DNA from: Sporosalibacterium faouarense
GTDB lineage: Bacteria > Bacillota > Clostridia > Tissierellales > VENL01
Assembly: GCF_016765695.1 (NCBI RefSeq)
Contig: NZ_JAETGO010000088.1
Coordinates: 1 to 34,794 of the forward strand
DNA: 34,794 bases
Direction: 5' to 3'
This document shows positions 1 to 34,794 of this stretch, piece after piece. Numbering within the stretch: position 1 is the first letter of the stretch; the number at the start of each line of letters is the position of its first letter. The position numbers and the translations under genes are program-made. A model generated the notes under the pieces. That model was not told the DNA's origin and searched no databases. It saw only the letters and a program-made list of their open reading frames with translations.

Positions 1-61
1 AGTGATTCACACAAAATCATAGATTTTGGTTCTCTACTTATACCAACTGAGCTAATGGGTC
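1..61 (-). tRNA. tRNA-like sequence, incomplete or degenerate (lysine-like 5' half)
   Basis: On the minus strand the sequence from 61 downward starts with a 7-nt acceptor-like GACCCAT, then TA and the box-A/D-arm signature GCTCAGTTGGT, as in many clostridial tRNAs. After that it departs from the norm. The D-loop is long, and a 5-bp stem CAAAA/TTTTG closes a 7-nt loop TCTATGA that lacks U at position 33. The T-arm and 3' acceptor would lie beyond the window edge. A consensus promoter lies just upstream (95-123). It could be a truncated real tRNA with an odd anticodon arm, or a decayed tRNA; the anticodon cannot be assigned safely. Confidence 0.4.
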
Positions 62-94
62 TTGGTTATGCCCTTCTTCATGAGCACTTTATAT

Positions 95-123
95 ATGATA
101 CATGATATTTTATCCGTTGTCAA
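95..123 (-). promoter_or_regulatory. Sigma-A promoter of the tRNA-like element
   Basis: Minus-strand TTGACA (118-123) and TATCAT (95-100) are separated by exactly 17 bp. Transcription would start near 88 and run into the tRNA-like sequence about 27 nt later, as expected for a tRNA leader. Confidence 0.75.
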
Positions 124-202
124 CACTTTGAATGATTTTTTGTCGTTTTTTGTATAACAATTTTTAGTAGTTATTTTATTATTCATATATCATAAAATAA
201 CA

Positions 203-251
203 AAAGCTGATTCCCTAAATATAACTTAATACAAATAGAAAAATCAGCTTT
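203..251 (-). terminator. Probable terminator downstream of purA
   Basis: A 10-bp perfect stem (203-212 with 242-251, AAAGCTGATT/AATCAGCTTT) has a long 29-nt loop. On the minus strand it is followed by a T-rich stretch. It lies about 30 bp after the purA stop. The long loop makes it weaker than the other terminators here. Confidence 0.5.
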
Positions 252-278
252 CAATATACTTTTTCACTTTATTTAAGA

Positions 279-1565
279 TTAAAATATTTCTTCTATTATT
301 AATGTTTCACTTCTTTTAGGACCTACAGATGCTATGCTTACCTTTACACCACTTAGTTCTTCTATTCTTTTTAGATAGTTCTTAGCAGTTTGTGGGAGGT
401 CTTCGTATTTCTCAACATTCGTCATTTCTTCATCAGACCATCCATCCAGCTCTTCATATATTGGGTTACATTTAGCCAAAGTCTCTAAGCTAGCTGGGAA
501 AGCTTCTATTTTCTCACCATCTAACTCATATCCCACACATATTTTAACTTTATCAAATCCTGCTAGAGTATCTATCCTAGTTACAGCAAATGAACTAAAT
601 CCATTTATCTGAGCTGAGTACTTTAACATAACCGCATCTAGCCATCCACACCTTCTAGGCCTTCCAGTAGTTGTACCAAACTCATGTCCTTTTTCTCTTA
701 TTGCATCGCCAATCTCATCATGCAATTCAGTAGGGAATGGACCTCTACCTACCCTAGTAGTATATGCCTTAACTACTCCCAAAGCACTCTTTAATCCAAA
801 TGGACTAATCCCTGCTCCAATTGATACTCCTCCTGATATTGGATGAGAAGATGTCAAATAAGGATAAGTTCCAAAGTCTAGATCTAGCAATGTCCCTTGG
901 GCTCCTTCAAACAATATTTTTTTATTCTCTTTTAAAGACTTATTCAGTAAATCCGTTGTATCAGCTATATATTTTTTGATCTCTTCTAAATAACCGCTAT
1001 ATTCTTTAATTATAGCATCAGCGTCAAGACCTTCTTTTCCATACAGCTTCTCAATTATTTCATTTTTATTATTAATGTTTTCTCTTAATCTCTCTTCAAA
1101 AAATTCTTTATGAAAAACATCGCACATTCTAATTCCTGTTCTCTCAACCTTATCTCTATAGCATGGACCTATTCCTTTAACAGTAGTACCAATCTTATTC
1201 TTTCCTTTTTTCTCTTCTTCTAACTGATCAAGTAAAATATGATATGGAAAAATGATATGAGCTCTATCACTGATTCTAAGATTTTCTGTATTTATCCCTC
1301 TATCATTAAGGTATTTAATCTCTTCTAATAAAGATTTAGGGTTTATTACTAATCCATTTCCTAAAACACAAATTTTATCACCTGCAAAAATCCCTGATGG
1401 TATCAAGTGAAGTTTATATTGATTTTCTCCGATTTCCACAGTATGTCCTGCATTGTCACCACCTTGATATCTAACAACAAAATCTGCTTTATTAGCAAGA
1501 TAATCTGTTATTTTTCCTTTACCCTCATCACCCCATTGGGCACCTAGTATTACGAGAGTTGACAT
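279..1565 (-). CDS. purA: Adenylosuccinate synthetase
   Basis: Cytosolic enzyme that joins IMP and aspartate with GTP to make adenylosuccinate, the first committed step to AMP. At 428 residues from this start it has the usual family length. The N-terminal WGDEGKGK loop carries the catalytic Asp13, and GDNAGHTV places the conserved His at 41; the GTP-binding [12 protein letters not shown] and [12 protein letters not shown] segments are intact. The reading frame stays open upstream to 1625, but the ATG at 1563-1565 is chosen because AAGGAGAGG sits 6 nt before it and the protein then begins at the conserved [10 protein letters not shown]. It has its own promoter (1641-1669) and follows dnaB in the classical Firmicutes order, here separated by two inserted genes. 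Confidence 0.98.
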
Positions 1566-1612
1566 ATAATCCTCTCCTTTACAAATTAATATTGTAAGTA
1601 AAACGGAGTTGT

Positions 1613-1629
1613 ATTCGCAAAACACGAAT
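1613..1629 (-). promoter_or_regulatory. Small dyad in the purA leader
   Basis: ATTCG/CGAAT arms flank a 7-nt loop, just downstream of the purA -10 element. The plus-strand reading AAAACACGAATTT faintly resembles a PurR half-site (AWWWCCGAACWWT), but with mismatches at key positions. It could be an operator or a 5'-UTR hairpin. Confidence 0.3.
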
Positions 1630-1640
1630 TTCCCTTTACT

Positions 1641-1669
1641 ATATTATCAAATACAACCTTTAAAGTCAA
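1641..1669 (-). promoter_or_regulatory. purA promoter
   Basis: TTGACT (1664-1669) and TAATAT (1641-1646) are spaced 17 bp apart on the minus strand. The expected start near 1635 leaves a leader of about 70 nt before purA. Confidence 0.75.
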
Positions 1670-1720
1670 TTGAAATACGAATTATTTTACATTATCCATT
1701 TATATCGTTCGTTAATTATT

Positions 1721-1748
1721 GTAAAAATAAAAACCCTATTCAGGGCTT
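1721..1748 (-). terminator. Intrinsic terminator after the HD-GYP gene
   Basis: On the minus strand AAGCCCT-GAAT-AGGGTTT forms a 7-bp stem (one G·U pair) with a 4-nt loop, followed by TTTATTTTTAC. It lies about 50 bp after the stop of the HD-GYP gene and isolates it from purA. Confidence 0.8.
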
Positions 1749-1799
1749 AATTTTTATTAAGGATTTAATAAAATAATGAATTGAATAACTTTTAAACTT

Positions 1800-3005
1800 C
1801 TATACTACATTATCAAGAATTTCTATCATTTTCTTAGAAATAAAACCATCCTTGCCCATACTCTTTAATATTTCCATTGCTTTATTGCGAGACATTCCTC
1901 CTCTATAAGGTCTGTCTTCTGTCAATGCTTGATATATATCTGCAACCGCAAGAATTTGATCTTCATTTGTCATCCTAATTGCATCTAGCTTTTCAGGATA
2001 CCCTTTTCCATTCAACTTTTCGTGATGATTGCCAGCCCATTCTGCTATGTCCTCTAAGCCATTTATCTGTTGAAGAATAATTTTCGTATAATATGGATGA
2101 GACTTGATAACCTCAAACTCCTCTTTAGTTAACTTTGAAGACTTTTCTAATATTTCGTTAGGAACAACTAACTTACCTAAATCATGTAATAATCCTGCAA
2201 TTTCCACCTTTTCTATCTCATTACTAGAGTATTTAAGATATTCTGCCATCTTTCTTGATATCTTAGCTACACCTCTAGAATGCCTATGGGTAAACTTACT
2301 TTTATTATCAATTAATAAAGCAAAGGCATCTGCTATTCTTTTCAAATCATCCATATTTATTATCTTTTCCTCTTTTGGCATAATCATATTCAAAAGTTGA
2401 TGCATATTATGAAATTTAATATCGAACCAAAACTTATCTTGTTCAGCTATCTCTCCTAATACTTTTACTAGTAAAGGATTGCTTGCTTGTCCACTCTTTC
2501 TTTCTAACCACTTTCCAAAATTTTCTCTACCTAATTTAGTTTCTAATATATTGCAATTATCAATATCAAAGGAGTCAGCAAGATTAATTATTTGAGATTC
2601 TATTGGAATTTCATCTCCTTTTAAACCGTACACTCCACTACCATCCCAACTTTCGTGATGATATAAAATATATTTTGAAATATCATCAGACAATGGAAGC
2701 TTTTCAGCTATTTGAGACCCTAAAAAACAATGCTCCTCTTTTAGTTTGCTTTTATAGTGTATTTCTTTTATAGTGTAAGATGATAATTGCCCTGTCATAC
2801 CTATGTCATGAATTAATGCTGCATAAAATATATTATTTAGCTTGTCCTCATTTAATCCAATATGCTTAGCTATGTTATAAGAAATATAAGCAGTCCTTCT
2901 AGAGTGCTCAAAATTTCTGTTTTCTGCTATGTCTAATGCTAAAGAAAATGCAAATAGTAATTGACTCAGGTTCACATTCAGCTCTTTGTCTTTTAATACT
3001 CTCAT
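1800..3005 (-). CDS. Tandem HD-domain protein, HD-GYP type (probable cyclic-di-GMP phosphodiesterase)
   Basis: A 401-residue soluble protein with two HD domains. The first has HDIG at 66-69 and HHE at about 116 with a degenerate GYP region (DGSGVYG). The second has HDLGK at about 274, HHE at about 317 and an intact GKGYP, followed by the VADIYQALTEDRPYR segment typical of HD-GYP proteins. The second domain should hydrolyse cyclic di-GMP; the first may be a weakened duplicate with a regulatory role. No input domain or membrane segment is seen. AAGGAGAG lies 11 nt before the ATG. The gene is monocistronic-looking, with a terminator downstream and a DnaA-box cluster in its leader (3031-3059). 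Substrate assignment is from family knowledge only. Confidence 0.85.
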   Translation of the reverse strand: MRVLKDKELNVNLSQLLFAFSLALDIAENRNFEHSRRTAYISYNIAKHIGLNEDKLNNIFYAALIHDIGMTGQLSSYTIKEIHYKSKLKEEHCFLGSQIAEKLPLSDDISKYILYHHESWDGSGVYGLKGDEIPIESQIINLADSFDIDNCNILETKLGRENFGKWLERKSGQASNPLLVKVLGEIAEQDKFWFDIKFHNMHQLLNMIMPKEEKIINMDDLKRIADAFALLIDNKSKFTHRHSRGVAKISRKMAEYLKYSSNEIEKVEIAGLLHDLGKLVVPNEILEKSSKLTKEEFEVIKSHPYYTKIILQQINGLEDIAEWAGNHHEKLNGKGYPEKLDAIRMTNEDQILAVADIYQALTEDRPYRGGMSRNKAMEILKSMGKDGFISKKMIEILDNVV

Positions 3006-3030
3006 CTCTAATCAATCTCTCCTTCAAAAG

Positions 3031-3059
3031 TTATCCACATATCCACAGAGATATGCACA
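3031..3059. promoter_or_regulatory. Cluster of three DnaA-box-like sites
   Basis: Three same-orientation 9-mers fit the box TTATNCACA: TTATCCACA (3031-3039, perfect), ATATCCACA (3039-3047, one mismatch) and ATATGCACA (3051-3059, one mismatch). They fill the 65-bp gap between the GNAT and HD-GYP genes and lie in the leader of the latter. Confidence 0.55.
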
Positions 3060-3070
3060 TATGTTCGGTG

Positions 3071-3682
3071 TTATTCGCTTGCTAAAGCTTCCCTCATTTC
3101 ACAGAACTTTTTATGTTCAATTTTCATTTGGTAAAGAAAACAATATATATCCCCATCTTCTAGAAAGAAATATTCCGTATCAACATATTTGTCTAAATTA
3201 TATATCCTAATATCATCATTATCAATCTTTTCTTTATATTCATCTATGATTTCAAATCCACATTTCTTATAGCATCTTAGAGCTCTCTTATTAAACTTTG
3301 CAACTTCAAGATACATTGTTCGCATTCTAATTTTGTTAAAAAAATAGTCTAAGAAAAGGTTAATGGTTTCCGTTCCAAATCCTTTATTAATGAAATTCGG
3401 ATCAAATACAATACCAAGAGTAGCACTTTTTTTAAACTTTTTTATATCTTTTATTGTTAAGTACCCTATTGTTCTATTGAAATTATCTAATATAGAATAG
3501 CATTTTTTACTCTTCCTGCCTGTTTTAATATTGAACCATTCTTTAACTTCCATATCATTTAACTTAGGAAAATTATAATCATAAAATAATGGATCGTCGT
3601 GCTTCCCCCAATCACGCATGGCATATACATCTTCGACTAGCAAATGACGTATCTTAATACTACTAGACTCTGCAATAAACAT
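3071..3682 (-). CDS. GNAT family N-acetyltransferase
   Basis: A 203-residue protein of the RimJ/RimL-like branch. The acyl-CoA-binding loop is recognisable as GIVFDPNFINKGFGTE (about 92-107), followed by the helix leading to LEVAKFNKRALRCYKKCGF, the standard motif-B region. The substrate (protein N-terminus, antibiotic or small amine) cannot be told. About 40 residues after the GNAT core form an aromatic, acidic tail (VDTEYFFLEDGDIYCFLYQ) that is not part of the usual domain. GGGGAGAAGG precedes the ATG at a good distance. It is not part of the conserved dnaB-purA block in other Firmicutes, so it is probably an insertion together with the HD-GYP gene. Confidence 0.85.
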   Translation of the reverse strand: MFIAESSSIKIRHLLVEDVYAMRDWGKHDDPLFYDYNFPKLNDMEVKEWFNIKTGRKSKKCYSILDNFNRTIGYLTIKDIKKFKKSATLGIVFDPNFINKGFGTETINLFLDYFFNKIRMRTMYLEVAKFNKRALRCYKKCGFEIIDEYKEKIDNDDIRIYNLDKYVDTEYFFLEDGDIYCFLYQMKIEHKKFCEMREALASE

Positions 3683-3900
3683 AATCCTTCTCCCCTATAC
3701 ATTTTTTAAATTTAGACTAGCCTATATATAATAGTTTATGAACCAATTTTGTTCATTATTATTATTTATACAGGATAGTCTGTAATAGGGCTATTCTTAA
3801 CAATATTATTAACTTTATATCTTTATTTGTTATTGAGCTATAAATTACTTTACCCTTAATTTAAGATAATATTAAGTATTTGAATTTCTTTTCTAACTCA

Positions 3901-5244
3901 TTAATCTCTGAATTTTTCAAGGTTAACAAACTTAGTAAATTGACCCATAAATACTAATTCTATCGACCCTGTAGGGCCATTTCTATGCTTTGCAATAATT
4001 ACTTCACCTATATTTTTCTTTTCTGTATCTTCGTTATAATATTCATCCCTATAGAGAAACATTACTATATCAGCATCTTGCTCTATGGCTCCAGATTCTC
4101 TAAGGTCAGATAGTATTGGTCTATGATCAGCCCTCAATTCCGGAGCACGAGATAGCTGAGATAGAGCTATAACAGGACACTCCATTTCTTTAGCCAAACC
4201 CTTCAAGCCTCTAGATATAGCTGAAATTTCTTGTTGTCTACTTTCAATTTTTCCATTTCCCTGCATCAGCTGCAAATAGTCAACTAGAACTAAATCCAAC
4301 CCTTGTTCAACCTTCAGCTTTCTACATTTAGCTTTCATTTCCATAATAGTTATTCCTGGTGTATCATCTATAAAAACTTTAGATTTTGATAGAGGTCCCA
4401 TGGCACTAACTAACCTAGGCCATTCATCTTCAGATAATGTACCGTTTATTATCTTCCCAAGCTCTACGTGGGATTCCGTACTTAGCATACGCTGAACAAG
4501 CTGTTCTTTAGACATCTCAAGACTGAATACTGCCACAGACGCATCTGATCTCAATGCGCAGTTTTGAGCAATATTTATACCAAAAGTTGTTTTCCCCATT
4601 GATGGTCTAGCCGCAATTAAAACTAAATCAGACTTCTGCAATCCTGAAGTCTTATTATCCAAATCAATAAATCCAGTGGCTAAACCAGTTATACCATCCT
4701 TCTTTTTAGACATTTCCTCTATTCTATTAAAACTGTCTAGTAAAACATCCTTTATTGGGGCAAATCCTTCATGACCTCTTCTTTGAGTTATATCAAATAT
4801 CTTTTTCTCTGCCAGATCAATTATATTATTAATTTCATCATCTGCTTCATAGCCTTTAGCTATTATATCGTCAGAAGCCTTAATTAGCTTCCTTAATACT
4901 GATTTCTCTTCAACTATTTCACAATAATACTTTATATTAGCTGTTGTTGAGACAGCCTCTGATAAGTCAGCTAAATACACTACACCACCTATAGCATCTA
5001 GAGTTCCTCTTTTCTTAAGTTCTTCTGATAATGTTATAAGGTCTACTGGCTCATCTCTATCGTATATTTCAACAATTGATTCAAATATTTCCTTATGAGC
5101 TTCTTTATAGAAATCCTCAGATAACAAAATTTCTGTAGCTGCCACTATAGCATCCTTATCTAATATCATTGCTCCTAAAACAGATTGTTCCCCTTCTATA
5201 CTATGAGGTGGAATCTTCCCTAAGGTTTTTAAATCAGCTGTCAC
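3901..5244 (-). CDS. dnaB: Replicative DNA helicase DnaB (DnaC of Bacillus)
   Basis: Hexameric 5'-3' helicase that unwinds the replication fork. It is 447 residues long, the normal length, without an intein. The N-terminal primase-interacting domain (about 12-110) opens with PHSIEGEQSVLG. The RecA-like domain has Walker A RPSMGKTT (213-220), Walker B in LVLVDYLQLM, and the LSQLSR and DLRESGAIEQDAD motifs. It starts with GTG, chosen for the strong AGGAGGTG seven nt upstream. A terminator hairpin (5268-5293) sits just before this ribosome-binding site, so expression depends on read-through from rplI or on a promoter I do not see. Confidence 0.98.
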   Translation of the reverse strand: MTADLKTLGKIPPHSIEGEQSVLGAMILDKDAIVAATEILLSEDFYKEAHKEIFESIVEIYDRDEPVDLITLSEELKKRGTLDAIGGVVYLADLSEAVSTTANIKYYCEIVEEKSVLRKLIKASDDIIAKGYEADDEINNIIDLAEKKIFDITQRRGHEGFAPIKDVLLDSFNRIEEMSKKKDGITGLATGFIDLDNKTSGLQKSDLVLIAARPSMGKTTFGINIAQNCALRSDASVAVFSLEMSKEQLVQRMLSTESHVELGKIINGTLSEDEWPRLVSAMGPLSKSKVFIDDTPGITIMEMKAKCRKLKVEQGLDLVLVDYLQLMQGNGKIESRQQEISAISRGLKGLAKEMECPVIALSQLSRAPELRADHRPILSDLRESGAIEQDADIVMFLYRDEYYNEDTEKKNIGEVIIAKHRNGPTGSIELVFMGQFTKFVNLEKFRD

Positions 5245-5260
5245 CTTAACACCTCCTATG

Positions 5261-5293
5261 GATTTAATAAAAGCGGCAACTACGCCGCTTTTA
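5261..5293 (-). terminator. Terminator or attenuator between rplI and dnaB
   Basis: A 10-bp GC-rich perfect stem (5268-5277 with 5284-5293, arm TAAAAGCGGC) with a 6-nt loop is followed on the minus strand by TTAAATC. It ends about 10 nt before the dnaB ribosome-binding site. The weak T tract suggests partial termination, lowering dnaB relative to rplI. Confidence 0.7.
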
Positions 5294-5350
5294 TGCTTGT
5301 CTATATTATAAACATTGCCATATTTAGTTTTATATAAACACCAAGTATTC

Positions 5351-5797
5351 TTATTTGGCTTTTACATGAACCTTAAATTTAGCAGTAACATTAGGATAAA
5401 CCTTTGCTTCTACTTCAGTAACACCTAATGTTTTAATATTATTATCTAAATTAATTTTTCTTTTATCAATTTTTATCTTATGTTGCTTTTGTAAAGATTG
5501 AGCTACATCTTTAGTAGTTATTGATCCAAAAAGCTTTCCATTGTCCCCTGCTTTGCTAAATAGATCTACAGTAATCTTAGATAGCTTTTCAGCTAATTTT
5601 TTAGCTTCTTCTAGCTCTGATTCTTTCTTTAGTTTTTTAGCCTGCTTTTGCTCCTTTAATACCTTAACGTTTCCTTGAGTTGCCTCTTCTGCTAATCCCC
5701 TAGGAAGTAAAAAGTTTCTAGCATGCCCATCTTTGGCATTAACTACATCTCCCTTTTTTCCAAGTCCTTTTACATCTTTAAGTAATATTACTTTCAT
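5351..5797 (-). CDS. rplI: 50S ribosomal protein L9
   Basis: A large-subunit protein that binds 23S rRNA near L1. It is 148 residues long, the family norm. The N-terminal signature [19 protein letters not shown]...[13 protein letters not shown] is intact, followed by the charged connecting helix (about 40-75) and the C-terminal domain. The ATG overlaps the gdpP stop codon in an ATGA arrangement (5794-5797), so translation is probably coupled to gdpP. Confidence 0.98.
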
Positions 5798-7803
5798 TCA
5801 TCCTCACCTTCCTCTAGATATTCTCTTATTGCATTTTCTAACATAACTTCAGCGTCTTCTAAACTTACATCCTCTAGCTGAGCCCCAGCCACAGTTAGAT
5901 GGCCACCACCACCTAATTTTTCCAAAATTAATTGTACACTTAGGTCTCCTAAGGATCTTCCACTAATATGAATTTTCCCTTCGTTATTTGTTAGTACAAA
6001 GGAAGCAGTAATACCTTTAATATTTAACAGTGCATCAGCTGCTTGAGCAACAATTAATATAGCATCCTCACTTTCTTTCTCTAGCCTAGAGATAGCTATA
6101 GTTTCTTCTATAAACTTAGCATTTTTAACTACTTCTGCTTTAGACACAAAAATTTCTAAATCATCTTGAAACAATTGCCTTACTGTAGTTGTATCTGCTC
6201 CCGCTCTTCTTAAAAAGGATGCAGCCTCAAAGGTCCTAACTCCAGTTTTAAAGGTAAAGCTCTTAGTATCAACACTTATTCCTGCTAATAGGGCTTCAGC
6301 CTCAAACTTTTCAATCTTAAGCTTATCTCCCATGTAATATAATATTTCTGAAACTAACTCACATGTGGAAGAAGCATATGGTTCTTGATATACTAGCACC
6401 GGATCTTCAATAAACTCTGCTCCTCTTCTATGGTGGTCTATTACCACAACTTTATCTACTATGTCTAATACCTTTGGTGCCTCAACAAAATTAGGTCTAT
6501 GACTATCTACAACAACACATAATGATGATTTATTAGCTAATGTCTGTGCCCTTTCAGAAGTTATTATATGATCCAAATATTCTGGATGCTCTTTTTGAAT
6601 TTTCCCATAGATATTCTGAATCGATGGATTTACACCATCTAAAACTATATATCCCGTTTTCTCTCTATTTACGACAGCCCTATATACTCCTATAGCAGCA
6701 CCAAAGCTATCCATATCAGCAATCTTGTGACCCATAATAAAAACCTTATCGGATTGATCTATAAGCTGTCTTAGGGCATGAGCAATTACTCTCGCCTTTA
6801 CTTTAGTTCTCTTCTCAACAGCCTTACTTTTTCCACCATAAAAGCTGAGCTTATCTATTTTCTTAACTACTGCTTGATCTCCACCTCTTCCTAAAGCAAT
6901 ATCCATTGCCGCACTGGCAAATTCATATAGTTGCCCTGGTGTTTTGCCATTCACTCCTACCCCTATACTCAAGGTAGCTGGAATAGTATTCCCTTGCTCT
7001 ATTTCCCTTATATCGTCTAGTATATCAAATCTTTTTGTTTCTAGTAAATCAAGATTCTTATGTTCAAAAACAATAATATATTTATCATTCTCGTACTTTC
7101 TAATTAAACCATTCATTCTTTGAGCTAATGTGTTTAACTTCTTATCTATTTCAGCTAAAACTATAGGTCTATTAGCTTCATCGGTACTATTCTTTACATC
7201 TTCATAATTATCAATCTGAACTAAAGCCACATCAATCTTCTCATTATTGTATTTTTCCTTTAGTAACGAGAAATTGGTGGTATCTATCCAGTAAAGCATT
7301 ATGATATAATTATCCTTGGACTCATTTCTGCGTTTACTTTTTACTAGATTATATAATACTTTATAGTACCTGTCATTAATAGAAACTTCCATGGACATAT
7401 CTTCTTTACTTTCCATTATTTTATCTATGTTGAAGTCAGGTATAATATCATTAATATTTTTATTTAATAACCCTTGCTTATTTGTAACCTCTGTAAACTT
7501 TGGATTATACCAGCTTATAGATCCATCTAATTCAGCCATTACTAGAGGAATAGGAAGATTTAAAATTGCATGTTTCGTTGCCGAATCAAATTCTTCTGTT
7601 AATCCTTCAATATATTTTGTCCACTCTACTCTTTTCATATGGACATTGTTCCAATGATAGTATATTAAGTATCCTAGAACGATAACCCCTACCGCTGATA
7701 TTTTAGGCTCATAAAACGCTATAACTCCTATCAAGATACCAATTATCCATAAATAGATTTTTGTATCTGGAGTTAAAATTTTAAATATTTTTTTATTGGC
7801 CAT
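5794..7803 (-). CDS. gdpP: GdpP/YybT-type cyclic-di-AMP phosphodiesterase
   Basis: Membrane-anchored enzyme that hydrolyses c-di-AMP to pApA and so controls potassium/osmotic balance and wall stress. It has 669 residues: two membrane helices (about 15-50), a PAS-like haem/ligand domain (about 70-170), a degenerate GGDEF domain (about 185-315), and a DHH/DHHA1 module. The catalytic motifs are intact: GHKIADMDS (358-366), VVDSH (431-435), IDHH (455-458) and GGGGH (631-635). GGGAGGA precedes the ATG. It sits between DUF2232 and rplI as in Bacillus (yybS-yybT-rplI) and overlaps rplI by 4 nt. Confidence 0.97.
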
Positions 7804-7821
7804 TATTTATCCTCCCAAAAC

Positions 7822-8769
7822 TCAATTAGACTTCCCTAACTTTCTCAAATTAAATAATACATCTATTAACCCTACAAGAGAAATTACAGCAGAGTTAATG
7901 ATAGCTAAAATTACTAAAATCACTTTTAAAACTTTATTCAATTTAAATTTATCCATAAAGTATATAATTACAGCTAACCCTTGAAGGAAGAACACAAATA
8001 TTATTATAGCTGTTATATTTATAAAGATACTCTCAAAGTATAATACCTTTATATATTTTATTATTATAGATCCTAAAATCATTATCACTGAACCTAAAAT
8101 AATATGTTTAGGAAGATTGAATAATTTAAATTTAGCTAATGTAATATTCTTATATCCAAATCTTCTTAATACAACAACTGCTCCCCAATAAACCACATAT
8201 GTAGTTACAATTGCTGATGTCAATATGAAAAAAGGAAAAAGTACTAACATGTAATCAAATAATGATTTCATATAATCTTCCATTTGAGATAATTCATAGC
8301 TAGAAATATCTAATCCCTTTAGGCCCTCTACTTGCATAGTTAAAACATCATTTAAATACCCTTCCATTGATTCTATCAAACTCGTTCCACTAATAACATC
8401 AAACATAGTTATTGATAGTAATATCGATACCAATGCTACCCCAAAGCTAAATATAAGAACATTATTTTGTTTAAACTTTCTTTTAAGCATATATGAAAAA
8501 GAAATTGATAAAAATCCAAAGGTAATAAACATTAATAATCCTATAATCAAATTGGTTAACACTCCAATAAGTAAGCTAGATGCAATTAAAGCTAATATAT
8601 TATACTTAGTACCATGTCTTACCCCTATTACTATAAATGGAATAGGGAAAAAGATTATTACAGTTGGAATAAAGTATAATCCGATGAGTGCAAATGCCAC
8701 CATTAAAGTTGTAGTTATTGAAGTTTCTGCTATAGCTCTTGTTTTTTCTCCTAAATTCAAAATACCCAC
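7822..8769 (-). CDS. DUF2232 family membrane protein (YybS-like)
   Basis: A 315-residue polytopic membrane protein with about eight hydrophobic segments; the loop FPIPFIVIGVRHG near the N-terminus is typical of DUF2232. Its biochemical role is unknown; the family is distantly related in fold to ECF-type S components. GTG is the likely start (8767-8769), 2 nt past the TAG of the MazG-like gene, with AAGAGGA inside that gene's last codons. The position directly upstream of gdpP matches Bacillus yybS and implies co-expression with c-di-AMP turnover and L9. Confidence 0.85.
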   Translation of the reverse strand: MGILNLGEKTRAIAETSITTTLMVAFALIGLYFIPTVIIFFPIPFIVIGVRHGTKYNILALIASSLLIGVLTNLIIGLLMFITFGFLSISFSYMLKRKFKQNNVLIFSFGVALVSILLSITMFDVISGTSLIESMEGYLNDVLTMQVEGLKGLDISSYELSQMEDYMKSLFDYMLVLFPFFILTSAIVTTYVVYWGAVVVLRRFGYKNITLAKFKLFNLPKHIILGSVIMILGSIIIKYIKVLYFESIFINITAIIIFVFFLQGLAVIIYFMDKFKLNKVLKVILVILAIINSAVISLVGLIDVLFNLRKLGKSN

Positions 8770-8771
8770 CT

Positions 8772-9095
8772 CTATCCTCTTGTTCTTTTAAAATAATCTA
8801 ATAGTTTACTTAAATCTCCATACCATTTTTCAATCTTATGTTCTTCTACTATTCCTAATCTAACTTTACTTTCTAGCTTTTCATCTATTCTTTCAAAACT
8901 AACTCCTAAACGCTTACCTAGTAAATATGTAACAAGAATAATATTAGCTAATACATCTAGTATTGCCTCTTGACTATTTTGTACTCCTTTTACAAGTAAT
9001 TGAAATAAAGTAGCCACTGCAGTCAGGATTTCACTTTTTAGCCATTCTATTACTCTTATATTCTTCGTAATATCTACGTTCTTATTATATCCCAT
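8772..9095 (-). CDS. MazG-like family protein
   Basis: A 107-residue soluble, mostly helical protein resembling the small MazG-like family found in Clostridia next to DUF2232. The segments EWLKSEILTAVATLFQLLVKG and LANIILVTYLLGKRLGV fit the four-helix all-alpha NTP pyrophosphohydrolase fold. I do not see the full EExxE/ExxD metal-binding signature, so catalytic activity is doubtful. GGGGGAG precedes the ATG by 8 nt. It is the first gene of the operon running through DUF2232, gdpP and rplI. Confidence 0.75.
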   Translation of the reverse strand: MGYNKNVDITKNIRVIEWLKSEILTAVATLFQLLVKGVQNSQEAILDVLANIILVTYLLGKRLGVSFERIDEKLESKVRLGIVEEHKIEKWYGDLSKLLDYFKRTRG

Positions 9096-9233
9096 TAATA
9101 CTCCCCCTTAGATACATTATAACAAATGTAAGCTGATTATATCTATACATTATATATTTGAAATATATATACTTCTAAGTTAAACCTAAACTCTACAACA
9201 TATAGATGTGTAATATATACTAGCTACATTAAA

Positions 9234-9262
9234 ATTCTATATAGTATATATACTTATGTCAA
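9234..9262 (-). promoter_or_regulatory. Promoter of the MazG-like/DUF2232/gdpP/rplI operon
   Basis: TTGACA (9257-9262) and TAGAAT (9234-9239) have a 17-bp spacer on the minus strand. It gives a leader of roughly 130 nt before the first gene. Confidence 0.65.
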
Positions 9263-9286
9263 ATAAAAAGTATTTATTTGATATCA

Positions 9287-9326
9287 TAACAAAAAAGCGC
9301 ATAAATGTATATTCCATTTACGCGCT
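9287..9326 (-). terminator. Intrinsic terminator of the ECF S-component gene
   Basis: A 12-bp stem (9295-9306 with 9315-9326) contains one G·U pair valid only on the minus strand. The loop is 8 nt and the stem is followed by TTTTTTGTTAT. Confidence 0.9.
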
Positions 9327-9422
9327 CACAGGATATAATAAGTTTTATATTGTCTAATTCCATTAATTTCACATGGATTAGATAACCTAAATATTAATTT
9401 AAAAAATTTTATTTTCTCATTC

Positions 9423-9938
9423 TTAACTCTTTATAAAAGTAGACTTTGGAAGTAATCTCATTACTATAATTGCTAAAACACCACCAACTAATGCAGTATA
9501 TAATTGAGGTAAGCTTAGAGCAGTTACAAGTGGTCCTGGAACCTTAGTAAATAAACCTATAAGATATCTAGCCGAAATAGCTAAGAATGCAAACTTACCT
9601 ATAGCTGCCACAATAATTCCAATATAGTCACCATTTTTTGCAATTCTCTTTCTAATAAATCCAAATAAAATAACTAAGATAGAATTGCCTATAATAACGA
9701 ATGGCACTACTGGAGCCAATGGCATTAATCCAACAAAGAATGCTATTAGTGGCGTGAAGCATCCTATTATTATACCTGACAGTATTCCAACTAATCCTAC
9801 GCTAACCAATAAGGTAAAGTTCACCAACGGCCCAACGACTCCTTGTCCAAGTCCATTCAGTCCAATTTGAAAAACAAGCGATATAGCTAATAGTACAGCT
9901 GTTCTAGTTATGTACTGAACTGTAAAATTTTCATTCAT
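9423..9938 (-). CDS. ECF transporter S component, substrate unknown
   Basis: A 171-residue integral membrane protein with about five to six hydrophobic helices, the size of a substrate-binding S unit of an energy-coupling-factor vitamin/metal importer. The N-terminal YITRTAVLLAISLVFQIG is the usual start of these proteins (ITRTAxLxAL) and carries the A-x-x-x-A-like helix that contacts the T component. No substrate motif (RibU, ThiT, BioY, FolT) is recognisable. No A/A'/T genes are in the window, so it must share a common EcfAA'T. No riboswitch is evident upstream. GGGGGA sits before the ATG. Confidence 0.75.
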   Translation of the reverse strand: MNENFTVQYITRTAVLLAISLVFQIGLNGLGQGVVGPLVNFTLLVSVGLVGILSGIIIGCFTPLIAFFVGLMPLAPVVPFVIIGNSILVILFGFIRKRIAKNGDYIGIIVAAIGKFAFLAISARYLIGLFTKVPGPLVTALSLPQLYTALVGGVLAIIVMRLLPKSTFIKS

Positions 9939-10020
9939 GGTAATCCCCCTTAATATTAATCCAATTTTAACTTCTCATATATATTATATAATATACTTCA
10001 AAATACTTCCATATTATATA

Positions 10021-10068
10021 AGCAAGAAAATAGCCAGAATAATTAATTATTCTGGCTATTTTCTTGCT
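10021..10068. repeat. 48-bp perfect palindrome over the ltaS stop codon
   Basis: Two 24-nt arms are perfectly complementary with no loop, centred at 10044/10045. The right arm encodes the last seven residues and stop of the LtaS-type gene; the left arm is outside. No T-run follows on the minus strand, so it is not a textbook terminator, though the RNA would fold into a very stable hairpin. Confidence 0.9.
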
Positions 10069-11947
10069 CATTTATAATATCGTCTATTAGGTCATAATCT
10101 GACAGAAAGTTAGATTCTTTTATTTCTCTCATTGCTCTTAAATATCCTTCTCTGCATTTCTCTATATCTATAGGCTCCTTAGTTTTTCTGTCCCAAGCCC
10201 TACTATTTTCATAAATACCATCCTTAGACATCTCAAATACTATATCATCGTCTATAAAAGATCCTTTTGGTATATAATATTGGTTGGCTACAAAACCCTT
10301 CTCGCTATTTAAAAGGTCTCTACCATATCTCTTACCTTTTAAATCATCTATACCTACAAGATTCAGTATAGTTGGGAATAAGTCCATCTCTCCACCAACT
10401 ATTTCTTTAGTTTCACTTATTCCTTTTCCAGGGATATTGATAATTAGTGGTATATTCATATACTCATCAAAAGTATATTCCGTACCTAAATAATCACTCA
10501 TAATATCCTTATTCTTAGCTCTAGCAGGGTACAGCCCTGAATGATCTCCATATAAAACTATCATTGAATCTTCATACAATCCCTCATCCTTTAGTTTTTC
10601 AATAAACTGGCCAAAAGCTTTATCTGAATAGTTTATACTCTGTATATAATTCCCAAATAAAGTGTCTTCATGTTCTTTTTTAAGCTTGATATCTATAAGT
10701 TCTTCAGGCATATCATAAGGGTGATGACTAGTCAATGTTATTAGTACAGAATAAAAAGGCTTTTTAGCATCCTTTAAATGGTCCACAGCTTGATCAAAGA
10801 AATCTACATCATTAATACCTAATCCTATTAAGTCATCCTCATCATATTGAAAATCTTCTAGGCTCACAAAATTATCAATTCCAATTCTAGGATACATATC
10901 AGACCTTCCCCAAAACTCTGCATTATTTCCATGAAATGAATATGTGCTATATCCATTTTCTTTAAGAATCTTAGGTAAACTATAAAAGTAGTTCTGATTA
11001 TATTTTTTAAATGTAGATACACTATCCGTTGGATACAATGAGTTGTTCAATATGAACTCAGCATCTGAAGTGTTTCCAGGACCTACCTGTTGGTAGAAGT
11101 TATCAAAGTAAAAGGCATCTGATTTCATAAATTTATTTAAATTAGGTGTTAACTCTTGCCCATTGTATACACTACCTATAAGAAAGTTCTGAAGTGATTC
11201 AAACTGAACTACTATAATATTTTTCCCTTTAGCTATTCCTTTATAGTTTTCAGTTTTATTATAGCCCTCATTTTGTTCATCTACTATTTCTTTAACTTTT
11301 TTGTCTAATTCTTCTTGATCTATTAACTCTTCATTTCTATTTGATAGTTTAGTGTATGCATCATATATATGGTAAGTAAATACACCATAATTATTATAAG
11401 CGTAGGTAGTATTACCATTTATATAGACTCCAGGAAATAGCATAAATACTGCTAATAAAGATACTGCTACTTTCATAAAAGTTCTATTTCTAAATTTAAA
11501 TATAGAGTAGTCTATCTCTTTTTTCCTCAATAATATACCTAAAGGTATAAGATCTACTAGCATTACAAAATAAATAGGTCTTAGTATGAATAATATACTT
11601 TTCCATACCGTAGGTACATTACCTACAAAAAGAAACATTGTAACTGAAGGTAAGAATCCATAGTACTGGTAATATACTAAATCTACAAAAAGTATTCCTC
11701 CAACTAGTGCATGTATTATAAAACTAGATATTCTAAGCCTCTTAACTGGAATAAAAGCTAATATACTATAGAATAATAAGATAGCAGGTATCGTTCTCAA
11801 GAAAGCTATGACAATGTGCTTCTCATTAGTGAACCCGTATAATATTAATACTTTAACTAATGATATTAGTATCATTATTCCTATTAACTTATATAACTCT
11901 TTTACTTTATCATTTTTATTATTTTTTAATGATTCCTTCTTAGTCAT
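10043..11947 (-). CDS. ltaS: LtaS-family phosphoglycerol transferase (lipoteichoic-acid synthase type)
   Basis: Membrane enzyme that transfers glycerol-phosphate from phosphatidylglycerol to a growing polymer on the outer face of the membrane. It is 634 residues long. About five membrane helices occupy residues 20-180, and an extracellular sulfatase-like domain follows. Catalytic features are visible: the metal ligand Glu250 in QFES, the nucleophile Thr293 in GNTSDAEF, SFHGNNAEFW, and LYGDHSG with Asp458/His459. GGGGGAG lies 6 nt before the ATG. The two-component genes lie just upstream on the same strand, which hints at envelope-stress control. The CDS ends inside a 48-bp palindrome. Whether it makes true type I LTA or another glycerol-phosphate polymer is not decidable here. 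Confidence 0.9.
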   Translation of the reverse strand: MTKKESLKNNKNDKVKELYKLIGIMILISLVKVLILYGFTNEKHIVIAFLRTIPAILLFYSILAFIPVKRLRISSFIIHALVGGILFVDLVYYQYYGFLPSVTMFLFVGNVPTVWKSILFILRPIYFVMLVDLIPLGILLRKKEIDYSIFKFRNRTFMKVAVSLLAVFMLFPGVYINGNTTYAYNNYGVFTYHIYDAYTKLSNRNEELIDQEELDKKVKEIVDEQNEGYNKTENYKGIAKGKNIIVVQFESLQNFLIGSVYNGQELTPNLNKFMKSDAFYFDNFYQQVGPGNTSDAEFILNNSLYPTDSVSTFKKYNQNYFYSLPKILKENGYSTYSFHGNNAEFWGRSDMYPRIGIDNFVSLEDFQYDEDDLIGLGINDVDFFDQAVDHLKDAKKPFYSVLITLTSHHPYDMPEELIDIKLKKEHEDTLFGNYIQSINYSDKAFGQFIEKLKDEGLYEDSMIVLYGDHSGLYPARAKNKDIMSDYLGTEYTFDEYMNIPLIINIPGKGISETKEIVGGEMDLFPTILNLVGIDDLKGKRYGRDLLNSEKGFVANQYYIPKGSFIDDDIVFEMSKDGIYENSRAWDRKTKEPIDIEKCREGYLRAMREIKESNFLSDYDLIDDIINEQENSQNN

Positions 11948-11987
11948 ACTATCTCCCCCTTTATTCTCACATAATTATCCTTAGTTA

Positions 11988-12036
11988 TAAATCCTCAACC
12001 CCTACCAAATATACTGAGCGATAGGGCTTGAAGATT
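11988..12036 (-). terminator. Hairpin between the histidine kinase and ltaS
   Basis: Long imperfect stem: AAATC-TCAA-CCCTA on one side pairs with TAGGG-TTGA-GATTT on the other, with one internal mismatch and one wobble on the minus strand. The loop is about 16 nt and no strong T tract follows. It probably limits read-through from the two-component operon into ltaS. Confidence 0.45.
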
Positions 12037-12051
12037 TATTAATAAATTATA

Positions 12052-14127
12052 TTACTTCCATTTTGGAAGTATCACTATTGCTTTGAACAAATCTCCATCT
12101 ATTGCTATATTAAAGTTGCCTCCTTGTAACTCAATTAAGCTTTTTGCAATAGAAAGTCCTAATCCACTTCCTTGACTTGTCCTCGATTCATCTCCCCTAG
12201 TGAATCTTTCCATAAGCTCGTCTTCAGATATATTTAATTCATATGCAGATATATTCTTTATCGTTAAAGATACTTGATTGCCCAAATCTTTTATATCTAT
12301 ATATACCCTTGATTTTTCTAGAGCATACTTAAATATATTTGATAATAGATTTTCTATGGAGCGCCATATTAACTTACCATCAGCCCTCATAAACACTTTA
12401 TCATTTGGATAGTTTATCTTAAAATCTAACTTTGATTCCTTAATCTTATCATCTAATTCTCCTAATCCTTGTGTTATGAGTGAAATTATATCAATCTTTT
12501 CATAATTAACTGGGACATTTCCACTAGTTACCTTAGACGCTTCAAATAAATCATCTGTTAAAGTTTTTAGTCTTTGAGCCTTTCGTTCTAATATTCCTGT
12601 ATATTCATTTACCTTCGTTGTATCTTTCTCATTCTTCAATAAATCTATATAGGTTATAATAGATGTAAGAGGTGTTCTTATATCGTGAGAAACATTACTT
12701 ATAAGTTCTGTTTTTAACCTCTCACTTTTGAGTTCGTTATCAACGGCTTTACTCAAGCCATCGGTTATACTATTAATATTGGATGCAAGTTCACCAAACT
12801 CTCCATTATTTTTGACGTTAATTTTGTGATAAAGGTTCCCATTTTTAACCTCTTCTACTCCTTGTTTTATAGAATTAAATTCCTTAACCTTTTTTAATGC
12901 AAGCCATACTGCAACACCTATAGTCACCGGAAACATGAAAAATGTTAACGCTACTAATATCGGATAGCCTATGACAATTAGTATAATTTTAACTCCCACA
13001 CTTCCACTGTTATAAAGGTCTTTTACAAATTTTGCTATTCTTAGTCCTATATTATATATAAAAGTATGCCTTAAAAATGTTTTATTTTTAATATGCTTTA
13101 TTAACGACATAAACAGTAATAGCCCTAAACTACTAAAGACTATAGTAATAGGTATGACTACTTCATATGCTCTATAATACCCTATTGTATTCATAAATCC
13201 AACCCATGAAAAAAGAACTATTCCACAAAGTATCAAATTAATATCCACGTATAGTCTATCAAAGGTATTAAGGTGTAACTTCTTATCCTGTGAATTTCTA
13301 CCAATGACAACTAATAAATAGATTAAAGCTAATAGGAAAGCTAATGCAAGCCCTAAAATCCAATACAAACTTTTCATAGCCAACTCTTTGTCATATATCC
13401 ATTTATTCATCTCTGTCTCCAAGTAATCATCAGTTAAGGCAATATATATTGAATCCTTTGATCTCTCTATCCCAAAGCTATTGGATTTAATCCAATAATT
13501 TATTTGACTCTCTTTAACTTCCTTTGGATAAACCTCTCCATCATACATACTTAAAATAACATAAGATGGAAATGACTTGAAATAGTCTTTTGTTGTACTA
13601 GACGAATTTGTTAATACACCATTTTTATTTTTATAGCAATACACAATACCTTCACTTTTCTCTAGTTTTCGCAAAATATTATTGTAATTGTCCAAGTCCT
13701 CTTCAATTATATCATTTTTAATATCTTCTATCTCTTTTTCATATTCTTCTTGAAAAATTTTATAGTTTTCTGCACGAGATAAATTTGGATCATACTTAAT
13801 CGAATTGTTTCTAAATCTGTAGAAGAGCTCTGTTTCTCTTCTCTCAATCTCTTCTTTATTAATAGTTTTGCCTTCCTTAATATATTCTTCATTTTTATAT
13901 TTGGCATTAAGATAAATCAAATTGTTTATAGTAGAACTAACTTCATTTCTAAATTCATATCCCTCGAAATAATTATTTTCATAAATAATACCCAAACCGC
14001 TATTTTCATTTTTTAAATCATAATTTATAAGGACACCTAAGGCTCCACTAAAGGAAACTACTACAATTAGAAATGCTATTGTCTTTGCTATACAAGAATA
14101 ACTAAATTTTTTCAATCTTGTACCCAA
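12052..14127 (-). CDS. Membrane sensor histidine kinase
   Basis: A 691-residue sensor. A membrane helix (12-33) is followed by a large, charged extracytoplasmic domain (34-250), then about four more helices (252-276, 292-312, 322-343, 378-412), a HAMP-like linker, HisKA with the phospho-acceptor His481 in NVSHDIRTPLTS, and an ATPase domain with N-box SIENLLSNIFKYA and G-box GSGLGLSIAKSL. The external domain is not recognised; the ligand is unknown. The start is TTG (14125-14127) with AAGGTGG nine nt upstream. The CDS overlaps the response-regulator gene by 26 nt, so the pair is translationally coupled. The helix count is larger than in a classical two-helix sensor, suggesting intramembrane sensing as well. 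Confidence 0.9.
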   Translation of the reverse strand: MGTRLKKFSYSCIAKTIAFLIVVVSFSGALGVLINYDLKNENSGLGIIYENNYFEGYEFRNEVSSTINNLIYLNAKYKNEEYIKEGKTINKEEIERRETELFYRFRNNSIKYDPNLSRAENYKIFQEEYEKEIEDIKNDIIEEDLDNYNNILRKLEKSEGIVYCYKNKNGVLTNSSSTTKDYFKSFPSYVILSMYDGEVYPKEVKESQINYWIKSNSFGIERSKDSIYIALTDDYLETEMNKWIYDKELAMKSLYWILGLALAFLLALIYLLVVIGRNSQDKKLHLNTFDRLYVDINLILCGIVLFSWVGFMNTIGYYRAYEVVIPITIVFSSLGLLLFMSLIKHIKNKTFLRHTFIYNIGLRIAKFVKDLYNSGSVGVKIILIVIGYPILVALTFFMFPVTIGVAVWLALKKVKEFNSIKQGVEEVKNGNLYHKINVKNNGEFGELASNINSITDGLSKAVDNELKSERLKTELISNVSHDIRTPLTSIITYIDLLKNEKDTTKVNEYTGILERKAQRLKTLTDDLFEASKVTSGNVPVNYEKIDIISLITQGLGELDDKIKESKLDFKINYPNDKVFMRADGKLIWRSIENLLSNIFKYALEKSRVYIDIKDLGNQVSLTIKNISAYELNISEDELMERFTRGDESRTSQGSGLGLSIAKSLIELQGGNFNIAIDGDLFKAIVILPKWK

Positions 14128-14788
14128 TTCCCCACACCACCTTTAAATATTTTGGTTCTTTAGGATTAATTTCTATCTTCTCTCTTATCTTCCTTATATG
14201 AACCGCTACTGTATTTTCTGGATTATAAGCAGTTTCTTTCCATACTTTTTCATAGATTTCATCTATTGAAAATACACGTCCCGCATTTTCTGTAAGGAGC
14301 TTCAATATTTTATATTGAACTGGTGTAAGTTGTACATCCTCTCCATCAACAGTTATAGATTTACTTTCATCATCAATTATCAAGCCACCGGTTTTAAAAA
14401 CATTCTTTTTTTCTTCAAAGCTACCTAATGATGTATACCTTCTAATCTGAGATTTAACTCTAGCTATAAGCTCTAATGGATTAAATGGTTTGGTTATATA
14501 ATCATCAGCCCCCATATTTAAACCCATTATCTTATCTGTATCCTCTGATTTGGCTGATAGTATTATAACTGGAATATTTCTATCTTCTCTTATCTTCATT
14601 GTTGCTCTAAGTCCATCCATTTTAGGCATCATTATATCTATTAATATCAAGTGAATTTCTTTATCTTCGATGATTTCAAGAGCTTCTAAACCATTATAAG
14701 CTTTAAATACCGTATACCCTTCATTTTCTAAGTAAATTTGGATAGCATCTACTATTTCTCTTTCATCATCACATACTAGTACATTCAT
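14102..14788 (-). CDS. OmpR/PhoB-family response regulator
   Basis: A 228-residue DNA-binding regulator. The receiver domain has the acidic pair VCDDE, phospho-acceptor Asp51 in ILIDIMMPKMDG, the switch residue in VIILSAKSED and the conserved Lys in DDYITKPFNP. The C-terminal winged helix shows LTPVQYKILKLL...RVFSIDEIYEKVW...VAVHIRKIREKIE...VWGIGYKI. ATG at 14786-14788 is preferred to the in-frame TTG two codons earlier, because GGGGTGA is 7 nt before the ATG and would touch the TTG. It overlaps the kinase gene, its probable partner. Repeated CTTAAG sites in the upstream region suggest autoregulation. Confidence 0.95.
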   Translation of the reverse strand: MNVLVCDDEREIVDAIQIYLENEGYTVFKAYNGLEALEIIEDKEIHLILIDIMMPKMDGLRATMKIREDRNIPVIILSAKSEDTDKIMGLNMGADDYITKPFNPLELIARVKSQIRRYTSLGSFEEKKNVFKTGGLIIDDESKSITVDGEDVQLTPVQYKILKLLTENAGRVFSIDEIYEKVWKETAYNPENTVAVHIRKIREKIEINPKEPKYLKVVWGIGYKIEKI

Positions 14789-14819
14789 GTTCAATCACCC
14801 CAAACATTAATTTGTACAT

Positions 14820-14828
14820 ATTATACCA
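14820..14828 (-). promoter_or_regulatory. Extended -10 promoter of the two-component operon
   Basis: Minus-strand TGGTATAAT gives an exact TATAAT at 14820-14825 with the TGn extension. The position expected for -35 (14843-14848) reads TAATAG, a poor match, so the promoter looks activator-dependent. A CTTAAGAA motif (14850-14857) directly borders it. Confidence 0.6.
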
Positions 14829-14849
14829 CACCCCCCTATTAACTATTAA

Positions 14850-14990
14850 CTTAAGAATTTTGTATAATTACGACTTAAGTATAATTTTGTATAAAATTTT
14901 ACTACGTAATTTCCTTAACTTTCTTAATTTAATAATAACAACTAATTCTTAAGATATATCTGATGAATTTCTTAAGATTTTCTTAAGATT
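14850..14990. promoter_or_regulatory. CTTAAG-type repeats, candidate response-regulator sites
   Basis: CTTAA cores start at 14850, 14874, 14914, 14923, 14948, 14971 and 14982. The three upstream ones share the decamer TTCTTAAGAT and are 23 and 11 bp apart, that is, on the same helix face, as expected for direct-repeat sites of OmpR-family dimers. Confidence 0.5.
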
Positions 14991-15023
14991 AATTTTTTAT
15001 ATAGTCTATATGATATCTGAAAA

Positions 15024-15063
15024 CAAACACAAAAGCGACGAATATATATTCGTCGCTTTTGTG
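15024..15063 (-). terminator. Second terminator after rpsR (36-bp perfect palindrome)
   Basis: Perfect palindrome 15028-15063 with core AAAAGCGACGAAT and its complement. On the minus strand it is followed by TTGTTTTC, a moderate T tract. The plus-strand side is also T-rich internally, so it may act in both directions. Confidence 0.75.
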
Positions 15064-15065
15064 GC

Positions 15066-15093
15066 AAATAAAAAGAAGTGGTTTCCCACTTCT
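15066..15093 (-). terminator. Primary terminator of the rpsF-ssb-rpsR operon
   Basis: An 8-bp perfect stem AGAAGTGG/CCACTTCT has a stable GAAA tetraloop (minus strand) and is followed by TTTTATTTG, 11 bp after the rpsR stop. Confidence 0.9.
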
Positions 15094-15103
15094 AATTTTA
15101 ATA

Positions 15104-15331
15104 TTATTCAGCTGTGTATGGTAAAAGGGCAACGTTTCTTGCTCTTTTAATCGCTCTAGTCAATTGTCTTTGGTGAATTGCACAGTTTCCAGAAATTCTT
15201 CTAGGTAATATTTTACCTCTCTCTGTTACATATTTCTTAAGTTTGTTTAGTTCTTTGTAATCAATTTTTTCTACATTGTCTACACAGAAATTACAAACTT
15301 TTCTTCTCTTTCTAAAATTTCTTTTAGCCAT
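15104..15331 (-). CDS. rpsR: 30S ribosomal protein S18
   Basis: A small-subunit protein that pairs with S6 on the platform. It is 75 residues long, the usual size. The signature [13 protein letters not shown] at the N-terminus and the RNA-binding [31 protein letters not shown] are intact. AAGGAGGG precedes the ATG. It is the last gene of the rpsF-ssb-rpsR operon, 15 bp after ssb. Confidence 0.98.
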
Positions 15332-15346
15332 TCTCTTTCCCTCCTT

Positions 15347-15823
15347 CTAGAACGGAATATCTTCATCATCTACTGGTTGAAAACCATCTGTATCTATTCC
15401 ACCCATTCCGTGGTCATTATTATTATTTCTATCTGAATTTGAATATCCTCTTGAATTATTATTATTATTGTTATTGTTGCTGTCTCCCCATTCAAGGAAC
15501 TGTACCTTCTCTGCAACTACTTCAGTTACATATACTCTTTGTCCTTGATTATTGTCGTATGATCTAGTTTGTATTCTTCCTTGGACAGCAACCAATTTGC
15601 CTTTATTTAGATAAGTTGCACAGTTTTCAGCTGGTCTTCCCCATACCACTATACGTGGAAAATCTGCGGTCGGTTTTCCTTGCTGTTCCATCTGTTGCTT
15701 CTTCTCTCTAGGCAGATCTTTATCTATAGCCATAGTAAAACTCGCTACAGCAGTTCCATTTCCTGGTAAAAATCTCAATTCGGGGTCTGCGGTTAATCTG
15801 CCAACTAGTGTAACATTATTCAT
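15347..15823 (-). CDS. ssb: Single-stranded DNA-binding protein
   Basis: A tetrameric OB-fold protein that coats single-stranded DNA. It has 158 residues: an OB domain (1-112, [18 protein letters not shown]... through [11 protein letters not shown]), an Asn/Ser/Gly-rich disordered linker with two runs of asparagine, and the conserved acidic tip DDEDIPF that recruits partner proteins. AGGGGGG precedes the ATG. It lies between rpsF and rpsR as in other Firmicutes. Confidence 0.98.
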
Positions 15824-15842
15824 TTAATAACCCCCCTAATAA

Positions 15843-16127
15843 TTACTCTTCTTCTCTAACTACCATGTGTCTAACAACATCATCAGTTATCTTAGCAATT
15901 CTGTCTAATTCATTAACTGAATCTGCACCTGCTTCGAAGTTTACTACTATATAGTATCCTTCTTTATAATCATTTATCTCATAGGCAAGCTTTCTACTTC
16001 CCCATTCGTCGACACTGTCAACGGAACCATTCTCTTCGATTATTCCTTTAAATCTTTCCATTATACTATTTCTTTTTTCTTCTTCAGTATCCGGTGCAAA
16101 AATAATCATAGCTTCATATTTTTTCAT
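15843..16127 (-). CDS. rpsF: 30S ribosomal protein S6
   Basis: A small-subunit platform protein and partner of S18. It is 94 residues from the ATG at 16125-16127, chosen because GGAGGTG lies 6 nt upstream; an in-frame GTG at 16134-16136 would overlap that site. The S6 motifs KKYEAMIIFAPD, GSRKLAYEINDYKEGYYIVVNFEA and VVRHMVVR are intact. First gene of the rpsF-ssb-rpsR operon, with a long leader that probably binds S6:S18. Confidence 0.97.
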   Translation of the reverse strand: MKKYEAMIIFAPDTEEEKRNSIMERFKGIIEENGSVDSVDEWGSRKLAYEINDYKEGYYIVVNFEAGADSVNELDRIAKITDDVVRHMVVREEE

Positions 16128-16133
16128 CAATTT

Positions 16134-16182
16134 CACCTCCCTTTTGGACTAACGGCTCTAAAAAAGAGCAAGGAACATACAA
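16134..16182 (-). promoter_or_regulatory. Candidate S6:S18-binding leader element
   Basis: On the minus strand a hairpin GCTCT-TTTTT-AGAGC is directly followed by CCG, the hallmark of the known S6:S18 autoregulatory leader. The upstream TTCCTT can pair with the AAAGGGA at the ribosome-binding site, a plausible way to block translation. A covariance-model search was not possible here. Confidence 0.5.
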
Positions 16183-16191
16183 CAACGATTT

Positions 16192-16220
16192 ATTATACCA
16201 CTAAACAGTATATATATCAA
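16192..16220 (-). promoter_or_regulatory. rpsF-ssb-rpsR promoter
   Basis: TTGATA (16215-16220), 17-bp spacer, TATAAT (16192-16197) with a TGG extension. The start near 16186 gives a leader of about 60 nt. Confidence 0.85.
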
Positions 16221-16226
16221 GGTATT

Positions 16227-16277
16227 TTGAAAAAAGCTGTAAAGAAATCTTCTAAAGCAACGATTTATTTACAGCTT
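16227..16277 (-). terminator. Intrinsic terminator of the aminotransferase gene
   Basis: Stem AAGCTGTAAA/TTTACAGCTT (16068-type layout: arms 16034-class spacing; actual arms 16234-16243 and 16268-16277) is followed on the minus strand by TTTTTTC. It ends just before the rpsF -35 element, separating the two transcription units. Confidence 0.8.
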
Positions 16278-16292
16278 CTCTTTCAAATTCTA

Positions 16293-17474
16293 CTATAGCA
16301 TTTCTTTTATTGTTTCGGCTAATCTTTTAATTCCTACAACTATTCTTTCCTCGTCCATATTAGAATAGTTAATTCTCATGGTGTTTTCGTTTCCTCCATT
16401 TGGAAAGAATGATCCTCCAGGAACAAATGCAACCTTTTTTTCTATGGCTAACTTAGCTAATTCTCTTGCATTGATATGCTCTGGAAGTGTTACCCAAGTA
16501 AACAAACCACCCTCTGGTTTTGTAAAGTCAACCCCTGCTGGAAATTCTTCTTCCATCGTTTTTAACATTAAGTTCCTTCTTCTTCTATATACATCAATTA
16601 TTTTCTTAATGTGTTCATCTAAATCGTATTTTTCTAAGAATCTATTAAGCTGCATCTGTGATATAGTGCTAGTTTGCAAATCTACACCCTGTTTAACTAA
16701 GATATATTTATTGATAACAGCTTTATCTGCAAATGTCCAACCTAGCCTAAAGCCTGGACAAAAGGTTTTTGAGAAAGTTCCAAGGAATACTACTCGACCT
16801 TCTGTATCAAAACTCTTAACTGATGGTGGTATTTCTCCTTCAAACCTTAATTCACCGTATGGATTATCTTCAACTATTGGAAGATTATATTTATTAGCTA
16901 TTTCGATAAGCTTCTTCCTTCTTTCTACCGTCCAAGTTCTACCAGAAGGATTTTGGAAATCTGGAACTACATATATAACTTTTATTCTGTCAGTAGTCTT
17001 AATTATTTCCTCTAAATCTTTCATTATCATTCCCGAATCGTCTGTTGGCACTTCAACAAAGGTGGGCTGATACTGCTTGAATGCACCTAATGCTCCAAGA
17101 TAACTAGGACTTTCACATAATACAACATCTCCTGGGTCTAAAAAAACTTTTCCAGTTAAATCTAAACCCTGTTGAGATCCACTAGTTATAAGTATATTTT
17201 CTGCATCAGCCTCTATCCCAAATTTATCCATTCGTTTAACTATTTTCTCCCTGAGAGGAAGGTAGCCTTCAGTCGTGCTATACTGTAACGCTTTAGTACC
17301 TAACTCATCTAATACTTCAATAGATGCCTGCTTAATTTTCTCTACTGGGAAAAGTTCTGGAGCTGGAAGCCCCCCAGCAAATGAAATAACTTCCGGATTT
17401 TCAGTAAGCTTGAGAATCTCACGAATTTCACTGGCTTTTATTCTATCCATTCGCTTTGAAAAATTTAAATTCAC
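16293..17474 (-). CDS. PLP-dependent aminotransferase, class I/II (2-aminoadipate/MocR-domain type)
   Basis: A cytosolic fold-type I aminotransferase of 393 residues. Visible motifs: SFAGGLPAPELFP (31-43), YSTTEGYLPLRE, SGSQQGLDL for phosphate binding, PDFQNPSG with Asn175, VEDNPYGELRF with Asp203, and GTFSKTFCPGFRLGW with the PLP lysine Lys236. The sequence is closest in style to LysN/ARO8-type enzymes acting on 2-aminoadipate, aromatic or branched-chain amino acids; the true substrate is open. GTG start with GGGGGTG six nt upstream. It is single-gene, with its own promoter (17529-17557) and terminator. Confidence 0.9.
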   Translation of the reverse strand: MNLNFSKRMDRIKASEIREILKLTENPEVISFAGGLPAPELFPVEKIKQASIEVLDELGTKALQYSTTEGYLPLREKIVKRMDKFGIEADAENILITSGSQQGLDLTGKVFLDPGDVVLCESPSYLGALGAFKQYQPTFVEVPTDDSGMIMKDLEEIIKTTDRIKVIYVVPDFQNPSGRTWTVERRKKLIEIANKYNLPIVEDNPYGELRFEGEIPPSVKSFDTEGRVVFLGTFSKTFCPGFRLGWTFADKAVINKYILVKQGVDLQTSTISQMQLNRFLEKYDLDEHIKKIIDVYRRRRNLMLKTMEEEFPAGVDFTKPEGGLFTWVTLPEHINARELAKLAIEKKVAFVPGGSFFPNGGNENTMRINYSNMDEERIVVGIKRLAETIKEML

Positions 17475-17528
17475 CTAATACACCCCCAAAAAATTTAGAA
17501 CAATAAAAAAACGTTTTCCTACAGTACT

Positions 17529-17557
17529 AGTTTACTATTTTTCATTGAAATTGTCTA
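17529..17557 (-). promoter_or_regulatory. Aminotransferase promoter
   Basis: TAGACA (17552-17557), 17-bp spacer, TAAACT (17529-17534) on the minus strand, about 55 bp before the GTG start. Confidence 0.55.
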
Positions 17558-17583
17558 TTTATTCTATTAATATTTTAATTTTT

Positions 17584-17790
17584 TTACTTGCTTTCTTCTG
17601 AGCCACTTTGACTTAAAATCTTTTTAACCTTCTTTACAAAATCCCTTCTAGGCACCCAAACTTGTCTTCCACAGCCTAGACATTTTATTCTAAAGTCAAC
17701 TCCAATTCTCATAACTTCCCATCTGTTTTCTCCACAAGGATGGGCTTTCTTCATCTGCACTACATCCCCTACATTGTATTTAACTTGCAT
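17584..17790 (-). CDS. DUF951 domain-containing protein (YyzM-like)
   Basis: A 68-residue protein with the family pattern: VGDVVQMKKAHPCGENRWEVMRIGVDFRIKCLGCGRQVWVPRRDF. The HPCG cysteine plus the CxxC pair suggest a small metal-binding beta fold. The function is unknown. Its ribosome-binding site AGGAGGTAG overlaps the stop codon of the upstream MscS gene, so the two are translated together. Confidence 0.9.
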   Translation of the reverse strand: MQVKYNVGDVVQMKKAHPCGENRWEVMRIGVDFRIKCLGCGRQVWVPRRDFVKKVKKILSQSGSEESK

Positions 17791-17801
17791 CCTACTACCT
17801 C

Positions 17802-18665
17802 CTAACTTTCCTTATTAATTACAACTCTCCTTGGGTAAGGAATCTCTATATTCTTTCTATCAAATTCTTCTTTTATTCTTTTTCTCATTTCTCTTTCTAC
17901 TGCCCACTGCTCCATGGGTTTGGTTTTAGCAATTATGGATATGACTATGTCCGAACTTCCAAGACTAGAAACTCCTAAAACTGTTGGTCCCTCAACTATA
18001 CGGTCATCATTCTTAGCTATATCTTCACATAATCCTTTTAGAACAGTCAGTGCATTCTCTATATCTTCTTCATAGGCTATACTTACATCAACCCAAGCTC
18101 TCATTGATCCCCTGCACCTATTAGTAACTGCTGTTATATTTCCATTAGGTACTATATGTAAATCTCCGGAAAAGGCTCTAATTTTAGTAGTTCGTAATCC
18201 AATCTCCTCAACTATACCTTCGAATTCTCCTGTTTTAATAAAATCCCCTACTGAATATTGGTCTTCAAATAATATAAAAAATCCTGTGATAACATCTTTT
18301 ACTAAACTTTGAGCTCCAAAACCTATAGCAATACCTCCAACACCTGCTGCAGCTAAGACTGAAGCTGGAGTTATTCCAAATAATTCTAGTATTGGCACTA
18401 TTGCAATAAAGTATATCGCATATCTTGATATACTTTTAAGAATAGCAGCTAAGGTATTAGCTTTCCTATCTTCCATTTTATACTTAAAATCTCTCTGTTT
18501 TTTGAAAAATTTATCAATAACAACAGACACTATTTTAATAACTATCCTAGTTATTATTAGAATAATAATTATTTTTATCATTTTTTCTAATATTGTCATA
18601 TCTTGAGAGTTAGTTCCAAACCTTGAGACTACCTTACTAAAAGTATTTACTATTGATTCCTTCAC
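17802..18665 (-). CDS. MscS-family mechanosensitive channel
   Basis: A small-conductance mechanosensitive channel that releases solutes on osmotic downshock. It has 287 residues: membrane helices near 26-50, 70-90 and the pore helix with the Gly/Ala pattern AAAGVGGIAIGFGAQSLVKDVITG (about 107-130), then the beta domain (QYSVGDFIK...VEEIGLRTTKIRAFSGDLHIVPNG) and C-terminal alpha/beta domain. GTG start with GGAGGTG upstream. It is encoded between DUF3343 and DUF951, 22 bp after the former. Confidence 0.93.
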   Translation of the reverse strand: MKESIVNTFSKVVSRFGTNSQDMTILEKMIKIIIILIITRIVIKIVSVVIDKFFKKQRDFKYKMEDRKANTLAAILKSISRYAIYFIAIVPILELFGITPASVLAAAGVGGIAIGFGAQSLVKDVITGFFILFEDQYSVGDFIKTGEFEGIVEEIGLRTTKIRAFSGDLHIVPNGNITAVTNRCRGSMRAWVDVSIAYEEDIENALTVLKGLCEDIAKNDDRIVEGPTVLGVSSLGSSDIVISIIAKTKPMEQWAVEREMRKRIKEEFDRKNIEIPYPRRVVINKES

Positions 18666-18687
18666 TAAAACACCTCCAGATGAATTT

Positions 18688-18951
18688 TTAAACTTCTGTA
18701 ACTATCTTATCTGATAACATCTTCTTGACTTCGTATATACCCTTTATGTCCAAAGCAATATCACCTATAATCTTCCTTACTTTCTCTAAGTCTTCCGTCG
18801 CAAATCTTATTGAAAGACCGCAACTTGCAGTTATTTCCCTAGGGGTAGGTATAGTTCTAATATCTAATCCTTTTTCATTTAACACTTTTTCGCCTTTTAT
18901 TGCATGATGAGTGGAGTTAAATGTTATAACACAGTATTGTTCTTCTTTCAT
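18688..18951 (-). CDS. DUF3343 domain-containing protein
   Basis: An 87-residue protein with the family core YCVITFNSTHHAIKGEKVL...IRTIPTPREITASCGLSIRF. The conserved Cys in TASCG is present. It is thought to be related to putative Se/S-carrier-like proteins and often lies near yedF, as here; a role in sulfur or selenium trafficking is inferred, not shown. ATG at 18949-18951 is preferred to GTG at 18958-18960 because AGAG is better spaced to it, though the ribosome-binding site is weak. First gene of a DUF3343-mscS-DUF951 operon with an extended -10 promoter. Confidence 0.85.
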   Translation of the reverse strand: MKEEQYCVITFNSTHHAIKGEKVLNEKGLDIRTIPTPREITASCGLSIRFATEDLEKVRKIIGDIALDIKGIYEVKKMLSDKIVTEV

Positions 18952-19024
18952 ATAAATCACTCTTTCTCTTTCAATATATTTTAAATTAATTCTTAAATAC
19001 TCTTAGAGGTCTATAACAAATTTA

Positions 19025-19033
19025 ATTATACCA
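19025..19033 (-). promoter_or_regulatory. Extended -10 promoter of the DUF3343-mscS-DUF951 operon
   Basis: Minus-strand TGGTATAAT has an exact TATAAT (19025-19030). The -35 position is only a T-run, part of the upstream terminator tail. Confidence 0.55.
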
Positions 19034-19042
19034 TAAGTCAGT

Positions 19043-19074
19043 TGCAAAAAAAATACTAGCAAAAGCTAGTATTT
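19043..19074 (-). terminator. Intrinsic terminator of yedF
   Basis: A perfect 10-bp stem AAATACTAGC/GCTAGTATTT with a 4-nt loop is followed by a T-run on the minus strand. Confidence 0.92.
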
Positions 19075-19147
19075 CAAATATCAAAATTACATATTAAATC
19101 TTCTCTATTAATTATAAAATTCATTATTTCAAATGTTTTCACAAAGC

Positions 19148-19741
19148 TTAGAGCTTTATAGTATTTGTTGCATTTTTCATCTTCTCAACTATAGTATACA
19201 TGTTTGTTACTTCACCAATCTGCAATTTATCTGCAATCCCATAGTAATCTAGGCAAGTTCCACATGATAATATTTCTACACCATTTTCTTCTAAAGTTTT
19301 TAAATCCTCTATAGACTTTGATCCTTGAGTTGTAAGTTTTACTCCACTATTTAAAAAAACTAAAGTTGATGGATATGGAGTGGATTCTGTAAGAGTGTAT
19401 ATAAAACCTTTCATTAAAATATCTCCTAGCTCTTCTCCTCCTTCACCCATTCTGTTGCTTCCAAATACAATCGTCATATCCTTAAGTGTGTCTGGTATAC
19501 ACACTTCTGTTTCTTGACTTCCTTCTCCTTTAGTTATATGTACGTAGAAATGCCCTTCTTTAGTTTTGTCCACTTCGTACTCAAAGTTTAAGCTTTTAGC
19601 AAGTTTGGATACATTCTCCTTTGCAACTTCATTATCCACTATACAACTTATAGTACCTTCATTTATTTCTTCTAAAGCTTTCTTAGTCATTATTACTGGT
19701 TTAGGGCAGTTTTGTCCTCTAGCATCTACTTCTTTTCTCAT
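19148..19741 (-). CDS. yedF: YedF-type sulfurtransferase-like protein (selenium metabolism)
   Basis: A 197-residue protein of two domains. The N-terminal TusA/SirA-like domain (1-75) has the conserved NCPKPV with Cys12, the sulfur/selenium carrier site. The C-terminal DsrE-like domain (about 88-195) has IVFGSNRMGEGGEELG and the conserved GTCLDYYG with a second likely active Cys. The family is annotated as putatively involved in selenium metabolism; no selA, selB or selD is in this window. GGAGGAG precedes the ATG. It is divergent from the plus-strand cluster and has its own terminator. Confidence 0.9.
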   Translation of the reverse strand: MRKEVDARGQNCPKPVIMTKKALEEINEGTISCIVDNEVAKENVSKLAKSLNFEYEVDKTKEGHFYVHITKGEGSQETEVCIPDTLKDMTIVFGSNRMGEGGEELGDILMKGFIYTLTESTPYPSTLVFLNSGVKLTTQGSKSIEDLKTLEENGVEILSCGTCLDYYGIADKLQIGEVTNMYTIVEKMKNATNTIKL

Positions 19742-20154
19742 ATTTTCTCCTCCTTTATATTCAGATTTTCTTATACTCGTTGCTCCTATATTTAATAGTA
19801 TACTAGTTTATTATTGGCTATAGTTGTACTATAGATAAGAATTATGCATATGGCTTTTCTCATAAGCATTATCTATAGTATATCTTTCTTATACATTAAC
19901 TACCTTTTCTTAATGCTTACATCTGAGTTATAAATTATAAAGTTTTTTTCCTTAGATTTAAATTTCAAATTAATATTTTTGATATTATTATTAATTTTCT
20001 TAAAATTTATATTGACAATAATAAAAATCAGTAATAATATATAAGTATAAGTTAATATTATTAAAAAAGTTCAAACTAATATTAAATATATACAAACATA
20101 ATATCAATTTATATTATACCCAATAATTAATTTTCTTAAAAGGGGGGGAATGTT
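19742..20154. other. 413-bp divergent intergenic region
   Basis: Contains the promoter of the plus-strand cluster (20012-20040) and two overlapping inverted repeats in the yedF upstream half. Repeat A: 19828-19838 with 19869-19879 (11-bp perfect, ACTATAGATAA). Repeat B: 19863-19871 with 19911-19919 (9-bp perfect, TAAGCATTA). They share 19869-19871. No gene is seen; base composition is very AT-rich. Confidence 0.6.
20012..20040 (+). promoter_or_regulatory. Promoter of the SHOCT-like/DUF2089/DUF4097 operon
   Basis: TTGACA (20012-20017), 17-bp spacer, TAATAT (20035-20040). The leader is about 110 nt. A TTCTTAAAAT decamer just upstream (19997-20006) differs by one base from the CTTAAG-type motif found at the two-component operon. 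Confidence 0.8.
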
Positions 20155-20562
20155 TTGAATAATGACATTATGTCCATAATAGAACAGTTAAAATCAGAAC
20201 AAATATCTACTAAGAAAGCTATAGACTTAATCAAAAATTATGACCCAAATAATGACTATGAAATAAGAAAGAAAGCTTCAAAGCTAAAAATTTTAATTAT
20301 TGATAAAGGAGAAGGTAAGACTATTCGAATACCTGCTATACCTTTCTGGTTGATTACCTCATTAGGAAATATGGGGTTAAAAATTGGTAAATTTGCAGCT
20401 AAACGGTCAGATACTATCGATGATGAAACCAAAGAATATCTAAATGTTTTAGATGACATTGACTTAAGGGAAATCTTTGAAGAATTAAAGTCCCATGGAC
20501 CATTTGAATTAGTCAATGTTGAGGAAGAAGATGGGGATATGGTTAAGATATCTATATTATGA
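20155..20562 (+). CDS. SHOCT-like domain protein, paralogue of the fourth gene in the operon
   Basis: A 135-residue protein of unknown function. The N-terminal helical hairpin IIEQLKSEQISTKKAIDLIKNY is the SHOCT-like motif of YvlB/LiaX proteins. The remainder (LKILIIDKGEGKTIRIPAIPFWLITSLG...DLREIFEELKSHGPFELVNVEEEDGDMVKISI) aligns by eye with the protein encoded at 22393-22770, with the same order of basic strand, hydrophobic helix and acidic last strand. The start is TTG with a run AGGGGGGGA seven nt upstream; the next ATG has no ribosome-binding site. First of four co-directional genes. Confidence 0.75.
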   Translation: MNNDIMSIIEQLKSEQISTKKAIDLIKNYDPNNDYEIRKKASKLKILIIDKGEGKTIRIPAIPFWLITSLGNMGLKIGKFAAKRSDTIDDETKEYLNVLDDIDLREIFEELKSHGPFELVNVEEEDGDMVKISIL

Positions 20563-20579
20563 TTAGAAAGGGTGTTATT

Positions 20580-20942
20580 ATGAAAAAAGAAGCTATTGGT
20601 AGATGTCCAGTCTGTGACCATGGAATGGATATCACTAAATTACACTGTGATTACTGTAATACAACTATTGAAGGTAAGTTTTCATTATGTAAATTTTGCA
20701 AGTTAAAAGACGAACAAAAGTTTTTTGTGGAAGTTTTTATAAAAAATAGAGGAAATATTAAAGAAATTGAAAAAGAGCTTGGTATTTCTTATCCTACAGT
20801 TAGAAATAAGCTTGAAAATGTGATTGAGGCATTAGGCTATAATGCTAAATACACTCCTAAGGTTGATAAAAAAGATATATTAAATAAGCTTAGTTCAGGT
20901 GAAATAACTGCTGAAGAAGCTGTTAAGCTATTGAAAGAATAA
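20580..20942 (+). CDS. DUF2089 family zinc-ribbon/HTH regulator with a C-terminal SHOCT-like motif
   Basis: A 120-residue putative transcription factor. A zinc ribbon carries CPVC, CDYC and CKFC pairs (about 9-40); an HTH follows (RGNIKEIEKELGISYPTVRNKLENVIEALGY); and the last 25 residues, DILNKLSSGEITAEEAVKLLKE, repeat the SHOCT-like motif shared by all proteins of the operon. ATG at 20580 is chosen for AAAGGGTG 6 nt upstream; an in-frame ATG at 20559 overlaps the previous stop and lacks a site. It probably regulates this operon. Confidence 0.85.
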   Translation: MKKEAIGRCPVCDHGMDITKLHCDYCNTTIEGKFSLCKFCKLKDEQKFFVEVFIKNRGNIKEIEKELGISYPTVRNKLENVIEALGYNAKYTPKVDKKDILNKLSSGEITAEEAVKLLKE

Positions 20943-21006
20943 TTTAGTTCACAAGTAAATAATTTAAAAGATAAGAATAATATTTATATTTCGGGGAGGG
21001 TTTAAG

Positions 21007-22371
21007 TTGAAAGATGAGAGAATGATGATTTTGGCAATGTTAGAAGAAGGAAAGATATCTAGTGAAGAAGCTTCCAAACTTATTGAAGCACTTGATGAAG
21101 CAGAGTTAAAGGAATTAAAAACATTAAATTTTAATAACAGTTCCTCTGAAGAAGCGACTTCTACATCTAAAGTAACCGATGAAAATAAAATAAATTCCAC
21201 TAAAAATAACTGGGAAGATACCTTCGAAAGAAAGATGGAAAAGTTCGGTGAGAAGATGGAAAGCAAATTCGGAAAAGATTTTGAAGAAAAAATGGAAAGA
21301 ACCGGAGAAAATCTCGGTGAAAAGATGGGTAAGCTTGGTGAAAATATTGCTGAAGGTACAATGTCTTTTACAGATAAAATACTTGATCTAGTGGATAATA
21401 TTGTCGACAATACTTCATTCACTAACTTATTTGGAAGCTATGAAACTATAGAAGAAAAATTAGAAAAGGACATTTCACAAATTGATGATGTTGAATTAGT
21501 TTTCGAAGCTGTAAATGGTAAAATAGCTTTAATGCCTTGGAAAGGAGACAAGGTTGTTGTAAAAGCAGTATGTAATATCAAAAAAAAGGATTTAGATATT
21601 AAAGAATCTATTTACACTATTGTTGAAGAGGGTAATAAAGTTATCTTTAAACCTATCTATACTAGTAATATTGGTACTAAGCTTACTGTAAATTTACCTG
21701 AAAAAGATTATAAAAAGATTAAGGCTCATACTACTAATGGTAAAATACAAGCTGATAATATTACTTCCAATGATTTAATTTTAAATACGACTAATTCATC
21801 AATTATTTTATCACATATTGATACAAAAGACCTTTATCTAAGCACTAAGAATGGGAGAATTATAATAGATAATACAAATGGCGAAAGATTTTCATTAAAT
21901 ACTGCTAATTCTACAATTGATCTTAAAGAATCTAGCTGCGAAGCTATAGAAGCTATTACTAAAAATGCAAGAATTCTTTTGGAGAACTTGAAAAGTACAA
22001 CAATTAAAGCTAAAACTACAAATGGATCAATTAATATGACTAATTGTGCTACTACTTCAATTAATGCTATTACTTCTAATAGTAAAATACTTTTAGATAA
22101 TATTGATACTGACTTAATTAATGATGTTTATGCACAAACAACTAATTCATCTATAGATGCTTCATTTAAGCATACTGATGCGTTATTTAATATTGATGCA
22201 AAAACTTCTATGGGACATATAAATGTTAATATTCCAAATCTTATTTATGAATTAAACGATCAAAGACAACTGGGTTCTAAAAAAATATTAGCACATAGTC
22301 CTGATTATTCAAGGGATAAGGGTATTAAAATAGTTGCAAACACTTCAAATGGATCAATTAAAATTCAATAA
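21007..22371 (+). CDS. YvlB/LiaX-like protein: SHOCT-like motif, coiled coil, DUF4097 beta-helix
   Basis: A 454-residue protein without signal peptide or membrane helix. Residues 1-35 are the SHOCT-like hairpin (MILAMLEEGKISSEEASKLIEAL). Residues 65-115 are a charged amphipathic repeat built on EKM-GE-KFG units. From about 160 onward comes a DUF4097 beta-helix in which T/S-N-G/S-x-I turns recur about every 20 residues (TTNGKIQ, TNSSII, KNGRII, ANSTID, KNARIL, TNGSIN, SNSKIL, TNSSID, SNGSIK). LiaX of enterococci, with similar architecture, senses envelope-active peptides; the same role is an inference. TTG start with GGGGAGGG upstream. Confidence 0.85.
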   Translation: MKDERMMILAMLEEGKISSEEASKLIEALDEAELKELKTLNFNNSSSEEATSTSKVTDENKINSTKNNWEDTFERKMEKFGEKMESKFGKDFEEKMERTGENLGEKMGKLGENIAEGTMSFTDKILDLVDNIVDNTSFTNLFGSYETIEEKLEKDISQIDDVELVFEAVNGKIALMPWKGDKVVVKAVCNIKKKDLDIKESIYTIVEEGNKVIFKPIYTSNIGTKLTVNLPEKDYKKIKAHTTNGKIQADNITSNDLILNTTNSSIILSHIDTKDLYLSTKNGRIIIDNTNGERFSLNTANSTIDLKESSCEAIEAITKNARILLENLKSTTIKAKTTNGSINMTNCATTSINAITSNSKILLDNIDTDLINDVYAQTTNSSIDASFKHTDALFNIDAKTSMGHINVNIPNLIYELNDQRQLGSKKILAHSPDYSRDKGIKIVANTSNGSIKIQ

Positions 22372-22392
22372 ATTTCTTAGGGGGTTTTGTAA

Positions 22393-22770
22393 ATGAGTGA
22401 ATATTTAAAAGAGGAAAAAATGGAAATACTAAAAATGATTGAATCTGGTAAAGTTAGTTCAAAGGATGGATTAGAGCTTTTAAATGCACTTGAAGATAAA
22501 GCTGAAGCAATTCCTGTAAGCTCTGCTAAATGGTTGAAAGTAAGAGTATTTGATCCAGATGATAAAACGAAAGTAAATGTGAATATTCCTATTGCTTTAG
22601 TAGATATAGGACTTAAGTTTGCAACAAAATTCTCTCCTGAATTAAAGGATTCTAGCCTTGATGGAGTTGATTTTAGGGAAATAGCTGAAGCTATTAAGAA
22701 CGGCGCTCATGGTAAAATTGTTGATATAGAGAGTGAAAATGGGGAAAAAGTTGAAATAATAGTGGAATAA
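22393..22770 (+). CDS. SHOCT-like domain protein
   Basis: A 125-residue protein. SHOCT-like hairpin MEILKMIESGKVSSKDGLELLNAL (residues 9-32), then a small alpha/beta domain (WLKVRVFDPDDKTKVNVNIPIALVDIGLKFATKF...VDIESENGEKVEIIVE) matching that of the first gene of the operon. The function is unknown; YvlB-like proteins often carry this module. AGGGGG lies before the ATG, 21 bp after the DUF4097 gene. Last gene before a bidirectional terminator. Confidence 0.8.
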   Translation: MSEYLKEEKMEILKMIESGKVSSKDGLELLNALEDKAEAIPVSSAKWLKVRVFDPDDKTKVNVNIPIALVDIGLKFATKFSPELKDSSLDGVDFREIAEAIKNGAHGKIVDIESENGEKVEIIVE

Positions 22771-22796
22771 AAAGACTCAAGTATTCTTTTAATCTT

Positions 22797-22821
22797 AAAA
22801 GGAAGGGAACCCCTTCCTTTT
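22797..22821. terminator. Bidirectional terminator between convergent genes
   Basis: A perfect 11-bp stem AAAAGGAAGGG/CCCTTCCTTTT has a 3-nt loop. T-rich arms lie on both sides; the hairpin overlaps the stop codon of the minus-strand membrane gene by two bases. Confidence 0.9.
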
Positions 22822-23449
22822 ATTTATGTCTTATATTATTGTATATAATTCTTATACCTATTAATATTAGAATAATTGGCCAAGCATAGGTTATTATTTC
22901 CCAAAAATTATCTTTTATAATATCATGGTTCATTAAGTAAAATAGTCCTGATAGTGCAATTAGAATTGTACCTGGTATCAAAGGCCATTTGCTGCTATAT
23001 TTTCTAGTTTCTATAAAATAAATCATATAAAATGCTCCACCTACAGCAATAAAGAAGGCCCAATCCATATCTACTGTAAAAACTTCTTTAATAAGAATGA
23101 ATATTCCAAAGGTCATCAAAAAACAAGCTGGATAAATAAACCCACTAATCTTTTTAGTAAAGTATAATATTAGAAAGACTACTCCCAAACCAGTCATAAA
23201 CATAAAACCTTCTAGGTCTATAGATGTTGATAAATGACTTTCTACTAACGATGAACCTCCTATTACTAACATAATCATACCTAACACAAGATAGAAACTA
23301 TTTCGCTCAGTGTAATATCTTATAAGAAGTACTGTACCTATAGCTACTATTAATAGGTCTGTTAAAGCCAAATTTTGATTCGCTAGCAGGATCACAACTC
23401 CTATTAGTATCAGAACAGCCCCTAATGTATAGTCTCTTTTTTTTGTCAT
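22820..23449 (-). CDS. LiaF/DUF5668-like membrane protein
   Basis: A 209-residue membrane protein with about eight to nine short hydrophobic segments in pairs. The opening RDYTLGAVLILIGVVILLANQNL and later LIPGTILIALSGLFYLMN and AWPIILILIGIRII carry the repeated G-x-x-L-I-x-x-G pattern of the LiaI-LiaF-like transmembrane region. It lacks the soluble LiaF C-terminal domain. Such proteins are envelope-stress-linked and here the gene converges on a LiaX/YvlB-like operon, which supports a link. GGGGGT precedes the ATG; it follows cvpA by 13 bp. Confidence 0.75.
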   Translation of the reverse strand: MTKKRDYTLGAVLILIGVVILLANQNLALTDLLIVAIGTVLLIRYYTERNSFYLVLGMIMLVIGGSSLVESHLSTSIDLEGFMFMTGLGVVFLILYFTKKISGFIYPACFLMTFGIFILIKEVFTVDMDWAFFIAVGGAFYMIYFIETRKYSSKWPLIPGTILIALSGLFYLMNHDIIKDNFWEIITYAWPIILILIGIRIIYNNIRHK

Positions 23450-23462
23450 AAAATACCCCCAT

Positions 23463-24161
23463 TTAAATTTTTAAGAATCCTCTTTCTTTAAGGAAGCCTA
23501 TAATGATATTATTTGAATAAAAAAACTCGCCCAAAGTGGAATGATAGGTTTGACTAGCAATAGTCCCTTCTGGAGAAATAATTATAAAAGGAGTTAGTAT
23601 AGTAAAGATGATAAATATAATTAAAACTCCCTTAATAACTCCCAGAAACAATCCTGATGTCTTATTAACTGTATTTAGAATTGGTAGCTTAGATATTTTA
23701 TTTGCTATATTAACAATTAATACTAATACCATTCTCGCAAGTATAAAAATTACAACTATACTAATTATATTAATAAATAAATGTGACAATGTATCAGAAA
23801 TATAATTTCCTGCCGATGAGGTTAATCCTTCCATATTATTTTGAGCCTCAACACTTTTAGTCATTCCATCCTGGAGAACCCTTGGTATTTTAAAGTAATC
23901 CATTATTGAGCTAAAGCTATTACTATCATAAAGAGAGTCGATAAAACCACTAACTTTTTCTGATAATTTATCATTTATAAAATTTGAAAAGTTTGTATTC
24001 TTAACAATAAATTCTGCTACTATAGGATAATATATTTTAGCTATTATAGCTGCAAGAATATATCCAACTAAATCAAAGGCTGTAATAATAAAGCCTTTAA
24101 TCATTCCTTGAACTCCACTAAATAAAATTATTATTATTATAGCAATATCTATCCATGACAC
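23463..24161 (-). CDS. CvpA family membrane protein
   Basis: A 232-residue protein with four to five membrane helices (about 5-22, 28-48, 108-148, 168-200). The start WIDIAIIIIILFSGVQGMIKGFI and VIFILARMVLVLIVNIANKISKLPILNTVNKTSGLFLGVIKG fit the CvpA/colicin-V-production family, whose members have been linked to secretion and envelope integrity. GTG start with GAGGTG seven nt upstream, 21 bp after the DUF5711 gene; probably one operon with it and the LiaF-like gene. Confidence 0.85.
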   Translation of the reverse strand: MSWIDIAIIIIILFSGVQGMIKGFIITAFDLVGYILAAIIAKIYYPIVAEFIVKNTNFSNFINDKLSEKVSGFIDSLYDSNSFSSIMDYFKIPRVLQDGMTKSVEAQNNMEGLTSSAGNYISDTLSHLFINIISIVVIFILARMVLVLIVNIANKISKLPILNTVNKTSGLFLGVIKGVLIIFIIFTILTPFIIISPEGTIASQTYHSTLGEFFYSNNIIIGFLKERGFLKI

Positions 24162-24182
24162 TTTTATACACCTCTATTAATT

Positions 24183-25286
24183 TTAAACTCTTTTCATTAT
24201 TTTAATCTTATCCTGTAGTAATACATATATATATTTGTTACTTAATTCAATATCCTTTATATCTCCAGAAAAATTATGCTCCATATATTGGTCTCCTGAA
24301 CTAATTCCAATTATCTTATCCCCACCATATAATAGTATGTTTTTTCCTGCTATTTTTATTTTCGAATATTCAGTATTGACCTTTATTCTATACTCTGTTC
24401 TACCATCAAAATCTATACTTTCAAGGTACCCTTTATTTCCACCAGTTAATACTATTATTTTACCTTGCTCAGTGTCAACTGCTACATCCCAAATATCCCC
24501 ATCAATACTTCTATTCCAAAGCAATTCTTTATTCTTTGTAATACAATATATTTTCTTATCAGTTATTAAAATTATAGTGCCTTTATTTGTTGCTACAACT
24601 TCTTGAATAATTTCATCTTCAAAGCTATCCTCCCATACCATTTCTCCAGATAGAGAATGCTTAGATAAACTACTTATTAAGCTAGATTCATCAACTTTAA
24701 TTATAGAAGTTAAATATTCATTTGTTTCATTCAGAAAATCTACTGATACAACTTGTCCATTTTCTGCTTGTTCTTTAATAAGATGCTTTCCTGAATTATT
24801 AAATATATCTAAAATACTATTGCCATTTTCACTTGTACTAATTACAGTTAATAAACTATCTCCTACCTTTATGTTATTAATACTTTTATTCAATTCATAT
24901 TCCCAAATCAGTTCTCCATCTATATCAAATACTTTTATCCTACCATTAGCTTTATTCACAGTATATATTTTCTCATTTTTAATTTTAACAATTGAGCTAT
25001 TATCAATTTGAGCTATATTCTTAGCATCTCCATCTAAATCATAAGTACTAATTGTTGTATCATTGACCAAAACAACTTTATCGTTTAATATATCCATATC
25101 AGCATTTTGAGTTAAGTTTACTTCTATTTGCATTTTTGACTCAAGCTCTCCATTATTATTAGAGATAAACTCCTTAAGCTTGCTTCTTATGCTACCATTA
25201 GAAATTATTACTAATAGTGCGATAAAAACAAGTATTACTCTACCAATTTTCTTCTTTTGTACTTCTTCTCGTTCACTTTCTCTCAA
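24183..25286 (-). CDS. DUF5711 / PQQ-like beta-propeller protein with N-terminal anchor
   Basis: A 367-residue protein. A basic N-terminus and one membrane helix (about 14-32) are followed by a wholly beta, blade-like region with repeats such as STYDLDGDAKNIAQI, VFDIDGELIWEYEL, HSLSGEMVWEDSF, CITKNKELLWNRSI and SIDFDGRTEYRIKV, i.e. D-G-E-x-x-W motifs typical of seven-to-eight-blade propellers. It is probably extracytoplasmic and a scaffold rather than an enzyme. TTG start with AAGGAGGGAG upstream. Lies between the YkvI-type transporter and cvpA. Confidence 0.8.
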   Translation of the reverse strand: MRESEREEVQKKKIGRVILVFIALLVIISNGSIRSKLKEFISNNNGELESKMQIEVNLTQNADMDILNDKVVLVNDTTISTYDLDGDAKNIAQIDNSSIVKIKNEKIYTVNKANGRIKVFDIDGELIWEYELNKSINNIKVGDSLLTVISTSENGNSILDIFNNSGKHLIKEQAENGQVVSVDFLNETNEYLTSIIKVDESSLISSLSKHSLSGEMVWEDSFEDEIIQEVVATNKGTIILITDKKIYCITKNKELLWNRSIDGDIWDVAVDTEQGKIIVLTGGNKGYLESIDFDGRTEYRIKVNTEYSKIKIAGKNILLYGGDKIIGISSGDQYMEHNFSGDIKDIELSNKYIYVLLQDKIKIMKRV

Positions 25287-25354
25287 CTTTTCTCCCTCCT
25301 TACTTCATTAATTCTCTCAGTAAAGATAAATTCCTGCCTTAATTTTAATATACT

Positions 25355-26398
25355 TTATATTAATCTTCTAAGTATGAAATTACCTATTATTATAAATAAC
25401 ATAAAAGATCCTATGTATCCAAAGATTGGATAAAGATTAGTAACCAAGTTTGCAAAACCTAGCTTAGCCAGAGGAATTGAAACTATACAAAATACTACTG
25501 CTAATAATCTTTGATTGGTATTTAAGAAAGAAGATGCTCTCCTAACAAAGCCAAATCCATTGGCCACAGCTGTAGTAAACATAGAACACCATAGAATTAA
25601 TGTGTATATTATACTACCATTTTTCCCAAGACTACCGGCTATTTTCAACATTGGAATCTCTAATTTACATATATCTGTGTATAGAATCAACGTAGGTATT
25701 ATTATAAATAATGCTAACAACCCTAACCCTAGTCCACCCATAATACCACCTTTGATTGCAGCATTCCTTGTATGAATTATCGGTAATAACGATGTCATAA
25801 TTACAATGGCAGATATGCTATTATAGCTGACATAAAGTATAGAAGATGTAATCCAATTACCTGTCTTTGTTATCTCTGCTCCATTGTAATTACTAAAAAC
25901 TACCCCTTCTCTTAGAATGACCATTACTCCCATAGTAGTTATTCCTATTAATAGCAATGGAACCAAAATTGAATTAACTGTAGTTATTCCTTTAACGCTA
26001 AACATAAATGTTAAAAGAGCACATATACTCATTATATAAATTCCTACATTATAGGATATATGAAACTGCTGATGAAATATTGCTCCACTGCCTGCGAGCA
26101 TAACGCAGAAGCTTGTAAAAAGAAATAAAGTGATAATAAGCTCTATTCCTTTACCTAATCTACGACCAAAGAGAGGCAAGAGGAACTCCTCATATCCCTC
26201 TATTTTATTTTTATAAACCCTATTTAAAACTATTGCTCCTATTGATGAAAAAAGTATTGTAGCAATAATCAAACCGAAAATTCCTCTGTAGCCATATATA
26301 CTAAAAAATTGAACAATTTCCTGTCCTGATGCAAATCCTGCGCCGATGATCGTACCTATGTAAACACTAGCTATTTTTCCCCAGCCTTTACTTTCCAT
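25355..26398 (-). CDS. YkvI-family membrane transporter
   Basis: A 347-residue integral membrane protein with about ten helices. The opening KIASVYIGTIIGAGFASGQEIVQFF shows the broken first helix (GAGFASGQE) of the APC/LeuT-fold YkvI family, in which the unwound GAGFA-type segment binds substrate. The substrate is unknown. AAGGAGG lies 8 nt before the ATG; this site can pair with AAGCCTC 38 nt upstream (26441-26447), so translation may be controlled by a hairpin. It is 67 bp after the HAD gene and probably co-transcribed with it. Confidence 0.87.
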   Translation of the reverse strand: MESKGWGKIASVYIGTIIGAGFASGQEIVQFFSIYGYRGIFGLIIATILFSSIGAIVLNRVYKNKIEGYEEFLLPLFGRRLGKGIELIITLFLFTSFCVMLAGSGAIFHQQFHISYNVGIYIMSICALLTFMFSVKGITTVNSILVPLLLIGITTMGVMVILREGVVFSNYNGAEITKTGNWITSSILYVSYNSISAIVIMTSLLPIIHTRNAAIKGGIMGGLGLGLLALFIIIPTLILYTDICKLEIPMLKIAGSLGKNGSIIYTLILWCSMFTTAVANGFGFVRRASSFLNTNQRLLAVVFCIVSIPLAKLGFANLVTNLYPIFGYIGSFMLFIIIGNFILRRLI

Positions 26399-26402
26399 AT
26401 AT

Positions 26403-26447
26403 AAGCCTCCTTATTTTCACTATTTAATTGTATGAATCAAGAGGCTT
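26403..26447 (-). promoter_or_regulatory. Possible hairpin masking the ribosome-binding site of the YkvI gene
   Basis: AAGCCTC (minus strand, 26441-26447) is complementary to GAGGCTT (26403-26409), which is part of the AAGGAGGC ribosome-binding site. The loop is about 31 nt. A 14-bp direct repeat CTATTTAATTGTAT (26420-26433, 26466-26479) flanks the upstream arm. Confidence 0.35.
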
Positions 26448-26465
26448 GTTCTATAATACTTTTTT

Positions 26466-27257
26466 CTATTTAATTGTATTATATATATCTGCTATAGAAT
26501 TAACAACTAAGTCTGGCCCTATTGGAGATTTGTCTAAATCTCCCTGCTTAGTTTCTCCCGATAATACTAGAACCGTATTTACTTCACTATTTATTCCTGT
26601 AGCTATATCTGTATATAATCTGTCTCCAACAATGCAAAGTTCTTCCTTAGTTAGCCCTGTTTTTTGGAATATACCTTCAATTATTTCTTGATTTGGCTTT
26701 CCAATAATTTTAGGTTCTACCCCTGTAGATGCCTTTATCATTTCTATCATGGCTCCACAGTCTGGCATAAATTTTCCACCTTCTAAAGGACAATTAATAT
26801 CAGGATGGGTTGCTATAAAAGGCATTCCTTCTCTTATATAGTCACATGCTTTCCATAATTTCTTATAATTCAAGTCCGTATCAAAACCTAGTACAACAAA
26901 GTCTGGAGCAATACTTCTATTATTTACAATATTAAATCCATATCTAATAAACTCCTGTTCTAGCTCCTCCGTACCTAGTAAATATACGTTTTTCTTGGTA
27001 CTGTTGTTATCTATATATATACAAGTTGCCTCTCCAGAAGTAAATATGTCCTTCTCCTCTACCTCTATTCCTAACCTATTCAGCTTTATTTTATATTCCA
27101 TTGCACTCTTAGAAGAATTATTAGTCATAAATAAAAATTTCTTATTTTGCTCTCTTAGTAAATCTATAAATTCCTTGGCTCCATTAATAAGCCTATCTCC
27201 TAAGTAAATTGTTCCATCCATATCAAGTACAAATCCTTTTATATTTTTTAAGTCCAA
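26466..27257 (-). CDS. HAD-IIA family phosphatase (NagD/PhoE-like)
   Basis: A 263-residue cytosolic haloacid-dehalogenase-type hydrolase. Motif I LDMDGTIYLGD (with the two Asp nucleophile/acid residues), motif II FMTNNSS, motif III Lys in GKPNQEI, motif IV VGDRLYTDIATG, and the large C2-type cap between motifs II and III (about 75-185) assign it to subfamily IIA, often acting on nucleotide or sugar phosphates such as p-nitrophenyl-phosphate or UMP. The physiological substrate is unknown. TTG start with GAGGTGA six nt upstream. Confidence 0.92.
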   Translation of the reverse strand: MDLKNIKGFVLDMDGTIYLGDRLINGAKEFIDLLREQNKKFLFMTNNSSKSAMEYKIKLNRLGIEVEEKDIFTSGEATCIYIDNNSTKKNVYLLGTEELEQEFIRYGFNIVNNRSIAPDFVVLGFDTDLNYKKLWKACDYIREGMPFIATHPDINCPLEGGKFMPDCGAMIEMIKASTGVEPKIIGKPNQEIIEGIFQKTGLTKEELCIVGDRLYTDIATGINSEVNTVLVLSGETKQGDLDKSPIGPDLVVNSIADIYNTIK

Positions 27258-27385
27258 TTACATCACCTCATTTATTAGTTTCCAATTCTTTGTATGATTT
27301 AATTATATATGATACTTCAATATTCATCTACTTTCTTGATTTGATCAATATATAATTTATTCAAAAATTCCTCTATAAATAGGGG

Positions 27386-27417
27386 TGGGTACTGGAACAG
27401 TTGTTTACCAGTACCCA
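27386..27417 (-). terminator. Hairpin after the hydrogenase operon
   Basis: A perfect 10-bp stem TGGGTACTGG/CCAGTACCCA with a 12-nt loop, 20 bp after hydA. On the minus strand the tail is CCCCTATTTATAG, not a T-run, so it may be a weak terminator or an RNA-stability element. Confidence 0.5.
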
Positions 27418-27436
27418 ATATATCAATTATGGAGTT

Positions 27437-29155
27437 TTAGCTTCTTGAATGATAATGTGTATGAAGTAATTTATGGGATTTTTCTCCCAAGGGCTCTTTG
27501 AGAAATTCCTCATATAATATATTTACAACTGGATTTTCATGGGATTTTCTCAACTCAGAAAGTGTATCTACATTATAGATAGCCTCTATTCTTTTTTCTT
27601 TAACTTCATTAGTTCCAGGTATTGGCTGACCACCGCCACCTATACATCCACCTGGACAACACATTATCTCAATAAAATGATAATTTGCTTTTCCTTCCTT
27701 CACTAAATCTAAGATTTTCCTTGCGTTTTCTAAACCATTTGCTACTGCAACATTAACCTCTAAATCTCCAACATTTACAGTTGCCTCTTTTGAACCTGCT
27801 AGACCACGTAAATCTTTAAAATCTATATTTTCTAGTGTTTCCTTAGTTACAACTTCATATACAGTCCTTAATGCAGCTTCCATTACCCCTCCTGTAGCAC
27901 CAAAAATTGCAGCTGCACCTGTTGATATGCCCAGTGGATCATCAAAATTTTCTTCTTCTAATTCATTTATCTGAATCCTCGACTCTTTAATCATTCTGCC
28001 TAATTCCCTAGTAGTTAAAACTATATCCACATCTTGATACCCACTATCATTCATCTCTTTCCTAACTGCTTCTGCTTTTTTAGCTGTACATGGCATGATA
28101 GATACTACAACAACATCCTTTGGATCCAATCCTTCTTTCTCTGCATAATAAGATTTTGCTAATGCTCCAAACATCTGCTGAGGAGATTTACAGCTTGATA
28201 CATTATCTAATAATTCAGGATAGAAATATTCTATATATCTTACCCATCCTGGACTACAAGATGTAAACATCGGCAATTTGCCGCCATTATTTAACCTATG
28301 GAGAAGCTCATGTCCTTCTTCAATTATAGTTAAATCAGCGGTAAAATTAGTATCAAATACCTTATTAAATCCAATTCTCTTTAAGAAAGCAACTATGTTA
28401 CCAGTTACTATGCTCCCAGGATCTTGCTCAAATTCTTCTCCTAGTGAAACTCTAATAGCTGGTGCTATTTGTACTACCACATGCTTTCTTCCATCTTCTA
28501 ATGCATCCCATACTTTATCTATATCGTTTTTCTCGTATATTGCACCTACAGGACAGACATTTATGCATTGACCACAATATACACAAGCGACTTCACTCAA
28601 CTTCCTATTTAATGGAGTGCTAATCTTCATTTCGCTTCCTCTATTTATGTTATATATAGCTCCTACTCCTTGAACCTCATGACAAGCAGTTATACATCTT
28701 CCACATTTAATACACTTGCTTTCATCTCTAACTATAGATGGATTTGAATTATCTATTGGCAAAGATTTATTTATTTTTTCTAATTTTGTGTCTCTTATAT
28801 TTAACTCCATACAGAGATTTTGCAATTCACAGTTCCCATTTCTCACACAGGCTAGACATTCTTGATTATGATCCGCTAAAATAAGATTTAAAATTGTCCT
28901 TCTAGCCTCACGAACTTTCTTGCTTCTAGTTTTTATTTTCATTCCTTTACTCACAGGTGTACAACAAGCAGCCACAAGATTTCTTTGGTTTTCTACTTCG
29001 ACTACACACACTCTACAACTTCCTTTAACTGCTTGATCTGGGTGATAACATAGGGTTGGTATCCTTACATTAACCATTTTAGCAGCTTCAAGTATTGACG
29101 TTCCTTCCTCTACTAATACATTAACTCCATCAATGTTTATTTCAACCTTAGGCAT
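27437..29155 (-). CDS. hydA: [FeFe]-hydrogenase catalytic subunit (NADH-linked type)
   Basis: Soluble enzyme that makes or oxidises H2. It has 572 residues: a [2Fe-2S] domain (Cys36, 47, 50, 64), a His/Cys-ligated [4Fe-4S] (His96, Cys100, 103, 109), two [4Fe-4S] (Cys148-158 and 191-201 with Cys158/201 exchange), and the H-cluster domain with L1 TSCSPGW (Cys300), L2 MPCTAKKAE (Cys356) and L3 MCCPGGCIGGGGQP (Cys500, Cys504). The small-subunit tail follows. It stops at HTHYHSRS and lacks the C-terminal [2Fe-2S] of bifurcating HydA. ATG at 29155 is preferred, with AAGGGGG nine nt upstream, over an in-frame TTG at 29164. It overlaps hydB by 8 nt. Confidence 0.96.
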   Translation of the reverse strand: MPKVEINIDGVNVLVEEGTSILEAAKMVNVRIPTLCYHPDQAVKGSCRVCVVEVENQRNLVAACCTPVSKGMKIKTRSKKVREARRTILNLILADHNQECLACVRNGNCELQNLCMELNIRDTKLEKINKSLPIDNSNPSIVRDESKCIKCGRCITACHEVQGVGAIYNINRGSEMKISTPLNRKLSEVACVYCGQCINVCPVGAIYEKNDIDKVWDALEDGRKHVVVQIAPAIRVSLGEEFEQDPGSIVTGNIVAFLKRIGFNKVFDTNFTADLTIIEEGHELLHRLNNGGKLPMFTSCSPGWVRYIEYFYPELLDNVSSCKSPQQMFGALAKSYYAEKEGLDPKDVVVVSIMPCTAKKAEAVRKEMNDSGYQDVDIVLTTRELGRMIKESRIQINELEEENFDDPLGISTGAAAIFGATGGVMEAALRTVYEVVTKETLENIDFKDLRGLAGSKEATVNVGDLEVNVAVANGLENARKILDLVKEGKANYHFIEIMCCPGGCIGGGGQPIPGTNEVKEKRIEAIYNVDTLSELRKSHENPVVNILYEEFLKEPLGEKSHKLLHTHYHSRS

Positions 29156-30443
29156 TAGCTGCAACCCCCTTTTTCATTTTGCATTTTCCTACTTCACAAC
29201 TTCCGTTAATATGATCTTCATACTCTTCTTTGAAATACTTAATAGTTGTTATTAAAGCAGTTGGTGCTGCTTGCCCAAGTCCACATAGGGAAGCTTCCTT
29301 CATTACATTGGATATTTCCTTAATTAACTCTAAATCTCTTTCTGTAGCTTCTCCTTCTGTAAATTTATTCAAAATTTTAATAATATGTCTATTCCCTTCT
29401 CTACAAGGAGTACATTTTCCACATGATTCATGATCGAAAAACTTTGTAGTATTTTTAACAAAGTCGGGTATACAAATAGAATCATCTACCACTAATATAG
29501 CTCCTGAACCTAACCCTATATTTAATTTGCTAAGTTCATCAAAGTCTAGCTTTGTATCTAATAATTCTTCTGGAAGACAGGCTCCAGATGAACCTCCTAA
29601 TTGTACAAACTTAATTTTCTTATTTTCCTCTATTCCACCACAAACATCATATATTATTTCTTTTAATGATGTTCCAAACTCAATCTCATAGACTCCTTTA
29701 TTCACAACACTACCTGAAACTGATATTAACTTTGTTCCCGCACTTGAGTCAGTTCCATAGTTCTTATATTCATCAGCACCTAATTCCATTATTATAGGTA
29801 TATTAGCTAGTGTCTCAACATTATTGACTAAAGTAGGTTTTCCCCATAGTCCTTTATTAGGTGGATAAGGAGGTTTAAATCTAGATCTGCCAGGATTTCC
29901 TTCTATTGATTCTATTAATGCGGTTTCCTCTCCACAAACATAAGCTCCAGCTCCTGATCTAACTTCAATATCAAAGCTAAAATTCTGACCTATTATATTA
30001 TTTCCTAATATCCCCTCTTCCCTAAGAATGTTTAATGCCTTTACTAAAATTTCCTTTGATTTTGGATACTCTCCTCTTATATATATATATCCTTTAGTTG
30101 CTCCTATAGCATATGCACCTATAATCATTCCTTCAATAACTTGAAAGGGACATCCATCTAGAAGAATTTTGTCCTTAAATGTTCCTGGTTCTCCTTCATC
30201 AGCATTACAAATAATATATTTTTCATCCTTTTCTTCCATTGCAACAAATTTCCATTTTAATCCTGTTGGGAATGCTGCTCCACCTCTACCCCTAAGTGAT
30301 GATTTAGTAACTTCATCAATTACTTCCTTAGGAGTCATATTAAACAATGCTTTCTCGAGTCCTTTAAATCCTCCATTGTTTTTATATTCTTTTATAGATA
30401 AAGGACTTATTTTCCCACAGGCTCTAGAAATTAAATTAACCAT
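29148..30443 (-). CDS. hydB: NADH-binding flavoprotein subunit of the hydrogenase (NuoF-like)
   Basis: Transfers electrons between NAD(H) and the iron-sulfur chain through FMN. It has 431 residues. The FMN/NADH site RGRGGAAFPTGLKW (51-64), GEPGTFKDK, and GAGAYVCGEETALIESIEG (164-182) are intact, as is the [4Fe-4S] motif CGKCTPC (341-347) with Cys387. Both flanks are short: no N-terminal thioredoxin-like domain, and the C-terminus ends at SCEVGKCKMKKG, just where the two-cluster ferredoxin domain of bifurcating HydB would begin. ATG chosen for AAAGGAGGGG; hydC ends 1 bp before. Confidence 0.95.
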   Translation of the reverse strand: MVNLISRACGKISPLSIKEYKNNGGFKGLEKALFNMTPKEVIDEVTKSSLRGRGGAAFPTGLKWKFVAMEEKDEKYIICNADEGEPGTFKDKILLDGCPFQVIEGMIIGAYAIGATKGYIYIRGEYPKSKEILVKALNILREEGILGNNIIGQNFSFDIEVRSGAGAYVCGEETALIESIEGNPGRSRFKPPYPPNKGLWGKPTLVNNVETLANIPIIMELGADEYKNYGTDSSAGTKLISVSGSVVNKGVYEIEFGTSLKEIIYDVCGGIEENKKIKFVQLGGSSGACLPEELLDTKLDFDELSKLNIGLGSGAILVVDDSICIPDFVKNTTKFFDHESCGKCTPCREGNRHIIKILNKFTEGEATERDLELIKEISNVMKEASLCGLGQAAPTALITTIKYFKEEYEDHINGSCEVGKCKMKKGVAANA

Positions 30444-30444
30444 A

Positions 30445-30876
30445 TTAATTCCCCTCCTTTCGTAACATTTCAACCAATTCTCTAATTTTCTCTTTATTTA
30501 ATCCCCCATATACTTCATTATTTATTTTTACTGCCGGTGCTATGTCGCATGCTCCTATGCAGCTTGTGAATTCCAATGAGAATTTTTTATCTTCCGTTAC
30601 TTCCCCCATTTTAATTCCTAATTCTTCTTCGAATATTGTTGCTATATTATTCGCCCCTTGTATATAACAAGGTCCACTATTACATATTTGAACTACATAT
30701 TCTCCCCTTTCCTTTGTTGAAAGCATGGAGTAGAAGCTAGCCACTCCATGCACTTTACTCAATGATACTCCTAATTCTTTAGATATTTCCTCTAATTTAT
30801 CTTCGGAAATATAATGACCTTTAGAATTTTTCTGTACATTGATTAAGGTTTCAATTAACTTATCTTTCCCAATCAT
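30445..30876 (-). CDS. hydC: Thioredoxin-like [2Fe-2S] hydrogenase subunit (NuoE-like)
   Basis: A 143-residue electron-transfer subunit that docks to HydB. An N-terminal helical part (about 1-60) with LGVSLSKVHGVASFYSML, the NuoE signature, is followed by the thioredoxin-like fold with the four ligands CNSGPC and SCIGAC, complete. ATG at 30874-30876 is used because AAGGGGG is 8 nt before it; an in-frame GTG three codons upstream overlaps the site. It lies 13 bp after the small [2Fe-2S] gene and 1 bp before hydB. Confidence 0.95.
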   Translation of the reverse strand: MIGKDKLIETLINVQKNSKGHYISEDKLEEISKELGVSLSKVHGVASFYSMLSTKERGEYVVQICNSGPCYIQGANNIATIFEEELGIKMGEVTEDKKFSLEFTSCIGACDIAPAVKINNEVYGGLNKEKIRELVEMLRKEGN

Positions 30877-30889
30877 TTTACGCACCCCC

Positions 30890-31250
30890 TTAGTTTTTTA
30901 AAAGCCAATCCTCAATATTTTCATTATATAAAGAATGTGATATTACTATAGCTTTTGCCATTTTTGCATCCACGAGCTCATAGGTGTATCTCTCACCATC
31001 TGAGGTAAAAATATCTAATAATGGTTCCTTCGAACATAATCCAATACATCCCGTGGTTTCAATGATTACATCATCTATTTCAGCTTCTGATATTACTTCT
31101 TGAAGGGCTTTTAATACACTACCTGCTCCTACACTAACACTACATTTTGAGTATCCTAAAACAGCTCTTATTTTTCCTTTTTTTCGCTTTTCCCTTATAT
31201 TTTCTTCAGCTGCTTTTCTCAGTCTTTGATACATTTCTAAATCTGTCATT
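30890..31250 (-). CDS. Small [2Fe-2S] thioredoxin-like protein (stand-alone N-terminal domain of HydB)
   Basis: A 120-residue protein. A helical N-terminus is followed by a thioredoxin-like ferredoxin domain with GYSKCSVSVGAG (Cys36) and TTGCIGLCSKEPLLDI (Cys68, Cys72). Only three cysteines are present in the whole protein, so a fourth cluster ligand is not obvious. It corresponds to the N-terminal domain that is fused to HydB in other hydrogenases but missing from HydB here. ATG at 31248-31250 has GGGGGG six nt upstream; an in-frame ATG at 31267 has none. First gene of the hydrogenase operon. Confidence 0.85.
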
Positions 31251-31285
31251 TCTAACCCCCCAATCATTATTTACTAATATAAGTT

Positions 31286-31303
31286 GCATATAGCGTGCCA
31301 AAT
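31286..31303 (-). promoter_or_regulatory. Sigma-54 promoter of the hydrogenase operon
   Basis: Minus strand reads TTTGGCACGCTATATGCA. Compared with the consensus TGGCAC-N5-TTGCW, the -24 hexamer TGGCAC (31296-31301) is exact, the spacing is exact, and the -12 element is ATGCA (31286-31290), one mismatch, with the required GC intact. The start would be near 31275, giving a short leader before the GGGGGG at 31256-31261. It lies next to a sigma-54 activator gene. Confidence 0.8.
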
Positions 31304-31357
31304 CATAAATTAGTTTAAAGATTTTTTCATATATCTTTACCATGACTTAAAAAGATT

Positions 31358-31371
31358 GTTAATTTACTAAC
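31358..31371. promoter_or_regulatory. Possible upstream activator site
   Basis: GTTA-N6-TAAC dyad about 60 bp upstream of the sigma-54 promoter, the right distance for an enhancer-type activator. It is short and imperfect. A second dyad, AAAGAT...ATCTTT, spans 31317-31338. Confidence 0.25.
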
Positions 31372-31401
31372 GTTGCCTACAAAACTTTATCTAGTCATAT
31401 A

Positions 31402-31440
31402 ATAAAAAATAAAGGAGCCACATTAGAATGTGACTCCTTT
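31402..31440 (-). terminator. Intrinsic terminator of the sigma-54 activator gene
   Basis: A 14-bp stem (31411-31424 with 31427-31440; inner pairs probably open) with one wobble is followed by TATTTTTTATT on the minus strand. It insulates the regulator gene from the hydrogenase operon. Confidence 0.88.
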
Positions 31441-31480
31441 AAGACTAATATATTTATTTATTTTTAATGCAGTTTTGCAT

Positions 31481-34150
31481 TTAATTATGCTCTAGCGCAT
31501 CATTTTTAATATATTTTTGTATCTTTCTTACCACAGTGGATTGATTTATATTTAAAGCTTTAGCCATCTCGTATGTCGTTCCATATTTAGCATATGCTTT
31601 CTCTACAAGCTTTTTTTCAACTATTTCTACGGCTTCTTTTATAGGAATAATTCCTTCCACCATTATTCCTTGGTAAACTCCACTACCTTCATTATATAAA
31701 AATAAAGGTAAGTCTTTTTCATCAATAATATTCTTAGTAGTAGTAACTATTAATCTCTCAATTATATTTTCTAATTCTCTTATATTACCTGGCCATGTAT
31801 AATTTAATAAAACCTTTTCAACCTCTGAAGTAATATCTTTATTACAGGAATACTTTTTATTAAAATATTTTATAAAATGATAGCACAAAGGTATTATATC
31901 CGATTTTCTATTTCTTAGAGGAGGAATTTCTATGGGTACAACGTTTAATCTATAGTATAAATCCAATCTAAAGTTACCCTCCATTGCCATTTTGTAAAGA
32001 TCTCTATTAGTAGCAGCAATAACTCTAGTATCAACATTCTTCTCTTTAGTTCCTCCTATACGTACTATTTTCTTTTCTTGAAGAAATCGCAAAAGCTTGA
32101 CTTGTAAGTTTAATGGCAACTCTCCAATTTCATCTAGAAAAAGAGTTCCTTCATGGGCCAATTCTATCAATCCAGGTTTCCCTTTACTTCTGGCTCCTGT
32201 AAAGGCTCCTGTCTCATATCCAAAGAGCTCTGACTCTATTAAATTTTCTGGAATAGCACCACAGTTTATTTTAACAAAGGGCTTATCTTTTCTGTCACTT
32301 AGATTCTGTATAAACTTTGCTACTACTTCCTTTCCTACTCCTGATTCACCCAGTATTAGCACTGTAGAGTCAACCGTTGAAATATTACTTGATATTTGAA
32401 GAACTTCGCCAAACTCTTGACTATTTACTACTAAATTATTCGTGTTAAATTCTATTTTTTCTCTCTTACCTTTATCACTATTATGATACTTCTCTAATTT
32501 TTTAGTTTCTTCAAGCTGATTTCTCAATTTATTTAGTTCATTGATATCTCTGATATTGGTAACTACTCTTTTTATATTCCCATTTTCATCAAATATAGGA
32601 GTGGCAGTAGATAGAAAGTTTTTACCATCTTTCCCTTTTTGCATAAATGAGATTCTTCGCTTCTCTCTCAATGCCAGCATAGTTGCAGACGGAAATACTA
32701 TATTTTTCTCTTCTATTTTCTGAACTGAAGTTTCTTCTTTATCATCAGAGTATCCAGTCATTCTTTTCCAAGCTCTATTTGTCTTCTGAACATTCCCATA
32801 ACCATCTGTAACGACTAACCCGTCATAAGAAGATTGAATAATTGTTTCTAATTGTTCTTTTAACTCCGATATTTCATTAAATTTAATAGACAATTCGTCT
32901 AAAAGCTTAGTTTTTTTAGATAATAAATATGGAAAGCACATATCCACTTCAGCTATTCCTTGTAATACTGCTATTGCTTTTTCTCTACAAGTAGTGTAGC
33001 CACATGCTCCACAGTTAAGTTCGTCTTCTTTTGCAAATTTATTTGTTTGTCTTAATACCTCCTGAATTTCTTCTTCGGAAGGAAATGGCATGATACTTCT
33101 CTTATTTCTATATTTTCTAATAAAATCTGCATTTAATGCTATTTCTTTACTAGATTCTTGACTTTTATCATTAACTTCTATGGACTCTTCATAGTAATTT
33201 AAGATTCTATTTTTCTTTTCAAAGTGATTTAATTGAGAGTCTATTTTAGGACCTTCAATACATCCTTCACACATTAATATATCTGCTATTTTAATTGAAG
33301 TTCTACCATTTGAAAGTGCCTCTATTAATTTTAAGCATTCCTTATCACCTTCAATAAATGAATATTCAGTTTCTTTTAATTGCTTTGATATTTCTAAATT
33401 TACTAATAATCCTCCTGACAAAGGAAAAAGCTTTCCTTTTTTAGAGTAAATACTATCGAATGTGTCTTGTCTTGACCTATTTACATTGATTCCCTTTTCC
33501 TTAAACATTTCCTTTAATTCATCAAATGTTAATACCACATCAACGGACCTTCTAAATTGAGGTTCATCTGCTTCTGCTTTTTTTGCTACACAAGGACCTA
33601 TAAATACAACCTTAACATCATCATTCTTATATTTCTCTTTTATTACTCTCCCTGTAGCAACCATTGGAGATACAAAAGGAAGCAAATATTTTATTAACTC
33701 TGGATAGTGCTTTTCTATCATTGATACAAAAGCTGGACACGATGAATTTAAATAAGTTTTTTTGGGATTAACCTTTATAAAATCATCAATTTCTCTAGCT
33801 AATAGCTCTGCCCCTATTGCAGTTTCCCATACCTCTGAGAAACCTAACTCTTTTATTGCACCTATGACTTTATTTACTTCGTTTTCTCCAAAGCTAGCAG
33901 CAAAGGACGGAGCTAAACAGGCAACGACTTTCTTATCTTTTTTTAAAATTTCTAAAGCTTTTCCTTTACTATCTAATACAATTTTGGCTCCTTGAGGACA
34001 GCTTTTTATACACTTACCACAGTTTATACATCTTGAATGTACTATCTGTGCTTGCCCATTGGTTATTTGTACGGCTTTAACCTGACAATTCCTAACACAT
34101 GAGTAGCATTGCTTACATTTGTTTTGGGTTACACTAATGATATCTTGCAT
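31481..34150 (-). CDS. Sigma-54 activator fused to a ferredoxin/[FeFe]-hydrogenase-like sensor module
   Basis: An 889-residue cytosolic regulator. Domains: two [4Fe-4S] clusters (Cys12, 15, 18, 22 and 41, 44, 47, 51); [FeFe]-hydrogenase large-subunit domain (about 74-320) with L1 NSSCPAF (Cys138), L2 GPCVAKKAE (Cys187) and L3 MCEGCIEGP (Cys294, Cys297); a Fe-S domain CGAC-x4-C-x16-C (380, 383, 388, 405); PAS (about 432-540); sigma-54 AAA+ with Walker A GESGVGKE (601-608), GAFTGA (648-653), Walker B FLDE (671-674); TyrR-like HTH at the end (about 858-882). All four cubane cysteines are present, but L1 lacks the TSCxP form, and L3 has CxxC instead of CxxxC. A sensory role for H2 or redox is inferred. 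GGGGGAGG precedes the ATG. Its target is probably the sigma-54 promoter just downstream. Confidence 0.93.
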   Translation of the reverse strand: MQDIISVTQNKCKQCYSCVRNCQVKAVQITNGQAQIVHSRCINCGKCIKSCPQGAKIVLDSKGKALEILKKDKKVVACLAPSFAASFGENEVNKVIGAIKELGFSEVWETAIGAELLAREIDDFIKVNPKKTYLNSSCPAFVSMIEKHYPELIKYLLPFVSPMVATGRVIKEKYKNDDVKVVFIGPCVAKKAEADEPQFRRSVDVVLTFDELKEMFKEKGINVNRSRQDTFDSIYSKKGKLFPLSGGLLVNLEISKQLKETEYSFIEGDKECLKLIEALSNGRTSIKIADILMCEGCIEGPKIDSQLNHFEKKNRILNYYEESIEVNDKSQESSKEIALNADFIRKYRNKRSIMPFPSEEEIQEVLRQTNKFAKEDELNCGACGYTTCREKAIAVLQGIAEVDMCFPYLLSKKTKLLDELSIKFNEISELKEQLETIIQSSYDGLVVTDGYGNVQKTNRAWKRMTGYSDDKEETSVQKIEEKNIVFPSATMLALREKRRISFMQKGKDGKNFLSTATPIFDENGNIKRVVTNIRDINELNKLRNQLEETKKLEKYHNSDKGKREKIEFNTNNLVVNSQEFGEVLQISSNISTVDSTVLILGESGVGKEVVAKFIQNLSDRKDKPFVKINCGAIPENLIESELFGYETGAFTGARSKGKPGLIELAHEGTLFLDEIGELPLNLQVKLLRFLQEKKIVRIGGTKEKNVDTRVIAATNRDLYKMAMEGNFRLDLYYRLNVVPIEIPPLRNRKSDIIPLCYHFIKYFNKKYSCNKDITSEVEKVLLNYTWPGNIRELENIIERLIVTTTKNIIDEKDLPLFLYNEGSGVYQGIMVEGIIPIKEAVEIVEKKLVEKAYAKYGTTYEMAKALNINQSTVVRKIQKYIKNDALEHN

Positions 34151-34322
34151 AATATCCTCCCCCTATAATCCCAAGTTTGTGACATCAAAAATAATACTTA
34201 AGTGATTTTTATTCTTTTACTAAAATAAATAATATAATTACTCCATTGTTTGTTATTTTTTCTACAATCTCCATTATAAAAAAAGCCCCCATTGTTTACT
34301 TTACATAATTTGCCTTACTTTA

Positions 34323-34351
34323 ATTATACTAGAAATTTCTCTCTATACCAA
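34323..34351 (-). promoter_or_regulatory. Promoter of the sigma-54 activator gene with internal palindrome
   Basis: TTGGTA (34346-34351), 17-bp spacer, TATAAT (34323-34328). The spacer contains the perfect palindrome AGAAATTTCT (34331-34340), possibly an operator. The leader is about 165 nt and ends with repeated AATGGAG/AATGGGG motifs. Confidence 0.6.
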
Positions 34352-34604
34352 ATTTATAGTGAAAGTTAAAAGGTGTTTTTTGCTTTTTTATTTGAGTTTA
34401 CAGAAAGAATCTATAATATTCAAATTATTTAGAAGTGGTGGTATCCTCAGCTACATAGATAAAGAATCTTTAAAAATCTCAATTTCTTTTTTTCTAGAAG
34501 TTCTATTTATCTTTTTCTCTGTTTTTTACTAATTCTAGTTAGTCTAAATTTTACTATATTTTTTTAGATTATACTTATTATTTTTAAATATACTTTATCA
34601 TACT

Positions 34605-34645
34605 ATTTATATAATAAAAAACACCAATCCAATTATTGGTGTTTT
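34605..34645 (-). terminator. Terminator of the rRNA operon
   Basis: A perfect 11-bp stem AAAACACCAAT/ATTGGTGTTTT with a 6-nt loop is followed by TTATTATATAA on the minus strand, about 105 bp after the 5S. Confidence 0.9.
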
Positions 34646-34673
34646 CTTCTTGTTTTTATACGATTTTTTATAC

Positions 34674-34719
34674 GATGATTTGGTGTGAATCGCTTAGTTC
34701 GAGTAACACAATAATCATC
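34674..34719 (-). repeat. Imperfect hairpin between 5S rRNA and its terminator
   Basis: GATGATT (34674-34680) pairs with AATCATC (34713-34719), continued by TTG-TGT/ACACAA with one bulge. The plus-strand segment 34675-34694 matches the reverse complement of window positions 1-20 at 18 of 20 bases. Confidence 0.6.
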
Positions 34720-34749
34720 CTAGAATTCTAATCAAAAAAATAAAACAAT

Positions 34750-34794
34750 CCAGCGACGACCTACTCTCCCAGGCAGTTACCCACCAAGTACCAT
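34750..34794 (-). rRNA. rrf: 5S ribosomal RNA, 3' part only
   Basis: On the minus strand the last 45 nt read GGTACTTGGTGGGTAACTGC then CTGGGAGAGTAGGTCGTCGCTGG, the conserved 3' half of 5S (loop E/helix IV region and terminal stem). About 70 nt of the 5' part lie beyond the window. Transcription is leftward, toward the hydrogenase genes. Confidence 0.93.

Follow-up and report, generated by a model that had tools for sequence, protein, structure and literature searches.

A short-form HydABC operon of Sporosalibacterium faouarense, predicted to encode an NADH-dependent, non-bifurcating [FeFe]-hydrogenase, retains a three-Cys-one-His site in HydB

Introduction

HydABC-type [FeFe]-hydrogenases have been described in bifurcating and in NADH-dependent, non-bifurcating forms, the latter class being reported as reversible (PMC7311640). 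Hyd1ABC of Syntrophomonas wolfei was assayed as NADH-dependent and ferredoxin-independent, and its HydB is described as having neither the N-terminal [2Fe-2S] nor the C-terminal [4Fe-4S] domains (PMC5626996). HydAB of Syntrophus aciditrophicus, an α2β2 enzyme in which HydC is fused to HydB, was likewise assayed as making H2 from NADH without ferredoxin and is described as carrying a non-bifurcating HydB residue pattern (PMC7311640). The bifurcating HydABC enzymes of T. maritima, A. woodii and T. kivui differ in having an N-terminal domain and a C-terminal domain (CTD) in HydB, together with a Phe near the FMN and a GGPSG motif. Solidesulfovibrio (Desulfovibrio) fructosivorans HndABCD is described with four subunits, including a small one, HndB; its HydB N-terminal domain was reported missing (Losey 2017), and the enzyme has since been described as bifurcating (PMC10084766).

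A further element of HydB, a site of three Cys and one His, has been assigned as a Zn hinge or as a [2Fe-2S] cluster, 'B2', and the two assignments are disputed (PMC8880783 vs PMC9499530); in FeFe enzymes, a fifth ligand of the [2Fe-2S] has been proposed at the position equivalent to residue 372 of the HydB studied here. Work of the Schut group describes the His of this site as absent from non-bifurcating homologues, among which it places S. wolfei HydB (PMC9304861). Here we analyse a locus in a 34,794-nucleotide stretch of the S. faouarense genome (the window), whose operon is probably that of a soluble [FeFe]-hydrogenase, NADH-dependent and non-bifurcating, composed of HydABC and an HndB-type subunit D, with a retained, structural Zn site and a sensor-driven promoter.

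Materials and Methods

Residue classes followed Losey 2020, in which non-bifurcating HydB have Thr or Ser at T. maritima HydB position 232, Lys, Ser or Ala at 234, Tyr in place of Phe near the FMN, and no GGPSG in the SLBB region. For the Phe position Losey 2020 prints 367, whereas our alignment puts the T. maritima Phe at 312. Gene order was compared across 249 genomes of the order. The HydB survey comprised 96 sequences, a non-random set with related rows: 11 from operons of the window's type (including the window's own genome), 7 other short HydB, 3 more from the window's genome, a T. maritima segment, the 29 best profile matches, 39 further matches chosen by frame length (20 short and 19 long, excluding L183, which duplicates L165) and 6 from a separate search. 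By residue pattern, 65 were classed as non-bifurcating and 29 as bifurcating, and two were left out, one mixed in pattern and the other the truncated T. maritima segment.

Results and Discussion

The features of the locus are collected in Table 1. HydB matches the solved bifurcating chains in their core only: its residues 15-435 align with residues 149-569 of the 626 in T. maritima HydB (7p5h_B), so that it starts past the N-terminal domain and stops short of the CTD. The initial annotation had placed the end of HydB at the start of the CTD and noted the lack of an N-terminal thioredoxin-like domain. The latter agrees with the alignment to solved chains, which opens at residue 149, past that [2Fe-2S] domain; the former holds for the domain boundary, the actual terminus (...SCEVGKCKMKKGVAANA) lying five residues further on than annotated and 10 residues past C431. 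The CTD with its two [4Fe-4S] clusters is absent and the tail has no CxxCxxCxxxC motif, which leaves a single [4Fe-4S] cluster with the ligands C351, C354, C357 and C397. The predicted model (mean pLDDT 81.2) superposes on T. maritima HydB 7p8n_b with a TM-score of 0.90 by query length, and the core HydABC fold is the one shared by the T. maritima, A. woodii and T. kivui enzymes. A frameshift or chance shortening is ruled out by conservation: 11 of the 249 genomes searched, the window's among them, carry the same five genes in this order, with a HydB that is equally long and 67-79% identical. The operon is also present in the cultured species Caloranaerobacter azorensis. The S. wolfei protein, at 407 residues, is about 24 residues shorter still.

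Table 1. Features of the hydrogenase locus and positions in the window.
Feature	Position	Strand	Description
sensor-regulator	31481..34150	-	Pfam and motifs: [FeFe]-hydrogenase-like (HydS-type) domain fused to sigma-54 activator; two [4Fe-4S] motifs, HydS-type domain, FeS domain, PAS, sigma-54 AAA+ (GAFTGA), HTH
sigma-54 promoter-like element TGGCACGCTATATGCA	31285..31300	-	35 bases before likely ATG of hydD
hydD/hndB-like	30890..31267	-	thioredoxin-like subunit; likely start ATG 31249, 119 aa
hydC	30445..30885	-	NuoE-like thioredoxin-like [2Fe-2S] subunit; PF01257, 149 bits; likely start ATG 30876, 143 aa
hydB	29148..30473	-	NuoF-like FMN/NADH subunit, short form; ORF (441 codons), Pfam, PDB matches, motifs; likely start ATG 30443, preceded by a ribosome-binding-site-like stretch, 431 aa
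HydB T98 and K100	30174..30182	-	NADH-site residues, non-bifurcating pattern (bifurcating: A/E and M)
HydB Y178 (GAGAY)	29940..29942	-	Tyr, non-bifurcating pattern (bifurcating: Phe)
HydB GGSSG 293-297	29583..29597	-	SLBB-domain motif; GGPSG in bifurcating enzymes
HydB C334	29472..29474	-	first ligand position of the kept three-Cys-one-His site
HydB H421, C426, C431 (HINGSCEVGKC)	29181..29213	-	remaining three ligand positions, at the hinge
hydA	27437..29164	-	[FeFe]-hydrogenase catalytic subunit; Pfam PF02906, PF02256; NF040763; motifs; PDB matches; 575 aa as ORF; likely start ATG 29155, 572 aa

HydA carries the H-cluster motifs TSCSPGW, MPCTAKK and MCCPGGC and closes with an Fe_hyd_SSU domain (519-574). 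As annotated initially, Pfam domains and PDB matches place no extra C-terminal [2Fe-2S] domain in it, and T. maritima HydA continues past it (match up to 551 of 645). This absence had been offered as an argument against bifurcation and was dropped as undiagnostic, because the solved bifurcating HydA of A. woodii (583 aa) and T. kivui (571 aa) align end to end with the window's HydA and have no such domain either. The missing N-terminal domain of HydB is equally indecisive as an argument, since D. fructosivorans Hnd reportedly has none and yet is described as bifurcating. We also discarded the NCBIfam model NF040763 ('NADH-dependent [FeFe] hydrogenase, group A6') as a test of the NADH-only type: HydA scores 912 bits against a cut-off of 765, which the bifurcating T. 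maritima exceeds as well, so that the A6 label does not separate NADH-only from bifurcating enzymes.

The residue pattern of HydB is more informative. T98 and K100 align with T. maritima positions 232 and 234, a Tyr (Y178) takes the place of the Phe near the FMN, and GGSSG aligns with T. maritima 427-431, where bifurcating enzymes have GGPSG; all four published differences are thus of the non-bifurcating kind, by criteria that derive from few assayed enzymes, of which the two non-bifurcating ones are likened to ours by description. In the survey, the CTD cluster motifs occur in none of the 65 HydB with the non-bifurcating pattern versus 25 of the 29 with the bifurcating one, the four exceptions in the latter meaning that pattern and CTD are imperfectly tied. 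Judged from sequence, the enzyme is probably an NADH-dependent, non-bifurcating HydABC of an already described kind. The ferredoxin independence put forward initially, which two of the supporting arguments weighed above do little to strengthen, is predicted from the residue pattern and the CTD counts, with support from the two related enzymes of the class, of S. wolfei and S. aciditrophicus, that were assayed as ferredoxin-independent, and a low H2 pressure would, on the non-bifurcating reading, be favoured when the enzyme makes H2.

In such an enzyme, the FMN in HydB would take up a hydride from NADH and release electrons one at a time, via the HydB [4Fe-4S] cluster and then those of HydA, to the H-cluster for the reversible reduction of protons. 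Ferredoxin has no CTD to dock on, and the residues of the FMN/NADH pocket are complex-I-like instead of bifurcating. In keeping with this reading, the genome encodes RpoN (two copies), HydF and RnfC (two copies). The operon would be turned on by the fused sensor and sigma-54 activator, via the promoter before hydD, in response to what is probably H2 or the redox state, a signal that would suit an enzyme whose direction depends on H2 pressure and the NADH/NAD+ ratio. The sensor resembles the putative sensory [FeFe]-hydrogenases (HydS, group C) in combining an [FeFe]-hydrogenase-like domain with a PAS domain, and it is HydS-like in having a Ser (NSSCPAF) where the proton-transfer Cys, whose role is described in PMC8924675, is expected. 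Unlike HydS, it forms one polypeptide with a sigma-54 AAA+ activator and an HTH domain, a fusion for which a search of titles and abstracts in the open-access literature returned no precedent.

All 11 D-bearing operons have both the sensor-regulator and the promoter-like element upstream of D. The element is the sole match in the window at one mismatch or fewer (0.03 expected); in single relatives shuffled sequences often equal its score, in up to 271 of 1000 cases (L072), so that it is weak on its own and the argument lies in its recurrence at the same place in all 11 operons. Among seven further short-HydB loci with no D gene, it occurs in L085 only, two of the seven being truncated by contig ends or by a long ORF called upstream.

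An alternative concerns the direction of catalysis. An enzyme working mainly in H2 uptake, making NADH from H2 under a sensor that induces at high H2, would be served by the reported reversibility of its class, and activation by an H2 sensor would suit uptake no less than evolution; in addition, the two copies of RnfC make other routes of NADH turnover possible. The well-studied relatives nevertheless produce H2 from NADH, and we regard a predominant uptake role as unlikely.

At the hinge beyond which bifurcating HydB continue into the CTD, the window's HydB retains H421, C426 and C431, which together with C334, equivalent by alignment offset to C438 of the A. mobile enzyme at its published position, give the B2/Zn site all of its conserved His and Cys ligands, at positions shared with T. 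maritima; Thr 372 is present too. This site had been overlooked in the initial annotation. The presence of H421 departs from the expectation raised in PMC9304861, and so does the survey, where the His is found in 59 of 65 HydB with the non-bifurcating pattern and the complete three-Cys-one-His set in 56 of 65, a fraction that is not a prevalence because the profile-search matches were limited in number and ranked by a short-form profile; the CTD is present in none of these 65. Genome annotation thus cannot rely on the His to recognise bifurcating enzymes. Position 372 behaves differently: it is Thr or Cys in 27 of 30 HydB with the bifurcating pattern versus Thr in 13 of 65 with the non-bifurcating one, and five of the 11 members of the window's own clade have Ile or Ala there. 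With the fifth position so poorly kept, a four-ligand Zn site fits better, and the retained site is most likely a structural Zn site, which would hold the C-terminal end of the HydB helical bundle. As a HydB of this kind has the site but neither the CTD nor the bifurcating pocket, it separates these variables, and its metal content and activity would address the dispute over the site.

The history of the site can be read in two ways. The bifurcating-pattern HydB lie to one side of a branch supported at 100, and when the tree is rooted with NuoF of complex I, an outgroup with long branches, the bifurcating clade falls inside the short forms; a FastTree version gives 0.151 at the ingroup branch. 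We tentatively consider it possible that the phylum holds a widespread grade of CTD-less, NADH-only HydABC with a complete site, that the site is older than and independent of bifurcation, and that bifurcating HydB have a single origin in it, having gained first the N-terminal domain and then the CTD along with changes in the FMN pocket and the fifth ligand at 372. The AU test does not reject a tree in which non-bifurcating HydB form a single clade (p-AU 0.289), which leaves room for loss from a bifurcating ancestor. The short HydB would then be a degraded bifurcating HydB and its hinge site a relic on the way out, as could also be suggested by the 9 of 65 non-bifurcating-pattern HydB with an incomplete site and by the at least seven state changes counted on a tree with 59 labelled rows. 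In five of these nine (L069, L077, L076, L135 and L166) all four residues are changed or missing and in the other four only some positions are, for which reason the idea of an all-or-none loss was dropped. Set against a relic are the position of the bifurcating clade in the NuoF-rooted tree and the window's clade itself, where 10 of 11 members keep all four residues amid a variable adjoining tail, and degradation appears doubtful to us.

The fourth gene, D, lies within the stretch covered by the initial annotation and is not mentioned there. Its product has three conserved Cys (C42, C74, C78) and, as a stand-alone thioredoxin-like protein encoded beside hydABC, is of the HndB type, HndB itself being likened by description. 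Against a profile built from 46 stand-alone D proteins it reaches 92.7 bits, and against one built from 61 HydB N-terminal domains 48.3 bits. The three-Cys pattern is found in all 46 of the former, which were gathered by similarity, and a four-Cys pattern in 58 of 61 of the latter. On both counts, with three and not four cluster-type Cys, a relocated HydB N-terminal domain was rejected.

An enzyme that still bi- or confurcates, with ferredoxin docking on HydA or D and the retained site acting as the low-potential [2Fe-2S] carrier 'B2', could draw on the completeness of that site, on Thr 372, on the presence of a fourth subunit as in the reportedly bifurcating Hnd and on the statement in PMC9304861, by which a kept site could mean some bifurcating ability, but it is improbable given a HydB with no CTD and with the non-bifurcating state under all four residue criteria, a position 372 that is not kept in other HydB of the same pattern and a D with no four-Cys pattern. 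In the non-bifurcating enzyme that we favour, which resembles HndABCD in its four subunits and differs from it in the HydB features above, D probably has no redox centre and most likely serves in structure or assembly.

Gene cluster and domain composition

The hydrogenase genes form an operon on the minus strand together with a gene for a sensor-regulator and a gene for a fourth, HndB-type subunit, D, with the four genes D, HydC, HydB and HydA mutually overlapping or separated by gaps of a few bases. In Pfam, HydA has its complete domain set, from the H-cluster domain to the small-subunit domain with which it ends, HydB the FMN, SLBB and [4Fe-4S] domains, and HydC a [2Fe-2S] domain. HydB aligns to bifurcating HydB-type chains only over their core and terminates ten residues past C431. 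Core-only alignment and the HydA terminus bear out the short-form complex proposed in the initial annotation, which erred by five residues at the end of HydB and did not mention the gene for D.

Features of the hydrogenase operon
Feature	Position	Strand	Order in operon
Sensor-regulator	31481-34150	minus	first
D	30890-31267	minus	second
HydC	30445-30885	minus	third
HydB	29148-30473	minus	fourth
HydA	27437-29164	minus	fifth

D has no match in Pfam. In the PDB it matches the N-terminal domains of NfnB, StnB and HydB chains (best E-value 8e-12), and its predicted model, with a mean pLDDT of 75.2, resembles these thioredoxin-like domains too (best E-value 1.2e-5). Across 11 operons, three cysteines of D are invariant, with 58-77% identity to the window's protein in the nine aligned. 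These proteins score 83-96 bits on a profile built from 46 further stand-alone D proteins vs 44-52 bits on one of 61 HydB N-terminal domains, a difference favoured by the choice of the 46 by their similarity to D; the cysteine pattern, three in stand-alone D and four in HydB N-terminal domains, agrees with the scores. Since HndB of Hnd is described in PMC10084766 as probably devoid of a redox centre, profile fit and cysteine pattern together indicate that D is predicted not to replace the missing [2Fe-2S] cluster.

Residue pattern of HydB

As set out by Losey (2020), three HydB regions distinguish bifurcating from non-bifurcating enzymes, with the caution that the groups are not separable by the number of cluster domains alone. 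Subtracting 134 from the Thermotoga maritima numbering gives that of the window's HydB, in which T98 and K100 (T. maritima 232 and 234), Y178 at the Phe/Tyr position and GGSSG (T. maritima 427-431) are all aligned in the non-bifurcating state. The phenylalanine of the aligned T. maritima chain is at 312; the 367 printed in the same paper we take to be a slip or a different numbering. As all applicable printed residue criteria agree, the earlier proposal of a non-bifurcating enzyme stands as a well-supported prediction, that of an NADH-dependent hydrogenase.

A survey of 96 HydB sequences shows the non-bifurcating triplet in 65, the bifurcating one in 30 (a truncated T. maritima segment among them) and a mixed pattern in one. 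Cluster motifs of the C-terminal two-[4Fe-4S] domain (CTD) occur in none of the 65 vs 25 of 29 bifurcating-pattern sequences, with the T. maritima segment left out (Fisher p 6e-19, overstated because rows share kinship), so that residue pattern and CTD presence are strongly coupled. The four exceptions are the second copy on L011, the first copy on L078, and the HydB of L079 and L169.

The HydA L1 motif TSCSPGW is found in 58/58 readable HydA beside non-bifurcating-pattern HydB (7 of the 65 loci have no readable motif or no HydA in the stretch) vs 7/13 beside bifurcating-pattern HydB. NCBIfam model NF040763 ("NADH-dependent, group A6") scores above cut-off in 275 of 398 searched genomes of the phylum and in T. 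maritima, and its name therefore promises more than the model separates. New features of this enzyme are its retained hinge site, a subunit of the HndB type and control by the sensor and sigma-54.

Hinge site

In print, the three-Cys-one-His hinge positions ligate Zn in T. maritima and StnB or, in the A. mobile enzyme, a five-ligand [2Fe-2S] cluster, "B2" (PMC9499530 for Zn against PMC8880783 for the cluster). The window's HydB has all four (C334, H421, C426, C431) and Thr 372 as fifth position, which the initial annotation overlooked. The four are kept in 10 of the 11 HydB of its clade (L076 has none of the four) and in 5/5 short HydB of other families in the class (L085-L089). The site is complete in 56 of the 65 non-bifurcating-pattern sequences, which, from a non-random sample, is no prevalence figure. 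The kept histidine is at odds with a statement in PMC9304861, based on a handful of enzymes, that non-bifurcating homologues are without it. Position 372 is Thr or Cys in 27/30 bifurcating-pattern HydB, while non-bifurcating-pattern ones have Thr in 13/65 and Ala or Ser in 40/65; within the window's clade it is Thr in six, Ile in four and Ala in one. Given this difference between the patterns, the hinge site of the short forms is probably a four-ligand Zn site.

Besides the D-bearing operon, two genomes (G216 and G217; stretches L069 and L077) hold a second copy of short HydCBA that is without D and in whose HydB the hinge residues are lost.

Distribution and evolution

Among the matches listed, HydB at least 67% identical and with a frame of 426-449 codons occurs in 11 of 249 searched genomes of the order, the window's included, and the next-ranking matches in the order reach at most 54%. 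All 11 share the order regulator, D, C, B, A; named members are Caloranaerobacter azorensis (L008, on one contig with L071) and a Tissierellales MAG (L007, on one contig with L066). At class level, 5 of 391 genomes beyond the window's have a short HydB at E-values ≤1e-155; in the stretches examined, D was not found beside these five, and the regulator is present at two (L085, L086).

In a tree of the 74 rows left after thinning at 80% identity, the bifurcating-pattern HydB, other-phylum and mixed rows counted in, are set apart by a single branch (support 100). Rooting on three NuoF-type rows nests this group within the short forms, with HydB forms carrying an N-terminal domain adjoining it (support 97), yet the AU test does not reject a topology in which the non-bifurcating HydB form one clade (p-AU 0.289), so that either gain or loss may have occurred.

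Regulator and genomic context

The regulator combines a hydrogenase-like domain, a PAS domain and, in 13/13 examined, a sigma-54 AAA+ domain that contains GAFTGA. By strict patterns, the H-cluster loop motifs are complete in the window's protein (NSSCPAF, GPCVAKK, LMCEGC) and only partial in several relatives. The obvious guess for the signal is H2. A sigma-54-like element, TGG-N9-TGC[AT], lies upstream of D in 11/11 operons, and the genome encodes two RpoN copies. For the C-terminal part of the regulator, the closest NCBIfam model is PrdR, the proline-reductase regulator, below its cut-off.

The genome also encodes HydF (one match above cut-off) and two RnfC copies, so that NADH/ferredoxin exchange would be possible without the window's enzyme. 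It carries a second HydABCD-like operon (L079, G000:C18, 5868-7523), whose 551-residue HydB has the bifurcating residues AM/F/GGPSG, neither CTD nor hinge site (NFHG) and one substituted [4Fe-4S] cysteine (CGKCAAG), and whose HydA keeps the H-cluster (TNCCPAW). A further cluster (L078, G000:C62) has two adjoining HydB-type genes, one for a full-length bifurcating-type protein of 596 residues with CTD and one for a 541-residue protein without, a pair of D-type genes and a 350-residue HydA-like protein with no match to the H-cluster domain; HydF lies on the same contig.
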